Below are positions 1 to 64,000 of a stretch of DNA of 64,000 bases, piece by piece (within the stretch, counting starts at the first letter, position 1; each line of letters begins with the position of its first letter). The position numbers were made by a program, and so were the translations under genes. Source of the stretch: Flavobacterium sp. SUN046 (GTDB lineage: Bacteria; Bacteroidota; Bacteroidia; Flavobacteriales; Flavobacteriaceae); assembly GCF_028867965.1 (NCBI RefSeq), contig NZ_JAPQNT010000003.1, forward strand, positions 186,001 through 250,000. The letters are read 5' to 3'. The notes below the pieces were generated by a model. That model had not been told where the DNA came from. It was given only the letters and a program-made list of their open reading frames with translations, and did not search any database.

Positions 1-2436
1 TCCTGAATTATCACCAGAGGTAGCATTTACGCCCATTCCTCTTCTAGCAAAAACTTGCCATATTAAACAATAGTCTTGTCCGCCAGTAGTTGCTTGGTCA
101 GCAGCTATAATGGCATCTCTAGCTTGTATAAATGATGGACCACATGGTTGTAATTTAATAGCATCTAAAACTAATCGCATTACTTTATTGTTACCACCAG
201 TACCAGTATATTTATTATCATCATACCCATATTTAGCTACATAAGCCCATGTTAAATCCCATAACATTGTTGTCCAAATTTCTCCAACATTGTGTGACTC
301 TGCATAATCGGCTCCGTTTGAATCTTGTGCAATAACTGGAAACATTGGTGCAGAACCACCGTTAGTATATCCAAATGTTTCAGGATTAACAGTCATATCG
401 GTAGAATATGGATAATTTCTTAAACCATCTCCGTCAGGATCTTGGTTAATTACAAATGTTGCCATTCCACGTGGAGTTGTACCAACATCACCAGGTTTCA
501 TTGTTAGCATTAATGCAAACCAATCTGACCAACCTTCACCCATTTGTTCAGGATTTTGAAGACAACTAGAGTTTAATCGTCCACCTGCCAAACGTGTAGA
601 AATACCGTGACCAAATTCGTGAGCTATCACACCATTATCTAAATCACCATCTGTGTTTACAAAAACATCAAGTTGAGTTGGTGATTGTATTTTTGCATTT
701 ACGGTTTGTCCAGCTACTAACTTAGCAATTATTGCTTCTCCATTATTTAAAGAAACACTTATTACTGGTATTGTGATGTTAGCATCTGCACCCGACATAC
801 CTATACTTGCGTTAGGCGCCGTAGTATCGTTATTAACTATAATAGCTGCTGTTGCACCTGCATTTTTTGCATTTACTGCTTTTGCAGCAAAAGTACAAGG
901 AGTTCCACCATTAGCTGTAGAAGTTGATCTTCTAATTACTACAATTTTACCGTTAATTGCTGCTGCATTTACAGCTGCTGCGCATCCATCTGCATTGTCT
1001 GTCTGACCTACGTCTGGCGTACCATCATCATACAATACAAGATCAGATTGAATCATACTTGGTGCTACAGGTACATTCACGTGACCTGGATTAAAACCAT
1101 TATCACTTGCATATTTTGCTCCTGCAATATCAGCTGGAGTATTTACTGTTAATAATTGAGTGATTTTTCTATAACTCCATAAATACATTTGCATTCTCGG
1201 TTTACTACCATCAACAGGAGTTGAAAAATTAGCATTATTTAAAGTCGGAGTTGTAGCTGTTGATCCATCTTGAGCATCTGCCCAAACAGCATCAGCGGCA
1301 GAACCACCAGTTAAATAATTAGTTTGTTGAAAATTCCCATTAGGCTCATTAAATCCATATTGGTACCAAACATCATGTAAAACATTATTCATGTAAAACA
1401 AATTTGTAGTTGCAGCATCAATATATGTATTTGCAGCTACAGATGTTCCTGGATATGAATAATCAAACGCTAATGATGAATTTGTTGGAGAATATCCACT
1501 AGTAGTTGAGGAAGTTGAAGTTGCTGTTGGATTAGTATTTCCATAATCAGCTCTTGTCCAAGCATTATTTCCTCTTAAATAAGTATATTTTAAAGAAGCA
1601 GTAGTTCCTGTTAAAGTATTGGTATCATGCCAACCTTTAGGTGATGCTGTTGCATTTTCAGGATTTACAAGTAAATCTCTACTGTGGTGATTTGGGCTTT
1701 CATAATTGAAAGGTACAACTCTATAAGACCCACCAAGTACTTGAGCTACAGGCACAGCGCTTTCTTCTTTAAAAGCATTTTTATAAAATGAGAAGCCGGT
1801 ATTTGCCGATGTTGTTTTGTGGTTATCAAAATTACAAGAAATAACCATATCATTTTTAGCTAGAAGTTTACCATCAGTTGCATCAATTCTGATACTCCAA
1901 ATGTGATTTCCAGATTGAGTTGCTATAGTATAATCCCAAGCTAATTTTAAAGAATTTCCTGTAATTTGGTAAACTAATTCGGCAGTAATTGCATCATTGT
2001 TTCCATTAGAAATTTTAAATTCAGTTGGACTTATAGTTTCAGTAATTTGACCGTTAGTATTAGTTTCGTTTAGAGCTAAAAACCCTTTTGACAAAGCACT
2101 TAAAACAGATAATGTTGGTGTAGTTGTATTTATTTTTGCACTTAAATTTGAAATAAATCCATTTTCTACATTAATAACTTGATCGTTTTTAATCCAAACG
2201 TTTGAAACGCCATTAAAAACTTCAATTCCTTGATATCTTTGCTTTATCCAATGTGTATCAATTTTTGTTGACTCAGATGTTCCTGTACTTTCAATAAACC
2301 AGTCACTTATGTCTTGATCAGTTAAATTGTATTTAGCTTTGTTCTGACTTAAATAAGTTTGAATTTTCCCTTTATTGTCTTGAGAAAAACCTACAATTGT
2401 GAACAAAATCATCAATAAAGATGTAATTTTTTTCAT
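1..2436 (-). CDS. Secreted M36 (fungalysin-like) zinc metalloprotease, C-terminus beyond window
   Basis: The reading frame is open from an ATG at 2436 to the left edge, about 812 codons, so the C-terminus is missing. It begins with a signal peptide (MKKITSLLMILFTIVGFSQ). Next comes a propeptide region of the FTP type, then the M36 catalytic domain with zinc motif HEFGHG at about residues 606-611 and the third ligand Glu in HNVGEIW near residue 719. A PA-type segment (roughly residues 440-580, with GCAAAVNAA and ITIPVISVS) precedes the zinc motif. M36 enzymes are extracellular endopeptidases whose FTP propeptide inhibits the catalytic domain. Flavobacterial members usually end in a type IX secretion sorting domain, which would lie off the window. 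The window shows no regulatory partner. Confidence 0.92.
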   Translation of the reverse strand, partial: MKKITSLLMILFTIVGFSQDNKGKIQTYLSQNKAKYNLTDQDISDWFIESTGTSESTKIDTHWIKQRYQGIEVFNGVSNVWIKNDQVINVENGFISNLSAKINTTTPTLSVLSALSKGFLALNETNTNGQITETISPTEFKISNGNNDAITAELVYQITGNSLKLAWDYTIATQSGNHIWSIRIDATDGKLLAKNDMVISCNFDNHKTTSANTGFSFYKNAFKEESAVPVAQVLGGSYRVVPFNYESPNHHSRDLLVNPENATASPKGWHDTNTLTGTTASLKYTYLRGNNAWTRADYGNTNPTATSTSSTTSGYSPTNSSLAFDYSYPGTSVAANTYIDAATTNLFYMNNVLHDVWYQYGFNEPNGNFQQTNYLTGGSAADAVWADAQDGSTATTPTLNNANFSTPVDGSKPRMQMYLWSYRKITQLLTVNTPADIAGAKYASDNGFNPGHVNVPVAPSMIQSDLVLYDDGTPDVGQTDNADGCAAAVNAAAINGKIVVIRRSTSTANGGTPCTFAAKAVNAKNAGATAAIIVNNDTTAPNASIGMSGADANITIPVISVSLNNGEAIIAKLVAGQTVNAKIQSPTQLDVFVNTDGDLDNGVIAHEFGHGISTRLAGGRLNSSCLQNPEQMGEGWSDWFALMLTMKPGDVGTTPRGMATFVINQDPDGDGLRNYPYSTDMTVNPETFGYTNGGSAPMFPVIAQDSNGADYAESHNVGEIWTTMLWDLTWAYVAKYGYDDNKYTGTGGNNKVMRLVLDAIKLQPCGPSFIQARDAIIAADQATTGGQDYCLIWQVFARRGMGVNATSGDNSG

Positions 2437-2533
2437 AATAATTTTATAATGTTAATTTAATAGTAGCACAAACTTAATTTATTTTTGATGTAATTGCAAT
2501 TAATTTTATTGAAAATCAAAAATTTAACAAATC

Positions 2534-3871
2534 TTATGCAGAAATTATCTGATTATATAACAATGCTTTACCATCTGTTAGCATCGAAATAAAATGACAA
2601 ATATGCAATAGACGATCATAAGTTGTTTCTTTTTCCAAATGATGTTTTTCGGGTAAAATCTTTAGTAATAATTTATCATAATTTGTTGCTTTTCCTTCAT
2701 GATTGTTGTTAAAAGCAGTTATGAATTTGTCTAATAAATTATTAATCATTTGATAACCAGAAATCTCTTTTTCAATTACTTCACGACTTTGATAAATGTT
2801 TTTCACGCTCAATTTAATGATGTCGTCTATTTGAGCTTTGTATTTACTTTTATCGGTTAAAGCATAAGGAAATTCGCCTTTTAAAATGGCTTCTTCATTT
2901 TCAACAAATACTTTTACAGCATCATTAATTAAGTTTCCAATGGCTAGAGCACGTAAATAACTAATTCTGTCTTCTTTGGTTGTTAAGGTTTTGTATTTAG
3001 CAGTATCTATAGTGTCTTTTACCAATTTGATTAAATATTCTAAGGCATAATCTTCAGAAACTAATCCCAGATTTATTCCGTCTTCAAAATCAATAATGGT
3101 GTAACAAATATCATCGGCAGCTTCAACTAAATAAGCCAATGGATGTCTTTCATATCCAATATCGTTGCCTGATTTATTTGGAATCAAACCCAATTCGGAA
3201 GCTACTTCTTGAAAGAATTCTTTGTCTGATTGAAAGAAACCATATTTTTTATCTGCAATATTTGAAGTTGGCTTTTTTGGCAAACTTTCTTTTGGGTATT
3301 TCATGAAAGCTCCCAAAACTGCATAAGTCAATCGAATGCTTCCTTCAATTCCTGGTCGTGAACTTGTTAGAACTGAAAATCCGTTGGCATTTCCTTCAAA
3401 ATCAATTAAATCTTGCCATTCTTTAACGGATAATTGGTCTTTGAATTTTTGTCCTTTTCCAATAGAGAAATATTCGCCAATTGCTTTTTCACCTGAATGT
3501 CCGAATGGCGGATTTCCAATATCGTGAGCCAACGAAGCTGCGGCAACAATTGCTCCAAAATCATTCGCTTGAAAACCATGAATTTCTTGTAAATGAGGAT
3601 ATTTTTCAATGATTTTTTTCCCAACTAAGCGTCCGATGGAACGCCCAACAACCGAAACCTCTAAACTGTGTGTCAATCGTGTATGCACAAAATCGGTTTT
3701 GGAAAGCGGAATTACTTGCGTCTTATCTTGCAAACTTCTAAAAGCCGACGAAAATATGATTCGGTCATAATCTACTTCAAAACCCAAACGCGTGTCGTCT
3801 TGCTCAATTCGTAAGCGTTTTCCTTTGTCGCCTTGACGTTTTAGTGATAAAAGTTGTTCCCAGTTCATCAT
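2534..3871 (-). CDS. dgt: dGTPase-like deoxynucleoside triphosphate triphosphohydrolase (HD domain)
   Basis: A 445-residue HD-superfamily protein that should hydrolyse dGTP or other dNTPs to nucleoside plus triphosphate. The family signature is clear: RSLQDKTQV near residues 45-53, THSLEV with His68, AHDIGNPPFGHSGE with His116-Asp117, and a late metal-ligand region EAADDICYTIIDFEDG near residue 250. Length fits Bacteroidota dGTPases. Two adjacent ATG codons give alternative starts three bases apart. It is followed 44 nt later by an acetyltransferase on the same strand, across a short AT-rich spacer repeat. Substrate range cannot be read from sequence. A role in dNTP balance alongside the nearby nrdAB genes is plausible but inferred. 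Confidence 0.92.
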   Translation of the reverse strand: MMNWEQLLSLKRQGDKGKRLRIEQDDTRLGFEVDYDRIIFSSAFRSLQDKTQVIPLSKTDFVHTRLTHSLEVSVVGRSIGRLVGKKIIEKYPHLQEIHGFQANDFGAIVAAASLAHDIGNPPFGHSGEKAIGEYFSIGKGQKFKDQLSVKEWQDLIDFEGNANGFSVLTSSRPGIEGSIRLTYAVLGAFMKYPKESLPKKPTSNIADKKYGFFQSDKEFFQEVASELGLIPNKSGNDIGYERHPLAYLVEAADDICYTIIDFEDGINLGLVSEDYALEYLIKLVKDTIDTAKYKTLTTKEDRISYLRALAIGNLINDAVKVFVENEEAILKGEFPYALTDKSKYKAQIDDIIKLSVKNIYQSREVIEKEISGYQMINNLLDKFITAFNNNHEGKATNYDKLLLKILPEKHHLEKETTYDRLLHICHFISMLTDGKALLYNQIISA

Positions 3872-3915
3872 GGAATGTGAAATATTAGATATTAGATTTT
3901 AAATATTAGTTATGA
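3872..3915. repeat. Short-period AT-rich intergenic spacer
   Basis: The 44-bp spacer holds imperfect tandem units of about 9 bp built on ATATTAGAT / TTTTAAATATTAG. Similar short-period spacers occur within operons elsewhere in this window (27803-27883, 29790-29873, 37107-37164). No function is evident. Confidence 0.45.
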
Positions 3916-4365
3916 TTACAGCGATTTCTTCATACAAATACTATTTTCAACACCAATATATTGACCGAAGTTTTCGATGATTTTGTAGCCTAATTTTTCA
4001 TACAAATAAATAGCATCTTTTTGCATGTAACCGGTTTCAAGTAATGCAACTTTGTAATTTTCTTCTTTTGCCCAAAGCTCTAATTCTGTTAAAATCTTGG
4101 AAGCGATTCCTTTTCCACGGTATTCTGGCAAAGTAAACATTCGTTTCATTTCGGCAGTTTCAAAGTCGTATTCTTTGTAGGCTCCAATTGCTATGGCAAC
4201 TTCATCTTCATAACAAATTAATGCGTTTTTCAATAAACTTGATTTATTGAATTGCGCATAAAATTCGTGATCTTCTCCGTCAAGAATTGCTAAATAATCA
4301 TCTAGTTGAATTACTAATTTTTCAAAATCAGGATTATCAGATGTTGTTCTTTTAATCGTAATCAT
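3916..4365 (-). CDS. GNAT family N-acetyltransferase
   Basis: A 149-residue single-domain GNAT protein. The acetyl-CoA pyrophosphate-binding motif A is YRGKGIASKIL near residues 81-91, preceded by the beta-strand MKRMFTLPE and followed by LLETGYMQKDAIYLYEKLGY, the typical motif B region. Such enzymes move an acetyl group from acetyl-CoA to an amine, but the acceptor cannot be predicted. It sits 7 nt after a 72-codon gene and 44 nt before dgt on the same strand, so the three may be co-transcribed. Confidence 0.88.
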   Translation of the reverse strand: MITIKRTTSDNPDFEKLVIQLDDYLAILDGEDHEFYAQFNKSSLLKNALICYEDEVAIAIGAYKEYDFETAEMKRMFTLPEYRGKGIASKILTELELWAKEENYKVALLETGYMQKDAIYLYEKLGYKIIENFGQYIGVENSICMKKSL

Positions 4366-4372
4366 TTTAATA

Positions 4373-4591
4373 TTATTCTTTTTCGTTGGCTAAAAAAAAC
4401 ACTCTAGATTTTTTTGGATATTGATTGTAACTTTTATCACTCGGGTTTGCAATAACAGTTTTAATATTTATTTCGTCACCTATTTTGAAGTTTTTCTCAA
4501 CTTCTTTGTAATCCAATAAATATTCGCCACAAAAGTAATTTCCGTCTGCGTCTTTTTCTATGATTCCTGTATAAACTCCTTTTTGTTTCAT
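4373..4591 (-). CDS. Small conserved-looking protein of unknown function, 72 aa
   Basis: Not recognised. It encodes 72 residues, soluble and acidic/basic mixed, with a YTGIIEKDADGNYFCGEYLLDY start and a charged C-terminus; the pattern of short strands could fit a small beta-barrel, but this is a guess. The ATG at 4591 lies directly against a dispersed repeat (CTGAACTTGTTTCAG) that forms the whole 5' side of the gene, so the ribosome-binding region is part of that repeat. Its close spacing (7 nt) to the GNAT gene supports real translation. Confidence 0.6.
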   Translation of the reverse strand: MKQKGVYTGIIEKDADGNYFCGEYLLDYKEVEKNFKIGDEINIKTVIANPSDKSYNQYPKKSRVFFLANEKE

Positions 4592-4616
4592 GCTGAACTT
4601 GTTTCAGTATTGCTAC
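4589..4616. repeat. Dispersed REP-like repeat (CTGAACTTGTTTCAG core)
   Basis: Sequence catgctgaacttgtttcag with a small CTGAA/TTTCAG inverted repeat. From memory this motif, often ending in AGCATCTC, is scattered between genes in Flavobacterium genomes; here the right side has diverged. A related fragment (aacttgtttcagattcgctac) occurs near 48367. Confidence 0.55.
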
Positions 4617-4653
4617 TATTATTTTAATTTGATTCAAATATAATTTAAAAAAC

Positions 4654-4681
4654 AAAACAGCCATCGGTTGACAGCTGTTTT
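4654..4681 (-). terminator. Probable Rho-independent terminator of the 4693-5571 gene
   Basis: Arms AAAACAGC and GCTGTTTT flank a 12-nt loop, and on the minus strand the hairpin is followed by a T-rich run (ttgtttttt). It lies 12 nt after the stop of the 292-aa gene. Confidence 0.65.
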
Positions 4682-4692
4682 TCTGTTAGTAT

Positions 4693-5571
4693 TTAAGATG
4701 CTAATCTTATTATTTCAAGTGAAATTTTTATAAGAGATTCAAAAGTTGGCTCTCCTTCTTCATATTCAACTAAATTACTTACATCAACATTTGATCTAAT
4801 TTTTTCATGATTTTTCACGTAAAATGTTTTTGTCGAACCATTTATTCCTAAAACAAAAGCTATTTCATCATATTCACCTTTGTTTAAAAAAGTAATTTTA
4901 TCTTTACTTTCGGACATTGTACTAAATAAATCGATTAGTGTTTTCTTTAAGTTTTGTCCTTCAGATAAATTTTTATTTAGTTTGAATACTCTTTCTTCTC
5001 TTCCTAATGTTAAATTGTTATCAATTAACCTAAACTCTTTAAGTTTTCCAAATTCAAGATAGTTTTTAATAAAGTATCTCGGTGGAGCTTGTCTTATTTC
5101 TAAGATGTAATTCGAAACACCTTTCAATCTCATAAAATTATTAAAAGCATTTTCAAATATTGATTTTACTCCATGGTTTTCTTTCTTTTGGACTATTAGA
5201 AACCCAAATTTGGAATTTTTTGGAACATGAATTAAATAGAAAAAATCTTTAGAAATTAAATCTTTTTCTGTAAAATCATACTTTGTTCGATTTGTTTTAG
5301 AATCTTTTACTTTTCCTTTTTCACCAGTATAAGCAGAATCAAAGTGACCAGAAATGATTCTTTTATCAGAATCTTTCTTTTGTCTATCACTTAAAGTAAA
5401 AGTTCTATATTTACCTTGATTATCTATATAATCTCGAATGTTTTTATGAATATAACCACAAAAATCATTCATGGTCTCTAACAAGTCTTCTTCTTCATTA
5501 TAAAAACTTAATACTTGTTGTTCTTTTGCTTTATTCAAAAGCATAAATCTATAGATGTTTAAATTTGTCAT
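4693..5571 (-). CDS. Unrecognised 292-aa protein, standalone gene
   Basis: I do not recognise this protein. It has no signal peptide or membrane segment. Visible features are a long charged N-terminal half with RIISGHFDSAYTGEKGK (about residues 70-86), a strand-rich segment FFYLIHVPKNSKFGFLIVQKK (about 110-130), then an alternating helix/strand C-terminal half. The gene stands alone, with its own terminator downstream and a probable small-RNA gene upstream on the other strand. Standalone variable genes of this size are sometimes antiphage or accessory genes, but nothing here proves that. Base composition is like the neighbours, so recent transfer is not obvious. Confidence 0.75.
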   Translation of the reverse strand: MTNLNIYRFMLLNKAKEQQVLSFYNEEEDLLETMNDFCGYIHKNIRDYIDNQGKYRTFTLSDRQKKDSDKRIISGHFDSAYTGEKGKVKDSKTNRTKYDFTEKDLISKDFFYLIHVPKNSKFGFLIVQKKENHGVKSIFENAFNNFMRLKGVSNYILEIRQAPPRYFIKNYLEFGKLKEFRLIDNNLTLGREERVFKLNKNLSEGQNLKKTLIDLFSTMSESKDKITFLNKGEYDEIAFVLGINGSTKTFYVKNHEKIRSNVDVSNLVEYEEGEPTFESLIKISLEIIRLAS

Positions 5572-5682
5572 CTTTTTACTATTTTTTTAATTATTAATAT
5601 CATTTTAATAATTTCTTTAGCCTTAATTTCTAAGGTTTTGAAAAAAAATTATCAACGTCTCAAATTCTATGAATAATTTTAC

Positions 5683-5713
5683 TTGGAAAAAAGATTTCGA
5701 TTTAATACATTTG
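5683..5713 (+). promoter_or_regulatory. Bacteroidota-type promoter for a small RNA
   Basis: A TTG at 5683-5685 is separated by 20 nt from TACATTTG at 5706-5713, which fits the TAnnTTTG -7 consensus of Bacteroidota sigma-A promoters. Transcription would start near 5720 and run into the terminator at 5809-5836; no ORF follows on this strand. Confidence 0.55.
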
Positions 5714-5717
5714 AAGT

Positions 5718-5836
5718 ATTATAAAAAGTAGGTGAGGTAACCTCATTATCTTTATAACTTAAATAATTAAAAGCTTGCACGCCCATTTATTTTTTTAAGT
5801 TCCAAGTTAGGGATATCATAGATGTCCCTTTTTTTA
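5718..5836 (+). ncRNA. Candidate small RNA gene of about 115 nt, possibly 6S-Flavo-like
   Basis: The region has a consensus promoter, no coding ORF and a strong terminator. Inside the predicted transcript there is a short hairpin TGAGG-taa-CCTCA (5733-5745). A long imperfect hairpin follows, whose arms start AACTTAAA (from 5757) and end TTTTAAGTT (to about 5802); its central mismatches give a bulged, rod-like helix. A bulged rod is the shape expected of 6S-type RNAs, which bind RNA polymerase, and a flavobacterial 6S class of about this length is known. I cannot confirm a match to that family from memory, so the identity is open. Confidence 0.5.
5809..5836 (+). terminator. Rho-independent terminator of the candidate small RNA
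   Basis: A 9-bp stem AGGGATATC / GATGTCCCT with a 3-nt loop is followed at once by eight T residues. The T-run exists only on the plus strand, which fixes the direction. Confidence 0.8.
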
Positions 5837-5884
5837 TGCTTTTGTTTTTTTCCTCTTTTGATTTTTAAAGGTTATTACTCATAA

Positions 5885-5910
5885 AAGGCTTCGTTTTATT
5901 ACGAAGCCTT
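5885..5910 (-). terminator. Terminator of nrdA
   Basis: Perfect 10-bp arms AAGGCTTCGT and ACGAAGCCTT with a 6-nt loop, 26 nt past the nrdA stop on the minus strand and followed there by TTTTAT. It may also work weakly in the other direction. Confidence 0.75.
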
Positions 5911-5935
5911 CTTTTTCTAGTTATTTGTTTTCTAC

Positions 5936-8368
5936 TTAACTACCACACATCTCACAATCATCGCCGCCGTTTCCTGCTGCGTTGCGAGCACGTTCTACCA
6001 TTGCAGCAAAATCTTCGCTAGTCATTTCTCCGTTTTCAACAGGAGCAACTACTTCAACTGCTACAGCGGCTGGTTTTTCAACAATAGAAGGTTCAGCCTT
6101 TTTGTCGTTATTTAATGTAAACTTAATAGCATCAACTGCCGCTTTAGTTCTCAAATAATACATACCAGTTTTCAATCCCGATTTCCAAGCATAAAAGTGC
6201 ATCGAAGTCAATTTTGCATAATTAGCATCTTGCATAAACAAGTTCAACGATTGCGATTGGTCAATGAAATAACCTCTGTGACGTGACATATCAATAATAT
6301 CTTTCATCGACATTTCCCAAACGGTTTTGTACAATTCTTTCAAATCTTCCGGAATTTCCAAATCTTGAACTGAACCATTATTACGCATCAATTCTTGTTT
6401 TAATGTTTCTGTCCACAAACCTCTTTCTACTAAATCGTTCAGTAAATGTTTGTTTACAACAATAAATTCACCAGAAAGTACACGTCTCGTATAAATATTA
6501 GAAGTATAAGGTTCAAAGGCTTCATTGTTTCCAAGAATTTGCGATGTTGAAGCCGTTGGCATTGGAGCAACTAAAAGTGAATTTCTAACGCCGTGTTCCA
6601 TAACTTCTTTTCTCAAATTCGCCCAATCCCAATTTCCTGAAAGTTCTTCGTCTTTTATGTTCCACATGTTGTGTTGGAATTCTCCTTTTGAAATTGGCGA
6701 ACCTTCAAATGTAGAATATGGACCTTCTTCTTTTGCCATTTCCATAGATGCTGTAACGGCTGCGAAGTATAATGTTTCAAAAATATCTTGATTCATTTGT
6801 TTCGCTTCGTCGCTGGTAAACGGCATACGCATCATAATAAAAGCATCTGCCAAACCTTGTACACCCAATCCAACCGGACGATGACGCATGTTAGAATTTT
6901 CAGCTTCAATTACTGGATAGTAATTTCTGTCGATTACTTTATTTAAGTTTCTAGTTACACGTTTGGTAACATTGAATAACAATTCATGATTGAATTTTCC
7001 GTTTTCCACAAACATTGGTAACGAAATAGAAGCCAAGTTACACACTGCAATTTCATCTGGCGCAGTATATTCCATGATTTCTGTACAAAGGTTTGACGAA
7101 CGAATCGTTCCCAAATTCTTTTGATTCGATTTTCTGTTTGCTGCATCTTTGTACAACATATATGGTGTACCAGTTTCAATTTGAGATTCTAGAATTTTTT
7201 CCCAAAGTTCACGCGCTTTTATCGTTTTTCTACCTTTTCCTGCGGCTTCATACGAAGTGTATAATGCTTCAAATTCATCACCATAAACATCACATAAATC
7301 CGGACATTCATTCGGACACATTAACGTCCAATGAATATCAGCTTCTACACGTTTCATGAACAAATCAGAAGTCCACATCGCAAAAAACAAATCTCTTGCA
7401 CGCATTTCTTCTTTTCCTGTATTCTTTTTCAAATCTAGGAATTCAAAAATATCAGCATGCCAAGTTTCTAAATAAATAGCAAAACTTCCTTTACGTTTTC
7501 CGCCACCTTGATCTACGTAACGTGCTGTGTCGTTGAAAACACGTAACATTGGAACAATTCCATTTGACGTTCCGTTTGTGCCACGAATATAACTTCCTGT
7601 AGCACGAACATTGTGAATAGAAAGTCCAATTCCACCAGCCGATTGCGAAATTTTTGCCGTTTGTTTTAATGTGTCATAAATTCCATCAATACTATCGTCT
7701 TTCATTGTCAATAAGAAACAAGACGACATTTGTGGTTTTGGTGTTCCAGCATTGAACAACGTTGGCGTAGCATGTGTAAAGAATTTTTTCGACATCAAAT
7801 CGTAAGTTTCTATTACCGATTCTAAGTCATTTAAGTGAATTCCAACCGAAACACGCATCAACATGTGTTGTGGTCTTTCTACAATTTTACCGTTTACTTT
7901 CAATAAATACGAACGTTCTAAAGTTTTAAAACCAAAGTAATCGTAGTTAAAATCGCGGTTGTATATAATGTGTGAATTTAAAAATTCAGCATTTTCTTGA
8001 ATTACAGTATGCACTTCGTCTGAAAGCAATGGTGCTTTTTGACCATTTCTCGGATTTACGTATAAATACATTTCATTCATCGTTTCTGAGAATGATTTGT
8101 TGGTGTTTTTGTGCAGGTTTGAAATAGCAATTCTCGCTGCCAACTGCGCATAATCTGGATGCGAAATAGTCATCGAAGCAGCAGTTTCAGCAGCCAAATT
8201 ATCCAATTCAGAAGTCGTAACTCCGTCATACAATCCTTCAATTACTCGCATTGCTACCTTTACGGCATCAACTCTATCGTTTAAACCATAACATAGTTTT
8301 TTAATTCTATCTGTGATTTTGTCGAACATTACCGGCTCTTTGTGTCCGTCTCTCTTTACTACATACAT
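5936..8368 (-). CDS. nrdA: Ribonucleoside-diphosphate reductase alpha subunit, eukaryote-like class Ia
   Basis: The large subunit that reduces ribonucleoside diphosphates to deoxy forms. From the ATG at 8368 it has 810 residues. The N-terminal ATP-cone starts [19 protein letters not shown]. Active-site residues are in place: Cys217 (SSCFL), Asn426, Cys428 and Glu430 (SNLCTEI) and Cys443 (VCNLAS). The C-terminal redox pair is Cys805/Cys808 in DDCEMCGS. The numbering is close to human RRM1. The frame is open upstream to 8488, but that extension is lysine-rich, runs through a repeat arm and is unlike the family, so 8368 is the start chosen. It follows nrdB on the same strand and is probably co-transcribed with it. 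Confidence 0.96.
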
Positions 8369-8434
8369 AATTTGAAGGTGTTGTAAAACAGAAAATCCCT
8401 TTCCTGCTTTTGGGTTATTTGTTATTATTTGTTT

Positions 8435-8538
8435 TGCCATGAAGGCACAAAGACACAATTTTTTGTGTATTGTTTTGACTGTCGTCAATTTTTTTATGCT
8501 AATTTTAAATTTATTTGCGCCTTAGCGTCTTAGTGGCA
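8435..8538. repeat. REP-like imperfect inverted repeat between nrdB and nrdA
   Basis: Left arm 8435-8458 (tgccatgaaggcacaaagac...) and right arm 8515-8538, read in reverse complement (tgccactaagacgctaagg...), agree at 17 of 24 positions across a 56-nt spacer. The arm sequence resembles the 'GCC(T)TAGCGTCTTAGTGGC' repeats that I associate with intergenic regions of Bacteroidota. The element fills the nrdB-nrdA gap and creates the false N-terminal extension of nrdA. Confidence 0.6.
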
Positions 8539-8543
8539 GAAAT

Positions 8544-9521
8544 TTAAAAATCAGCATCAAAACTAATTTTACTAGATTCAACATCCGAGTTCATTACGCC
8601 AGCTTTTTGATATTCAGCCACACGTTTTTCAAAGAAATTGGTTTTTCCTTGCAATGAAATCATGTCCATAAAATCAAACGGATTTGATGAATTGTATTCT
8701 CTTTCGCAACCTAGTTCTACTAATAATCTATCGGCTACGAATTCTAAATATTGTGTCATTAAAGTTGCATTCATTCCAATCAAACTTACAGGAAGTGATT
8801 CGGTGATAAATTCTCTTTCAATTTTTAAAGCGTCAACAATAATGCTTCTAATTCTATCTTTAGGCACTTTATTTACTAAATGGTGGTTGTGTAAATGCAC
8901 TGCAAAATCACAGTGAACGCCTTCATCACGAGAAATTAATTCGTTAGAAAATGTCAAACCAGGCATTAATCCTCTTTTTTTCAACCAATAAATAGAACAA
9001 AATGCACCTGAAAAGAAAATTCCTTCAACCGCAGCAAAGGCAATTAATCTTTCAGCAAACGAATCTGAGCCAATCCATTTTAATGCCCAATCCGCTTTTT
9101 TCTTAATGGCTGGAAAAACTTCTAAAGCATTGAATAAATCTGCTTTTTCGGCTTCGTCTTTTACATAAGTGTCAATCAATAATGAATAGGTTTCACTATG
9201 AATGTTTTCCATCATGATTTGAAAACCATAAAAGAATTTAGCTTCTGGATATTGTACTTCATTTACAAAGTTTTCGGCTAAATTTTCATTTACAATTCCG
9301 TCAGAAGCTGCAAAAAATGCTAAAATGTGTTTGATAAAGAATTTTTCGTCAGCATTTAATTTGTTATTCCAATCGTTTAAGTCGGTATGCAAATCAATTT
9401 CTTCTGCAGTCCAAAAACTTGCTTCCATTTTTTTGTACCATTCCCAAATATCTTGATGCTTAATTGGAAATATTACAAATCGATTTTTATTCTCTTGAAG
9501 AATTGGTTCTATGAAAGACAT
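8544..9521 (-). CDS. nrdB: Ribonucleoside-diphosphate reductase beta subunit, eukaryote-like class Ia
   Basis: The 325-residue small subunit that carries the di-iron centre and tyrosyl radical. Metal ligands are recognisable: Asp43 (EEIDLHTD), Glu105 and His108 ([10 protein letters not shown]), Glu166 (AVEGIFFSG), and Glu200 and His203 (SRDEGVH). The radical Tyr is Tyr112, so this is not a Tyr-less variant. The C-terminal SKISFDADF matches the tail by which eukaryotic R2 docks on R1. The sequence reads strikingly like animal R2. It is the first gene of the nrdBA pair. A weak -7-like box lies near 9599-9606 (CAAACTTA on the plus strand), but its -33 spacing is poor. Confidence 0.96.
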
Positions 9522-9931
9522 ATTATTGGATTTTTTAAGGTTTTTTTAACTTATTTGAGCTGTTACAAAGATTGTCATTTTTTAATAGAAATGAAAGTCA
9601 AACTTATTCACAATCGGCTTTAGTTTTTAACAATGCGTAAGAATATAGCTACTTTCGCTATTTTGTATAACTATTTGTTTAACAATTGTTTACAATAGCT
9701 TAAAATTCAAAAAAACCCTAAAAATAAGGGATTTATAGTTTTTTGAAGTTTATTTTCGTAAGATTTTCGAAGTGATTTTTAGCGAAAAAAGTGAACAAAA
9801 AAACGCAATTTTCATGATGTGAAAATTGCGTTTTTTATAAATCTTAAAACAATATTTGTATTGATAATTTTAATCCGTTTTTGATGCTAAATTCGTAAAA
9901 ATTATTGCTCTAAAAGGATGTTTTTTAGCAA
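9522..9931. other. 410-bp intergenic region upstream of nrdB
   Basis: It contains no supportable gene. The right part holds the hairpin at 9798-9836, and the left part is the nrdB promoter region. I searched by eye for paired NrdR-type boxes and found none that I would defend. Confidence 0.6.
9798..9836 (-). terminator. Terminator downstream of the lysine-rich protein gene
   Basis: A perfect 11-bp stem CGCAATTTTCA / TGAAAATTGCG (9804-9814 and 9820-9830) with A-runs on one side and T-runs on the other. It lies about 95 nt after the stop of the minus-strand gene and could terminate in both directions. Confidence 0.7.
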
Positions 9932-10498
9932 TTAGTTGCTATCTCTATCAATATAAGTTTTGTTTCCGTTTTTGTTAATGTAGTATTTTCCACCTTTTGG
10001 TCCGGTAAATACTTTATGACCATTGTATTCTCCAGAAACTTTATCAGCAACTTTTGGAGCTTTTTCATTAGTTTCTTTTTCTACTTTTTTTGCTTTAGCC
10101 TCAGTTTTATTTGCAGTAGCTTTTACTTTTCCTTCAGCAGCTTTTGCTTTTCCAGTTGCAGCAGCTTTGGTTTCTTTTACTTTATCTTCTGTTGCTTTTG
10201 TAGTTTTATCTTTTGCATCTTTGAAACGTTTGTCAACAGTTCCATCTTTTTTCATTTTCGGAGCTTTTTCGGCTGCATCTTTAGGCGTTTTTACCTTTTT
10301 GTCTGCTTTTTTCGCCTCTTTATCAGCGTCTTTTTTAGCTTTAGCTTTTTCTTCTTTTAGCTTGTCAGCTTTTTCTTTTTTGTCTGCAACAGCTTTTTCG
10401 GTTTTTGCTTTTGCTTTAGATGCTTTTGCTTTCACATCTTGAGCGAAGAAAGTATTTGAAAATACAAATACCATACATAATACTAATAATTTTTTCAT
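9932..10498 (-). CDS. Secreted lysine/alanine-rich protein with a C-terminal PBCV-type basic adaptor motif
   Basis: From the ATG at 10498 the product has 188 residues. It starts with a signal peptide (MKKLLVLCMVFVFSNTFFAQ), then has about 130 residues of low-complexity Lys/Ala/Glu sequence (KAKASKAKAK, KADKLKEEKAKAKKDADK), likely helical and highly basic. It ends in a short folded-looking segment, VFTGPKGGKYYINKNG, resembling the PBCV-specific basic adaptor domain. The frame is open to 10558, but only the inner Met gives a proper signal peptide. Histone-H1-like composition on an exported protein suggests envelope or polyanion binding; this is inference. Exact role unknown. Confidence 0.8.
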   Translation of the reverse strand: MKKLLVLCMVFVFSNTFFAQDVKAKASKAKAKTEKAVADKKEKADKLKEEKAKAKKDADKEAKKADKKVKTPKDAAEKAPKMKKDGTVDKRFKDAKDKTTKATEDKVKETKAAATGKAKAAEGKVKATANKTEAKAKKVEKETNEKAPKVADKVSGEYNGHKVFTGPKGGKYYINKNGNKTYIDRDSN

Positions 10499-10599
10499 TT
10501 TGATTTCTAGTTTTTGATTATTAAAGATTAAAATTAATGATTTAATTCTAAACAACAATCATTCCAAGTCAAGAAGTTTAGTGTAGAACTTTAACTACT

Positions 10600-13500
10600 T
10601 TAAAAGAAGGCCCGCAATTGAACGTTTCCAGTATGAATTGTAGCACTTGTATCTGATTTTCGTCCTTGATAATTGATGTTAATATCTAAATATTGTGTCA
10701 AGTTTTTTTGCAATAGCAATCGCCAAGTGCTGTTTTTTCCAGCTTGAAGTCCTTCTAGCATTTGAAAAGCGACTGGAGAATTAGAGTTTCCATCAAACAC
10801 ATTGTTATAAAGTGAAAATTCTCCATTAACGGTAATTTTATTTTCACCTGAATAGATAAATGATAATCCGATGCGTTGTTGTTTTAAGGTTTCTTGCTGA
10901 TTAATAGTGTTTTCTTTGTTCTTAAATTCATAAAATAACGACAAGCTTTTATTATTTGAAAACAAATAAGAAACTTTCGGAAACAACGAATAACTGTTTA
11001 GTTCAAAGTTTCGTGAAGCATAATTATCAGAAATACTACTCGATTTTGTCATAGATGTGTCAAAATTGAACAACCAACTTTTTTGAAGCAAATGCGCATA
11101 TTGCAACTGATTGGAACTGGAAGTGTTTTCTTGTGAACCAATAGAAAGCAAACTTTTAACACGACTTTCCAAAAAAGTATAAGTTACCGAATGCTTTTGT
11201 TTTCCTCGATTGTAAAACAAACTGTTTCTAAAACTGGTATTCAATCCTAGCAAATTATCAGTACTTGTTGAAAACGGATTCAAATTGAAATTATCCGAAT
11301 TGCGTTGGATTTTTCTATCCAAAGAAAATGACGTTTGATTGTAAAAATAAGACAATAATTTCTTCACTCCTTTTTCATTAATCCATTTTGAAGGACTCAA
11401 TGTAACCGATTCAGAAAATTTATTTTGATGGGTTTTTATAAAAATTTGATTCGGAAGAAAAACACGAACATATTTTGCCAAATCCGAAAACGGAGCCACT
11501 TCAAATTCCTGCAATTGCTGAATTCCGTCACCGTTATAATCGTTCCACATGTAAACTCCTTGTCCGGGATTGACCTGCAAATAAGTGCATTCTTGTTGCG
11601 CAATCGTGCCTGAAGCTGTTTCGTAAGCCGTTGTAGTTTGAATTAATTGACCAAAAAAGTTGTCATTATATAGTAGTCTGGAATTTAACGAAGGTTCGGT
11701 TGGTTTCGTTGTATCTGTAAAAGTCAATCGGCGGTAATTGACAAATAATGATAAATTGGTTTTCTGATTCTGAATTAATTTTGACTTTATATAATAGGAG
11801 TTGGAAGAATTCACACGTTTTAAAAATCCCGATTGCAAACTATCATTATTTCGGTGAAAATATCCAACTTCTGTAAAAACTTTGGTACTATCACCGCGAC
11901 CAACAAATGCTCCAACTTCTGAAAAACGTTGACTCAAATTGGAAAATAAATTAGTCGTAACTAATTTTTCTTGGTTGTCTTCCAATCTAAAACTTGAACC
12001 AATCCAGTTTTTCTTAAAATGGTATTTTGCTCGGGTTTGATTTCGTAAAAAAGTAGTATTAGAAACTTCTCCAGAGCTTTTTAAATAACTACTATTTTGT
12101 TGAAATGTTAGATTTTTTGTTTTGTAATTTCCTTGAATAATGTGTCGTGTTCCCGAAAATGTATTTGAGAAATCGAGCTTTTCCAATTGGTATTTTGCAA
12201 ATCCATTTTCTTTAAAGTCAAAATTAACACCTGAAGTTAGCAAACTTTGTGTTCCAGAAACGGTAGTTAAATTCCAATCACGATTGAATTCTATAGTAAA
12301 TAATCGTTCAATGGTTTTAAAATTATTTTGAATTAATTGATAATTTGCAAATGCATCAACATTGAATTTTCCTGAAAATAAACGTTGTTTTCCATTGATT
12401 TTTGAAGCAATTCCTTTGTTATTTTTATCGTCTACAGTTGAAAATAAATTCAAATCGTTGTTGCTGATTCCGATTTCAAAATCTACAGAAGTCTTTTCAT
12501 TCGGATTGAATTTTCCCAAAACAGTGGCAATTTGAATTTTAGTTGGTGCAATCAATCGAATAATTGGCTCATAATTTCCTTGAGGAATTCCTGCAATTGG
12601 CGCGACATATTCATAGATTTTCCCAACCGTATTATTGCTTGCTAAATTGTAATTTCCGAGATTATTTCCGACTAAAGTAAATTTTACATTGTACAAAATA
12701 TCTGTGGAAACATTTGAATATTGATAGGCATCAACGCCACCAATAACCACTTTTTTATACAAGACTTTATTTTCAGAATACGTGTCTAAATAGGCTGACG
12801 GAGCATTCATTAAAGAAATATCATCACCAGCATTTTGAAGAATAGCAACTTGATCTGTAGATAAATTTTGTTGCAACGGTTGATTTTTAACATCACTTTC
12901 TGAATATAAAAAACCGCCTAAACTCCATTTTTCTTCCTGATGTGTAACACCGCCATAAGTTACAAAACGCGTATAACTTCGGTCGGAATATTGGTATTCA
13001 ATTGCAATTCGCATTTCGGAAGTAATCGGAAAAAGTGAAGTAAACTTAATCTCTCCGGCATTATAATCAATAACATAATCGTTGTTTTCGCCACGTTTTA
13101 GTAAAATTCCATTAACGAAAACTCGTTCAGAGCCCGAAATTACTAACACGTATAACTCGCCATTATTGCCACGAAGTTTGTATGGACCTTGATTTCCTTC
13201 TTGGCCAACAAAATTGCTTTTGGCGTATTGTCCGCGAACGACTGCGCCTGCAGCAAAGATTTCCGTTTTACTTTCTGGAGTTCCAAAGGTAAAATGAGTT
13301 GATAATCCTTGGACTTTTTTATTGAAGTTCAAAAACTGCGACTGTCGGTTTTCTAAAAATAAATCTCCGGCTCGAATGTTCCATTTATCTGAAAATAATT
13401 CGATAAAAATTTGATCAAATTCATCTAATTTCTGAGAATAACCGCCATTTTGCAACGGAATATTACTATCTTGAATGGAGGCTCGAAGCGAAATTTTATT

Positions 13501-14001
13501 GGAAATCTTACCAGTAATTTGCAAATCTAGATTGGAATTTACGGTCGAATTTTGATTGTTTCCAACTGTAATTCCGCGAGTAATACTGCCCGAAGTATTC
13601 AATCCGTCGAATGGTTTGAACGGTTTAATATTGTCTCTTTTTACGACATATAAATTTCCAGCTTCGTTTGGTACAACTCGCGCATCGTCATAAATTGTAT
13701 AGGTTTTGGTAAGAAATTCTGGAAATTTTAAATAACGAATGGTTAACGAATCTTGAGAAACATAATTGTTTTTAAATACCAACTTCGCTTTTTTGAAATC
13801 CATTTTGTAAAACGAAGTGTCAATTGGATTTCCTTGTTTGTCGAGAATTTTAAAAAATGATTGATTAATGCTAAGGTTATCAATTGCAATTGTGTCTTTG
13901 GAAAATGCAATTTTTTTGTTTTTGTATGGCGTTTCAATTTCCTGAGCAAAAACGCCCGAAAAACTCAATAACAACATCCATAAAAAACTATTTTTCAACA
14001 T
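10600..14001 (-). CDS. Large outer-membrane protein with SprA-like segment
   Basis: Starting at the ATG at 14001 (MLKNSFLWMLLLSFSGVFAQ signal peptide) the product has 1133 residues. The N-terminal 130 residues are strand-rich. Then SGSITRGITVGNNQNS and a segment NIPLQNGGYSQKLDEFDQ recall the repeated motif of SprA, the type IX secretion translocon barrel. The rest is alternating amphipathic strands ending in an aromatic tail (VQLRAFF), as expected for a beta-barrel. SprA itself is about twice as long, so this is a relative, not SprA. The upstream frame to 14091 overlaps the toxin gene and is rejected as coding. Possible roles are secretion or surface assembly, unproven. Confidence 0.75.
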   Translation of the reverse strand: MLKNSFLWMLLLSFSGVFAQEIETPYKNKKIAFSKDTIAIDNLSINQSFFKILDKQGNPIDTSFYKMDFKKAKLVFKNNYVSQDSLTIRYLKFPEFLTKTYTIYDDARVVPNEAGNLYVVKRDNIKPFKPFDGLNTSGSITRGITVGNNQNSTVNSNLDLQITGKISNKISLRASIQDSNIPLQNGGYSQKLDEFDQIFIELFSDKWNIRAGDLFLENRQSQFLNFNKKVQGLSTHFTFGTPESKTEIFAAGAVVRGQYAKSNFVGQEGNQGPYKLRGNNGELYVLVISGSERVFVNGILLKRGENNDYVIDYNAGEIKFTSLFPITSEMRIAIEYQYSDRSYTRFVTYGGVTHQEEKWSLGGFLYSESDVKNQPLQQNLSTDQVAILQNAGDDISLMNAPSAYLDTYSENKVLYKKVVIGGVDAYQYSNVSTDILYNVKFTLVGNNLGNYNLASNNTVGKIYEYVAPIAGIPQGNYEPIIRLIAPTKIQIATVLGKFNPNEKTSVDFEIGISNNDLNLFSTVDDKNNKGIASKINGKQRLFSGKFNVDAFANYQLIQNNFKTIERLFTIEFNRDWNLTTVSGTQSLLTSGVNFDFKENGFAKYQLEKLDFSNTFSGTRHIIQGNYKTKNLTFQQNSSYLKSSGEVSNTTFLRNQTRAKYHFKKNWIGSSFRLEDNQEKLVTTNLFSNLSQRFSEVGAFVGRGDSTKVFTEVGYFHRNNDSLQSGFLKRVNSSNSYYIKSKLIQNQKTNLSLFVNYRRLTFTDTTKPTEPSLNSRLLYNDNFFGQLIQTTTAYETASGTIAQQECTYLQVNPGQGVYMWNDYNGDGIQQLQEFEVAPFSDLAKYVRVFLPNQIFIKTHQNKFSESVTLSPSKWINEKGVKKLLSYFYNQTSFSLDRKIQRNSDNFNLNPFSTSTDNLLGLNTSFRNSLFYNRGKQKHSVTYTFLESRVKSLLSIGSQENTSSSNQLQYAHLLQKSWLFNFDTSMTKSSSISDNYASRNFELNSYSLFPKVSYLFSNNKSLSLFYEFKNKENTINQQETLKQQRIGLSFIYSGENKITVNGEFSLYNNVFDGNSNSPVAFQMLEGLQAGKNSTWRLLLQKNLTQYLDININYQGRKSDTSATIHTGNVQLRAFF

Positions 14002-14066
14002 AAATAAGATAACGCTTGAATAGTCAAAAGTAGTATTTATAAATGGGAAATAGTATGAAAATAATT

Positions 14067-14360
14067 TTATAGATTTATTCTTTTTGACCAATTTTTAGGT
14101 GAACGTGAAGTATGAAAAACACCAATTACAGTTATATTATTTTTCGATTCGAGATAATGAATTCCGTAAGGAAATCTGTGAATAAATAATACTTTTACGT
14201 TTTTATATTTTTTCTGGAATGCTTTTGGATTTCTTATTATCTCTTCTACTCCAGCTTCTAAACACAATTCAAAATCAAATGATAATCCAATTCTTTGATC
14301 TTCATACCAAAGTACAATTTCCTCAATATCAAGAAGAGATTCCTTGGTAAATTCAATCAT
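14067..14360 (-). CDS. ParE/RelE-family toxin
   Basis: A 97-residue protein of the RelE/ParE fold: an N-terminal helix pair (FTKESLLDIEEIVLWYEDQ), then strands KVLFIHRFPYGIHYLE and ITVIGVFHTSRSPKNW. The HRFPYGIHY and FHTSRSP motifs are typical of ParE-type toxins, which act on gyrase, while RelE types cleave mRNA; which applies here cannot be decided. The start overlaps the antitoxin stop by 4 nt, the usual coupling in type II modules. Confidence 0.88.
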   Translation of the reverse strand: MIEFTKESLLDIEEIVLWYEDQRIGLSFDFELCLEAGVEEIIRNPKAFQKKYKNVKVLFIHRFPYGIHYLESKNNITVIGVFHTSRSPKNWSKRINL

Positions 14361-14566
14361 TTTCTTAAGTTTTTCAAATGATTTTTAACCTCTTCCCAAG
14401 AGAATAATTCTGATTTACCTTCTTCGAGATTTTTAAGACGAATGTCTAATTCCATTTTTAATTCATCTGAAATTTCAATATCTTTTTTGGAAACACTATC
14501 CCATAATTGTTCAGCCAAAATAATTTTTTCAGCAGTACTATATTTTGTTAAATTTTTTATTTCCAT
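14357..14566 (-). CDS. Antitoxin component of a type II toxin-antitoxin module
   Basis: A 69-residue helical acidic protein with the pattern STAEKIILAEQLWDSV near its N-terminus and a charged tail, matching the small 'addiction module component' antitoxins paired with ParE/RelE toxins. It precedes the toxin with a 4-nt overlap. It starts 32 nt after the aspartokinase stop, so it may share that transcript or use its own promoter. No clear operator palindrome is visible in the 32-nt gap. Confidence 0.85.
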   Translation of the reverse strand: MEIKNLTKYSTAEKIILAEQLWDSVSKKDIEISDELKMELDIRLKNLEEGKSELFSWEEVKNHLKNLRK

Positions 14567-14598
14567 GATTTTTTTATAAAGTTAAATAAAACTTTTAA

Positions 14599-15852
14599 TT
14601 ATTCCTTAGTAACCACTTGCATAGTTTCTCTAGAAATTTGTTTTAACAAAACCACTTTATCTTTTTCAACCATTTCGGCAGCTTCTTTAGAAAAATGTCT
14701 TATAGTATAAAGCGATACATTTTCATTGTAAGAAACCTTGAATTTCTTGGAAAGAATGGTTTTCAATTCGTTGAAATTTCCAAATTTATCTTCAATACAA
14801 ATCGAAAAACTAATTGCCGTGTTTTGAATCAAACTCACTTTGATTTTGAATTTGTGCAGCAAAGCAAATATCTCGCTGATGTTTTCTTCCATGATAAAAG
14901 AGAAATCAATAGACGAAAGCGACAATAATAATTGGTTTTTCTTGATGATAAAACAAGACGTTTTTGGTTCTAAATCGGCACCTTTAGAAACCGAAGTTCC
15001 AGGCAAAAGTGGATTTATAAATGATTTTACATACAACGGGATTTCCTTTTTTTGTAACGGTTGTAAGGTTTTTGGATGAATTACTGTCGCACCATAAAAT
15101 GCTAATTCAATTGCTTCACGATACGAAATTTGATTCAGTAAAATGGCATTTTCAAAATATCTTGGATCGGCATTCATAACTCCAGGAACATCTTTCCAAA
15201 TGGTTACACTTTCTGCACTTAGGCAATAAGCAAAAATTGCAGCGGTATAATCGGAACCTTCACGACCTAAAGTTGTTGTGAAATTATTCTCGTCAGAACC
15301 TAAAAATCCTTGTGTGATGTTTAAGGTTTTTTTCTTAATGCCTTTTGAAATCAGCTTTTGAGTTTGTTCCCAATCAACATTGGCATCACGATAAGTTGCA
15401 TCGGTTTTGATTAAATTTCTAACGTCAATCCAGTTGTTTTTTATTCCTTTTTCGTTGAAATAATGACTGACAATTGTGGTGGAAACAATTTCACCAAAAC
15501 TAATAACTTGATCGTAAACAAAGTTATAATTAGGCGATTTATTGCTTCTTAAAAAATATTCTAAATCGGCAAAATGGCTGTTTACGGTAAAGAAAACATC
15601 GTGTTCTTCATCGTCGAATAATTCTAATAAAATTTGATTGTGGTATTTTCGAACTTCTTGTAACGAAGAATGAAACTCGTTTGATTTCTCAAAATAATTT
15701 TTGATTACGTTTTCCAAAGCATTGGTCGTTTTTCCCATTGCGGAGATTACAATTAGCACATCTTCATGGCCTACTTTTTGAAGTACATCAACTACATTTT
15801 TCACACCATCGGCATCTTTTACTGATGCACCACCAAATTTGAATATTCTCAT
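14599..15852 (-). CDS. lysC: Aspartate kinase, monofunctional
   Basis: A 417-residue enzyme for the first step of Lys/Thr/Met synthesis, aspartate to aspartyl-4-phosphate. The N-terminal amino-acid-kinase domain opens KFGGASVKDADGV. It also has SFGEIVST, the TLGREGSDYTAA nucleotide/substrate motif near residue 195 and VTIWKDVPGVMNADP near 215-230. The C-terminal third (from about 300) carries ACT-type regulatory sequence, so feedback inhibition by an end product is likely but the effector is unknown. It lies 35 nt after an SSAT-like acetyltransferase on the same strand. Confidence 0.93.
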   Translation of the reverse strand: MRIFKFGGASVKDADGVKNVVDVLQKVGHEDVLIVISAMGKTTNALENVIKNYFEKSNEFHSSLQEVRKYHNQILLELFDDEEHDVFFTVNSHFADLEYFLRSNKSPNYNFVYDQVISFGEIVSTTIVSHYFNEKGIKNNWIDVRNLIKTDATYRDANVDWEQTQKLISKGIKKKTLNITQGFLGSDENNFTTTLGREGSDYTAAIFAYCLSAESVTIWKDVPGVMNADPRYFENAILLNQISYREAIELAFYGATVIHPKTLQPLQKKEIPLYVKSFINPLLPGTSVSKGADLEPKTSCFIIKKNQLLLSLSSIDFSFIMEENISEIFALLHKFKIKVSLIQNTAISFSICIEDKFGNFNELKTILSKKFKVSYNENVSLYTIRHFSKEAAEMVEKDKVVLLKQISRETMQVVTKE

Positions 15853-15887
15853 TTTAGTATTCAGACTTTAGAATTAAAATTTATTAT

Positions 15888-16358
15888 TTATTTCTTTAGA
15901 AATTCATTTATTCCATTTTCATCCATTTGCGCAACTAACCAATCATCTAGAACTCTTGCGCCACTTTTTTTGTAAAAATTAATTGCTGGCGTATTCCAAT
16001 CGAGAACATTCCACTCAATTCTACGAACCTTATCGCGTTTTCCTTGACGAATGATTTCGCTATACAATGCAAATCCTGCTCCGGTGCCACGTTTGTCTTC
16101 TTTTACAATTAAATCTTCTAAGTGAATTGTTTTGCCTTTCCAAGTAGAATATCTATAATAATAAAGTGCAATTCCTATGATTTCACTGTTTACTTCGGCT
16201 ACAAATGTATGAAACAAAGGGTTTTCTGCAAAGCCATCACGAATTAAATCATCAACGGTTACTACAACGGCTTCAGGTTCTTTTTCGAAAATTGCTAATT
16301 CTTTTATTAAATCCAAAACAGCAGGCATGTCGTTTGGAGTTCCTTTTCTGATAATCAT
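15888..16358 (-). CDS. GNAT acetyltransferase resembling diamine N-acetyltransferase (SSAT-like)
   Basis: A 156-residue GNAT protein. HLEDLIVKEDKRGTGAGFAL contains motif A (RGTGAG), and the C-terminal WNTPAINFYKKSGARVLDDW matches the pattern in spermidine/spermine and thialysine acetyltransferases. Family knowledge suggests a small polyamine or diamine acceptor, though this is not shown here. It is upstream of aspartokinase on the same strand, with a 35-nt gap. Confidence 0.87.
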   Translation of the reverse strand: MIIRKGTPNDMPAVLDLIKELAIFEKEPEAVVVTVDDLIRDGFAENPLFHTFVAEVNSEIIGIALYYYRYSTWKGKTIHLEDLIVKEDKRGTGAGFALYSEIIRQGKRDKVRRIEWNVLDWNTPAINFYKKSGARVLDDWLVAQMDENGINEFLKK

Positions 16359-16413
16359 ATTTTGAAATTAAGTTTCAAAAATACAAATTGCTTAGCCAAT
16401 TCCCAAAAATAAA

Positions 16414-16451
16414 AATTCCAAATTCCAACTGCAACATTGGAATTTGGAATT
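16414..16451 (-). terminator. Terminator of the M48 peptidase gene
   Basis: Perfect 15-bp arms AATTCCAAATTCCAA and TTGGAATTTGGAATT enclose an 8-nt loop, 24 nt after the stop, with T-rich sequence (ttttattttt) following on the minus strand. The AATTCCAA unit is itself duplicated in each arm. Confidence 0.75.
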
Positions 16452-16474
16452 CTATAAATTGAAGTTTATAAAAT

Positions 16475-17332
16475 CTATTTTTTCTTTTTAGTTGTTTTTT
16501 TAACTGGCGTTTTTACCGTTGTAGCCTTATTATTAATTGGTTTTTGAATGTAAGCTTTATATAAATTATCAGCGGTTGCTCTTGCTTTTGCTGTTTCTGC
16601 CCTTTCTTTAGGATCTGGATGCGAACTCATCATTTGAGTTAAAAAATTAGATTCTGCTCCGCCACTCATGTTTGCTAAAATAGTGAAAGCCGATTCTACT
16701 GCATTAACATCATATTTATTTCGTTTCATGAATTCATACGAATATTTATCTGCTTCTGATTCTTGTTTTCTGCTATAATGACTGTCAACAATTGCGCTTC
16801 CAATTTGTCCTAATTGACTATCAGTTGCTTTTGCAATTGTTGTTGATTGTGAAGCTAAACCATCCATGACAAATGCTTTTCTATAAGCAGCTTTCATAGC
16901 ATCTTTAGAATCTTGATTCACTACGTGACCAATTTCATGACCAATAACGGCTAGTAATTGATTGTCGTCCATAATGTCCATTAAACCCGAAAATACGCGA
17001 ACGCTTCCGTCTGCGGTTGCAAATGCGTTCACATCTTTAGTTAAATACACTTTATAATTTAATGATAATCCCGCTTCGTTGGCGTGTTTACCAAAAATTC
17101 TATTTAAACGTAAAGTATATCCGTCTTTTGGTCCAGCTACAATATTGGTAGAATCCATTTTTCTTACGGCTTCTTTTGAAAGTTTTGCTGCATCTTCATT
17201 ACTAAAAGTAAAACTTGCTACACCATTTTGTAAAGCACCTAGAGCTCTATCGCCTAAACTAATTTGAGCGTTTGCTTTGAAAAAGCTAAAAATTGCTAAA
17301 AATGTTATTGTAAAAATTGCTTTTGTTTTCAT
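16475..17332 (-). CDS. Exported M48-family zinc metallopeptidase
   Basis: A 285-residue protein with an N-terminal signal peptide ending ANAQ, then a peptidase M48 domain. The zinc motif is HEIGH at residues 132-136, followed by ESEAD at 189-193, which supplies the third ligand. The C-terminus is Lys/Thr-rich (VKTPVKKTTKKKK). It lacks the membrane helices of HtpX and resembles periplasmic M48 peptidases such as LoiP/BepA-type quality-control enzymes, without BepA's TPR part. It is transcribed away from fbp. A role in envelope protein turnover is inferred. Confidence 0.9.
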   Translation of the reverse strand: MKTKAIFTITFLAIFSFFKANAQISLGDRALGALQNGVASFTFSNEDAAKLSKEAVRKMDSTNIVAGPKDGYTLRLNRIFGKHANEAGLSLNYKVYLTKDVNAFATADGSVRVFSGLMDIMDDNQLLAVIGHEIGHVVNQDSKDAMKAAYRKAFVMDGLASQSTTIAKATDSQLGQIGSAIVDSHYSRKQESEADKYSYEFMKRNKYDVNAVESAFTILANMSGGAESNFLTQMMSSHPDPKERAETAKARATADNLYKAYIQKPINNKATTVKTPVKKTTKKKK

Positions 17333-17467
17333 GTTTTTTATTTGATAAAATGAACTACAAAGATAAAATAAGTTTGGTAAAAAAAAGTAGAATAAATAGT
17401 ACGTAAATTCAATTCGATTTTAATAAAAAAAACGATATTTGCAAAATCAACTACAACGATTTCGTAA

Positions 17468-18478
17468 ATGGAAACACGCAACACTACATTAGGAGAATTT
17501 ATCATTGAAAACCAAAATGCTTTTCAGTATTCTTCAGGAGAATTATCACGAATTATCAATTCAATTAGGCTCGCAGCCAAAGTTGTAAATTACAAAGTAA
17601 ATAAAGCTGGATTGGTCGATATTGTTGGCGCTGCTGGCGAACAAAATATTCAGGGTGAAGACCAGCAAAAATTAGATGTATATGCCAATGAAGTTTTTAT
17701 TCAAACGCTTATTAATCGTGAAATTGTTTGCGGAATTGCGTCTGAAGAAAACGATGATTTTATTACTGTTGCCGGAAGCGATAAAAGTCATAATAATAAA
17801 TATGTAGTTTTGATGGATCCATTGGACGGCTCTTCTAATATTGATGTTAATGTTTCGGTTGGAACTATTTTTTCAGTTTATAGACGTGTCACACCCATAG
17901 GAACTCCAGTTACATTAGAAGATTTTTTGCAGCCAGGAATTAATCAGGTTGCTGCCGGATATGTTATTTACGGAACTTCAACTATGTTGGTTTATACTAC
18001 TGGTTATGGCGTGAACGGATTTACTTTGAATCCTGCAATTGGTACATTTTATCATTCGCATCCTAATATGAAGTTTCCAAAAGATGGAATAATTTACTCT
18101 ATTAATGAAGGAAACTATGTTCATTTTCCGCAAGGAGTAAAAAATTATTTAAAATATTGTCAGCTTGAAGAAGGCGATAGACCCTATACATCTCGTTATA
18201 TTGGAAGTTTGGTTTCTGATATTCATAGAAACATGATTAAAGGCGGAATTTATATTTATCCAACAAGTACTAGAGCGCCAAAAGGAAAGTTACGTTTGTT
18301 ATATGAATGCAACCCAATGGCTTTTATTGCTGAACAAGCCGGCGGAAAAGCATCAGATGGATTTAATAGGATACTAGAAATTCAACCTACAGAACTGCAC
18401 CAACGCGTTCCGTTCTTTTGCGGAAGCTACAATATGGTTGAAAAAGCAGAAGAGTTTATGAAAACATCTAATTTGTAG
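17468..18478 (+). CDS. fbp: Fructose-1,6-bisphosphatase, class I
   Basis: A 336-residue gluconeogenic enzyme that converts fructose-1,6-bisphosphate to fructose-6-phosphate. The metal/phosphate signature [20 protein letters not shown] lies near residues 117-136. GIASEEND supplies the other metal-binding acidic residues, and [14 protein letters not shown] and the [18 protein letters not shown] block form the sugar-binding end. No fusion or truncation is seen. It diverges from the M48 gene across 135 bp. No terminator is visible after it, so some read-through into the GTPase cluster is possible. Confidence 0.96.
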
Positions 18479-18537
18479 AAGAAATTCTACAAACAACACA
18501 AACATATAAAAAGTATAGTTATTGAAAGAAAAAATGT

Positions 18538-18545
18538 TAAATTTG
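18538..18545 (+). promoter_or_regulatory. Candidate -7 box for the GTPase/roadblock/kinase cluster
   Basis: TAAATTTG matches the TAnnTTTG consensus and sits 33 nt before the first ATG of the cluster. The best TTG upstream (18522-18524) is only 13 nt away, closer than usual, so the promoter is uncertain. Confidence 0.4.
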
Positions 18546-18577
18546 CTTACATTTTTAAAAATACACACTTCATTTAT

Positions 18578-18937
18578 ATGTCTAAAAATCAACCTAAAGA
18601 AAACGAAGCAGTAATAAATCCAAATGAATCTGCTCAAAGATTAGAAGCAATCAAAAACTTGATTTTTGGTGAAAATATTCAACAAATTGATCAAGAGTTT
18701 CAATCGATTAAAAATCATATAGAAAAAAGAAAAGAGGAATTAGAAGATTTTATTGCAGAAACTCGTAAAGAATTAAATGCAACTATTGACAATTTAGCCA
18801 CCGATTTAAACATTAGAATTACTGATTTAGAAAACAGTATGAATGATAAAACCGACGAGTTAAATCATAAAAAAGTAGATAGAAATTTGCTTGGAACTCT
18901 ACTTGTTTCAATGGGTGAAAAGATAATGAAGGACTAA
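18578..18937 (+). CDS. Coiled-coil protein, first gene of the small-GTPase cluster
   Basis: A 119-residue soluble protein, almost entirely charged helix from about residue 15 to 90, with a heptad-like pattern (IDQEFQSIKNHIEKRKEELEDF, ETRKELNATIDNLATDL). It ends in a conserved-looking hydrophobic tail (NLLGTLLVSMGEKIMKD). No catalytic motif is visible. It is 10 nt upstream of the roadblock-like gene in the same direction, so it probably acts with the GTPase, perhaps as a scaffold. That role is inferred from position only. Confidence 0.75.
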   Translation: MSKNQPKENEAVINPNESAQRLEAIKNLIFGENIQQIDQEFQSIKNHIEKRKEELEDFIAETRKELNATIDNLATDLNIRITDLENSMNDKTDELNHKKVDRNLLGTLLVSMGEKIMKD

Positions 18938-18947
18938 TTCATTTTCT

Positions 18948-19757
18948 ATGACAGATTCAGAGAAATTAATTAAGCTCAAAGAACTTCTTCTTACTGAGGA
19001 TAGAGATTTTGCGCAAAATATTCTCGAAAAGCTTGATGAAATAGAAAGCACAATTAATACGCCAGATAAACTTTTAATGAAAGTTGATGGCATTATTAAC
19101 AAAAAACTGGAGACCTACACCGAAGAAATTCCAGATAAATTAGGACCGACAATCTCTCAAGCGTTATCATCAGAAATTAAAAATTCGCAAGATAAAGTTG
19201 TTGATATTCTGTTTCCAATAATTGGTAAAATGATTAAAAAATACATTCAGCAAGAGATGAAAGCCTTGTCGGATGCTATTAATAGTCAAATTCAGAATGC
19301 TTTTTCAGTTCGAGGTTTTAAACGCAAAGTAATGTCGAAATTTACTGGAGTATCAGAAGATAAAATGTTACTAGCTGAATTGAATGAACCTAAAATTGAA
19401 CAGATTTTTATTGTAGAAAAAGGCTCAGGTTTAATAATTTCTAGCGCATCTAGACAAGAAAGTATTGATGAAGATATGATTGCTGGAATGTTAACAGCAA
19501 TTAAAAGTTTCGTTGAAGATGCTTTCAAAAAAGAGCAACAAAGTTTAGAATTAATTCAGTACGAGTTGTTTGAAATTTATATTCAAAATTTTACAACCTA
19601 TTATTTTGCAGTTGTAATTTCTGGAGGGTTTAATACAGGTTTTAAAAATACATTAGAAAATAATTTATTTGATTTTGTTTCAGAAAACATGAAATCAGAT
19701 ACTATTGACAAAGAAAAAGTTACCTCTAAATTAATTGTTTTACTAAAAGATGATTAG
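18948..19757 (+). CDS. Roadblock/LC7-like protein partnered with a small GTPase
   Basis: A 269-residue protein. The N-terminal half is helical and includes LFPIIGKMIKKYIQQEMKAL (about residues 86-105) followed by VRGFKRKVMSKFTGVS. The C-terminal half (about 145-250) has the layout of a roadblock/LC7 fold: IEQIFIVEKGSGLIISSAS, DEDMIAGMLTAIKSFVEDAF, then strands ending YYFAVVISGG. From memory, longer bacterial proteins with this architecture carry a C-terminal OmpA-like domain, which is absent here. The stop overlaps the GTPase start by 8 nt. By analogy with MglB and MglA it may regulate the GTPase. Confidence 0.72.
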   Translation: MTDSEKLIKLKELLLTEDRDFAQNILEKLDEIESTINTPDKLLMKVDGIINKKLETYTEEIPDKLGPTISQALSSEIKNSQDKVVDILFPIIGKMIKKYIQQEMKALSDAINSQIQNAFSVRGFKRKVMSKFTGVSEDKMLLAELNEPKIEQIFIVEKGSGLIISSASRQESIDEDMIAGMLTAIKSFVEDAFKKEQQSLELIQYELFEIYIQNFTTYYFAVVISGGFNTGFKNTLENNLFDFVSENMKSDTIDKEKVTSKLIVLLKDD

Positions 19758-20244
19758 TTCTAAAAAAATAGTTTTAGTAGGGCATTTTGGCGTTGGTAAA
19801 TCTTCAATTATGAGAAGATTTGTTCAAGACACTTTTTCGGACAATTACACTGTTACAATTGGCGTTCATATTTTAAAAAAAGAGATTGTAATACAAGGTT
19901 TAAACTTAACTTTAATTATTTGGGATATTGAAGGAAAAGATGATATTCAAAAAGTTAGAAATTCCTATTTGCTTGGAACTTCTGGGTTTATATATGTAAT
20001 CGATCCAACTCGAGTTCAAACATTTGAACGATTTAATCAGGAAATAGATTTCTTAAAAATTAACTATCCAACAGCCAAAATAGTATCAGTAGCTAATAAA
20101 ATGGATGTAGTTGATCAGCTAGAATTCAAGAAAATATTGTCTCAAAAAATGATATCTATAGATTATTTTGCAAGCGCTAAAACAGGTAACGAAATAGAAA
20201 ATTTATTCCAATATTTAGCAATGAAAATAACACAAGATGTTTGA
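19750..20244 (+). CDS. Ras-superfamily small GTPase (Rab/MglA-like, bacterial)
   Basis: A 164-residue single-domain GTPase. G1 P-loop GHFGVGKSS is at 11-19. The switch I Thr is Thr36 in TVTIGV. G3 is DIEG at 59-62, G4 NKMD at 116-119 and G5 SAK at 142-144. The residue after G3, Gln61 in Ras, is Lys63, so intrinsic hydrolysis should be low or depend on another residue. There is no lipidation Cys at the C-terminus. It overlaps the roadblock-like gene and the kinase gene by 8 nt each, which implies translational coupling. Expected output is a GTP-controlled switch linked to the kinase; the cell process is unknown. Confidence 0.9.
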   Translation: MISSKKIVLVGHFGVGKSSIMRRFVQDTFSDNYTVTIGVHILKKEIVIQGLNLTLIIWDIEGKDDIQKVRNSYLLGTSGFIYVIDPTRVQTFERFNQEIDFLKINYPTAKIVSVANKMDVVDQLEFKKILSQKMISIDYFASAKTGNEIENLFQYLAMKITQDV

Positions 20245-21328
20245 GGAAATTAGAAATAAATACCTTTATAAAAGAACGCAAATTGTTGAACTCAATAAAA
20301 GCGGTATCATTCAAGCATCAGATGATTTAATTTATCCTATTAGAACTCAAACATCAATAACTGATTTTCATCCTTTTTTTGAAACTATCGTTTTATTAAT
20401 AGAACAAGAAAATAAAGATTTCACTTTTAGTTGTATTCACATTGATATTAATTCCAATCAAAAAATAATTGATGTTATATTCAACACAGGATCCAACCAA
20501 GTTCATCCTTTTCTGATATTTATTGATTTTACAGAACACTATAACAATTTTCAAAGTATTGCTCAAGAAAAAAATGAATCTGTATTAAGTTTTCATTTAT
20601 CTGAATTGAAGAATCAGCAATTGGAATCTGAAAAAAGTTTTAAGAATAAATTCCTTGCTAATGTTAGCCACGATTTAAAAACTCCATTAAGTGCTTCGCT
20701 TTGGTTTATTGCAATGTTAGAAAAAAGTGAGGTTACTGAACAACAAAGACAAATAATTGAATTATTAAAAGAAACAGCAACATTAGTAAAATCTTTAGTT
20801 GACGATATTTTAGATCTATCAAAAATTGAAGTTGGACAAATGGAACTTCAAATTGATGATTTTAATTTTATTGAGACTATTACTTTCATCGAGCAAATTA
20901 TTAAAGTTAAAGCCGAAGCTAAAAAATTAAATTTCATTTTAAAACAAACTTCGGATGTTCCTGAAATGATTAAAGGTGATAAAGTGCGCGTTATTCAAAT
21001 TTTGGTAAACTTGTTAGATAACGCAATAAAATTTACTAAAATTGGTACAGTAATACTTGAATTAGGTGCTGCTAAAATATCAAATCATACACTATTATTA
21101 AAAATAAAAGTCATCGATACAGGAATAGGAATTAATTCATCTAATAAAAGCGAAGCATTTCAAAGTTTTAAAAAACTTCATGATTCTAAAAAAATTGAAG
21201 GTTCAGGTTTAGGGTTATCAATTGTATCCAATTTAGTAAATCTAATGAATGGAAAAATAGATTACACATCAGAAGTTGGAGTAGGAACTACATTTGAAGT
21301 AGTATTGCCTTTTACTATTGATGCTTAA
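20237..21328 (+). CDS. Histidine kinase of the small-GTPase cluster, no membrane segments
   Basis: A 363-residue kinase. Residues 1-110 form a PAS-like sensory region without transmembrane helices. HisKA follows with phospho-acceptor His145 in NVSHDLKTP. The ATPase has the N-box NLLDNAIKFT (Asn262), G1 DTGIGI (294-299) and G2 GSGLGLSIV (322-330). All catalytic motifs are intact. No response regulator gene is next to it, so the phosphotransfer partner is elsewhere or absent. It is the last gene of the cluster, coupled to the GTPase by an 8-nt overlap and followed by a strong hairpin. Direct sensing of the GTPase state is an attractive but unproven model. Confidence 0.9.
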   Translation: MFEEIRNKYLYKRTQIVELNKSGIIQASDDLIYPIRTQTSITDFHPFFETIVLLIEQENKDFTFSCIHIDINSNQKIIDVIFNTGSNQVHPFLIFIDFTEHYNNFQSIAQEKNESVLSFHLSELKNQQLESEKSFKNKFLANVSHDLKTPLSASLWFIAMLEKSEVTEQQRQIIELLKETATLVKSLVDDILDLSKIEVGQMELQIDDFNFIETITFIEQIIKVKAEAKKLNFILKQTSDVPEMIKGDKVRVIQILVNLLDNAIKFTKIGTVILELGAAKISNHTLLLKIKVIDTGIGINSSNKSEAFQSFKKLHDSKKIEGSGLGLSIVSNLVNLMNGKIDYTSEVGVGTTFEVVLPFTIDA

Positions 21329-21335
21329 AACTAAA

Positions 21336-21370
21336 AAATCCAATTTCTCAAGTGGTAAGAAATTGGATTT
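21336..21370. terminator. Bidirectional terminator between the kinase and the TlpA-like gene
   Basis: Perfect 13-bp arms AAATCCAATTTCT and AGAAATTGGATTT with a 9-nt loop in the 63-bp convergent gap. T-rich sequence follows on both sides, so it can serve both genes. Confidence 0.75.
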
Positions 21371-21391
21371 AGTTTAATGTTACTAGAATTT

Positions 21392-22384
21392 TTATTTCAA
21401 TAAAGCTTCTAATTTTTCGGTTAATTTAGCATCCGATGGTCTTTCTGCATCTGCACTAACAACTTTTCCTTTAGGATCAATTAATATAAATCTTGGAATT
21501 GAGTTTATCCCAAATGATTGAATAAAAGTCGATGTCCAATTTTTATCAGCAAATAATTGAACTCCACCAAGTTCTTTATCAGTTACAAATTTTTTCCATT
21601 TTTCATAATCTTTGTCTTCATCTACCGATATACTTACAAATGTTATGTTTTTATCATGAAATTTTTCTTCAACTTTTTTCAAAGAAGGAATTTCGCCACG
21701 GCATGGTCCGCACCAAGTTGCCCATACATCAATGTAAACATATTTTCCTCTTAAATCTTCAAGTTTAGTTTTTCCACCAGCATGATTTACATAGTCAAAT
21801 GACGGTGCTACATTACCTTCAACATTTTTTAGTGCTTGCGCCGATTTGTATTCCATTTGCATTCCAAAAAATTCTTGCGTCATGTTTTTCTTAACTTGAG
21901 CTTTAAAATTGGCATCGAATTCACCTTTTTCTAATTTTTCAAAATCGGCTTTCTTTTTAACTTCAAATGCTTGATAAAATGAATCTTTATCTTTACTCAT
22001 GTTTTCAGTTGCAAAAACTTCGGTTTGTATAGAATGTTCAGCTAGAAAGTTATTTTCTCCAGATCCAATTCCTGTAAAAGAAAGAGTTTCGTCAAACTCT
22101 TTAGCATTCATTTTTAATTTTAAATCAAAACCTGGTTTTAAAAATAATTGTGCATATTCAGTACCGTCAAATAAAACATAAAAACCATCTTTAACGTCGA
22201 ACTTGTCAGAAAAAATGCCTTTTTTATCAATTTTAATTTCTTTAATAGTTTGATTTTTAGCGTCTTTTATATAAATAACGTCTCCGTTTCTATTGGCAAT
22301 ATCTGCCTGAAAACTAACATTGCCTTGAGAAAAACCAACGTTAGATAAAATAATAGCGAATAATGCGAAATACAATTTTCTCAT
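21392..22384 (-). CDS. Exported TlpA-like thioredoxin-fold protein with N-terminal DUF4369-type region
   Basis: A 330-residue protein with a signal peptide ending GFSQ. The first about 100 mature residues are strand-rich (VIYIKDAKNQTIKEIKIDKKG) and match the layout of the N-terminal domain common in Bacteroidota TlpA-like proteins. The C-terminal thioredoxin domain has WATWCGPC with the redox pair in WCGPC at 224-228 and the cis-Pro motif in NSIPRFILID. It should work as a periplasmic thiol-disulfide reductase. It is a single gene facing the kinase cluster. Confidence 0.9.
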   Translation of the reverse strand: MRKLYFALFAIILSNVGFSQGNVSFQADIANRNGDVIYIKDAKNQTIKEIKIDKKGIFSDKFDVKDGFYVLFDGTEYAQLFLKPGFDLKLKMNAKEFDETLSFTGIGSGENNFLAEHSIQTEVFATENMSKDKDSFYQAFEVKKKADFEKLEKGEFDANFKAQVKKNMTQEFFGMQMEYKSAQALKNVEGNVAPSFDYVNHAGGKTKLEDLRGKYVYIDVWATWCGPCRGEIPSLKKVEEKFHDKNITFVSISVDEDKDYEKWKKFVTDKELGGVQLFADKNWTSTFIQSFGINSIPRFILIDPKGKVVSADAERPSDAKLTEKLEALLK

Positions 22385-22500
22385 AAATTATAGATTTAAT
22401 TTTTAATGGAATTCAAATATAGGTTTTTTCTTTATTGAAAATAAAAACATTAACATAAATTTCAATTACGTTTTACCTTATATAATTGATTTAAGTTTTT

Positions 22501-22508
22501 TACTTTTG
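22501..22508 (+). promoter_or_regulatory. Candidate -7 box of aspS
   Basis: TACTTTTG matches TAnnTTTG and ends 16 nt before the aspS ATG. The -33 element is not convincing, so only the -7 box is called. Confidence 0.45.
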
Positions 22509-22524
22509 CAAAAATTTTATTCCA

Positions 22525-24276
22525 ATGTATAGAAGTCATAATTGTGGTGAATTAAATGCCTCAAACATAAATCAAGAAGTTACACTTGCCGGTTGGGTTC
22601 AAAAATCAAGAGATAAAGGATTCATGAATTGGGTTGATTTGCGTGACCGTTATGGAATCACACAATTATTATTTGACGAAAGTCGTTCAGAAAAATCAGT
22701 TTTTGAATTGGCTAAAACTTTAGGAAGAGAATTTGTAGTTCAAGTAAAAGGAACTGTAATTGAGCGTGAAGCTAAAAATAAAAACATTGCAACTGGTGAA
22801 ATTGAAATTTTAGTTAAAGAAATGACAATTTTAAATGCTGCATTAACACCACCTTTTACAATTGAAGACGAAACTGATGGCGGTGAAGATATTAGAATGA
22901 AATACCGTTACTTGGATATTCGTAGAAATCCGGTTAAAAATTCCTTGCTTTTTCGTCATAAAGTAGCAATGGAAGTTCGTAAATATTTATCCGATTTAGA
23001 TTTTTGCGAAGTTGAAACTCCTTATTTAATCAAATCAACTCCCGAAGGCGCAAGAGATTTTGTAGTTCCAAGTAGAATGAACGAAGGACAATTTTATGCC
23101 TTACCACAATCGCCACAAACCTTCAAACAATTATTGATGGTTGGCGGAATGGATAAATATTTTCAAATAGTAAAATGTTTCCGTGACGAAGATTTACGTG
23201 CCGACAGACAACCTGAGTTTACACAAATCGATTGCGAAATGGCATTTGTAGAACAAGAAGATATTTTAAATGTATTTGAAGGTTTGACAAGACATTTACT
23301 AAAAGAAATAAAAGGCATTGAAGTAGAAAAGTTTCCAAGAATCACTTACGATTATGCCATGAAAACGTATGGAAATGACAAACCAGACATTCGTTTTGAT
23401 ATGAAATTTGGTGAGTTGAATGAAGTAGCACAACATAAAGAGTTTCCAGTTTTCAATGCTGCTGAATTAGTTGTTGGAATTGCAGCTCCAAATTGTGCAA
23501 CTTACACTCGTAAAGAAATTGATGCATTAATTGACTGGGTAAAACGTCCACAAGTTGGTGCGTCCGGAATGGTTCATGTAAAATGTGAAGCCGATGGAAC
23601 TTATAAATCATCCGTAGATAAATTTTACGATCAAGAGGATTTGAAAAAATGGGCAGCAATAACTGGCGCAAAAGCTGGCGATATGATTTTTGTGCTTTCA
23701 GGTCCAGCAGATAAAACTAGAACGCAACTTTCAGCTCTAAGAATGGAATTAGCAACTAGATTAGGTTTAAGAAATCCAGCTGAATTTGCACCATTATGGG
23801 TTGTAGATTTTCCTTTATTAGAATTGGATGAAGAATCAGGAAGATGGCACGCAATGCACCATCCGTTTACTTCTCCAAAACCAGAAGATATGGATTTATT
23901 AGCAACCAATCCAGGAAAAGTTCGTGCTAATGCTTATGATATGGTTTTGAACGGAAACGAAATTGGTGGTGGTTCTATCAGAATTCACGATAAAGAAACA
24001 CAACAATTAATGTTCAAATATTTAGGATTTACACCTGAACAAGCCAAAGAACAATTTGGATTTTTGATGGATGCATTCCAATTTGGTGCACCTCCACATG
24101 GCGGTTTAGCATTTGGATTAGACAGATTAGTTGCTATTCTTGGCGGACAAGAAACAATCCGAGATTTTATTGCTTTTCCAAAAAATAATTCAGGACGTGA
24201 TGTTATGATTGACGCTCCATCGGTAATTGATGATGCTCAATTGAAAGAATTACATATTAAAGTTGAATTGAAGTAA
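22525..24276 (+). CDS. aspS: Aspartyl-tRNA synthetase
   Basis: A 583-residue class II synthetase of the bacterial type. It has an N-terminal anticodon-binding OB domain ([22 protein letters not shown], about 22-43), motif 2 ([19 protein letters not shown]) near residue 217, a GAD-type insertion in the middle, and motif 3 [19 protein letters not shown] near the C-terminus. No sign of the archaeal short form. Single gene with its own terminator. Confidence 0.97.
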
Positions 24277-24304
24277 TTAATATCAAATTCGCAAAGAACT
24301 AATA

Positions 24305-24342
24305 AACAACTATTTAAAAATTCATAAATAGTTGTTTTTTTT
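24305..24342 (+). terminator. Terminator of aspS
   Basis: A 12-bp stem AACAACTATTTA / TAAATAGTTGTT followed by a run of T residues, 28 nt after the aspS stop. Confidence 0.8.
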
Positions 24343-24438
24343 ATTTCTATTTTCGATATAATTCAAATATTTATCTGAAAATCATTATATTAGAATCGTG
24401 AATTAAGATAAAAATTTTAACTTTTTATTTAATTTTTG

Positions 24439-24468
24439 TTTGCTATGTCAGAAATAAGTATATCTTTG
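24439..24468 (+). promoter_or_regulatory. Promoter of the cold-shock gene
   Basis: TTTG at 24439-24442, an 18-nt spacer, then TATCTTTG at 24461-24468 fit both Bacteroidota promoter elements. The start site would be near 24474, giving a short leader of about 24 nt, not the long structured leader known from E. coli cspA. Confidence 0.65.
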
Positions 24469-24497
24469 ACCATTATTAATAATTATTATTACACACA

Positions 24498-24698
24498 ATG
24501 CGCACAGGAACAGTTAAATTTTTCAATGAATCAAAAGGTTACGGATTCATTACAGATGATGAAAATGGAAAAGACATTTTCGTTCACGCAACAGGTTTAA
24601 AAGCTGAATCACTTAACGAAGGTGATAAAGTTACATTTGAAGAAGAAGAAGGTAGAAAAGGTAAAGTTGCTGCTCAAGTAGTAGTTATCGAAGACTAA
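24498..24698 (+). CDS. Cold-shock domain protein
   Basis: A 66-residue single cold-shock domain that binds single-stranded RNA or DNA. RNP1 is KGYGFI at about residues 13-18 and RNP2 is DIFVHA at about 27-32. The acidic insert TFEEEEGRKGK is typical of Csp proteins. Monocistronic between two strong terminators. Confidence 0.95.
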   Translation: MRTGTVKFFNESKGYGFITDDENGKDIFVHATGLKAESLNEGDKVTFEEEEGRKGKVAAQVVVIED

Positions 24699-24729
24699 TA
24701 TATATTATTTTTTGAATACCTAAATGGTT

Positions 24730-24763
24730 AAACGCTCTGAAATTTCAGAGCGTTTTTTTTATT
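24730..24763 (+). terminator. Terminator of the cold-shock gene
   Basis: AAACGCTCTGAAA is followed directly by its exact reverse complement TTTCAGAGCGTTT, then more T residues. It separates the cold-shock gene from the nuo operon. Confidence 0.85.
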
Positions 24764-24838
24764 TCTATGATTTCTATTTAGAATTGGTTTAAATAAGTCT
24801 TTTTAAGCAATAAATAACAAACGTTTATCTTTTGATTT

Positions 24839-24868
24839 TTGAGATTTAAATAATGCAATGTATATTTG
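24839..24868 (+). promoter_or_regulatory. Promoter of the nuo (complex I) operon
   Basis: TTG at 24839-24841 within a T-rich stretch, a 19-nt spacer and TATATTTG at 24861-24868 match the Bacteroidota consensus well. Predicted start near 24874, about 30 nt before nuoA. As the only clear promoter before the gene series, it probably drives all subunits. Confidence 0.65.
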
Positions 24869-24902
24869 TGGCTATTTTATAAAAGTCTAAATTTTTAGCG
24901 CT

Positions 24903-25268
24903 ATGCAATCTACTCAACATGATTTTTTACCAATCCTTATGCAAGCTGGTTTAGCAGTCGGATTTGTTGTTGCAACTATTATAGGTTCAAGCTTTTTGGG
25001 TCCAAAAAGACATTCTCAAAATAAAGATAAAAACTTTGAATGTGGAATTGAATCTGTTGGAAATGCTAGAATTCCGTTTTCTGTAAAATATTTCCTAGTA
25101 GCTATTCTTTTTGTGCTTTTTGACGTTGAGGTTATTTTTTTATATCCTTGGGCAGTTAATTTTAAGGAATTAGGAATGAACGGAATGATTAAAATGGTTA
25201 TCTTTATGCTGTTACTTTTAGTTGGTTTCTTCTATATAATCAAGAAGAAAGCACTAGAATGGGAATAA
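24903..25268 (+). CDS. nuoA: NADH-quinone oxidoreductase subunit A
   Basis: A 121-residue membrane subunit with three transmembrane helices. The conserved loop KNFECGIESVGNARIPFSVKYFLVA is followed by FDVEVIFLYPWA, the classic NuoA signature. It opens the complex I operon behind a good promoter. The complex couples NADH oxidation and quinone reduction to proton translocation across the cytoplasmic membrane. Confidence 0.96.
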   Translation: MQSTQHDFLPILMQAGLAVGFVVATIIGSSFLGPKRHSQNKDKNFECGIESVGNARIPFSVKYFLVAILFVLFDVEVIFLYPWAVNFKELGMNGMIKMVIFMLLLLVGFFYIIKKKALEWE

Positions 25269-25304
25269 TAAATTAAACAAATAGACTTTGATATAATACT
25301 AATT

Positions 25305-25850
25305 ATGGCTGATTCTAAAATAAATATGGTCGCTCCGCCAGAAGGAGTTTCAGGTGAAGGTTTCTTTGCAACCAAACTAAATGATGTTGTTGGAATGGCT
25401 CGTGCTAATTCACTTTGGCCTTTACCGTTTGCAACTTCTTGTTGCGGAATTGAATTCATGGCAACAATGGCATCACATTACGATTTAGCTCGTTTCGGTT
25501 CTGAACGCGTGAGTTTTTCTCCTCGTCAAGCGGATATGCTAATGGTAATGGGAACTATTTCTAAAAAAATGGCTCCGATTTTACGTCAAGTTTACGAACA
25601 AATGTCGGAACCTCGTTGGGTGATTTCAGTTGGAGCTTGTGCCTGTTCAGGTGGAGTTTTTGATACGTATTCAGTACTTCAAGGAATTGATAAAGTAATT
25701 CCAGTTGATGTTTATGTGCCGGGATGTCCACCAAGACCAGAACAAATTGTAGATGGCGTTATGCAACTACAAGAATTGGTAAGAAACGAATCGGTTCGCC
25801 GAAGAAATTCACCAGAATATAAAGAATTATTAGCTTCTTACAACCTATAA
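25305..25850 (+). CDS. nuoB: NADH-quinone oxidoreductase subunit B
   Basis: A 181-residue peripheral subunit that holds iron-sulfur cluster N2, next to the quinone site. The ligands are visible in CCGIEF (adjacent Cys pair), GACACSGG and GCPPRPE. It is 2 nt short of touching nuoC. Length is normal for a NuoB without extension. Confidence 0.97.
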
Positions 25851-25851
25851 T

Positions 25852-26370
25852 ATGGCTTTAGAAACTGCTCAAATACAAGAAAAAATGTCTCAAAAATTCG
25901 GAAATAAAGTGCTGAATTTTGAAATGCAACGCGATATTTTTTCATTCGAAGCTACTCCAGATGCAATTCACGAAGTAATCCGCATCTTAAAAGTAGACGA
26001 AGATTTAAATTTTCATTTCTTAACTGATTTAGCTGGAATTCATTTTCCAGATAATGATGATGAACATCAATTTTCAATTGTATATCATTTGCACAATTGG
26101 ATTGAAAATGTTAGAATCAGAGTTAGAACCTATTTACCAGAAAATCCGGAAGTAACAACAATTACTGATTTATTTTTGTGTGCAAACTGGATGGAAAGAG
26201 AGGCTTGGGATTTTTACGGAATTAACTTTATTGGTCATCCACAATTAAAACGAATTTTAAACATGGATGAAATGGTTTCTCATCCAATGCGAAAAGAATT
26301 CCCAATGGAAGATAGCGGAAGAACCGATAAAGATGATCGTTTTTTTGGAAGAACAACAACAAATTGTTAG
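25852..26370 (+). CDS. nuoC: NADH-quinone oxidoreductase subunit C
   Basis: A 172-residue soluble subunit of the connecting module, separate from NuoD (no CD fusion). The C-terminal signature is EREAWDFYGINFIGHPQLKR, followed by HPMRKEFP. The stop is 2 nt before an extra small gene that intervenes before nuoD. Confidence 0.95.
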   Translation: MALETAQIQEKMSQKFGNKVLNFEMQRDIFSFEATPDAIHEVIRILKVDEDLNFHFLTDLAGIHFPDNDDEHQFSIVYHLHNWIENVRIRVRTYLPENPEVTTITDLFLCANWMEREAWDFYGINFIGHPQLKRILNMDEMVSHPMRKEFPMEDSGRTDKDDRFFGRTTTNC

Positions 26371-26372
26371 CT

Positions 26373-26552
26373 ATGAATCAAACAAAAATTATTAAATTTA
26401 TTGTAATCAGTAACTTAATATTTTTGATTGTAAATTTATATAGCTATTCCAAAAGTGATTATAATAATAAGCTTCTGCTAATTTTAGGAAATTTATTAAT
26501 AATAATTTTGGGAATATATAAATTAAAAAAAAATAGTATAATTAATTCATGA
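26373..26552 (+). CDS. Small two-helix membrane protein inserted between nuoC and nuoD
   Basis: A 59-residue ORF from the ATG at 26373 (an in-frame TTG lies at 26364). Two hydrophobic helices are clear: IIKFIVISNLIFLIVNLYSY and LLLILGNLLIIILGIYKL, with a short charged loop KSDYNNK and a basic tail KLKKNS. It starts 2 nt after the nuoC stop and overlaps the nuoD start as ATGA, so translation is probably coupled. I know no complex I subunit of this form. It could be an accessory or assembly protein, or a recent insertion that keeps the operon in register. Confidence 0.6.
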   Translation: MNQTKIIKFIVISNLIFLIVNLYSYSKSDYNNKLLLILGNLLIIILGIYKLKKNSIINS

Positions 26553-27802
26553 CTGAAAAAAATAGAATGTCAGACTTATTATTATTACCAGAGCATCGAT
26601 ATGCTAAAGTTATAGAACAAACTCGCAACGAAGACGGAAGCGAGCTTTCTATATTGAATTTAGGACCAACGCATCCTGCAACGCATGGAATTTTTCAAAA
26701 TATCCTATTAATGGATGGTGAACGAATTCTTGATGCAGAACCCACAATTGGTTATATTCATAGAGCTTTCGAAAAAATTGCCGAAAACCGTCCGTTTTAT
26801 CAAATCAATGTTTTGACTGATCGTATGAACTATTGTTCGTCACCAATCAACAATATGGCTTGGTGGATGACTGTCGAAAAATTATTAGAAATTGAAGTTC
26901 CAAAACGTGCTCAATATTTAAGAGTAATCGTAATGGAATTGGCTCGTATTACAGACCATTTAATTTGTAACTCAATTCTTGGTGTTGATACCGGAGCGTA
27001 TACAGGCTTCCTTTACGTATTCCAATTTAGAGAAAAAGTATACGAAATCTACGAAGAAATTTGTGGTGCTCGTTTAACAACAAATATGGGAAGAATTGGT
27101 GGTTTTGAAAGAGATTGGTCAGATGCAGCATTCGAAAAATTAAATGTTTTTCTAGAAGATTTTCCAATAGCTTGGAAAGAATTTGAAAACCTTTTCGAAA
27201 GAAATAGAATTTTTATCGACAGAACTGTTAATGTTGGTGGAATTACTGCTGAAAAAGCAATGCAATATGGTTTCACCGGCCCAAATTTACGTGCAGCCGG
27301 AATTGATTATGATGTTAGAAAAGCAGCTCCGTATTCCTCTTACGAAGATTTTGAATTTGATGTTCCAGTAGGAAAATCAGGTGATACTTATGATAGATTT
27401 TGTGTTCGTAATGCCGAAGTTTGGGAAAGTTTAAGCATTATTAAACAAGCTTTAGCAAAATTACCAGAAGGCCCAATTCATGCCGATGTTCCTGATTATT
27501 ATTTGCCTCCAAAAGAAGATGTGTATCACAACATGGAAAGTTTGATTTATCACTTTAAAATTGTGATGGGTGAAGTTCCTGTTCCAGTTGCAGAAATTTA
27601 TCATGCTGTGGAAGGCGGAAACGGAGAATTAGGATTTTATTTAGTAACTGATGGAAGTCGTACACCTTATCGATTGAAATTTAGAAGACCATGTTTTGTA
27701 TATTATCAAGCTTATACCGATATGATTAAAGGCGGAATGTTATCTGATGCCATCGTGATTTTATCAAGTTTAAATGTAATTGCAGGCGAATTAGACGCTT
27801 AA
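26549..27802 (+). CDS. nuoD: NADH-quinone oxidoreductase subunit D
   Basis: A 417-residue 49-kDa-type subunit that lines the quinone-binding cavity with NuoB. LGPTHPATHGIFQN near residue 37 carries the family His residues. RMNYCSSPINNMAWW and the C-terminal DGSRTPYRLKFRRPCF block complete the signature. The start overlaps the preceding small membrane gene by 4 nt; a second Met (MSDLLLLPEH) lies six codons in. Confidence 0.96.
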   Translation: MTEKNRMSDLLLLPEHRYAKVIEQTRNEDGSELSILNLGPTHPATHGIFQNILLMDGERILDAEPTIGYIHRAFEKIAENRPFYQINVLTDRMNYCSSPINNMAWWMTVEKLLEIEVPKRAQYLRVIVMELARITDHLICNSILGVDTGAYTGFLYVFQFREKVYEIYEEICGARLTTNMGRIGGFERDWSDAAFEKLNVFLEDFPIAWKEFENLFERNRIFIDRTVNVGGITAEKAMQYGFTGPNLRAAGIDYDVRKAAPYSSYEDFEFDVPVGKSGDTYDRFCVRNAEVWESLSIIKQALAKLPEGPIHADVPDYYLPPKEDVYHNMESLIYHFKIVMGEVPVPVAEIYHAVEGGNGELGFYLVTDGSRTPYRLKFRRPCFVYYQAYTDMIKGGMLSDAIVILSSLNVIAGELDA

Positions 27803-27883
27803 TAACTAAAAGATTGCAGAATAAAGATTTTAGAATTCAGATTGAAAAATTTAATATCTAAAATTTAATATCTAAAATTAGAA
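27803..27883. repeat. AT-rich tandem spacer between nuoD and nuoE
   Basis: Contains ATTTAATATCTAAA repeated twice in tandem (period about 15) plus a further partial copy. Unusual for an operon otherwise packed to within a few bases. Confidence 0.5.
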
Positions 27884-28414
27884 ATGGAAAGTACACATTA
27901 TACACAAGAAATAAACATGACTGAATCGTTGATAAACCGCATCAATGAACTAATCAGTCATTATCCTGAAGGCAAACAAAAATCGGCTTTATTACCTATT
28001 TTGCACGAAGTTCAAGATGCTCACGACAATTGGTTGAGTATCGAATTGCAAAATAAAGTTGCCGAAATCCTGAACATCCAAAGAATTGAAGTGTATGAAG
28101 TTGTAACTTTTTACACCATGTATAACCAACGACCAATTGGAAAATACATGTTCGAATTCTGCCAAACTTCTCCATGTTGTCAAAAAGGTGTGGAAGATTT
28201 AATGGATTACACTTGCGAAAAACTTGGGGTTCCAGTTGGACAACCAACTGCCGACGGACAATTTGAAGTTCGTGGCGTGGAATGTCTTGGCGCTTGCGGT
28301 TACGCACCAATGATGCAATTGGGAGATTTCTTTCAGGAGCATTTGACAAAAGAAAAAATAGATCAGTTAATAGCTGATTGCAAAGACGGAAAAATCACTT
28401 TACACGATAAATAA
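27884..28414 (+). CDS. nuoE: NADH-quinone oxidoreductase subunit E
   Basis: A 176-residue thioredoxin-fold subunit that binds [2Fe-2S] cluster N1a. Ligand regions are FCQTSPCCQKG and ECLGACGYAPM. The start may be the first ATG or the one 11 codons later (MTESLINRI). It is 4 nt upstream of nuoF and forms the NADH-dehydrogenase module with NuoF and NuoG. Confidence 0.95.
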   Translation: MESTHYTQEINMTESLINRINELISHYPEGKQKSALLPILHEVQDAHDNWLSIELQNKVAEILNIQRIEVYEVVTFYTMYNQRPIGKYMFEFCQTSPCCQKGVEDLMDYTCEKLGVPVGQPTADGQFEVRGVECLGACGYAPMMQLGDFFQEHLTKEKIDQLIADCKDGKITLHDK

Positions 28415-28418
28415 TATC

Positions 28419-29789
28419 ATGGGAAGAAAAATATTATTAGACAAAATAAACGTTCCAGGCATTAAAACTTATGAAGTTTATCGTCGTGAAGGCGGATATG
28501 CATCAGTAGAAAAAGCCTTGAAGAAAATGACCCCAGATGAAGTGGTTGAAGAAGTAAAAACTTCAGGACTTCGTGGTCGTGGTGGCGCAGGTTTTCCAGC
28601 TGGAATGAAATGGAGTTTTATCGACAAAAAATCGGGTAATCCAAGACATTTGGTTTGTAACGCGGATGAATCGGAACCTGGAACTTTCAAAGACCGTTAT
28701 TTAATGGAATACATTCCGCATCTTTTAATAGAAGGAATGATTACATCAAGTTATGCTTTGGGAGCAAACCTGTCGTACATCTACATTCGTGGAGAGTATA
28801 TGTGGGTTTATAAAATTTTAGAAAGAGCCATCGCCGAAGCAAAAGCTGCTGGTTGGTTGGGCAAAAACATATTAGGTTCAGGTTACGATTTAGAACTTTA
28901 TGTTCAAATTGGTGCTGGAGCATACATTTGCGGTGAAGAAACTGCATTAATAGAATCATTAGAAGGAAAACGTGGAAATCCAAGATTAAAACCACCATTT
29001 CCTGCTGTAAAAGGTCTTTGGCAAAATCCTACGGTTGTAAATAACGTAGAAACCATTGCTTCTGTGCCTTGGATTATCAATAATTCTGGTGCAGATTATG
29101 CCGGAATCGGAATTGGTCGTTCTACAGGAACCAAATTAATTTCTGCTTCCGGAAATATTAAAAATCCTGGAGTTTATGAAATTGAATTAGGAGTTTCTGT
29201 TTTTGAATTCATGAATTCAGATGAATATTGTGGCGGAATGGAATTAAATGATCGTCCATTAAAAGCATTGGTTCCTGGAGGAAGTTCGGTGCCAATTTTA
29301 CCAGCCAATTTAATTTACAAAACCGCTGCTGGAGAAGACCGATTGATGACATACGAAAGTTTATCTGATGGTGGATTTGCAACTGGTTCGATGTTAGGTT
29401 CAGGCGGATTTATAGTTTATGATGATAGAGCTTGTATCGTTAGAAATACTTGGAATTTTGCACGTTTTTACCATCACGAATCTTGCGGACAATGCACGCC
29501 ATGTCGCGAAGGAACAGGTTGGTTAGAAAAAGTATTACACAGAATTGAAAATGGTCACGGACGAGAAGAAGACATCGAATTGTTATGGAGTATTCAGTCA
29601 AAAATTGAAGGAAATACGATTTGTCCATTAGGTGACGCGGCTTCATGGCCAGTTGCAGCTGCAATTCGTCACTTTAAGGATGAGTTTGAATACCATATTC
29701 GTTTTCCAGAAAAAGTAAAAAATAGAGATCACTTTGTGAATGAACCATTTGAAAAAGTGAAACATTTAATAGCAAAGCAAACAGTATAA
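28419..29789 (+). CDS. nuoF: NADH-quinone oxidoreductase subunit F
   Basis: A 456-residue subunit that oxidises NADH with FMN and holds cluster N3. The FMN/NADH site is GRGGAGFPAGMKWSFI near residues 51-66. N3 ligands are in SCGQCTPCREGTGW near 350, plus a later Cys in NTICPLGDAA. No fusion. Confidence 0.97.
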   Translation: MGRKILLDKINVPGIKTYEVYRREGGYASVEKALKKMTPDEVVEEVKTSGLRGRGGAGFPAGMKWSFIDKKSGNPRHLVCNADESEPGTFKDRYLMEYIPHLLIEGMITSSYALGANLSYIYIRGEYMWVYKILERAIAEAKAAGWLGKNILGSGYDLELYVQIGAGAYICGEETALIESLEGKRGNPRLKPPFPAVKGLWQNPTVVNNVETIASVPWIINNSGADYAGIGIGRSTGTKLISASGNIKNPGVYEIELGVSVFEFMNSDEYCGGMELNDRPLKALVPGGSSVPILPANLIYKTAAGEDRLMTYESLSDGGFATGSMLGSGGFIVYDDRACIVRNTWNFARFYHHESCGQCTPCREGTGWLEKVLHRIENGHGREEDIELLWSIQSKIEGNTICPLGDAASWPVAAAIRHFKDEFEYHIRFPEKVKNRDHFVNEPFEKVKHLIAKQTV

Positions 29790-29873
29790 TTTAAAAGTAC
29801 GAAGTTAGAAGTTGGAAGTACTAAGTGGAAACACTTAAACACTTAAACTTTTAAACTTTTAAACAAATTTACA
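29790..29873. repeat. AT-rich short-period spacer between nuoF and nuoG
   Basis: Runs of period 8-9 such as gaagttagaagttggaag and acttaaacttttaaac. Same style as the nuoD-nuoE spacer but with a different unit. Confidence 0.5.
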
Positions 29874-30920
29874 ATGAAAGTAACCATAGACGGTCAAGAA
29901 ATAGAAGTAGAAGCAGGAACAACAATCCTTCAAGCTGCTCGTATGATTGGTGGAGAATCCGTTCCGCCAGCCATGTGTTATTATTCTAAACTAAAAGGAA
30001 CTGGCGGAAAATGTCGTTGCTGTTTAGTAGACGTTACAAAAGGAAGTGAAGCTGATCCGAGACCAATGCCAAAACTTGTTGCATCCTGTGTAACTGGTTG
30101 TCAAGACGGAATGGAAATAGCTAGCAAATCTTCAGAACGAGTAACCGAAGCTAGAAAAGCGGTAACCGAATTTCTTTTAATAAATCACCCATTAGATTGT
30201 CCGGTTTGTGATCAAGCAGGAGAATGTGATTTACAAAATTTGAGTTTCGAACACGGAAAATTACAACAACGTTTTGTGGAAGAAAAACGAACTTTTGAAC
30301 CAGAAGATATTGGTGACAAAATTCAATTGCACATGAACCGTTGTATAGTTTGCCAACGTTGTGTAGAAGTTGCCGATCAATTGACAGATGGTCGTGTTCA
30401 CGGAGTTTTAAATCGTGGCGATCATTCTCAAATTTCGACTTGTGTTTCAGCTGCAATTGATAATGAATTCTCTGGAAACATGATTGATGTTTGTCCAGTT
30501 GGAGCTTTAACCGATAAAACCTTTAGATTCAAATCGAGAGTTTGGTTCAATAAACCGTTTAATGCTCACAGAGAATGTACTACTCCAGGTTGTTGCGGAA
30601 AAACAACACTTTGGATGTTTGGAAACGAAATTCAAAGAGTTACTGCAAGAAAAGACGAATACCACGAAGTAGAAGATTTTATCTGTAATACGTGTCGTTT
30701 TGACAAAAAAGAAGTTTCAGATTGGACTATTGAAGGTCCAAGAAAATTCGAAAAAGATTCTGTAATCAATCAAAATAACTATACTCGTAAAATGGATAAA
30801 GTTATTATTGAAACAGAAAAAGGGATTCTTCAAGGTAGAGATATCGACAGAAAAAAAATCAGTATGACAGAAATTGATTACAATGAAAAAATTGACGGTA
30901 ATAAAATAAATACGAAATAA
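29874..30920 (+). CDS. nuoG: NADH-quinone oxidoreductase subunit G, short form without molybdopterin domain
   Basis: A 348-residue subunit, far shorter than the about 900 residues of E. coli NuoG. The iron-sulfur part is complete: [2Fe-2S] ligands in GTGGKCRCCLVDV, the His-Cys cluster N5 motif HPLDCPVCDQAGECDLQ, and N4-type ligands in CIVCQRCVEVAD with CPVGAL. A later CTTPGCCGK and CNTC pair starts the next region. The long C-terminal molybdopterin-oxidoreductase-like domain is missing. This short form is usual in Flavobacteriia from memory, so it is more likely lineage-specific than broken. nuoH starts at its stop. Confidence 0.93.
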   Translation: MKVTIDGQEIEVEAGTTILQAARMIGGESVPPAMCYYSKLKGTGGKCRCCLVDVTKGSEADPRPMPKLVASCVTGCQDGMEIASKSSERVTEARKAVTEFLLINHPLDCPVCDQAGECDLQNLSFEHGKLQQRFVEEKRTFEPEDIGDKIQLHMNRCIVCQRCVEVADQLTDGRVHGVLNRGDHSQISTCVSAAIDNEFSGNMIDVCPVGALTDKTFRFKSRVWFNKPFNAHRECTTPGCCGKTTLWMFGNEIQRVTARKDEYHEVEDFICNTCRFDKKEVSDWTIEGPRKFEKDSVINQNNYTRKMDKVIIETEKGILQGRDIDRKKISMTEIDYNEKIDGNKINTK

Positions 30921-31951
30921 TGGATAGTGGATTTATTATAGAAAAAAGTATTTTTATTGTTGTGATTTTTGCATTTACAATGGTAATGGCAATGTATTCT
31001 ACTTGGGCGGAACGTAAAGTTGCAGCATTTTTACAAGATAGAGTTGGTCCAAACCGTGCTGGTTGGGGAGGTTTATTGCAACCGCTTGCCGACGGAATGA
31101 AATTATTCGCTAAAGAAGAATTTGAACCCAATACCAAAAACAAATTTTTGTTTTTCATGGGACCAGCAATTGCAATGAGCACTGCTTTAATGACTAGTGC
31201 TGTAATTCCTTGGGGTGATAAATTAATAATTTTTGGAAGAACAGTAATTCTTCAAGCAACTGATACTGACAGTGCATTATTATATATTTTTGCCATAGTT
31301 TCTATTGGAGTTTACGGAATTATGATTGGTGGATGGGCATCAAACAATAAGTTCTCATTAATGGGAGCTGTTCGTGCTGCATCTCAAATGGTTTCTTATG
31401 AAGTTGCCATGGGATTATCTATAATTGCATTATTGATGATGACAGGAACGTTGAGTTTAAAAGAAATATCAGTGCAACAACATGGTTTGCATTGGAATGT
31501 TTTTTACCAACCGTTATCGTTCTTAATCTTTTTGATTTGTGCTTTTGCAGAAACTAACAGAACTCCTTTTGATTTAGCAGAATGTGAATCGGAATTAATT
31601 GGTGGTTATCACACCGAATATTCTTCCATGAAAATGGGATTTTATTTATTTGCAGAATATGCTAACATGTTTATTTCCTCAACAATTATTGCTGTTTTAT
31701 TCTTTGGAGGATATAATTATCCGGGAATGAGTTGGGCTGTAGAACATTGGGGAGTTAACATCGCTAATGTAATCGGAATTGGAGCTTTATTTATTAAATT
31801 ATGCTTTTTTATATTTTTCTTTATGTGGATTCGTTGGACGATACCACGTTTTAGATACGATCAGTTGATGAATTTAGGCTGGAAAATTTTAATTCCGCTT
31901 TCAATTGTCAATATTATAATAACAGGAATTTGCATTCTAGCTTTTAAATAG
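30920..31951 (+). CDS. nuoH: NADH-quinone oxidoreductase subunit H
   Basis: A 343-residue membrane subunit with about eight helices at the junction to the soluble arm. Signatures are RVGPNRAGWGGLLQPLADGMK (quinone chamber) near residues 40-60 and AETNRTPFDLAECESELIGG near 210-230. It overlaps the nuoG stop by one base. Confidence 0.97.
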   Translation: MDSGFIIEKSIFIVVIFAFTMVMAMYSTWAERKVAAFLQDRVGPNRAGWGGLLQPLADGMKLFAKEEFEPNTKNKFLFFMGPAIAMSTALMTSAVIPWGDKLIIFGRTVILQATDTDSALLYIFAIVSIGVYGIMIGGWASNNKFSLMGAVRAASQMVSYEVAMGLSIIALLMMTGTLSLKEISVQQHGLHWNVFYQPLSFLIFLICAFAETNRTPFDLAECESELIGGYHTEYSSMKMGFYLFAEYANMFISSTIIAVLFFGGYNYPGMSWAVEHWGVNIANVIGIGALFIKLCFFIFFFMWIRWTIPRFRYDQLMNLGWKILIPLSIVNIIITGICILAFK

Positions 31952-31962
31952 GAAAAGAAATT

Positions 31963-32508
31963 ATGTCAGCATCAATACAAAGTATATCATTATCGGGTAA
32001 GAAAAAACAAGTTTCCAATAAGGAAATGACTTTTCTTGAAAGAATGTACCTGATTGCCATCGTGAAAGGTTTATGGATTACCATCAAACACTTTTTTAGA
32101 AAAAAAGCAACGATTCATTATCCGGAGCAAGTACGTGAATTTAGTCCGGTTTATCGTGGACAACACATGTTGAAACGCGACGAACAAGGTCGCGAAAACT
32201 GTACTGCTTGTGGATTGTGCGCCTTATCTTGTCCTGCGGAAGCCATAACAATGAAAGCGGAAGAACGCAAAAAAGGCGAAGAACATTTGTACAGAGAAGA
32301 AAAATACGCTTCGATATATGAGATCAATATGTTGCGTTGTATTTTCTGTGGATTGTGTGAAGAAGCTTGTCCGAAAGATGCTATTTATTTAACTATTTCT
32401 AAAGAATTAGTACCAGCAAGTTACGAAAGAGAAGATTTTATCTTCGGGAAAGATAAATTAGTGATGCCACTAGAAATGGCTATGGCAAATACTAAAACCT
32501 TAAATTAA
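31963..32508 (+). CDS. nuoI: NADH-quinone oxidoreductase subunit I
   Basis: A 181-residue ferredoxin-type subunit with two [4Fe-4S] motifs, CTACGLCALSCP and CIFCGLCEEACP, which carry clusters N6a and N6b towards N2. The N-terminus has an amphipathic helix for docking on the membrane arm. Confidence 0.97.
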   Translation: MSASIQSISLSGKKKQVSNKEMTFLERMYLIAIVKGLWITIKHFFRKKATIHYPEQVREFSPVYRGQHMLKRDEQGRENCTACGLCALSCPAEAITMKAEERKKGEEHLYREEKYASIYEINMLRCIFCGLCEEACPKDAIYLTISKELVPASYEREDFIFGKDKLVMPLEMAMANTKTLN

Positions 32509-32510
32509 TT

Positions 32511-33032
32511 ATGTCAACAGTACTTATTATATTTTATTTTTTAGCAGCAATAACTTTGTCAACTGCATTTTTGACAATTTATAGTAAAAATCCAATTCAT
32601 AGTGCTATTTATTTAGTGATATGTTTCTTTTCAATTGCGGCACATTATTTATTATTTAATGCTCAATTCTTGGCAATTGTTCACGTGATGGTATATGCAG
32701 GAGCAATTATGGTTCTGTTTTTATTTACCATAATGTTGATGAATTTGAACAACGAAGATGAAGTTCACAAACCCAGAATTACACGACTGGGAGCAATTAC
32801 AGTATTTGTATTATTAAGTGCTGCTTTAGTAGCAATTTTCATGTATTCTAAACCTTTCGTTGGGGAATATCCTACAACTGGCGAAGATTTTCAATCGATT
32901 AAAAAATTAGGAACTGTTTTATTAGACGATAAAGAAGGTTTTATGGTTCCATTTGAATTTGCTTCGGTGTTGCTTTTAACCGCAATGATTGGAGCTGTTT
33001 TATTGTCTAAAAAAGAAACTAAAACAAAATAA
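32511..33032 (+). CDS. nuoJ: NADH-quinone oxidoreductase subunit J
   Basis: A 173-residue membrane subunit with five predicted helices. [20 protein letters not shown] near residue 27 and [20 protein letters not shown] near 59, which includes the pi-bulge helix, are characteristic. Confidence 0.95.
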
Positions 33033-33034
33033 CT

Positions 33035-33355
33035 ATGAGCAATATTTTAAATCAAATAGGTATTGAAAATTACATTTTCCTTTCGGTGCTGTTATTTTGT
33101 ATCGGTGTTTTCGGAGTATTGTACAGACGAAATGCCATTATCGTATTCATGTCAATCGAAATTATGCTAAATGCCGTAAACTTATTGTTTGTAGCTTTTG
33201 CAACGTACCATCAAGACGCCAAAGGCGAAGTTTTTGTATTCTTTTCAATGGCTGTTGCTGCTGCCGAAGTTGCCGTAGGTTTGGCAATATTAGTTTCGGT
33301 TTTCCGAAATATTGGTTCGGTTGATATATCAAATTTAAAAAACTTAAAAGGATAA
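33035..33355 (+). CDS. nuoK: NADH-quinone oxidoreductase subunit K
   Basis: A 106-residue membrane subunit with three helices, a relative of MrpC. The key Glu residues of the proton path lie in [16 protein letters not shown] and in the third helix [17 protein letters not shown]. Confidence 0.96.
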
Positions 33356-33361
33356 TCCCTA

Positions 33362-35266
33362 ATGGAGAATAGTTTAGTTTTACTCTTATTATTAACCCCA
33401 TTTGTTGGGTTCTTATTTAATGTTTTCTTCGGAAAATCGGCTTCAAAAACCATTTCTGGCGCCATCGGAACAATTGCTGTAGCAGTTTCGTTTGTGATGA
33501 GCGTTTATTTTTTCATGCAATTAAATCAAACTGGAAAACCAATTTCAGTGAAATTATTTGATTGGATTGAAATAGGAAAACTTAAAATCGATTTCGGAAT
33601 TTTATTGGATCAATTATCATTATTGTGGTTATTATTTGTGACTGGAATTGGTTCATTAATTCATTTATATTCCATTAGCTACATGCACGATGATGAAAAC
33701 ATGCACAAGTTTTTTGCGTATTTGAATTTATTCATCTTTTTCATGATAACTTTAGTAGTTGGAAGCAACTTACTAGTAATGTTTATCGGATGGGAAGGCG
33801 TTGGACTTTGTTCTTATTTACTTATCGGATTTTGGTATAAAAACCAAGATTATAATGATGCTGCAAAGAAAGCCTTCATAATGAACAGAATTGGAGATTT
33901 AGGTTTCTTGATTGGAATTTTTATCTTGGCACATTTATTTTCAACGTTGAATTTTGTTGAAATGAAACAAATAGTTACAGGTATGGGTCAAATGCCTTAT
34001 CCAAATTCATTTTGGCTACAAATTTCAATTGCTGCTTTATGTTTATTCATCGGAGCAACAGGAAAATCAGCACAATTACCTCTTTACACTTGGTTACCAG
34101 ATGCGATGGCTGGACCAACTCCAGTTTCTGCATTAATTCACGCGGCAACAATGGTAACTGCAGGAATTTTTATGATTACTCGTATGAATTTCTTATTCGA
34201 TTTAACTCCAGAAGTTCAAAATATAATTGCAATTGTTGGAGCAATCACTGCTTTAGTATCAGCTTCTATCGGATTACTTCAAAATGATATCAAAAAAGTA
34301 TTAGCCTATTCAACAGTTTCTCAATTAGGTTTAATGTTTTTAGCATTAGGTCTTGGAGCTTATAATGTTGCGGTATTTCACGTAATCACACATGCGTTCT
34401 TCAAAGCGTGTTTGTTCTTAGGTTCAGGTTCGGTAATTCACTCACTACATGGCGAACAAGATATGCGCAAAATGGGCGGTTTAAAAAAATACATGCCTAT
34501 AACATTTACCACAATGTTAATTTCAACATTAGCTATTTCAGGAATTTTTCCATTCGCTGGATTTTGGTCGAAAGATGAAATATTAATGACAGCTTTCGAA
34601 CACAATAAAGTACTTTGGATAATTGGTTCTGTAGCTTCAATCATGACTGCTTTTTATATGTTCCGATTAATGTATTTGACGTTCTTTAGAGAATTCAGAG
34701 GAACGGAAGAACAAAAACACCATTTACATGAAAGTCCGAGTTTGATTACTTTACCATTAATAATTTTAGCTGGATTAGCAACCGTTGGTGGATTAATTAA
34801 TTTACCAGGAAGCAATTGGTTAAACCATTTCTTGGAACCGATTTTAGCTACAAAAATCGAACACAAACCATTGGATGGAAATGCTTATATGTTAATGGGA
34901 ATTGCGCTAACTGGTGCAATTATCGGAATTGTTTGGGCGTATTCTAAATACATCAAACAAGGTTTTGTACCAAAAGAAGATGCTGAAATTACAGGATTTT
35001 CAAAAACAATTTATAACAAATATTATGTTGATGAAATCTATACTTCATTAATTGTAAAACCTATAAACTCACTTTCAAACTTCTTTAGAACAACATTAGA
35101 ACCTGCTTTAGGAAATGTAGTTTACGGATTTGGAAGCATAACTAACAGACTCGGAAATCAAGGTAAAAAATTACACACTGGAAGTATCGGATTGTACCTA
35201 TTTGCTTTTGTAATTGGAGTTTTAGCAATCGTTAGTTATTTATTTTTAGCACAAAAACCATTATAA
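33362..35266 (+). CDS. nuoL: NADH-quinone oxidoreductase subunit L
   Basis: A 634-residue antiporter-like subunit with the lateral helix at its C-terminus. FIGWEGVGLCSYLLIGFW carries the conserved Glu of the proton channel, TGKSAQLPLYTWLPDAMAGP carries the Lys region and ALIHAATMVTAG the TM7/8 His. It is 6 nt after nuoK. Confidence 0.97.
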   Translation: MENSLVLLLLLTPFVGFLFNVFFGKSASKTISGAIGTIAVAVSFVMSVYFFMQLNQTGKPISVKLFDWIEIGKLKIDFGILLDQLSLLWLLFVTGIGSLIHLYSISYMHDDENMHKFFAYLNLFIFFMITLVVGSNLLVMFIGWEGVGLCSYLLIGFWYKNQDYNDAAKKAFIMNRIGDLGFLIGIFILAHLFSTLNFVEMKQIVTGMGQMPYPNSFWLQISIAALCLFIGATGKSAQLPLYTWLPDAMAGPTPVSALIHAATMVTAGIFMITRMNFLFDLTPEVQNIIAIVGAITALVSASIGLLQNDIKKVLAYSTVSQLGLMFLALGLGAYNVAVFHVITHAFFKACLFLGSGSVIHSLHGEQDMRKMGGLKKYMPITFTTMLISTLAISGIFPFAGFWSKDEILMTAFEHNKVLWIIGSVASIMTAFYMFRLMYLTFFREFRGTEEQKHHLHESPSLITLPLIILAGLATVGGLINLPGSNWLNHFLEPILATKIEHKPLDGNAYMLMGIALTGAIIGIVWAYSKYIKQGFVPKEDAEITGFSKTIYNKYYVDEIYTSLIVKPINSLSNFFRTTLEPALGNVVYGFGSITNRLGNQGKKLHTGSIGLYLFAFVIGVLAIVSYLFLAQKPL

Positions 35267-35267
35267 A

Positions 35268-36707
35268 ATGAACGTATCACTTATATTAATAATCCTTTTA
35301 ATTGGTGCAGTCGCAACATTACTTTCTGGAGATAAATTGGCTTCTAAAGTGGCTTTGTTTTTCAGTTTGGCAGCATTGGGTTGTACATCTGTTTTAGTAC
35401 ATCACTTTTTAAACGGAGCTAACGTCAGCTTAAACAATCCTTGGATTTTACAACCAAATGTTTCTTTCGCATTAAATGCAGATGGTTTGGGATTAGCAAT
35501 GGTTTTATTAACTGTTTCCTTAACTCCAATCATTATCTTTTCTGGTTTCGGAACTCATTTTAATAATTCTAAAAACTTCTACGCATTAGTATTATTCATG
35601 GCATTCGCAATGACTGGAACTTTTCTTGCGGCAGACGGTTTGTTATATTACATCTTCTGGGAATTAGCATTAATTCCAATTTATTTTATTGCTTTAATTT
35701 GGGGTAATGGCGATGCAGACGAACGCAAAAAAGCAGTAGTGAAATTCTTCATTTACACTTTAGCTGGTTCATTATTTATGTTAGTTGCTTTTGCTTATTT
35801 ATATACCAAAGCAGGCAGTTTCTTATTGAAAGATTTATACAAATTAAATTTATCTGCAACCGAACAAACTTGGATTTTCTTCGCATTCTTTTTAGCGTAT
35901 GCAATCAAAATTCCGATTATTCCTTTTCATACTTGGCAAGCAAAAGTGTATCAAAAAGCACCAGCAATTGGAACAATGCTTTTATCGGGTATCATGCTAA
36001 AAATGGGATTGTATAGTGTAATTCGTTGGCAATTACCAATCGCACCTCAAGCTGCTAAAACCTATTTGCCAGTTCTAATTGGATTGAGTATTGCAGGAGT
36101 AATTTACGGTTCGATTGTAGCTTTACGTCAAAAAGATTTAAAGAAATTATTAGCTTATTCTTCGTTAGCACACGTTGGATTAATTGCTGCTGGATGTTAC
36201 ACATTAACAGCAGATGGATTAAGTGGAGCTGTTTCTCAAATGATTGCACACGGATTTGTTATCGTTGGATTATTCTTCGCAGCCGAAGTAATTTACAGAA
36301 GATTCAGCACTTTTCAAATTGATGGATTGGGTGGAATTCGTTCGCAAGCAACTAAGTTCACATCATTATTTATGATTCTAGTTTTAGCCTCAGTGGCTTT
36401 GCCAGGAACATTCAATTTTGTTGGAGAATTTACTGTTTTATACAGTTTGTCTCAAGTAAATGTTTGGTATGCAGTTCTTGGTGGAACAACAATTATTCTA
36501 GGAGCTTATTACATGTTGAAAATGTTTCAAAATGTAATGTTAGGCGAAACCAATACAAGAACATTTGCAGATGTAACTATAAATGAAACAATAGTATTTG
36601 TAGTAATTATTGCATTTCTATTGTTCTACGGATTATATCCAAAACCAATTGTAGATTTGGTAAATCCTAGTATAGTTGAAATTTTGAAAGTTATAAATAA
36701 AAATTAA
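35268..36707 (+). CDS. nuoM: NADH-quinone oxidoreductase subunit M
   Basis: A 479-residue antiporter-like subunit. The conserved Glu is in FWELALIPIYFI and the channel Lys region in IKIPIIPFHTWQAKVYQKAP. It starts 1 nt after nuoL. The next gene is not nuoN but an S23 protein. Confidence 0.97.
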   Translation: MNVSLILIILLIGAVATLLSGDKLASKVALFFSLAALGCTSVLVHHFLNGANVSLNNPWILQPNVSFALNADGLGLAMVLLTVSLTPIIIFSGFGTHFNNSKNFYALVLFMAFAMTGTFLAADGLLYYIFWELALIPIYFIALIWGNGDADERKKAVVKFFIYTLAGSLFMLVAFAYLYTKAGSFLLKDLYKLNLSATEQTWIFFAFFLAYAIKIPIIPFHTWQAKVYQKAPAIGTMLLSGIMLKMGLYSVIRWQLPIAPQAAKTYLPVLIGLSIAGVIYGSIVALRQKDLKKLLAYSSLAHVGLIAAGCYTLTADGLSGAVSQMIAHGFVIVGLFFAAEVIYRRFSTFQIDGLGGIRSQATKFTSLFMILVLASVALPGTFNFVGEFTVLYSLSQVNVWYAVLGGTTIILGAYYMLKMFQNVMLGETNTRTFADVTINETIVFVVIIAFLLFYGLYPKPIVDLVNPSIVEILKVINKN

Positions 36708-36740
36708 GGATTCAAGATTTGAGATTAAGGAATTTGAAAA

Positions 36741-37106
36741 ATGACTAAAGAAGAATTAAAGAAGAGAACAAAAGATTTTGCTGTTAGAACTTTTAAATTT
36801 CTAATAGCTATTGAAAAAAATAAGGCAGTTGATGTGGTTTCTTATCAACTTTTTAAATCTTCTTCTTCCGTTGCAGCAAATTACAGAGCTGTTTGTAGAG
36901 GTAAATCAGATGCAGATTTTTTGAATAAGCTAAAAATTGTTGATGAAGAAGCAGATGAAAGTTTATTTTGGCTTGAATTTATTAAAGAATTACAAATAAA
37001 TTGTGACAAAATAGAATTAGAAAAATTAATAAAAGAAGCTGATGAATTAGTATCAATTTTTTCAGCAGGAATAAAAACAATAAAATCGAGAAATAATAAA
37101 AATTAA
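36741..37106 (+). CDS. Four-helix-bundle (S23/IVP family) protein inside the nuo operon
   Basis: A 121-residue all-helical protein. The pattern FAVRTFKFLI...VVSYQLFKSSSSVAANYRAV is the hallmark of the S23 family, first found in intervening sequences of 23S rRNA and also related to the Avd accessory protein of diversity-generating retroelements. No retroelement or rRNA is nearby. It lies between nuoM and nuoN, which are normally adjacent, with 33 nt before it and 58 nt of AT-rich repeat after it. Its function is unknown. A second member sits in the RND operon at 53342. Confidence 0.85.
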   Translation: MTKEELKKRTKDFAVRTFKFLIAIEKNKAVDVVSYQLFKSSSSVAANYRAVCRGKSDADFLNKLKIVDEEADESLFWLEFIKELQINCDKIELEKLIKEADELVSIFSAGIKTIKSRNNKN

Positions 37107-37164
37107 GATTTAACGATGTTTGGAAGAAATCCTAAATTATTAAATCCTAAATCCTAAATAAAAA
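37107..37164. repeat. TAAATCC-type spacer before nuoN
   Basis: Four copies of a 7-bp-like unit (AAATCCTA) around 37129-37160. They separate the S23 gene from nuoN. Confidence 0.5.
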
Positions 37165-38541
37165 ATGATTACACTATTAGCAATAACAGGACTTGGCGTT
37201 TTTTGTCTTATAGCCGAAATATTTAACTTAAGAAAAGCTCTTGTTCCTGTAACAATTCTTGGCTTGTTAGCAGTTCTTGGTTCTACATTAAATTTATATT
37301 CATTTGGAGAATTGAATAGCAATTATAACAACATGATTTTTGCTGATAAATTTGCTAACGCATTTTCGTCACTATTTATTTTACTTACAGTATTTTTAGT
37401 CGCTATGAGTCACGATGTCTATAAAGAACATCAAACTAAAATTTCCGATTTTGTTGCCATAAAAATATTTCTATTAGCTGGTGCGGTTGCAATGGTTTCC
37501 TTTACCAATTTATCAATGTTCTTTTTAGGAATCGAAACACTTTCAATTGCATTGTATATTTTGGCTGGAAGCAGTCGATTAAGCATTAAAAGTAACGAAG
37601 CTGGAATGAAATATTTTTTAATGGGTTCATTCGCATCTGGAATAATTTTATTCGGAATTTGCTTGATTTACGGAGCTTTCGGAACATTCAATTTAATTGA
37701 AATTAGTGAATGGTCTGGTTCTGGTGATGTTGCGGTTTGGTTTCCAATTGGAGTAGCTTTAATCACTATTGGTATGTTGTTCAAAATTGCTGCTGTTCCA
37801 TTTCATTTTTGGGCTCCAGATGTCTACGAAGGTGCGCCACCATTAGTAACTGCAACCATGAGTACTTTAGCGAAAGTAGTAGCTTTTGCAACTTTATACA
37901 AATTATTAGCGGCTATGAATTTGTTTCCGTCGTTTCAATTTCAAAATATTATTGTGGTTATTTCTATTTTATCAATGACGGTTGGAAATATCATGGCATT
38001 GCGTCAAAACAATGTAAAACGTATGTTGGCTTTTTCTGGAATTTCACATGCCGGATTTATGTTAATGACCGTTTTGAGTATTTCTAATTCTACAAATAAT
38101 CTATTATATTATACTTCCGCTTATGCTTTGGCCGGAATTGCTGCTTTTGCTGTAATAATTTCGGTTACTAAAAACAAAGACAACGAAGATGTAGTCAACT
38201 TTAATGGTTTAGGAAAAACCAATCCGTTAATGGCGGCCGTATTGACAGCTTCACTTTTATCAATGGCTGGAATTCCAATATTTGCTGGTTTTTTTGCTAA
38301 ATTTAATTTGTTTACACAAACTATTCAAGCTGGATATTTAGTAGTTGTTATTGCTGGTGTAATCAACTCAATTATAAGTGTTGGATATTACTTCAAATTG
38401 ATTGTAGCAATGTACACTAAAGACGCTAACGAAGAAAAACAAGCAACACCATTTGTATATTATGCCGTTGGAGTGGTTTCAATTTTAATTAATATTCTTA
38501 TCGGAATTTATCCTTCGTTGGTTACTAATTTTTTGAAATAA
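37165..38541 (+). CDS. nuoN: NADH-quinone oxidoreductase subunit N
   Basis: A 458-residue antiporter-like subunit, the last of the operon. The conserved Glu is in FFLGIETLSIALYILAG, and FKIAAVPFHFWAPDVYEGAP is the channel region. A strong terminator follows. Confidence 0.96.
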   Translation: MITLLAITGLGVFCLIAEIFNLRKALVPVTILGLLAVLGSTLNLYSFGELNSNYNNMIFADKFANAFSSLFILLTVFLVAMSHDVYKEHQTKISDFVAIKIFLLAGAVAMVSFTNLSMFFLGIETLSIALYILAGSSRLSIKSNEAGMKYFLMGSFASGIILFGICLIYGAFGTFNLIEISEWSGSGDVAVWFPIGVALITIGMLFKIAAVPFHFWAPDVYEGAPPLVTATMSTLAKVVAFATLYKLLAAMNLFPSFQFQNIIVVISILSMTVGNIMALRQNNVKRMLAFSGISHAGFMLMTVLSISNSTNNLLYYTSAYALAGIAAFAVIISVTKNKDNEDVVNFNGLGKTNPLMAAVLTASLLSMAGIPIFAGFFAKFNLFTQTIQAGYLVVVIAGVINSIISVGYYFKLIVAMYTKDANEEKQATPFVYYAVGVVSILINILIGIYPSLVTNFLK

Positions 38542-38560
38542 CGCTTTTTTAAAATATAGT

Positions 38561-38595
38561 AAAACCATCAAAAGTAATTTTGGTGGTTTTTTTAT
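38561..38595 (+). terminator. Terminator of the nuo operon
   Basis: Stem AACCATCAAAA / TTTTGGTGGTT with one G-T pair and a short loop, followed by a long T-run, 20 nt after nuoN. Confidence 0.8.
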
Positions 38596-38616
38596 TTATT
38601 AACAATTCCAATATTT

Positions 38617-38626
38617 AACGTACGTT
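38617..38626. promoter_or_regulatory. Palindrome upstream of umuC, candidate operator
   Basis: The perfect 10-bp palindrome AACGTACGTT lies 38 nt before the umuC ATG. It could bind a dimeric repressor of this damage-inducible type of operon. No LexA consensus for this organism is available to me. Confidence 0.35.
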
Positions 38627-38664
38627 GATTTCTAATCTAAAATCACATTCTGTAACTTTACAAA

Positions 38665-39930
38665 ATGTATGCTTTAGTCGATTGTAATAATTTTTATGCT
38701 TCGTGCGAACGCGTTTTCCAACCTCATCTTATTGGAAAACCAATCGTTATTTTGTCTAACAACGACGGTTGTATTATCTCCAGAAGTGATGAAGTTAAAA
38801 AATTAGGCATTCCAATGGGCGGACCCGAATTTAAAGTACGTGAAGAACTCAAACAAAAAAACGTACAAGTATTTTCTTCCAACTATGCTTTGTATGGCGA
38901 TTTAAGCAGTCGTGTAATGAAAATTCTTGAGGGTTTTACACCAAATATAGAAGTGTATAGCATTGATGAAGCTTTCTTGAATTTTGACGGCATGAATATT
39001 AAAGAATACCAAGAGTATGGTATTCAAATGAAAAAGCGCATTATGAAATGGTTGAGTATTCCGGTTTCTGTAGGATTTGCTAAGACTAAAGCTTTATCAA
39101 AAGTCGCCAATAAGATTGCTAGAAAATTTCCAGAAGAAACTAAAGGTTCGTATGTAATTGACACTGAAGAGAAGCGTATCAAAGCCTTAAAATGGACCAA
39201 AATTGAAGACGTTTGGGGAATTGGTTTTCGTTTAACAAAGAAAATGCAAGCCAGAAATATTTTAACCGCTTATGATTTTACGCTACCACACAATGATAGT
39301 TTCATTAAAAAAGAAATGGGCGTTGTAGGCATTCGATTGAAAATGGAATTAGAAGGAAAATCGGTTTTAGAAATAGACGAACCAAAAGACAAAAAAAATA
39401 TTGCTGTTACTAGAAGTTTCGATGGAAACATCACCACATTTAGCGAAATGAAAGAACGTGTTTCAACATTTGCAACCGTTTGTGCCGAGAAATTACGGAA
39501 ACAGAATTCGTGCTGTTATGGCATAATTTTATATTTAAGAAAAGACAAATACAAAGTCGAAAAAGACCGCTACAATTTCTATAAAATGGAAACGTTGCCT
39601 TTTGCAAGTAACTCCAATATAACTTTGAGTTCAACTGCGGTAAAACTTTTGAAAGAGCTATTTGAAGAAGGCGAAATTTATAAAAAAGCTGGCGTTATTG
39701 TCACGCAAATTATTCCGCAAGATCAAAAACAATTTCATCTATTTGAAGAAGAAAATCCAAAACATCAAAAACTCATGAAAGTAATAGATGATTTTCATAA
39801 GAAATCAGGCGAACGCAAAATTCGCTTAGGAAACCAAGATTTACAACGCACCTGGAAAATGAAACAAAATCATTTATCTCCAAAATACACCACTGATATT
39901 AAAGATATTTTTACTGTAAAATGCAATTAA
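38665..39930 (+). CDS. umuC: Y-family DNA polymerase, UmuC type
   Basis: A 421-residue translesion polymerase subunit. The palm motifs are MYALVDCNNFYASCERVF at the N-terminus (metal-binding Asp6) and YSIDEAFLNF near residues 97-106 (catalytic Asp-Glu). The little-finger domain and a C-terminal tail with DLQRTWKMKQ follow, as in UmuC, not DinB. It precedes umuD, the opposite of the E. coli order, and overlaps it by 10 nt. Confidence 0.95.
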   Translation: MYALVDCNNFYASCERVFQPHLIGKPIVILSNNDGCIISRSDEVKKLGIPMGGPEFKVREELKQKNVQVFSSNYALYGDLSSRVMKILEGFTPNIEVYSIDEAFLNFDGMNIKEYQEYGIQMKKRIMKWLSIPVSVGFAKTKALSKVANKIARKFPEETKGSYVIDTEEKRIKALKWTKIEDVWGIGFRLTKKMQARNILTAYDFTLPHNDSFIKKEMGVVGIRLKMELEGKSVLEIDEPKDKKNIAVTRSFDGNITTFSEMKERVSTFATVCAEKLRKQNSCCYGIILYLRKDKYKVEKDRYNFYKMETLPFASNSNITLSSTAVKLLKELFEEGEIYKKAGVIVTQIIPQDQKQFHLFEEENPKHQKLMKVIDDFHKKSGERKIRLGNQDLQRTWKMKQNHLSPKYTTDIKDIFTVKCN

Positions 39931-40355
39931 AAAAGAACATCACTTTCTTTCTTCCTGATTTTGAAAACACCAATGAACTACCGTTTATTGCCGGCGGAAT
40001 CAAAGCAGGTTTTCCTTCGCCAGCAGCCGATTTTGACGAAAGTAAAATCAGTTTAGATAACGTATTAGTAAAAAATCGAGAAGCCACTTTTTATGCAAAA
40101 GCAAGCGGAACATCAATGATTGGCGCCGGAATTGATGATGGCGATATATTAGTTATTGATAGAAGCATTGAGCCACAAAACAATAAAGTTGCAGTATGTT
40201 TTATTGATGGTGAGTTTACCGTTAAGCGAATTATAATAGACAAAAATCAGGTTTTTCTAATGCCTGAAAATGAAGCATTTCAACCAATAAAAATAACCGA
40301 CGACAACGAATTAATCATTTGGGGTATCGTTACTTATGTTATAAAAAGCGTGTAA
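39921..40355 (+). CDS. umuD: UmuD-like S24 autoprotease
   Basis: A 144-residue LexA/UmuD-family protein. The cleavage site candidate is Ala-Gly in GIKAGFPSPAADF (about residues 27-39). The nucleophile Ser is in ASGTSMIGAGI and the general-base Lys in NNKVAVCFIDGEFTVKR. RecA-stimulated self-cleavage would activate it as partner of UmuC. No DNA-binding domain, so it is not LexA. Confidence 0.92.
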   Translation: MQLKKNITFFLPDFENTNELPFIAGGIKAGFPSPAADFDESKISLDNVLVKNREATFYAKASGTSMIGAGIDDGDILVIDRSIEPQNNKVAVCFIDGEFTVKRIIIDKNQVFLMPENEAFQPIKITDDNELIIWGIVTYVIKSV

Positions 40356-40403
40356 GCTTTAGTTCTTTAAATCAATTGAAAATTGTCTTAAAGGATAAAT
40401 TAC

Positions 40404-43400
40404 TTAGTATTTACTTTCTAATTTTGATAATCTTTCTAAAATATCTTGATTAATTTTATTTTGATTAATAATTTTTTCTTTTAAAATTTCAATCTCATTT
40501 TTTAAATCTTCATTTTTTTCATTTAATTCTTTAATTGCATTTATTGATGCAATTAAAATTGGATGTATATTAAAATTTAAAAATCCATCAGCATCAATAC
40601 CAACAGCATCTGGGAAAAGTGGTTGAACTTCCTGAGCAATAAAACCAGCAAATTCTGTATCTAAAACTTTTTGTTCAAATTTTCGTTCTCCAGCATTTTT
40701 ATAATTAAAACGAATTGGGTTGAGTTGCAAAATTTCATTTAATCCTTTTGTGTAGTTTCCATTAATTGTTTTTAACCTTTTATCGGAAACAATTGTCCAT
40801 GTGGTAGAACCAGGTTTTCTTCCTTCGTTTAACGAAAGTTCAAATTGTCCGCCTGGAGTTGGAGTTCCTATTCCAACATCTCCAGCGCTTGTAATAATCA
40901 TTCTGTTCGTGTTACCTCCTGATCTGAATTGTAAAGTTTCAGTAGCATTATTAAATAATAATCCTCCTCTAATTGACCCTAAATTTGAACCAAATAAAGT
41001 GCCAGTTTCTGCAGTAGATGGTGCTAAAAAATGTTGATAAATTGGCCCATTACTTTCAAGTACAAAGTCAGAATTCCCATTTGGTGTTGCGCCACTTGTT
41101 CCTGTAAAAAGGTGTAATTTTCTGATTGGATTATTAGTTCCAATCCCTATGTTTCCATCGTTTTTTATTGACATCCTTGTGGCAATAGTATTCGATCCAT
41201 CAGGAGTAGTTAAAAAATCTAAACGACCAGGCATACTGGTTGAAGAGACTGTACCGTCAACAGTAGCTTTTATGCCTGATGAAGCGATAAAACTTGAACC
41301 ATTATAACCACTAAAAAAAATATTTCCTAAATTTGTATTGTTAGTAATAGCTATAGGCAATGAATTAATGCCAGCTGACATTCCAAAATATAATGATGTT
41401 GGATCGTTTAAGTTGTTTGAAGCTTGGAAAATAATATTATTATCAGCAGAATTAGAGGCAACAATTAACTTTGGGTTTTGACTAACAGATGCGCTGTAAG
41501 TAGAAAGTATATTATTATTTCCAATTTCAATTCTACCATCGTTTTTAATCCTTAAACTTTCTTGACTATTTGTTCTAAACGTTAAATCAGTATTATCTAA
41601 AGTTCCGATAAAATTATTTGAGCTGTTGGTATTAGCGTTTCCCACTAATCCCCATGCATTCGCAGTTGTATTTTGCCAAGTAGCAGTTCCGTTGGCATCA
41701 CTTGTGAGTACTTTTCCAGCCGCTTGATTACCATCTACCATTCTTATATTGCCTGTAATGTGTAATTCATCTAAAGGAGTTACAGTTTTAATTCCAATAT
41801 TCCCATTCGTTGCAACTCTTAATCCTTCTATATTATTACTTTTTAAAACTAGAGGTTGAAAATCTGCAGTTCCAACAAAATTAGTTCCTGCAATTGTTCC
41901 TGCATTACCGTTTTGCGCCCACATATTTGTAGTAACTGGTGGTGAACCAACAATTCCACCACCACCATTTGGATCAATAACAGTTAAGGTTCTATAAGAT
42001 TTGAAAACAGACCCAAAAGCTGTAAAAGGTAGGCTTGGGTTATTAAATATTTGACCGTATGGAAGTGACCATTGAATTTGAATAGTTTGAGAAATACCTA
42101 TTGGTACATTAATTGGGTATGAAATATTAGTTTCCCAAGTTGTAACATCATCTGTGAAAAATGTCCCTACATTTACAATAGATTGATTTGTTGCAGTTTG
42201 CCAACCAGTAACTGGAACTCCATTTAACAGAATTTGAAAAAAAAGGGCACTGTTAATAAAGGAATCATCATTTCGATAACCTGCAGCTGAAAAATTAATT
42301 AGTGCAACATTATCCTTTGGTGTAAAAGTAATGCTCATCTGATCTAACAATGTAAATGCATTAGTTGTAAAATCATTTGTTGTGCCAACTACAGAATAAT
42401 AAGTTGGATTATTTTCTCCATTAACATCAAATCGTATCCATTTTGTACCATTCCAATAATAAAAACCAGGATAAACATTATTAGGGCTTGCACCAGATGT
42501 TGCAATGTTGTATATTAGAGTACTAGTATCTAATAATCCGCCTTGAGGATTAACAACTGGAAGTGCTGCGGTTGCAGAAGTCAATGCTATTCTAGGTATT
42601 AAAACACCATTTTTGTTTGAAGTGATGTCTAAAACTCCGTTTGGACTTGTTGTTCCAACTCCTATATTAGTTGAAGTTGTAGCTCCATTAACACCATTAA
42701 TACTACCCAAAATCATCGAATTACTAGTGCCAACTTGGGAATTTATACCAATTGCAGTAGCATTTGATAACGTACTTGAGCTTGCATTGCTATTGAATCC
42801 TACAAAAGTATTTCCTGTTCCAAAAGTATTTAAACTTCCGGTTGATGCTCCTAAATAGGTATTTAAACTTCCGGTTCCGTTATTAGCTCCTGAAAAATAT
42901 CCTAAAAATGAATTGTTTGTACCTGTAGTATTCCCATTTCCTGAAAAAGAACCAACAAAAACATTTTGATTAGCACTATTAAAAATACCAGCACCATTAC
43001 CAATTAAAACATTATTTGAGCCATTCATTCCATTAGCGCCAGCTCTTCTTCCGATAAAAACATTTTGACCTCCAGAAATATTATCTCGTCCAGCTTCTGC
43101 ACCTATAAAAGTGTTGTCAAATAAAGTATTAGCATTACCACTTAGGTTTCCAAAAAAGGTATTTGTTGAGGTAATCTTACCTGCTTGGCTGTTAAATCTT
43201 TTAAAAACTAAATCAACATTATCAGTTGTTCCAACAAAATTATTTGTAGCATTTGTACCAGCATTTCCAGTTAATTTCCAAGCAGAATTATTATTCCCAA
43301 CAGGAAGCCATGTTATAGTTGGATTATTCCAATAATAAAATCCGGGTTGATTCGTTCCTGATAATGTTGTTAAAAAAACCATCATTCCTTGTTGAGCAAA

Positions 43401-43586
43401 TGTTGGATTAATTGCTGGAAATGCGTCAACTTTGGGAATTAAAATCCCATCTGTATTGGTTGGTATAGCTTGATTGCTTGATTGAATGTCGAGTTGTGCA
43501 TTTGGAACAGTTGTATTTATTCCTACTTGACTAAATCCAAAAATAGAAATTAAAAAAAACGGTATTATGGATAAGTGTTTTTTCAT
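40404..43586 (-). CDS. Secreted fibre-like protein with C-terminal peptidase S74 (intramolecular chaperone) domain
   Basis: A 1060-residue protein with a signal peptide ending FGFSQ. Residues about 155-275 contain seven NxFIGxxAG-like units (NTFIGAEAG, NVFIGRRAG, NVLIGNGAG, NVFVGSFSG, NSFLGYFSG, NTYLGASTG, NTFVGFNSN), as expected for a trimeric beta-solenoid or head domain. Repeated GNIGI(G/K)T.TP blocks follow. The S74 domain begins at SDKRLKTI (934), has FAGFIAQEVQPLFPDAVG, and ends in a coiled coil. In phage tailspikes this domain folds the trimer and cuts itself off at its N-terminal Ser. It is probably a surface adhesin or exported filament. Divergent from the LytTR/LytS pair. Confidence 0.85.
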   Translation of the reverse strand: MKKHLSIIPFFLISIFGFSQVGINTTVPNAQLDIQSSNQAIPTNTDGILIPKVDAFPAINPTFAQQGMMVFLTTLSGTNQPGFYYWNNPTITWLPVGNNNSAWKLTGNAGTNATNNFVGTTDNVDLVFKRFNSQAGKITSTNTFFGNLSGNANTLFDNTFIGAEAGRDNISGGQNVFIGRRAGANGMNGSNNVLIGNGAGIFNSANQNVFVGSFSGNGNTTGTNNSFLGYFSGANNGTGSLNTYLGASTGSLNTFGTGNTFVGFNSNASSSTLSNATAIGINSQVGTSNSMILGSINGVNGATTSTNIGVGTTSPNGVLDITSNKNGVLIPRIALTSATAALPVVNPQGGLLDTSTLIYNIATSGASPNNVYPGFYYWNGTKWIRFDVNGENNPTYYSVVGTTNDFTTNAFTLLDQMSITFTPKDNVALINFSAAGYRNDDSFINSALFFQILLNGVPVTGWQTATNQSIVNVGTFFTDDVTTWETNISYPINVPIGISQTIQIQWSLPYGQIFNNPSLPFTAFGSVFKSYRTLTVIDPNGGGGIVGSPPVTTNMWAQNGNAGTIAGTNFVGTADFQPLVLKSNNIEGLRVATNGNIGIKTVTPLDELHITGNIRMVDGNQAAGKVLTSDANGTATWQNTTANAWGLVGNANTNSSNNFIGTLDNTDLTFRTNSQESLRIKNDGRIEIGNNNILSTYSASVSQNPKLIVASNSADNNIIFQASNNLNDPTSLYFGMSAGINSLPIAITNNTNLGNIFFSGYNGSSFIASSGIKATVDGTVSSTSMPGRLDFLTTPDGSNTIATRMSIKNDGNIGIGTNNPIRKLHLFTGTSGATPNGNSDFVLESNGPIYQHFLAPSTAETGTLFGSNLGSIRGGLLFNNATETLQFRSGGNTNRMIITSAGDVGIGTPTPGGQFELSLNEGRKPGSTTWTIVSDKRLKTINGNYTKGLNEILQLNPIRFNYKNAGERKFEQKVLDTEFAGFIAQEVQPLFPDAVGIDADGFLNFNIHPILIASINAIKELNEKNEDLKNEIEILKEKIINQNKINQDILERLSKLESKY

Positions 43587-43878
43587 AATTAAATTATATC
43601 AAATTAAATTTTCACTTCTAATTGTCTATTAGACAGCATACTAATTTAATATTTTAACTAAATACTTTTTAGTAATTTTTATGAATGGTTTAAAATAGTG
43701 TATAGTGTACATTATTTAAATACTATTTAATTTAAAAAAATTAATTCTTCATTTTACAAACACAAATTACCATCAATAAGTGTTTTTAATCAAATTATAA
43801 TCAGTTTGTTACAATTTACACATATACTTAGTTTTTTTTAAATCAAATAGTTTAACTTTATCTAAAGAAAAGAACAAA
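43587..43878. other. 292-bp divergent intergenic region
   Basis: Very AT-rich region between the S74 fibre gene and the LytTR regulator, presumably with both promoters. TAACTTTA at 43853-43860 is a near match to the -7 box for the regulator. I see no strong hairpin or clear LytTR-type paired sites. Confidence 0.45.
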
Positions 43879-44619
43879 ATGATTGAAGTAATAATTATAG
43901 ATGATGAAATTAGTTCTATTAAAAGTTTAGAATGGGAATTGCAAAATTTTTGTAAAGATATCGTTGTTTTAAAATCATTTAGTAATCCTATTTTAGCACA
44001 GCAATTTTTGAGTCAAAACGCTGTTGATTGTATTTTTTTAGATATAGAAATGCCTCAAATGGATGGTTTTCAGTTTTTAGAGTCATTTTCTAAAAGAAGT
44101 TTTTCTGTAGTTATTACCACTGCTTATGATCAATATGCAATTAAAGCAATAAAAGCAAAAGCATTTGATTATCTATTAAAACCTATAGATTCCGACGATT
44201 TAATAGCTTGTGTAGAAAAATTGAGAGGTGATAAAAATGAACTTTCTGTTCATGAAAAACTCGAAAATACTTTAGAAAATATGTTGCAAAAAAGTTATAC
44301 TAACGTAAAAAAAATTAGTGTAACATCTGACGGTAAAATTAATTTTATTAATCCGGACGACATTATATATTGTGAAAGTGATGGTAATTATTGTACTATT
44401 TATCTAGAAAATAAAGAAAAATTATTTATAACTCACAAACTAAAATTTATGGAAGAAAAGCTAAATGATTTATTCTTTTTTCGAATTCACAATTCTTACT
44501 TAATTAATTTAAATAAAGTAAAAGAGTTTCATAAAGCAGATGAATATGTTGTTTTGAGTAATCAAATTAAAATACCAGTTTCTAGACAAAAAAAATCTTC
44601 TTTTTTAGATAAATTATAA
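43879..44619 (+). CDS. LytTR-family response regulator
   Basis: A 246-residue regulator. The receiver domain has acidic pair Asp8-Asp9, phospho-acceptor Asp55 (CIFLDIEMP), Thr in VVITTAY and Lys in YLLKP. The C-terminal LytTR DNA-binding domain (about 140-246) has DIIYCESDGNYCTIYL and FRIHNSYLINLNKVKEF. It is paired with the LytS-type kinase, whose start is 1 nt downstream. The divergent surface protein is a natural target candidate. Confidence 0.93.
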   Translation: MIEVIIIDDEISSIKSLEWELQNFCKDIVVLKSFSNPILAQQFLSQNAVDCIFLDIEMPQMDGFQFLESFSKRSFSVVITTAYDQYAIKAIKAKAFDYLLKPIDSDDLIACVEKLRGDKNELSVHEKLENTLENMLQKSYTNVKKISVTSDGKINFINPDDIIYCESDGNYCTIYLENKEKLFITHKLKFMEEKLNDLFFFRIHNSYLINLNKVKEFHKADEYVVLSNQIKIPVSRQKKSSFLDKL

Positions 44620-44620
44620 T

Positions 44621-46108
44621 TTGAACTTACTTCAATTACCAATATCGTATTGTTTACTCTGGTCATTTGTAATGTCGGGACTTCTCATTTACATTGGATT
44701 GTGTAGCATAATTTATTTTAAAAGCAAACAAAAAATGTATTTGTATTATGGTATTTACAACTTATTATTGTTTTTTTATATTTATACCAAGACACCATTT
44801 GAATCTATTTTAGTATTCTCTTTTCCTTTTGATAGTCGTTTTTCAGGAGTTAACTATTTTGTTCAAATTCTTTACAACTCTTTTTTATTCTTTTTTTATA
44901 ATGATTTTGTTGAGTATAAAATTTATTTTCCAAAGTTTGAAAAACGTCTGATATTATTTTTAAGAATTATTTTAGCAAGTTCATCAATAGTTTTTATTGA
45001 AAGTTTAGTTTTTAATAACAAACTAATTAACCTGTATTTCTTTTATATCTTTATTCCTTTAATGAATGTCTTTGTAATTTATGCAATTGTAAAAGCCTCA
45101 CAAATTACAGCTAGTAAACTTAAATATTTCATAATTCTTGGAACATTTTTTTACAATGTATTTGCTTATATATCATTATATAAAACCTTAATAAATGATT
45201 ATGCAATAGAACCTATAAATTATTTTTTAATAGGTATTGTTTTAGAATCTGTTGTTTTTGTTTTAGGAATTACATATAAAATTAATTTAATCTACACCGA
45301 AAGGATTCAAGCTCAAAAGAGAATTATCAAAGAACAAAACCAAATTCAGCATCTTAAAGAAAACCATCAAAAAAAATTAGAATTTGAATTAAATACTAAA
45401 GTAGAGGAACTAAAAAAAGCACTTCAAAAATCAGAAGACGAAAAATTAAAATCATTAACATTGACATTTGAAAATGAAATTTCATTATTAAAGTTGGAAT
45501 CTTTAAGAAGTCAAATGAATCCGCATTTTATTTTTAATGCACTCAATTCTATAAAAGTTTATCTTATTGAAAACGACAAAGAAAAAGCAATTTATTATTT
45601 AAATAAATTTTCTAAATTGATTAGAAAAATCCTTGAAAGTTCACGTACCGACAGTATTTCATTAGAAGAAGAATTAAATATTATTGAATTATACATGAGC
45701 ATTGAAAATATAAGATTTAACAATGAAATTGATTTTTTAATTATTAAAAATGAAATTAACCTAACTTCTATTAAGGTTCCAGGTTTAATCTTACAGCCAT
45801 TTATTGAAAACTCTCTTTGGCATGGATTGATGCTTAAAGACGGCAAAAAAAATATTACAATAAATGTTGCTCAAGAAAAGGCAATAACAATTTTAACCAT
45901 TTTAGATAACGGAATTGGACGTAAAAAAGCCGAAGAAAACGTTGCGAAAAAATCATTTAAAAGAGAATCTTTAGGCTTACAATTCACAAATGAGCGGCTT
46001 AAGTATTTTAATCAAAAACTAAAGACTAATTACAATTTTACTTTTGAGGATTTATATGATGAAATAGGAATTCCTATAGGTACCAAAGTCGAATTCAAAT
46101 TTAGTTAA
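44621..46108 (+). CDS. LytS-type (HisKA_7TM-like) membrane histidine kinase
   Basis: A 495-residue kinase. About seven hydrophobic segments cover residues 10-225, a coiled coil follows (228-290), then a His_kinase domain with His302 in QMNPHFIFNALNS and an HATPase with LQPFIENSLWHG and DNGIGRKKAEE. The chosen start is a TTG 1 nt after the regulator stop; an ATG 17 codons in (44672) would cut into the first hydrophobic segment. No extracellular sensor domain precedes the helices. Confidence 0.9.
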   Translation: MNLLQLPISYCLLWSFVMSGLLIYIGLCSIIYFKSKQKMYLYYGIYNLLLFFYIYTKTPFESILVFSFPFDSRFSGVNYFVQILYNSFLFFFYNDFVEYKIYFPKFEKRLILFLRIILASSSIVFIESLVFNNKLINLYFFYIFIPLMNVFVIYAIVKASQITASKLKYFIILGTFFYNVFAYISLYKTLINDYAIEPINYFLIGIVLESVVFVLGITYKINLIYTERIQAQKRIIKEQNQIQHLKENHQKKLEFELNTKVEELKKALQKSEDEKLKSLTLTFENEISLLKLESLRSQMNPHFIFNALNSIKVYLIENDKEKAIYYLNKFSKLIRKILESSRTDSISLEEELNIIELYMSIENIRFNNEIDFLIIKNEINLTSIKVPGLILQPFIENSLWHGLMLKDGKKNITINVAQEKAITILTILDNGIGRKKAEENVAKKSFKRESLGLQFTNERLKYFNQKLKTNYNFTFEDLYDEIGIPIGTKVEFKFS

Positions 46109-46192
46109 AAAGATTTTTTTATTTTTTGTAAAATGAATTTACAGTATACCAGTAAGGTCTGAAATAGTTCAATAGACAAATTTCAAATAAAA

Positions 46193-46243
46193 AAGCCTCT
46201 GATTTCTCAGAAGCTTTTAAGTACCCGGAGCCGGAGTCGAACC
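46193..46243. repeat. 51-bp direct repeat, copy 1 (partial tRNA 3' end plus terminator)
   Basis: Identical over 51 bp to 46298-46348 at an offset of 105 bp. On the minus strand it comprises the last 22 nt of the tRNA-Leu gene and the following hairpin. Upstream of the 22 nt the sequence is unrelated to a tRNA. Confidence 0.9.
46222..46243 (-). pseudogene. tRNA-Leu 3' fragment
   Basis: Twenty-two nucleotides matching the T-loop, T-stem 3' half, acceptor 3' strand and discriminator base of the intact tRNA. The 5' part of a tRNA is absent, so it cannot function. Confidence 0.75.
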
Positions 46244-46295
46244 TATAATGGTGTGACTCCAGCTTTTTTTCTAAATTAAAGTTTTTCATATAAAA

Positions 46296-46323
46296 AAAAG
46301 CCTCTGATTTCTCAGAAGCTTTT
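46296..46323 (-). terminator. Terminator of tRNA-Leu
   Basis: Hairpin AAAAGCCTCTGA-tttc-TCAGAAGCTTTT with one mismatch; on the minus strand it ends in a T-run directly after the tRNA. A second exact copy lies at 46191-46217. Confidence 0.7.
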
Positions 46324-46348
46324 AAGTACCCGGAGCCGGAGTCGAACC
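46298..46348. repeat. 51-bp direct repeat, copy 2 (within intact tRNA and terminator)
   Basis: The intact counterpart of copy 1 at 46193-46243. A-runs before both copies differ by two bases. Confidence 0.9.
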
Positions 46349-46406
46349 GGCACGGTTTCCCACAGGTGTTTGAGACCAGCGCGTCTACCAATTCCGCCAT
46401 CCGGGC
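46327..46406 (-). tRNA. tRNA-Leu (anticodon CAA)
   Basis: An 80-nt gene on the minus strand. The acceptor stem GCCCGGA pairs with TCCGGGT, and the D arm has ggaattggtagac. Anticodon loop CTCAAAC gives CAA. There is a long variable arm as in class II tRNAs, and T arm GCCGG-ttcgact-CCGGC. CCA is not encoded. As read, the anticodon stem CTGGT/ACCTG has one U-U mismatch at its second pair. A terminator follows at once. Confidence 0.92.
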
Positions 46407-46558
46407 TTAGCAGACATTGAAATAAAAAAAATTACTTCAACGCAATAAATTGATGTTTTAAAAACTTCAATTCCTTTAACACGATGCAAATTTAATAATT
46501 AAAATCATATTTTCAAGAAAATACTTAAAAATATCCTTTCAGAGTCCGATTTTATTTC

Positions 46559-46566
46559 TAAATTTG
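46559..46566 (+). promoter_or_regulatory. Candidate -7 box of prs
   Basis: TAAATTTG fits TAnnTTTG about 120 nt before the prs ATG, which would give a leader of about 110 nt. Within it CCTCG (46570) can pair with CGAGG (46606). The -33 element is weak. Confidence 0.4.
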
Positions 46567-46686
46567 CACCTCGTTAAAGCGAAACACAACTAACTAACTA
46601 CATCCGAGGCAATTATATTCCTTTTAGCTTTAAATAATTAATAAGGCCAAATTGTATAACTGTAACGGAATAAAAACAACAAAGCA

Positions 46687-47628
46687 ATGTCACATCAAGA
46701 ACCAGAAGCAAAAATATTTGCTTGTTCCCAAAGTGTCCACTTAGCCGAACAAATTGCTGAAAAGTATGGTGTTCCGCTAGGAAAAGTTACGTTCTCAAAA
46801 TATAGTGATGGTGAATTTCAACCTTCTTATGAAGAATCAATAAGAGGTATTCGCGTTTTTATTGTTTGCTCTACATTTCCTAGTGCCGACAATTTAATGG
46901 AACTTTTGTTAATGATTGATGCAGCTAAAAGAGCATCGGCAAGACACATAACTCCAGTGATTCCTTATTTTGGATACGCAAGACAAGACCGAAAAGACAA
47001 GCCAAGAGTGCCAATTGGAGCAAAACTAGTAGCTAAATTACTAGAAACTGCCGGAGCAACTAGAATTATGACGATGGATTTACACGCCGATCAAATTCAA
47101 GGATTCTTCGAAAAACCAGTAGATCATTTATTCGCGTCAACAATCTTTTTGCCTTATGTGAAAAGTTTAAATTTAGAAAATTTAACTATCGCATCGCCCG
47201 ATATGGGAGGTTCTAAAAGAGCTTATGCCTATTCTAAATTTCTAGAATCAGACGTAGTAATATGTTATAAACAAAGAAAAGTTGCCAATGTAATTGATAC
47301 AATGGAACTAATCGGAGAAGTGAAAGGCAGAAATGTAGTGCTAGTTGATGACATGATTGATACTGGAGGAACATTAGCCAAAGCAGCCGATTTAATGATA
47401 GAAAAAGGAGCATTAAGTGTTAGAGCAATTTGTACACATGCCATTTTATCTGGTGATGCTTACGAAAAAATAGAAAATTCTAAATTACTAGAATTAATAG
47501 TTACCGATTCAATTCCGTTAAAGAAAGAATCCAATAAAATAAGAGTAGTGAGTTGTGCACCACTTTTTGCCGAGGTTATGCAAATGGTGCAACACAACAA
47601 TTCCATAAGTGGAAAATTTTTAATGTAA
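46687..47628 (+). CDS. prs: Ribose-phosphate pyrophosphokinase (PRPP synthase)
   Basis: A 313-residue class I enzyme that makes PRPP from ribose-5-phosphate and ATP for nucleotide, His and Trp synthesis. YFGYARQDRKDKPR (flexible loop) is near residues 97-110. MDLHADQIQGFF supplies the metal-binding His, and the PRPP loop VLVDDMIDTGGTL is near 219-231. It is upstream of rplY with a REP-like repeat between. Confidence 0.96.
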   Translation: MSHQEPEAKIFACSQSVHLAEQIAEKYGVPLGKVTFSKYSDGEFQPSYEESIRGIRVFIVCSTFPSADNLMELLLMIDAAKRASARHITPVIPYFGYARQDRKDKPRVPIGAKLVAKLLETAGATRIMTMDLHADQIQGFFEKPVDHLFASTIFLPYVKSLNLENLTIASPDMGGSKRAYAYSKFLESDVVICYKQRKVANVIDTMELIGEVKGRNVVLVDDMIDTGGTLAKAADLMIEKGALSVRAICTHAILSGDAYEKIENSKLLELIVTDSIPLKKESNKIRVVSCAPLFAEVMQMVQHNNSISGKFLM

Positions 47629-47654
47629 TCATTGCGAATAGCGAAGCAATCTCA
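47629..47654. repeat. ATTGCG...GCAAT REP-like element
   Basis: Inverted repeat attgcgaatagcgaagcaat immediately after the prs stop. The form cattgcgaggaacgaagcaatctc is a common intergenic element in several bacteria, from memory; this copy is slightly diverged. Confidence 0.6.
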
Positions 47655-47698
47655 TTAAACAATTAAGTATTTTAAATTTTTAATTATATATTTTTACA

Positions 47699-48307
47699 AT
47701 GAAGTCAATTTCAATTACAGGATCAGAAAGAGAAAGCGTGGGCAAGGTAGCAACCAAAGCGGTACGTAATGCTGGAATGGTTCCTTGCGTAATTTACGGA
47801 GGAAGTCAACCAGTACATTTTCAAGCAGAAGCAAAAGCTTTCAAAAGTTTGGTTTACACTCCAAATGCGCACACAGTTGCCATTGATTTAGGAGCTAAAA
47901 AAGTAAACGCAATTTTACAAGACATCCAATTTCACCCAATAAGTGATGCAATTTTACACATCGATTTCTTCCAATTAAGTGACGACAAAGAAATCGTTAT
48001 GGAAGTGCCAGTTAAAGTTACAGGAACTTCTCCAGGTGTACTTTTAGGAGGTGTATTAAACTTAAATCAAAGAAGATTAAAAGTGAAAGCTTTACCAAAA
48101 AATCTTCCCGATTTCGTTGAAGCTAACATTTCAGAATTGCAAATGGGTAATAAATTATATGTAACTAAATTAGCTGCAAATAATTACAAATTAATGCACC
48201 CAGACAACACTGTAGTTTGTCAAGTGAAGATTTCACGTGCTGCTATGAAAGCTGCTCAAGAAGCTGCAAAAGCAGAAAAAGGAGCTGCAAAAGGAAAGAA
48301 AAAATAA
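47699..48307 (+). CDS. rplY: Ribosomal protein bL25 (CTC form)
   Basis: A 202-residue long form of L25 that binds 5S rRNA. The N-terminal domain contains [14 protein letters not shown], and the C-terminal CTC-type beta domain starts near residue 95 ([15 protein letters not shown]). The tail is Ala/Lys-rich ([18 protein letters not shown]). The prs-rplY-pth order is commonly conserved. Confidence 0.95.
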
Positions 48308-48328
48308 TTTCAACCTTATATTTACAAG

Positions 48329-48357
48329 AAAGCATCAGGAAACTGGTGCTTTTTTTA
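48329..48357 (+). terminator. Terminator of rplY
   Basis: AAGCATCAG-gaaa-CTGGTGCTT followed by seven T residues, 22 nt after the stop. Confidence 0.85.
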
Positions 48358-48419
48358 TTTAATCTAAACTTGTTTCAGATTCGCTACTTTTTCAGTAACG
48401 AATCAGTAGTAATTCTTGT

Positions 48420-48502
48420 TTACCCTATTCCTGCTTCCATTCCCAATTTTTTATCTCGTTTTGTAAAACGAGACAAAAAGATTTCCATTCCATCAGGGTT
48501 AA
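48420..48502. repeat. Dispersed repeat with CCTGCTT / TTCCATCAGGGTTA ends and palindromic core
   Basis: Left end attcctgcttccattcccaa, core hairpin TCTCGTTTT-gt-AAAACGAGA flanked by T/A runs, right end gatttccattccatcaggg. The end sequences parallel those of the element at 62990-63070 although the cores differ. Confidence 0.6.
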
Positions 48503-48559
48503 AAAGGGAATCGCATTGATTCAATTTTAAGTTTCAAAACAATTAACTACTTTTACATC

Positions 48560-49180
48560 ATGAATTGGTTTTCAAAATTATTTAAACAAAACGCTAAAGA
48601 ACAAACAACTCCAATGAAGAAATTTCTTATCGTTGGCTTAGGCAATATTGGTGCCGAATATGTCAATACACGCCACAATATTGGTTTTAAAATTGTAGAT
48701 TTTTTTGCCAAAAAAGAAGGCGTTTCTTTTCAAACAGCAAAACTAGGAGAAATTGCAGAATATTCTGTAAAAGGAAGAAAACTAATACTTCTTAAGCCAA
48801 ATACCTACATGAACCTAAGCGGTAAAGCAATAAAGTTTTGGATGGAAAAAGAAAATATAGAAAAAGAAAATATTATAGTAATTACCGATGATTTAAACCT
48901 TTCTTTCGGAACCATAAGAATAAAAACTAAAGGTAGTGATGGCGGCCACAACGGATTAAAAAACACACAACTACTACTAAATTCATCAGAATATCCACGC
49001 TTTAGATTTGGCATTAGCGACCAATTCAAGAAAGGACAACAAGTAGATTATGTTCTAGGCGAATGGGACGAACAAGAAAAAGCAAAACTACCAGAACGAT
49101 TAGAAATTGCAGCAGAAATAATAAAATCATTTGCATTAGCAGGACTAAACGAAACCATGAATATTTATAACGGTAAATAA
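48560..49180 (+). CDS. pth: Peptidyl-tRNA hydrolase
   Basis: A 206-residue enzyme that frees tRNA from drop-off peptidyl-tRNA. The conserved core starts FLIVGLGNIGAEYVNTRHNIG with the catalytic His in TRHNIGFK. LLKPNTYMNLSGKA and DDLNLSFGTIRIKTKGSDGGHNGLK follow. The first 18 residues are an extension; a second in-frame ATG at 48614 (MKKFLIVGLGN) would give the standard length, so the start is not certain. Confidence 0.94.
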   Translation: MNWFSKLFKQNAKEQTTPMKKFLIVGLGNIGAEYVNTRHNIGFKIVDFFAKKEGVSFQTAKLGEIAEYSVKGRKLILLKPNTYMNLSGKAIKFWMEKENIEKENIIVITDDLNLSFGTIRIKTKGSDGGHNGLKNTQLLLNSSEYPRFRFGISDQFKKGQQVDYVLGEWDEQEKAKLPERLEIAAEIIKSFALAGLNETMNIYNGK

Positions 49181-49224
49181 TGGTAAAGTTTTTGTTAGTA
49201 GACAATTAAAACAAATTTTAAATA

Positions 49225-49758
49225 ATGAAAAAGATATTGCTACTACTAACGTCGTTATCTCTAACCTTTTGCAGCAGCAAAAAAGAAATAGCAAATAAGC
49301 AAGAACTAATCTTGCCTGACTATAACATTGAATCTTTGTGCCCATCTGATGGTAAATGTACCATTGAAATATTAAGGAACAAGAGTTTAGAAATCAAGAA
49401 AGATGAATTCGGTTCGTTATATTATCAAGTAATTGAGACTTTAAATAATACCTCGGTTATTGTGTATAAATATGATAGAAATGTTCCTAAAGAACTTCAA
49501 GATGGTAATTACAGAGAAGAAATTATATTTGAAATAAAAAATTCTGATACAAATTTAGTTCTATCTGAAAAAGAATTACAAACAACCAAAATGATATTCG
49601 GAAGATTTTGCTACTGTAAAGGACAAACAGGATATTATTTAGTTGAAAACGGAAACTTGAACCTATCTCAAAAAGACAATAAAATAAGTTTTAGTTTAGA
49701 TTTTACAATAACGAAAGTGCCACAGATTATTAGGTCAATAAAAGCGACCTTACAGTAA
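49225..49758 (+). CDS. Putative lipoprotein, unknown function
   Basis: A 177-residue protein with a lipoprotein-type signal (MKKILLLLTSLSLTFC, lipobox Cys16). The mature part has Cys pairs in SLCPSDGKCTIE and GRFCYCKGQTGYY, which suggests a small disulfide-stabilised beta-rich fold. Not recognised. It is 44 nt after pth on the same strand and ends at a large bidirectional hairpin. Confidence 0.75.
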   Translation: MKKILLLLTSLSLTFCSSKKEIANKQELILPDYNIESLCPSDGKCTIEILRNKSLEIKKDEFGSLYYQVIETLNNTSVIVYKYDRNVPKELQDGNYREEIIFEIKNSDTNLVLSEKELQTTKMIFGRFCYCKGQTGYYLVENGNLNLSQKDNKISFSLDFTITKVPQIIRSIKATLQ

Positions 49759-49770
49759 AAAATAAGAAAA

Positions 49771-49806
49771 AAATACCCCAAAAAGTTTAAACTTTTTGGG
49801 GTATTT
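49771..49806. terminator. Bidirectional terminator between the lipoprotein gene and the RND gene
   Basis: Perfect 36-bp palindrome: AAATACCCCAAAAAGTTT followed by its exact reverse complement. It lies in a convergent gap, with A-rich and T-rich flanks serving both directions. Confidence 0.88.
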
Positions 49807-49826
49807 AATTTTAATATTGTGATTAA

Positions 49827-52800
49827 TTATTCTTCTAGAACTGCTCTTTCATTTCTTCTATCACGCAACCAATATTTAACTCGTTTTACCAAGTAGAACA
49901 TTACGGGAACCATAACTAAAGTTAAAACCGTTGCATAGGTTAATCCAAATATGATTGTCCAAGCAAGTGGACCCCAAAACATTACGTTATCACCACCCAT
50001 AAATAAGTGCGGATTCAAATCGGTGATAAGCGAGAAGAAGTCAAAGTTCAACCCTATTGCCAGTGGAATTAATCCAAGAACCGCAGTTAAAGCAGTTAAT
50101 AATACTGGACGTAATCTTGATTTTCCTGATTCAATGATTACTTCTTTTATTTCATCTAAACTTAAATCATCATGAGATGTCACGCCTTTATCAATTACTT
50201 TTTGGTCTAATAAAAGTACGAAAAAGTCCATTAATACAATTCCGTTCTTTACAACAATTCCGGCAAGTGATATGATTCCCATCATGGTCATCAAGATCAC
50301 AAAATCCATATTAGCAATTACATAACCATAAAACACACCACTAAAACTCAAGATTACGGTAAACAAAATAACTACAGTTTTAGAAACCGAATTAAATTGC
50401 AATACAATAATAATTGTAATTCCTGCCAAAGCTAAAAATAATGCAAACATTAAGAAATTTTGATTCTTGCCTTGTTCTTCTTGAACTCCAGAAAAAGAAT
50501 AAGATACACCTTTAGAGATTTTATATTCTTTTAAATCAGATTCAATTTGCTTCGTAATAGCATCACCGTTAAAATCAGTTAAAACATTAGAATAAATCGT
50601 CATGATACGTTTTTGATTCTTTCTTTTTATTTGATTATAAGTTAGTGTTTTTTCTGTTTTAGAAACTGCTGAAATTGGCACTTGAACAATTTGTCCGTTA
50701 TTTTGATTTCTAAAAGTTATCGATTGATTGAACAATACATTTTCATTCTTACGTTGATCGTCTTGCATACGTACGGTGATGTTATAATCATCATCACCTT
50801 CTTTATAAGTAGAAATTTCTTGTCCATAAACAGAACGGCGTAAATTAAATCCTAATTGTCCAGTTGAAACACCTAAACTTCCTGCGTTTACGCGGTCTAC
50901 TTTCACTTCTAATTCTGGACTTTCTTTATTTACATCAATGTTCAATCGTTCAATTCCAGGAATGTTTTTAGAATTGATAAAAGCAATCATTTTATCAGCC
51001 TCTGTAAGCATTGAATTATAATCTAAACCTGTTAATTGAATACTAATTGGGTAACCAGCAGGCGGACCATTAGCATCTTTCTCAACGGTAACTTTAGCTC
51101 CAGCTATAGCTTTTACTTTAGCGCGAATTTCTTCTAAAACGTCTAAAGTGTTAACGCCGCGTCTGAACTTGAATTCCGAAAAATTCACAGTAACCTTACC
51201 TTTAAACGGAGTTTCTGATGCCGAACCAGCGTCAACATTAGGGTTTCCAGCGCCAACACCAACTTGGGAAACTATAGATTCTGCAAGAAAGTTCTCTTTA
51301 GTTTTTTCGTCTACATATTTGCTTAAAGTTTCAATTACTTGTTTTTCAACAAATTTTGTAGCTTTATTAGTTTTGTCAATTGATGTTCCTTGCGGATATT
51401 CGATATAAGTTATTACTTGTTTTGGGATGTTATCTGGAAAAAATAATACTTCTCTAGGAAAAATCTTTAATAGTATAAATGAAAAAAACAACATTCCGAT
51501 AATTGTACCCAAGGCAATCCAAGCTCTTTTTCCGGTTAAAATTTTTGATAAAAAGCTCTTATATTTATTTTCCATTTTAGGAAAAAAGCTGTGTTGAAAA
51601 TCTTGTGTCCATTGGTACAATTTTATTTTGTACAACCACATTAATCCAAGTGAAATAATAGCTAAATGTCCAATTCCTTTTGCAAATTTAGAGTCATAAA
51701 TATTTCCAATTACAACAAATATCACAGCTATAATTGTGAAAATAATAGTATATCTTTTAGCTGATTTTTTAGTAACATTTTTATCTTCAATATCCATGGA
51801 ACCACCAGTCATAGCCGCATTTACAACCATCGCTACAAATAATGAAGCGGTTAACGTAATGGTTAACGTTATCGGGAAATATTTCATGAATTTACCCATA
51901 GTTCCAGGCCACAAGGCAAAAGGTAAAAATGCCATTAATGTTGTTGCTGTTGATGATATTACTGGCCAAGCAATTTCTCCAATTCCTCTTTTAGAAGCTT
52001 CAATTCTTCCCAAGCCTTTTTTCATGTTGGCAAATACATTGTCAACCACAACAATTCCGTCATCAACCAGCATTCCTAATCCCATTACTAATCCAAAAAG
52101 CACCATTGTGTTTAAGGTTAAACCAAAGGCAGATAGAATACTAAATGCCATCAACATTGATAATGGAATAGCTGCACCAACAAACAAGGAATTTCTTAAT
52201 CCCATGGTAAACATCAATACAATCATTACCAGAACAATTCCGAAAATAATGTGGTTAGAAAGTTCGTCAACTTCATGTTCAACACGTGATGATTGGTCGT
52301 TAGTAAGTTTTAATTTTAAATTGCTTGGCAAATAAGATTTTTGCGCAGCTTCAATTTTTTCTTTTACTTGTTCAATTGCCGAAATCATGTTTTCTCCAGA
52401 ACGTTTTTTAACGTTAAGCATCACTACTTCAACACCTTTTTCACGAGCGAAAGTTGTTTTTTCTTTTTCTTTAAAACTAACTTTTGCAATGTCTTTTAGG
52501 TAAACAGTTCCACCAAAAGATTTTACAATTACATTTTCTAATTCTTTAGGATCTTTAATTTCACCCACAATTCTAATATTATTTCTAGAACCTTGAGAAA
52601 TTAAATTTCCGCCAGAAAGCGTCATGTTTTCATATTTAACCGCATTTTGAATGTCATCAAATGTTACTTGTGCAGCGGTCATTTTGTAAATATCTACAGC
52701 AATTTCAACTTCTTTATCATCTACGCCTAAAATATCTACTTTTTTAACTTGAGGAACTTCTTCGATATCATCTTGAAGCAATTCACCATATTTTTTAAGC

Positions 52801-53294
52801 TGTTGCGTGGTGTAATTACCTTGTAAGTTCACGTTTAAAATTGGCACTTCTTCAGAAATATTCAATTCGAAAACACTAGGTTCAACTTTACTTCCGTTGT
52901 CAAGATTTGGCCAATCAGTATCAGCTTTAGCTAAATCAACTTTATCTTTAATTTTGGTTTTAGCAGTTTCAATTCCAACTTTATCGTCAAATTCTACTAC
53001 AATCATTCCGTAATCTTGAAACGAACTTGAAGTTATTTTACCAACGCCACTAATATTTTTAAATTCTTTTTCTAGCGGTTTGATAATTAATTTTTCAACA
53101 TCTTCTGCTGAGTTTCCTGGAAAAACAGACGAGATGTAAACCTTATTTTCAATGATTTCGGGAAAATCTTCACGAGGCATTGTAACATAGGCGGTTATAC
53201 CCATAACAACAATTAAAAGTGTCAAGATATAAACTGTAACTCTATTGTCTACAGCCCAACTTGATATACTGAATTCTTTATTTTGATGTGACAT
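49827..53294 (-). CDS. RND-family efflux transporter, inner-membrane pump
   Basis: A 1155-residue pump of the AcrB/MexF superfamily. TM1 is VYILTLLIVVMGITAYV, the porter domain follows, and the TM4 proton-relay Asp residues are in GLGMLVDDGIVVVDNVF. A second half repeats the layout (FVILMTMMGIISLAGIVVKNGIVLMDF). An extra hydrophobic section with two helices lies at the centre (about residues 515-560). Long for the family, as often in Bacteroidota. It works with the membrane-fusion and TolC-type proteins upstream on the same strand. Confidence 0.94.
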   Translation of the reverse strand: MSHQNKEFSISSWAVDNRVTVYILTLLIVVMGITAYVTMPREDFPEIIENKVYISSVFPGNSAEDVEKLIIKPLEKEFKNISGVGKITSSSFQDYGMIVVEFDDKVGIETAKTKIKDKVDLAKADTDWPNLDNGSKVEPSVFELNISEEVPILNVNLQGNYTTQQLKKYGELLQDDIEEVPQVKKVDILGVDDKEVEIAVDIYKMTAAQVTFDDIQNAVKYENMTLSGGNLISQGSRNNIRIVGEIKDPKELENVIVKSFGGTVYLKDIAKVSFKEKEKTTFAREKGVEVVMLNVKKRSGENMISAIEQVKEKIEAAQKSYLPSNLKLKLTNDQSSRVEHEVDELSNHIIFGIVLVMIVLMFTMGLRNSLFVGAAIPLSMLMAFSILSAFGLTLNTMVLFGLVMGLGMLVDDGIVVVDNVFANMKKGLGRIEASKRGIGEIAWPVISSTATTLMAFLPFALWPGTMGKFMKYFPITLTITLTASLFVAMVVNAAMTGGSMDIEDKNVTKKSAKRYTIIFTIIAVIFVVIGNIYDSKFAKGIGHLAIISLGLMWLYKIKLYQWTQDFQHSFFPKMENKYKSFLSKILTGKRAWIALGTIIGMLFFSFILLKIFPREVLFFPDNIPKQVITYIEYPQGTSIDKTNKATKFVEKQVIETLSKYVDEKTKENFLAESIVSQVGVGAGNPNVDAGSASETPFKGKVTVNFSEFKFRRGVNTLDVLEEIRAKVKAIAGAKVTVEKDANGPPAGYPISIQLTGLDYNSMLTEADKMIAFINSKNIPGIERLNIDVNKESPELEVKVDRVNAGSLGVSTGQLGFNLRRSVYGQEISTYKEGDDDYNITVRMQDDQRKNENVLFNQSITFRNQNNGQIVQVPISAVSKTEKTLTYNQIKRKNQKRIMTIYSNVLTDFNGDAITKQIESDLKEYKISKGVSYSFSGVQEEQGKNQNFLMFALFLALAGITIIIVLQFNSVSKTVVILFTVILSFSGVFYGYVIANMDFVILMTMMGIISLAGIVVKNGIVLMDFFVLLLDQKVIDKGVTSHDDLSLDEIKEVIIESGKSRLRPVLLTALTAVLGLIPLAIGLNFDFFSLITDLNPHLFMGGDNVMFWGPLAWTIIFGLTYATVLTLVMVPVMFYLVKRVKYWLRDRRNERAVLEE

Positions 53295-53341
53295 ATTTTT
53301 TTTAGTTTGTGAGGTTATTTGTTTATAGGTTTATAAGCAAA

Positions 53342-53704
53342 TTATTTTGGCAATTGAGATTTATGTAAACCATCAATCAACAAAGTTACCTCTGTTATTT
53401 TTTCTCTAATTTCAATGTATTTTTTCTCTTCGATGTATTCAAAGTCAAATGATAATATTACTTGATTTAGTAATTCTAAAGCAGATCCAAAAGCGATTAC
53501 AGTAAATCTAGCTTTGTCTTTCATTGAACTTCTTCCAGAACCTTCAGCTAGATTTGAAGCTATTGATACTGAACACCTTCTCATCTGACTTGTCATTCCA
53601 AAAAGTTCATCTTTTGGAAATTCTTTTGTTATTCTAAAAATTTCTAAAGCTAATTGTCTTGCTTTTTGCCAAGCAATAAGTTTTTCAAAACTAAATATTT
53701 TCAT
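53342..53704 (-). CDS. Four-helix-bundle (S23/IVP family) protein inside the RND operon
   Basis: A 120-residue helical protein starting MKIFSFEKLIAWQKARQLAL. FEKLIAWQKAR, DELFGMTSQMRRCSVSIASNLAEGSGR and ALELLNQ are the typical S23 family marks. It lies between the membrane-fusion gene (41 nt upstream) and the pump gene (47 nt downstream). Flanks contain cttataaaca-type short repeats. The frame is open nine codons further upstream, but the inner ATG matches the family start. Only distantly similar to the copy at 36741, so the two are not a recent duplication. Confidence 0.88.
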   Translation of the reverse strand: MKIFSFEKLIAWQKARQLALEIFRITKEFPKDELFGMTSQMRRCSVSIASNLAEGSGRSSMKDKARFTVIAFGSALELLNQVILSFDFEYIEEKKYIEIREKITEVTLLIDGLHKSQLPK

Positions 53705-53744
53705 TTTTTTACCTTTTAAACTTATAAACACATCAACTTATAAA

Positions 53745-54887
53745 CTAAAAATTCAATTTCATTCCATCAGAAATAGTGTTAACACCTTCGGTAACAATTA
53801 CATCATTTGGAGATAAACCGCTTAAAATTTCGGTTACATTATCAGACGATTTTCCAATTTTCACTAGTACTTTTTTAGCAATTCCTTTTTTACCATTAAT
53901 TTGTGATGCTACAAATACAAAGTTGTTATGTTCACCATCTTCTTGAACTACGTTTGTTGGAACTACAACTGCATTTTTGCTTACGTAATCAATGATTTTA
54001 AGTTTAGCGACTTGATTTGGTCGCAATAAATTTTCTGGATTTGGTACTGAAACTTCAATACCAAAACTTCTATTACTCGGATTAATAAAAGTACCAACTT
54101 GACGAACTTTTCCTTTGTAAGTTTTTCCTAATGATGAAATTACAACATTAACTTCGGTACCTATTTTTAATTTTCCAATATACGTTTCAGGAACCGTTGT
54201 TGATACATACATATTTCCTAAATTTACAATTCGCATTAATCCTTGTGCGCTTGCCGAAACAACTTGTCCTCTTTCTACAAAAACTTCATCTATTGTTCCA
54301 GAAAACGGTGCTCTAATTAATGTTTTAGCTAATTGTGCTTTGGCTTGTGCAACCGATTTAGACAAACTAACCATTTGGGTTTGCGCTTGTAAGTATTGAA
54401 TTTCAGAACCAATTTTTTGATTCCAAAGATTCTTTTGTCGTTCAAATGTTGTTTTTGCCAATTGATATTGTGTCTCTAAATTAGCAACTTGTTGGCTTGA
54501 ACCACCATCGTCTACACGACCAAGTATTTGACCAGCAGCAACATGTTGTCCAGCTTTTACATTTAAAGTTATTAATGTTCCTGGAATTTCTGGTTGCACT
54601 AATATGTTTTGTTTAGTGTTTACATTTCCTTGAATATCAAGATAATGATTGAACAATGTGTCTTTTAAAGTTAAAACAGAAACCAATGCTTCTTCGTCTT
54701 TTTTAACCTCTAAAGTTGCTAATGCGGCATCAATTTTAGATAAATCAGCTTGAATTAAAGCTTTTTTAGCTTGAAGTTCTTTAGTGTTTTTTGCCGCGAT
54801 TAAATCATCTATTGACGCATTGTTTTCTTTGTTTCCGCAAGAAAAAAGAACCAATGAAAAGGCTAGTATTGTGATTATTTTCTTCAT
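53745..54887 (-). CDS. RND efflux membrane-fusion protein (periplasmic adaptor)
   Basis: A 380-residue lipoprotein (lipobox in LVLFSCGNKEN). A helical hairpin region flanks the biotinyl-lipoyl half-motifs (LNVKAGQHVAAGQILGRVD and TLIRAPFSGTIDEVFVERGQ), then beta-barrel and membrane-proximal domains. It bridges the pump and the TolC-type channel. Confidence 0.93.
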   Translation of the reverse strand: MKKIITILAFSLVLFSCGNKENNASIDDLIAAKNTKELQAKKALIQADLSKIDAALATLEVKKDEEALVSVLTLKDTLFNHYLDIQGNVNTKQNILVQPEIPGTLITLNVKAGQHVAAGQILGRVDDGGSSQQVANLETQYQLAKTTFERQKNLWNQKIGSEIQYLQAQTQMVSLSKSVAQAKAQLAKTLIRAPFSGTIDEVFVERGQVVSASAQGLMRIVNLGNMYVSTTVPETYIGKLKIGTEVNVVISSLGKTYKGKVRQVGTFINPSNRSFGIEVSVPNPENLLRPNQVAKLKIIDYVSKNAVVVPTNVVQEDGEHNNFVFVASQINGKKGIAKKVLVKIGKSSDNVTEILSGLSPNDVIVTEGVNTISDGMKLNF

Positions 54888-54910
54888 TTTATTTTTGGTT
54901 TATGAGTTTA

Positions 54911-56233
54911 TTATTTGTTTCCGATTACTTTTTCTAATGCTGCTTTTTTGTTAATTACATCAACCATTGTTTGCAAATAGCTTTGTTGTGAAGTATATAA
55001 TTGACGTTGTGCTTCAGTTAAATTAAAACTGCTTGAAAGTCCTTCTTTAAATTTGACTTGTTGTTTTCCTTCAATACGTTCTGCTAATTTTAAATTTTCT
55101 TTAGAACTTTTATATTGTTCTACGCTATATTCATAATCGCTTTTGGCATTTTCATATTGTAGTTTTAATTTTTGTTCAGCATCTGTTAAATCAGTTTTGG
55201 CTTTTTCTAATGCAATTTTAGCTTGTTGGGTTCTAGCGCTTCTGGCAAAACTGCTAAAAATTGGTATATTTAAGTTGACACCAAGATTAGAGTAGTTATA
55301 ATATTTTTGATTAGAATTGAAAAAACTAAAGGTGTTTCCGAATGAATTGTAACCAAAATTCACACCAGCAGAAAGAGTTGGTAATGCTTTGCTTCTTTGA
55401 AGTTTTAATTCTAAATTTCGTTGGTCAACAAAGTTTTGAGAAATTAAATAATTAATATTTCCTGACGGATTAAAAGTTGAAGTTTTCAAAGCCAAATCTA
55501 AATTGCCTTGTGCTAAAACATCCAATTTATCGGTAAGAACTAACTCGTCATTAATATCAATACCTAAATTAATTTTTAGCATTTTCAAACTGATATCTTT
55601 TAAACGAGTAACATAATTTATATTACTATTAATATTAGCTAACGTAATTTTAAGTTGTTCAACATTTTCTTCTTCAATCAATCCATTTTTATAGGTTTGA
55701 TCTGTATCAAAAACTGTTTTTTCTAAAACTGTCTTGTTTTTTTGAAGAATCAATTCGTTCTCATTTGCTAATAAAACATTACCGTAAGAATTAATAATCA
55801 TCTCTTTAACATCGGTATCAGTTTTAACTTTATAATTTTCATAAAATTTAAGATACGTTTTAGAAGCTTGAAGTGCAACAATGTAAGAACCATCAAATAA
55901 TAATTGCGATAATGATAAACTTCCGCCACCATTGTGCTTGGTTCCAAAAGTTAAAGCTGTTGGAACGCCACCAAAATCAATTACATTAGTTTGTAATTTA
56001 AAATTGTTTTGGTAAGTAACCGCACCATTTATTTGAGGCAAACCCATTGCAGTTGTCTCGCGCTTTTTTTGTTTGGCTATTTCAATGTCTTTTCCGGCAT
56101 TAATAGCTGCTCTGTTATTAGTCAAAGCATGAGAAATGGCCTGGTCTAAACTAAATGAATAGGTTTGTTTCTTGTCTTGAGCGTTTAGATTCCCGAGATA
56201 TAAAACGGTAATTAATACTACTATTTTTTTCAT
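54911..56233 (-). CDS. TolC-family outer-membrane efflux channel
   Basis: A 440-residue protein with a signal peptide ending NLNAQ and two OEP repeats, each of long helices with QAKIALEKAKTDLTDAEQKLKLQYENAKSDY-type pattern near the C-terminus. NAAINAGKDIEIAKQKKRE is the N-terminal counterpart. It is 10 nt after the TetR gene and 23 nt before the fusion-protein gene. Confidence 0.93.
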   Translation of the reverse strand: MKKIVVLITVLYLGNLNAQDKKQTYSFSLDQAISHALTNNRAAINAGKDIEIAKQKKRETTAMGLPQINGAVTYQNNFKLQTNVIDFGGVPTALTFGTKHNGGGSLSLSQLLFDGSYIVALQASKTYLKFYENYKVKTDTDVKEMIINSYGNVLLANENELILQKNKTVLEKTVFDTDQTYKNGLIEEENVEQLKITLANINSNINYVTRLKDISLKMLKINLGIDINDELVLTDKLDVLAQGNLDLALKTSTFNPSGNINYLISQNFVDQRNLELKLQRSKALPTLSAGVNFGYNSFGNTFSFFNSNQKYYNYSNLGVNLNIPIFSSFARSARTQQAKIALEKAKTDLTDAEQKLKLQYENAKSDYEYSVEQYKSSKENLKLAERIEGKQQVKFKEGLSSSFNLTEAQRQLYTSQQSYLQTMVDVINKKAALEKVIGNK

Positions 56234-56243
56234 AGATTGATGT

Positions 56244-56837
56244 TTATGTATGGATTGATAATTGTTTTTCTAGTTCTAAAATTCCTTTTTCTGTTGCCAT
56301 TGCGCGCGTGTGGTATTCAAGCACGTGTGTTTCTAGCTTTACAGATTCGCTCTCTAATTGTGTTGTTTCTTTAATTGCAAATACCAACATATAATAAAAT
56401 TTAGCATAGATTTCTACATCTAAATCTTTTCTGTACAAATCTTGTTCTATTCCTTTAATGATATTTTGTTTGAACATTGTATTGCAATCTTCAAGCTCAT
56501 TTGCAATCATTTTAGAGTGAATTTCTGGATAATGTTTTTTTAATTGATAAACAGGCGAATCATTTATTGTTTGAAACATTTCTTTAAACATTTTACGAAT
56601 TTCAAAATTCTCTTCAATTGCATTATAGTTTTTAGCTACAATTTCGTCTATTATAGTGTGTATTTTTTGATGAATAATTTCTGTGCCTTCTTCAATTAAG
56701 ACTTCTTTGTTATGAAAATATTTGTAAATTGTTTTTTTAGAAATACACATTTCACAGGCAATATCATCCATCGTTACGCTCTTGAATCCTAGTTTCAAGA
56801 ACATGTCTGTTGCTTTTTTGATGATTTTCTCTTTCAT
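56244..56837 (-). CDS. TetR-family transcriptional regulator of the efflux operon
   Basis: A 197-residue regulator. The N-terminal helix-turn-helix region IIKKATDMFLKLGFKSVTMDDIACEMCISKKTIYKYFHNKE covers residues 5-45. The C-terminal ligand domain is helical and divergent. It sits between yceI and the tolC-type gene, so it probably represses its own operon; a candidate operator lies at 57454-57481. Confidence 0.92.
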   Translation of the reverse strand: MKEKIIKKATDMFLKLGFKSVTMDDIACEMCISKKTIYKYFHNKEVLIEEGTEIIHQKIHTIIDEIVAKNYNAIEENFEIRKMFKEMFQTINDSPVYQLKKHYPEIHSKMIANELEDCNTMFKQNIIKGIEQDLYRKDLDVEIYAKFYYMLVFAIKETTQLESESVKLETHVLEYHTRAMATEKGILELEKQLSIHT

Positions 56838-56879
56838 TTTTATGCGGTACTTATTTCAGTATTTAATTTTATTATTGTT

Positions 56880-57413
56880 TTAATTTGAGTAGGTTGAAAA
56901 TTCTAAATTGGCTATTAAGTTAATTTCTTGACCAATTGCTATGCCGCCAACTTCATTAAATGCTGTTGTTGATAGTCCAAAATCTTTGCGATTTATTTTT
57001 CCGACAACTTCAAATAAAGCTTTAGATTTTCCACTATTGGTTTCTAAATCAGTAAGAATTGCATCAAGTTCAACTACTTTGGTAATATTATTAATTGTTA
57101 AATTTCCTTTTAAGAAATTAATATTCGAATTCACTTTTTGAAAAGAAGTTGATTTGAATTGTATTGTTGGATGTTGATTGGTATCTAAAAAATCATTTAA
57201 TTTTAAATTAGTATCGAATTGTTCTAATTTTCCGTTTTTAGAATTTATGTCAATTAAAAATTCTACCGATGCATCTTCCAACTCATCGTTTTTAACAGCA
57301 ATAGAACCTTTAAATTTATTTATAGCACTAGCTAAATAAGCAATAATAGAGTGTTTTGCTTTTATTAAAACATCAGATTGGTTTGAGTTTATTGTCCATG
57401 TTGTTGCTGTCAT
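56880..57413 (-). CDS. YceI-family lipid-binding-like protein
   Basis: A 177-residue lipocalin-like YceI domain without a signal peptide. TWTINSNQSDVLIKAKHS at the N-terminus and HPTIQFKSTSFQKV and IGKINRKDFGLSTTAFNEVGG-type blocks fit the family, which binds isoprenoid-like lipids. It is the first gene before TetR, 42 nt apart on the same strand, so it may belong to the regulated operon. The lack of an export signal is notable, as many relatives are periplasmic. Confidence 0.88.
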   Translation of the reverse strand: MTATTWTINSNQSDVLIKAKHSIIAYLASAINKFKGSIAVKNDELEDASVEFLIDINSKNGKLEQFDTNLKLNDFLDTNQHPTIQFKSTSFQKVNSNINFLKGNLTINNITKVVELDAILTDLETNSGKSKALFEVVGKINRKDFGLSTTAFNEVGGIAIGQEINLIANLEFSTYSN

Positions 57414-57441
57414 AATCTATTTTTACTTTTACATTCTGATG

Positions 57442-57449
57442 CAAATGTA
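57442..57449 (-). promoter_or_regulatory. -7 box of the yceI-tetR-efflux operon
   Basis: On the minus strand it reads TACATTTG, matching TAnnTTTG, 28 nt before the yceI ATG. The -33 region coincides with the inverted repeat at 57454-57481. Confidence 0.55.
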
Positions 57450-57453
57450 TATA

Positions 57454-57481
57454 GGAAACTTTGAATACTAAAATAGTTTCC
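57454..57481. promoter_or_regulatory. Candidate TetR operator
   Basis: Arms GGAAACT and AGTTTCC (7 bp, exact) with a 14-nt spacer cover the region between -7 and -33 of the promoter upstream of yceI. The placement would block RNA polymerase. Binding by the TetR protein encoded two genes away is inferred. Confidence 0.55.
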
Positions 57482-57583
57482 GTAATATTTACATAAATTT
57501 AACATTAGAGTGAATTTGGAGATAGAAGTTAAAATATAGAAGAAGTTGTTAGATTTTGATTTAATTTGTTTACATTTTTATTT

Positions 57584-57591
57584 TACTTTTG
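57584..57591 (+). promoter_or_regulatory. Candidate -7 box of the polyprenyl synthase gene
   Basis: TACTTTTG, 76 nt before the ATG. TTG elements at 15 and 25 nt upstream flank the ideal distance, so the call is tentative. Confidence 0.4.
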
Positions 57592-57667
57592 TAGTGATTG
57601 TAGAATTGGAGTTGCATAATTATTTTGAACTTCCAAACCTCTAGCAACTAACTTCTAACTTTTTTCA

Positions 57668-58642
57668 ATGCACGCAATTTCTCATTATCAAGAACTTATT
57701 TCTGATTATTTTTCGGAATTACATTTAACTAAAGAACCTAAAAATTTATACCAACCTATTGAGTATATTTTGCATTTAGGCGGAAAACGAATGCGTCCAA
57801 TTTTAACATTAATGGCAACCGAAGTTTTTGATGTTGATTGTAAAAAAGCATTGGCAGCAGCAACAGCAGTCGAGGTTTTTCATAATTTTTCTTTAGTTCA
57901 TGATGATATTATGGACGATGCGCCATTGCGAAGAGGAAACGAAACTGTTCATGAAAAATGGAATGTAAATACCGGAATTCTATCAGGCGACGCTATGCTG
58001 ATTTTGGCATACCAACATTTTGAAGAATATGAACCCAAAATTTTTAGAGATTTAGCTAAAATATTTAGCAAAACAGCTTTAGAAGTGTGTGAAGGTCAAC
58101 AATACGACGTCGATTTTGAAACCCGTGATGATGTTACTATTCAAGAATATTTGAAAATGGTTGAGTATAAAACGGCAGTTTTAGTTGCTGCAGCTATGAA
58201 AATGGGAGCAATAGTTGCCGAAACAACTGATGAAAATGCTAATTTGATTTATGATTTTGGTTTGAATCTCGGAATTGCATTTCAACTTCAAGATGATTAT
58301 TTAGACGCATTTGGCGATCCAGAAACCTTCGGAAAACAAGTTGGCGGCGATATTATTGAAAATAAAAAAACCTATTTGTACTTAAAAGCAATTGAATTTG
58401 CACAAGCCGAAGAAAGAGAACAATTACTTCACTTGTTTTCTATTCAACCAAATGACAATAATGATAAAATTGATTCTGTAAAAGAAATTTTTAATGCAAC
58501 AGGAGCATCTGAAGCTACTCAAAAAGCCATTCAAGAGTATACTTTTAAAGCATTTGAAACTTTAGAACAAATGAATATTTCAAATGATAAAAAGATGTTA
58601 TTGAAAGTATTTGGAGAAAATTTAATGAATAGAAATGTCTAG
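57668..58642 (+). CDS. Polyprenyl diphosphate synthase
   Basis: A 324-residue trans-isoprenyl synthase. The first Asp-rich motif is FSLVHDDIMDDAPLRRG near residues 76-92, the second FQLQDDYLDAFGDP near 211-224, and GKQVGGDIIENKKT is in the C-terminal half. It condenses IPP units to a long-chain prenyl diphosphate, likely for menaquinone. Chain length cannot be set by eye. It overlaps the next gene by 8 nt. Confidence 0.94.
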   Translation: MHAISHYQELISDYFSELHLTKEPKNLYQPIEYILHLGGKRMRPILTLMATEVFDVDCKKALAAATAVEVFHNFSLVHDDIMDDAPLRRGNETVHEKWNVNTGILSGDAMLILAYQHFEEYEPKIFRDLAKIFSKTALEVCEGQQYDVDFETRDDVTIQEYLKMVEYKTAVLVAAAMKMGAIVAETTDENANLIYDFGLNLGIAFQLQDDYLDAFGDPETFGKQVGGDIIENKKTYLYLKAIEFAQAEEREQLLHLFSIQPNDNNDKIDSVKEIFNATGASEATQKAIQEYTFKAFETLEQMNISNDKKMLLKVFGENLMNRNV

Positions 58643-58991
58643 TTTTATTGCTCCAATATCAACAGATAATTTACTTTCTGAGGCAGAAAAGGAAAACTTA
58701 TACTTGAAACTCATTGAGCAATTAAATAAAGATTTCAATTTAGCTAATGAACCTGTAGATTTTCATCCAAGTACTAAACCAGCAGAACTAAAAGTGCAAT
58801 TACATGAAAAAATATATCGATTAATTCAATATAAATTTGCTGAATATTTAAGTTTGCTTTATATTGTAGATGTTCCAGAAGAAACAGTAAAACAACTTGA
58901 TGGTTCTGATTTAGTGGAATTATCAGAACAAGTTTCTTTCTTGATTTTAAAACGTGAATGGATGAAAGTTTGGTTTAGGAATAAGTATTAA
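58635..58991 (+). CDS. Small conserved-looking protein coupled to polyprenyl synthase
   Basis: A 118-residue soluble protein, helical, not recognised. KLIEQLNKDFNLANEPVDF and IYRLIQYKFAEYLSLLYIVDVPE are its clearest blocks. Overlap of 8 nt with the synthase suggests coupled translation. Its stop overlaps the stop of the opposite-strand gene by 4 nt. Confidence 0.75.
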   Translation: MSSFIAPISTDNLLSEAEKENLYLKLIEQLNKDFNLANEPVDFHPSTKPAELKVQLHEKIYRLIQYKFAEYLSLLYIVDVPEETVKQLDGSDLVELSEQVSFLILKREWMKVWFRNKY

Positions 58992-59536
58992 AAAACTAAA
59001 TTAACAAACGGTATTATTGCACTTGAATAAACAGTTTTTTCTTTATCATATAGAAAATTGTATTTAGCACCTATTGATATTTTTTTGTTAATGTTATATC
59101 CCAAACCAAGAAAAAGTGCAGAATTCCAATAGCTATTAGCGGTCGAAATAGAATTTAATTCCGATTTAGTATTTACTCTTAATTGAACAAATTCTAACAA
59201 TGTTTGAATTGATTTTGAAGGATTGTAAATAAACTGAGCATTAGCTCCAAAAGTAGTTGTGCTTTGTATATTTTTAATCGAATTATAACTTCCTTGAATT
59301 CCGCTTCCAAAAGAAATTTTATCAGATATTTTATAAGTTAAGTTAGGCGAAAGACTGATGCTCGTTCCTCCAACAAAATTCAACCCAAATCCACATCCAA
59401 ATTTTAGTTTTTTAGCATTAATTTTAAGAGTGTCTTTTTTAATTGGTATAGAGTCAACTTGTGTTTGAGCAATTATTGTAGTATTAAAAAATAACAATAA
59501 GAAAATAAAATAATAATAATTGTTGGTTTGTTTCAT
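58988..59536 (-). CDS. Outer-membrane beta-barrel-like protein, paralogue 1
   Basis: A 182-residue exported protein (signal ending TTIIAQ) of about eight predicted strands with alternating aromatic residues, ending IIPFVNLVF. FGCGFGLNFVGGTSISLSPN and LGLGYNINKKISIGAKYNFLYDKEK align with the neighbouring 182-aa protein, so the two arose by tandem duplication. Function unknown. Confidence 0.78.
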   Translation of the reverse strand: MKQTNNYYYFIFLLLFFNTTIIAQTQVDSIPIKKDTLKINAKKLKFGCGFGLNFVGGTSISLSPNLTYKISDKISFGSGIQGSYNSIKNIQSTTTFGANAQFIYNPSKSIQTLLEFVQLRVNTKSELNSISTANSYWNSALFLGLGYNINKKISIGAKYNFLYDKEKTVYSSAIIPFVNLVF

Positions 59537-59546
59537 AATTTTAGAT

Positions 59547-60095
59547 TTAAAAATAAACTCTCACAAAAGGCATTAATGCATCGCTATAAACGCTTTTATC
59601 TTTGTTGTAAAGTACATTGTATCGCAGGCCAATAGTTACATTATCCATTCGGTAACCTGCACCAATGTACAAACCGGTATTCCAAAAGTTATCTTTTATT
59701 GTGCCACTTGTTGTGTTTCTAAAAGTGGTATTTACTCGAACTTGTTCCAATTCAACTGAAATTTGTGCTTCTTCAATAGGATTAAATAATGCAATGGTAT
59801 TCACACCATAAATGGCAGAACTGTAAAAATTTTTCTGAGAAACTATGCTTCCTTGTAAGCCTGCGCCCAATGAAAAATAATTGTTAAAGTTGTAAATAGC
59901 ACTCGGCGCAACAGTAACATCAGTAAATCCCGATCCAACACTTAATCCAAGTCCGCCACCAAATTGAACATGATTCCAAAAATCGCTTTTTTGTTGGTTT
60001 TGAGTCGTGTCTTGTCCGTAAATACTAAAACTTAAACAGATAAAAAATAGAAATGACAGTAATTTTGTTAAAATTTTTATAGAATTCTTTTCCAT
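59547..60095 (-). CDS. Outer-membrane beta-barrel-like protein, paralogue 2
   Basis: A 182-residue exported protein (signal ending SIYGQ), same length and layout as the next gene 10 nt downstream. FGGGLGLSVGSGFTDVTVAP and YNVLYNKDKSVYSDALMPFV are the matching blocks. It ends in aromatic FVRVYF, as barrel proteins do. It diverges from sucA across 114 bp. Confidence 0.8.
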   Translation of the reverse strand: MEKNSIKILTKLLSFLFFICLSFSIYGQDTTQNQQKSDFWNHVQFGGGLGLSVGSGFTDVTVAPSAIYNFNNYFSLGAGLQGSIVSQKNFYSSAIYGVNTIALFNPIEEAQISVELEQVRVNTTFRNTTSGTIKDNFWNTGLYIGAGYRMDNVTIGLRYNVLYNKDKSVYSDALMPFVRVYF

Positions 60096-60139
60096 AGCAA
60101 TGCATATAATTAATTAGCGAGATAAATGTAATAAAAACA

Positions 60140-60170
60140 TTGAAAGATTGTTATAAATATTTTACTTTTG
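60140..60170 (+). promoter_or_regulatory. Promoter of sucA
   Basis: TTG at 60140-60142, a 20-nt spacer and TACTTTTG at 60163-60170 fit the Bacteroidota consensus; the start would be near 60176, about 34 nt before the ATG. Confidence 0.6.
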
Positions 60171-60209
60171 CAGTAATTTTTTAACTACACCATTACTTAT
60201 ATAAAAAAT

Positions 60210-62981
60210 ATGGATAGGTTTTCCTTTTTAAACGCAGCACACACCGAATTTTTTGCAGATTTATACGAACAATATCTTTCAAATCCTGATGCAGTTGAAC
60301 CAAGTTGGAGAGCTTTCTTTCAAGGTTTCGATTTCGGAATGGAAACATATAATGAAGAAAATGCTGGACAACAAATTGTAAGTTATGCCAATACAACTGT
60401 TGATAACGGACAAGCTTCTGAAAAACTTCAAAAAGAATTCAATGTTCTTAAATTAATTGATGGATACAGAACTCGTGGTCATTTGTTTACAGAAACAAAT
60501 CCGGTTCGTGACAGACGAATTTATACTCCAAATTTAGATTTAACTAATTTCGGACTTTCAGATGCCGATTTAAATACAGTTTTTGATGCTGCCAAAGTTC
60601 TTGGTCATCAACCAAAAACGTTGAAAGAAATTATTGCGCATCTTAAAAATGTATATTGCCAACACATTGGTATTGAGTACATGTACATGCGTAAACCCGA
60701 AGTAATTCAGTGGATTCAAGATAGAATTAACATCAATGATAATCTTCCTAATTTTAATGTTGAACAAAAAAAGCATATCCTTGGAAAATTAAACGAAGCA
60801 GTTTCTTTTGAAAACTTTTTACATACCAAATATGTAGGTCAAAAACGATTTTCATTGGAAGGTGGCGAAAGCATCATTCCGGCATTAGACGCTTTAATTG
60901 AAGCAGCTGCAGAAAAAGGAGTAGAGCATTTTGTAATGGGAATGGCGCACAGAGGACGATTGAATATTTTGGCCAATATTTTTGGTAAAAATACACAAGA
61001 TATATTTTCAGAATTTGACGGTAAAGATTACGATCAAGAATATTTTGATGGTGATGTAAAATACCATTTAGGATTAACTTCTGAGAGAAAAACTGCTTCG
61101 GGTAAAAAAATAAACATCAATTTAGCACCAAATCCTTCACATCTTGAAACAGTTGGTGCTGTTATTGAAGGAATTACTCGTGCTAAACAAGACCGACATT
61201 TTCCAAACGATTTCTCTAAAGTATTGCCAATTGCTGTTCACGGTGATGCTGCAGTTGCTGGACAAGGAATTGTGTACGAAATTGTTCAAATGGCACAACT
61301 TGACGGATACAAAACTGGTGGAACAATTCATATTGTAATTAACAATCAAGTTGGATTTACAACCAATTATCAAGATGCACGTTCATCGGTTTATTGTACC
61401 GATGTGGCTAAAGTTACTTTGTCACCAGTACTTCACGTAAATGCAGACGATGCCGAAGCAGTTGTTCATGCCATGTTATTTGCGCTAGATTTCCGTATGG
61501 AATTTGGACGTGACGTGTTTATAGATTTATTAGGATATAGAAAATATGGTCATAACGAAGGTGACGAACCACGTTTTACACAACCTGTTTTATATAAAAT
61601 TATTGCAAAGCATCAAAATCCGAGAGAGATTTATGCTGAAAAATTAATTACTGACGGAATTGTAGATGCGGCTTATTTGACCAAAATAGAAAACGAATAC
61701 AAAGAACGTTTAGATGAAAATTTAACGGCTTCTCGAAAGAAAGATTTAACCATTATCAAGCCATTTATGCAAGATGAATGGAATGGTTTTGAACAAGTTT
61801 CTGACGATGCAATGTTGAAAAAAGTCGATACTAAATTTGATAAAAAGCAATTAGATGAAATTATTGAAGTAGTTTCAACATTACCATCAGATAAAAAATT
61901 CATCAACAAAATATCTAAAATTGTTAACGACAGAAAAACCATGTACGATAATAATGTTATCGATTGGGGAACAGCCGAAACATTAGCATATGGTTCGCTT
62001 TTATATGATGGTTACAATGTGCGTGTTTCAGGACAAGACGTTGAAAGAGGAACATTTTCGCACCGTCACGCTGTTGTAAAAGTTGAAGACAGTGAAGAAG
62101 AAGTAATTCTTTTAGATACATTAAAAAACAGTAAAGGAAGATTTCAAATCTACAATTCATTACTGTCAGAATATGGAGTTTTAGGATTTGACTATGGATA
62201 TGCCTTAGCATCGCCAAAAACTTTAACAATTTGGGAAGCACAGTTTGGAGACTTCTCTAACGGTTGCCAAATCATGTTAGACCAATACATTTCTTGTGGA
62301 GAAGATAAATGGAACAACCAAAACGGAATTGTTTTATTATTACCTCACGGATACGAAGGTCAAGGTGCTGAACATTCATCTGCTAGAATGGAGCGTTATT
62401 TACAACTTTGTGCACGTCATAATATGTATGTCGCCGATTGTACAACGCCAGCCAATTTCTATCACTTGTTGAGAAGACAAATGAAAACCAATTTCCGTAA
62501 ACCTTTGGTGGTTTTTTCTCCAAAAAGTTTGTTGCGTCATCCATTATGTGTTTCAACTCAAGAAGATTTATACAACGGAGAATTTCAAGAAACCATTGAT
62601 GACAATTCAGTAGATAAATCAAAAGTGAAAACATTAGTTTTTTGTACTGGAAAATTCTATTACGATATTCTAGCCGAAAGAGGAAACTTAGAAAGAAATG
62701 ATGTAGCTTTGGTTCGTATCGAGCAATTATTTCCGCTGCCAGTGGAACAATTGAAAGCAATTATTGCAAGTTATCCAAATGCTGACGATTATGTTTGGGC
62801 ACAAGAAGAACCTAAAAACATGGGAGCATATAGTTTTATGTTGATGAATTTCGATTTAGTAAAATGGAGATTGGCATCATTAAAAGCATATGCAGCACCA
62901 GCAGCAGGAAGTAGTACTCGTGATAGAAGACGTCATGCTGATGCAATTCGAATGGTTTTTGACAAGAATTTATTTAGATAA
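60210..62981 (+). CDS. sucA: 2-oxoglutarate dehydrogenase E1 component
   Basis: A 923-residue thiamine-diphosphate enzyme of the TCA cycle. The N-terminal docking helix is SFLNAAHTEFFADLYEQYL. GMAHRGRLNILANIFGK and HGDAAVAGQGIVYE mark the ThDP domain, and QYISCGEDKW with LLPHGYEGQGAEHSSAR the pyrimidine-binding half. Complete and of normal length. sucB follows on the same strand across a repeat element. Confidence 0.97.
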   Translation: MDRFSFLNAAHTEFFADLYEQYLSNPDAVEPSWRAFFQGFDFGMETYNEENAGQQIVSYANTTVDNGQASEKLQKEFNVLKLIDGYRTRGHLFTETNPVRDRRIYTPNLDLTNFGLSDADLNTVFDAAKVLGHQPKTLKEIIAHLKNVYCQHIGIEYMYMRKPEVIQWIQDRININDNLPNFNVEQKKHILGKLNEAVSFENFLHTKYVGQKRFSLEGGESIIPALDALIEAAAEKGVEHFVMGMAHRGRLNILANIFGKNTQDIFSEFDGKDYDQEYFDGDVKYHLGLTSERKTASGKKININLAPNPSHLETVGAVIEGITRAKQDRHFPNDFSKVLPIAVHGDAAVAGQGIVYEIVQMAQLDGYKTGGTIHIVINNQVGFTTNYQDARSSVYCTDVAKVTLSPVLHVNADDAEAVVHAMLFALDFRMEFGRDVFIDLLGYRKYGHNEGDEPRFTQPVLYKIIAKHQNPREIYAEKLITDGIVDAAYLTKIENEYKERLDENLTASRKKDLTIIKPFMQDEWNGFEQVSDDAMLKKVDTKFDKKQLDEIIEVVSTLPSDKKFINKISKIVNDRKTMYDNNVIDWGTAETLAYGSLLYDGYNVRVSGQDVERGTFSHRHAVVKVEDSEEEVILLDTLKNSKGRFQIYNSLLSEYGVLGFDYGYALASPKTLTIWEAQFGDFSNGCQIMLDQYISCGEDKWNNQNGIVLLLPHGYEGQGAEHSSARMERYLQLCARHNMYVADCTTPANFYHLLRRQMKTNFRKPLVVFSPKSLLRHPLCVSTQEDLYNGEFQETIDDNSVDKSKVKTLVFCTGKFYYDILAERGNLERNDVALVRIEQLFPLPVEQLKAIIASYPNADDYVWAQEEPKNMGAYSFMLMNFDLVKWRLASLKAYAAPAAGSSTRDRRRHADAIRMVFDKNLFR

Positions 62982-62989
62982 TTTTTTTC

Positions 62990-63070
62990 AGGAGCAATTT
63001 CCTGCTTTACGCTATATCTTTTCCTTTTTAAAGAAAAAAGAAAAAGGATGTCGCTTCAATCAGGGCTAGG
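62990..63070. repeat. Dispersed repeat with CCTGCTT / TTCAATCAGGGCTA ends
   Basis: Left end aggagcaatttcctgctt, an A/T-rich near-palindromic core (cttttcctttttaaag / aagaaaaaggat) and right end gtcgcttcaatcagggct. I recognise this as a widespread flavobacterial intergenic element. It lies between sucA and sucB, so it is probably transcribed. Confidence 0.65.
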
Positions 63071-63131
63071 ACATAAAATTTAGAACAAGAATAATTTAAA
63101 ATATAAAATTCATCATTTAAAATAATATACA

Positions 63132-64000
63132 ATGATTTTAGAAATGAAAGTGCCTTCACCAGGCGAATCGATAAAAGAAGTTGAAATCGCAACATGGTTA
63201 GTAAAAGATGGCGATTATGTAGAAAAAGACCAAGCGATTGCTGAGGTTGATTCAGATAAAGCAACATTAGAATTGCCAGCTGAAGCAAGCGGAATTATAA
63301 CTTTAAAAGCAGAAGAAGGCGATGCAGTTGCAGTTGGTGCAGTAGTTTGTTTAATTGATACAAGTGCAGCTAAACCAGCAGGTGATGCTCCAGCTCCAGC
63401 AAAAGAAGAAGCTAAACCAGTTGCAGAAGCACCAAAAGCTGAAGTAAAAGCAGCTCCAGTTGCTGAGAAAACTTATGCAACGCAAGCGCCATCTCCAGCA
63501 GCTAAGAAAATATTAGACGAGAAAAACATCCAACCAACTGATGTAGTTGGAACAGGAAAAGGTGGAAGAATTACCAAAGATGATGCTGTAAATGCAACAC
63601 CATCAATGGGAACTCCAACTGGTGGAACTCGTGGTTCTGAAAGAACAAAATTATCAATGTTACGTCGTAAAGTAGCTGAAAGATTAGTTGCTGCCAAAAA
63701 CGAAACAGCTATGTTAACTACTTTTAATGAAGTTAATATGACGCCAATCAACATGATTCGTAATGAATACAAAGATGCTTTCAAAGCAAAGCACGGCGGA
63801 TTAGGTTTAGGATACATGTCGTTTTTCACAAAAGCAGTTACAAGAGCTTTGGCTTTGTTTCCAGATGTGAACTCGATGATCGATGGTGACTTTAAAACAT
63901 CCTATGATTTCTGCGATATTTCTATTGCGGTTTCTGGACCAAAAGGACTAATGGTTCCTGTTGTTCGTAATGCAGAATTATTATCGTTCCGCGGTGTTGA
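63132..64000 (+). CDS. sucB: 2-oxoglutarate dehydrogenase E2 component (dihydrolipoyl succinyltransferase), partial
   Basis: About 290 codons from the ATG at 63132 to the right edge. One lipoyl domain with the lipoylated Lys43 in EVDSDKATLEL. An Ala/Pro/Lys linker follows (about 80-115), then the peripheral subunit-binding domain with SPAAKKILDEKNI and GTGKGGRITKDD. The start of the catalytic acyltransferase domain (KLSMLRRKVAERLVAAKNE) comes next; its active-site His motif is beyond the window. Pairing with sucA supports the 2-oxoglutarate, not pyruvate, complex. Confidence 0.94.
   Translation, partial: MILEMKVPSPGESIKEVEIATWLVKDGDYVEKDQAIAEVDSDKATLELPAEASGIITLKAEEGDAVAVGAVVCLIDTSAAKPAGDAPAPAKEEAKPVAEAPKAEVKAAPVAEKTYATQAPSPAAKKILDEKNIQPTDVVGTGKGGRITKDDAVNATPSMGTPTGGTRGSERTKLSMLRRKVAERLVAAKNETAMLTTFNEVNMTPINMIRNEYKDAFKAKHGGLGLGYMSFFTKAVTRALALFPDVNSMIDGDFKTSYDFCDISIAVSGPKGLMVPVVRNAELLSFRGV

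Follow-up and report, generated by a model that had tools for sequence, protein, structure and literature searches.

Four adjacent genes in the window, i.e., the whole 64,000-nucleotide stretch of Flavobacterium sp. SUN046 DNA that was analysed, appear to encode a Group 1 Rup signalling module, to which the locus is assigned by motifs and gene content. We infer that a longin-domain protein, together with a coiled-coil protein, would set the nucleotide state of a Rab-like GTPase, and that the GTP form of this GTPase would dock on the N-terminal domain and linker helix of a histidine kinase and alter its autokinase or phosphatase state. Gln110 of the linker helix might provide the catalytic Gln that is missing from most of these GTPases, in which case the effector would also end the signal. 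Because the receiver is gone in the lineage of the window, phosphate would have to reach a separate receiver, or the state of the kinase would have to be read otherwise. We lean slightly towards this explanation as a whole (longin to GTPase to kinase, with Gln110 acting in trans). The sequences show the gene set, its order, the motif pattern and the loss of the receiver; the longin fold is a prediction, and the action of the longin on the GTPase, the binding of the GTPase to the kinase, the trans role of Gln110 and the direction of signalling are proposed.

The open reading frames of the window place the four genes on the + strand, with products of 119, 269, 164 and 363 aa, and confirm the cluster with two 8-nt overlaps described in an earlier, sequence-only reading of this DNA (19750-19757 between the 269-aa gene and the GTPase gene, 20237-20244 between the GTPase and kinase genes); since the ORF starts were assigned mechanically, these overlaps are mechanical too. 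The features are as follows.

18578..18937, + strand: coiled-coil protein, first gene of the set (119 aa; ORF and weak coiled-coil-type Pfam matches)
18948..19757, + strand: putative longin-domain protein without OmpA, called a roadblock protein in the earlier reading (269 aa; predicted fold)
19392..19754, + strand: longin-like domain, residues 149-269 of the 269-aa protein
19750..20244, + strand: Rab-like (Rup-type) small GTPase (164 aa; PF00071, 3.6e-27; overlaps the preceding gene by 8 nt)
19936..19938, + strand: GTPase codon 63, Lys in G3 DIEGK at the position of the catalytic Gln of Ras/Rab proteins (alignment)
20237..21328, + strand: histidine kinase without receiver (363 aa; HisKA and HATPase_c; overlaps the GTPase gene by 8 nt)
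20237..20527, + strand: kinase N-terminal input domain, residues 1-97 (modelled in the PAS/roadblock-class order a-b-b-a-b-b-b, with a long helix after it)
20564..20566, + strand: Gln110, start of the kinase linker helix (kept in 116/116 kinases)
20669..20671, + strand: phospho-acceptor His145 of the kinase (alignment; His in 114/116 rows)
21336..21370, - strand: 13-bp inverted repeat between convergent genes, just past the kinase stop (resembles a terminator on the - strand)

The inverted repeat was the sole terminator-like site found, but 0.8 such sites are expected in shuffles and it is thus not above chance. Between the kinase stop and the next gene (21392) there is scant space for a receiver remnant.

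The earlier reading had anticipated a conserved gene order, and the neighbourhood survey bore this out: of 80 named loci, taken as the best 80 among 404 relatives, 79 keep the order of the four genes, and 23 of 24 further loci contain every one of the gene types, the 24th having a broken 269-aa gene. The order is therefore not specific to one strain, and the link between GTPase and kinase is indeed a fixed one. Within the genus, the kinase (E <= 1e-60; the 10 best candidates scored per genome) and the 269-aa family occur in the identical 9 of 199 genomes, the source of the window among them. Among the same best 80 of 404, the longin and GTPase genes overlap in 69 loci and the GTPase and kinase genes in 29. 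A homologue of the 119-aa protein is the recognised gene directly upstream of the longin gene in all 80. Its Pfam matches are all weak and of coiled-coil type (25 of 34 matches listed); the earlier description of the first product as a coiled-coil protein thus stands as to gene position, with the coiled coil itself suggested by these matches, and the protein probably corresponds to the coiled-coil neighbour of Group 1 Rup loci.

It might be argued that the genes are mere neighbours under a common promoter, with kinase and GTPase serving separate pathways. Indeed, the longin gene lacks an adjoining GTPase gene in three genomes, and in four distant loci (L160, L161, L162 and L166) the longin gene and the GTPase-kinase pair are divergently oriented. 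However, the order kept in nearly all of the best 80 loci argues against this, as does the finding that in the two inspected of the three genomes with a detached longin gene, a 307-aa protein whose input domain is homologous comes after the GTPase. Moreover, the input domain adjoins a GTPase even where the kinase core is absent: three loci hold a second GTPase together with a protein made of the input domain alone, and the trees of both proteins group them with the same relatives, with moderate supports of 84-96. Mere adjacency is thus very unlikely.

The GTPase matches Ras (PF00071), as its earlier description as a small Ras-type GTPase required, and its best 60 matches among 841 solved chains are all Rab-type GTPases. 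Its motifs are GHFGVGKS (G1), DIEGK (G3), NKMD (G4) and SAK (G5). Across 109 aligned GTPases, G1, G4 and G5 are kept, and the G2 residue is Thr in 100 and Ser in 9. The G3 Gln is missing in 95 of this close set and present in 14; it is also missing in all 14 more distant GTPases that were read. The 109 GTPase rows, like the 116 kinase rows discussed below, are not independent, since some genomes appear twice and some second kinases are included. Ras-type G motifs of the DxxG form and the absence of the G3 catalytic Gln are the features of Group 1 Rup GTPases; the G3 of MglA (TVPGQ or GTPGQ) was not found.

The 269-aa protein had been taken for a roadblock/LC7-like protein. The C-terminal part of its model does follow the roadblock/longin-class order of elements, so that the fold class stands as a prediction, whereas the MglB type does not, and a longin appears likelier. 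The model shows the b-b-a-b-b-b-a-a order of the longin fold with the extra C-terminal helix. When the structure comparison was sorted by Z, the 50 entries listed were all longin-fold proteins, aligned through that helix to residue 269, and adaptor and SNARE longins scored equally well. Foldseek does not tell the two folds apart: Rag-Ragulator entries appear from rank 3 downward, Ego3 at 24, p14/MP1 at 28, archaeal Roadblock3 at 35 and an MglA-MglB entry at 48, all of which are taken to be roadblock entries.

Sequence profiles point weakly in the same direction. The four Pfam matches of the protein at E <= 1 include neither Robl_LC7, OmpA nor a longin family. Among 40 family members (25 of 89 families listed, which is unable to exclude Robl_LC7), the Rab-GEF longin profile PF19036 matches three, at best 0.0012; it is fifth by member count, after DUF6120 (14), DUF445 (7), Apolipoprotein (4) and YtzH (4), whose matches may follow the helical N-terminal half. 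The 29 longin pieces matched 20 families, with PF19036 and PF19031 in three pieces each; the best E-values of the longin families were 0.012 and 0.019, and lower ones were obtained for KfrA_N (0.00085), DUF2172 (0.002) and TFCD_C (0.0098), the last being the only family matched by the window's own piece. PF19036 run on 17 family-holding genomes matched twice at the 269-aa-family gene, neither above cut-off, and a third time at an unrelated place; 2 of 14 control genomes also matched. Searches against PDB sequences gave no significant longin; TRAPP BET5 was the fourth of 16 matches in one (E 0.47) and the top one of 7 in another (E 0.21).

These data bear on the alternative of a divergent roadblock protein, of MglB or Ragulator type, in which case the locus would be an MglA/MglB-like system with an added kinase. 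The close relation of the two folds and a model helix (residues 137-145) ahead of strand 1 are consistent with it. However, Robl_LC7 (PF03259), despite 12 matches elsewhere in the 17 genomes, never matches the gene and is absent from the 20 families matched by the 29 pieces, on which basis an MglB-type identity was rejected; the longin-only ranking by Z and the DIEGK motif, as opposed to the TVPGQ/GTPGQ of MglA (PMC4316618, accessible part), likewise argue against it. This alternative is therefore doubtful, and the GTPase partner resembles a longin more than it does a roadblock of MglB type. A role in motility or polarity, suggested earlier from MglA/MglB, found no support in the analysis. The earlier statement that longer relatives carry OmpA proved correct for all 10 long relatives scanned, from 12 loci; in L162 the OmpA score (27.0 bits) lies slightly below the 27.2 cut-off, and one search behind these homologues scored 7995 candidates. 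By homology to OmpA-bearing proteins, the 269-aa protein, itself without an OmpA match, corresponds to the unknown-domain neighbour of Rup GTPases.

The kinase carries HisKA (2.1e-16) and HATPase_c (1.1e-23), with neither a receiver nor PAS among its six Pfam matches. The modelled order of elements in residues 1-97 is compatible with PAS. PAS is absent from the 20 Pfam families matched by 27 input-domain members, one of which weakly matches Robl_LC7 (0.021). A fold search with the model of the kinase was taken up by kinase cores and barely covered this region, and the input-domain profile found in the PDB four designed-barrel chains, at best 0.0089 across 27 positions.

Gln110 is present in all 116 kinases and Gln15 in 114, and both are candidates for the invariant N-terminal Gln of Group 1 Rup signalling proteins. 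A Gln110 equivalent occurs in all nine further output proteins whose input domain is homologous, i.e., the G627 kinase (profile E 1.7e-17), three sigma54 activators, a Nostoc kinase, two cyclase-type proteins and the two 307-aa proteins, the last eight of which, as a group, align with hhalign at probability 96.9 and E 1.7e-10 with the Gln aligned. Gln15 was rejected as the Gln common to all outputs, being Glu in the sigma54 activators. In NtrB-like kinases the Gln is found in 8/8 by motif only; the pattern itself includes Q and thus cannot count misses, and the hhalign alignments, free of that flaw, detect no significant homology in these N-terminal parts (probability 0.4-11). It is plausible that kinase residues 1-110 contain the GTPase contact site, given the invariance of Gln110 and the input-domain-only proteins beside duplicated GTPase genes. 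The kinases beside the 14 GTPases with a G3 Gln nevertheless retain Gln110, which may therefore serve another purpose.

The absence of a response regulator, to which the earlier reading attached meaning, holds for the window kinase (363 aa) but is a derived loss, since the kinases of most relatives (500-523 aa) carry a receiver. On a tree of 108 distinct kinases, in which branches are long and 32 of the 105 forks are open, the fewest changes are two for receiver presence and four for the receiver Asp, and a complete kinase without a response regulator was rejected as the ancestral state. A LytTR response regulator as general partner is unsupported, an upstream receiver protein being found by profile in only 3 of 80 loci (L097, L110 and L127; domains scanned in L110 and L127). 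In L154, an upstream 238-aa protein carries a peptidoglycan-binding domain.

Such changes of the receiver would also fit a kinase that is the input and signals to the GTPase, its receiver being dispensable for that reason. The lack of a response regulator led to the same proposal for conservons (PMC4316618, accessible part). However, 114 of 116 kinases retain the phospho-acceptor His, the receiver Asp persists in 63 of 103, and related loci have in the position of the kinase, behind the coiled-coil, longin and GTPase genes, proteins that resemble outputs (sigma54 activators, a cyclase-type protein or kinase-plus-NtrC pairs). This direction seems unlikely.

For the module with the kinase as output thus speak gene order and co-occurrence, the predicted longin fold with weak Rab-GEF longin matches, the absence of the G3 Gln against the retention of Gln110, the varied outputs and the duplicated GTPase/input-domain pairs. 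Against it stand the Gln110 of kinases whose GTPases have a G3 Gln, the motif-only Gln of the NtrB-like kinases, the lower frequency of GTPase/kinase than of longin/GTPase overlap, divergent loci, detached longin genes and moderate tree supports.

Loci with matching gene content were described in 2014 as Group 1 Rup (Wuichet & Sogaard-Andersen, PMC4316618). In the accessible part of that paper, these comprise, in Bacteroidetes among others, a Ras-like GTPase without the G3 Gln, a coiled-coil protein gene, an unknown-domain protein often with a membrane helix and then OmpA, and a signalling protein that has an invariant Gln in its N-terminal part and is typically a histidine kinase or c-di-GMP enzyme. 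The window shares all four gene types. Unlike that description, its 269-aa protein lacks OmpA and the unknown domain is interpreted as a longin, the receiver has been lost from its kinase, and the outputs of related loci extend to sigma54 activators, cyclase-type proteins and kinase-NtrC pairs. Actinobacterial conservons/AGPS (CvnA-D) likewise unite in an operon a histidine kinase, a roadblock protein as GTPase partner and a Ras-like GTPase, without a response regulator, but have an MglA-family GTPase with GTPGQ-type G3, CvnC and an MglB-type roadblock (PMC13343842, PMC4316618, accessible parts); DIEGK and the lack of a Robl_LC7 match set the window apart. A GTPase-kinase link is thus not new to prokaryotes. 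The MglA/MglB polarity module also pairs a small GTPase with an adjoining roadblock/longin-class protein, but its GTPase motifs and partner profile are not those of the window. The longin fold is best known from eukaryotic regulators of Rab GTPases. Compared with the longin Rab-GEF complexes (Mon1-Ccz1, Fuzzy-Inturned, BLOC-3 and TRAPP), the window protein, a putative GEF, is bacterial, adjoins a kinase gene and combines in each chain a single longin with an extended helical N-terminal region.

In the accessible parts of the literature, Lokiarchaeum is termed the first prokaryote found with longin domains, while Table 1 of the same paper marks a combined 'Longin/Roadblock' as present in bacteria (PMC4917890); longins are derived from MglB-type roadblocks, with a circular permutation between both (PMC3521125); and no Rup member had been characterised as of 2014 (PMC4316618). 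Longins as bacterial partners of Rab-like GTPases were not recognised in the open-access literature examined. We consider evenly balanced the case that true longins, as in eukaryotic Rab regulation, are widespread in bacteria and share operons with Rab-like (Rup) GTPases as their partners, in which case the longin-Rab pair would be older than, or outside, the archaeal-eukaryotic line, and outputs (kinase, sigma54 activator, cyclase) would have been swapped behind one Gln-bearing GTPase-docking linker. If true, a longin and a Rab-like GTPase from one bacterial operon would open the question of longin origin to tests with purified proteins, and the Rup family would gain a concrete hypothesis: a longin regulator, a single docking Gln and interchangeable outputs.

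The sequence-only reading described a small Ras-type GTPase coupled to a roadblock-like protein and a histidine kinase, with a coiled-coil protein first, and it saw the cluster correctly: ORF calling recovers four + strand genes and both 8-nt overlaps between them, and Pfam identifies the GTPase and the kinase.

Genes of the cluster in the window
18578-18937, + strand: first gene, coiled-coil-type protein (ORF; weak Pfam matches, coiled-coil-type)
18948-19757, + strand: second gene, 269-aa protein (ORF; no Pfam match over the cut-off)
19750-20244, + strand: third gene, Ras-type GTPase (ORF; Pfam Ras, 3.6e-27)
20237-21328, + strand: fourth gene, histidine kinase (ORF; Pfam HisKA and HATPase_c)

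The Pfam scan of the 269-aa protein, here a predicted longin-domain protein, gave no match to Robl_LC7. The cluster's GTPase is the only free-standing Ras-type GTPase found by a PF00071 search of the genome, the three other matches being weaker and all inside longer frames. A fructose-bisphosphatase gene (17468-18478) lies directly upstream of the four-gene set, as it does in many relatives; we know of no functional link between them.

Conserved four-gene order, which the earlier reading had named as support for its proposal, was found by the neighbourhood survey. A protein database search gave 1227 relatives of the 269-aa protein. In the family survey, this protein family occurs in 26 of 120 genomes (a total that includes the window's genome, a broken copy and another cut off at an edge), and all four gene types are present in 23 of 24 fetched neighbourhoods, the 24th being the locus with the broken gene. 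Among named genomes, 404 relatives were found and the best 80 fetched as loci (L numbers); in 79 of these best 80, the order is coiled coil, 269-aa family, GTPase and kinase input domain (residues 1-97 in the window kinase). L124, the sole exception, has an additional input domain in between, and in L121 and L132, which are among the 79, the next-in-line input domain is part of a short protein without a kinase core. In the same best 80 of 404, the longin gene overlaps the GTPase gene in 69 loci, and the GTPase gene overlaps the kinase gene in 29. Within the genus, the kinase and the 269-aa family are present in the same 9 of 199 genomes; at phylum scale, the family occurs in 14 of 395 genomes, one of them the window's own, and its distant members are frames of 598-738 aa.

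The OmpA part that the earlier reading placed in longer relatives is indeed there, in all ten long-relative loci scanned of twelve such (one slightly below the cut-off), two of the ten additionally carrying BON. A profile of the long relatives retrieved 5238 further proteins; Alphaproteobacteria, Gammaproteobacteria, Planctomycetota and Rhodothermota are named among the 120 matches listed. Several 263-269-aa relatives (P0006, P0019, P0033, P0067) are labelled 'cell envelope biogenesis protein OmpA' with no domain listed, a label that seems inherited from the longer relatives, and the hemerythrin labels on P0053 and P0059, also relatives of the product of 18948-19757, look like annotation carry-over. 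In L154, where the longin protein is without OmpA, a peptidoglycan-binding-domain protein is encoded a few bases 5' of the coiled-coil gene (L154:5220-5936) and is possibly a substitute envelope link. In another locus the neighbours of the OmpA-longin gene (neighbours at L158:8261-10199) encode an ECF-type sigma factor of the sigma-70 family and a 450-aa protein.

The fourth place holds different outputs. In the close set of relatives nearest to the window it is a kinase, in most with a receiver attached; in genome G627 it is a kinase-receiver-Hpt protein, with a peptidoglycan-binding protein upstream within the operon, and in L155-L157 a sigma54 activator (by domain scan of two, L156 by alignment). 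Five loci have a kinase and then a receiver protein, which is of NtrC type in the two scanned (L160, L163); L166 has a kinase with no receiver protein after it. In L160, L161, L162 and L166 the GTPase and kinase genes run, as a unit, divergently from the longin gene. The annotated row on a Mesorhizobium plasmid reads hypothetical protein, OmpA family protein, Rab family GTPase and adenylate/guanylate cyclase, a layout shared by a Rhizobium plasmid, and a Nostoc plasmid has a receiver-bearing kinase in fourth place. In genomes G330, G349 and G444 the GTPase is not beside the longin gene but elsewhere in the genome, followed, in the two inspected, by a 307-aa protein and then a kinase. A response regulator gene lies directly 5' of the coiled-coil gene in 3 of the 80 loci (L110:7769-8485, L127:7726-8442, L097:7771-8487), and is of LytTR type in the two scanned, L110 and L127.

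A common feature of the outputs with a homologous input domain is Gln110, just past that domain where a long helix begins. It is present in 116 of 116 close-set kinases (rows that are not independent). The kinase of G627 has it too, and its input domain gives a profile match at 1.7e-17. Aligned as a group, three sigma54 activators, the kinase from Nostoc, two cyclase-type proteins and two 307-aa proteins match the input domain (probability 96.9, E 1.7e-10), and 8/8 have Gln in the Gln110 column. A Gln motif also occurs at a comparable position in eight NtrB-like kinases; this is suggestive only, since their N-terminal parts have no detectable homology to the input domain (probability 0.4-11). 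Gln15 is found in 114 of 116 close-set kinases and is Glu in the sigma54 activators. The catalytic G3 Gln of the GTPase (Lys63 in the window) is absent in 95 of 109 close-set rows and in 14 of 14 distant GTPases (L156 left out), which have E, S, G or D instead. The kinases of the 14 rows with G3 Gln (L032, L074, L089, L090, L097, L103, L104, L108, L109, L110, L112, L113, L119, L127) fall into one group around Algibacter and Tamlana on the kinase tree, where all receivers lack the Asp; because this is a single clade, it is no test of a link, and the two features together are possibly a coincidence. Wuichet & Sogaard-Andersen (PMC4316618) describe an N-terminal Gln that is invariant, note that the G3 Gln is missing, and speculate that a GAP provides the missing Gln in trans. 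We assume that their Gln is Gln110; relative to that paper, the likely place of the Gln and further output classes are added here.

In L035, L037 and L039 the longin gene is followed by GTPase 1, then by a 198-200-aa protein, GTPase 2 and the kinase; the 198-200-aa protein consists of an input domain without the kinase core. L041 and L124 retain the short protein and lack GTPase 1; L121 and L132 are duplicates among these short-protein loci. The short proteins (seven rows from five genomes) have Gln15 in 7/7, Gln110 in 6/7 and Asn113 in 2/7. GTPase 1 groups with the GTPases of L036, L117 and L130, and these three loci also supply the input domains beside which the short protein falls (fork support 84 and 85). 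The pattern is consistent with joint movement of a GTPase and the input domain that belongs to it.

When 108 distinct kinases are placed on a tree built without the receiver columns, receiver presence changes twice, the five without a receiver being the window kinase and those of L062, L063, L067 and L069. Among the 103 receiver-bearing kinases, Asp versus not-Asp changes four times (Asp 63, S 14, N 12, K 9, A 4, T 1 at the phospho-acceptor position). Change counts are blind to direction; since the rows nearest to the window (L064, L060, L061) have an intact receiver, the simpler reading is that the window kinase lost its receiver rather than never gained one. Of 116 kinase rows, 114 retain the kinase His. 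In L029, L073, L076, L080, L081, L084, L091, L092, L096, L098, L101, L102 and L107 the first kinase is followed by another full copy; in these second copies Asn replaces the receiver phospho-acceptor Asp, and in those of L076 and L091 the kinase His is replaced as well.

The GTPase-kinase coupling proposed from sequence is a reasonable idea, but it is older than was supposed. The Group 1 Rup systems published in 2014 (PMC4316618), with Bacteroidetes among their members, match this cluster in gene content, G motifs and N-terminal Gln, and the cluster type is thus already known. Among characterised systems, the nearest analogue is the conservons (PMC13343842, PMC13015309, PMC8510531). A limited check of the open literature found no report of a longin reading of the Rup unknown domain, of repeated receiver decay, of the Gln in sigma54-activator or cyclase-type outputs, or of the GTPase-input-domain pair. 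The more surprising possibility concerns the protein that had been named roadblock, i.e., the 269-aa predicted longin. According to PMC10933270, small GTPase genes of the Asgard strain MK-D1 generally lie outside operons with longin genes. Given that arrangement, a bacterial longin-GTPase operon would carry more weight, should the predicted fold be borne out.
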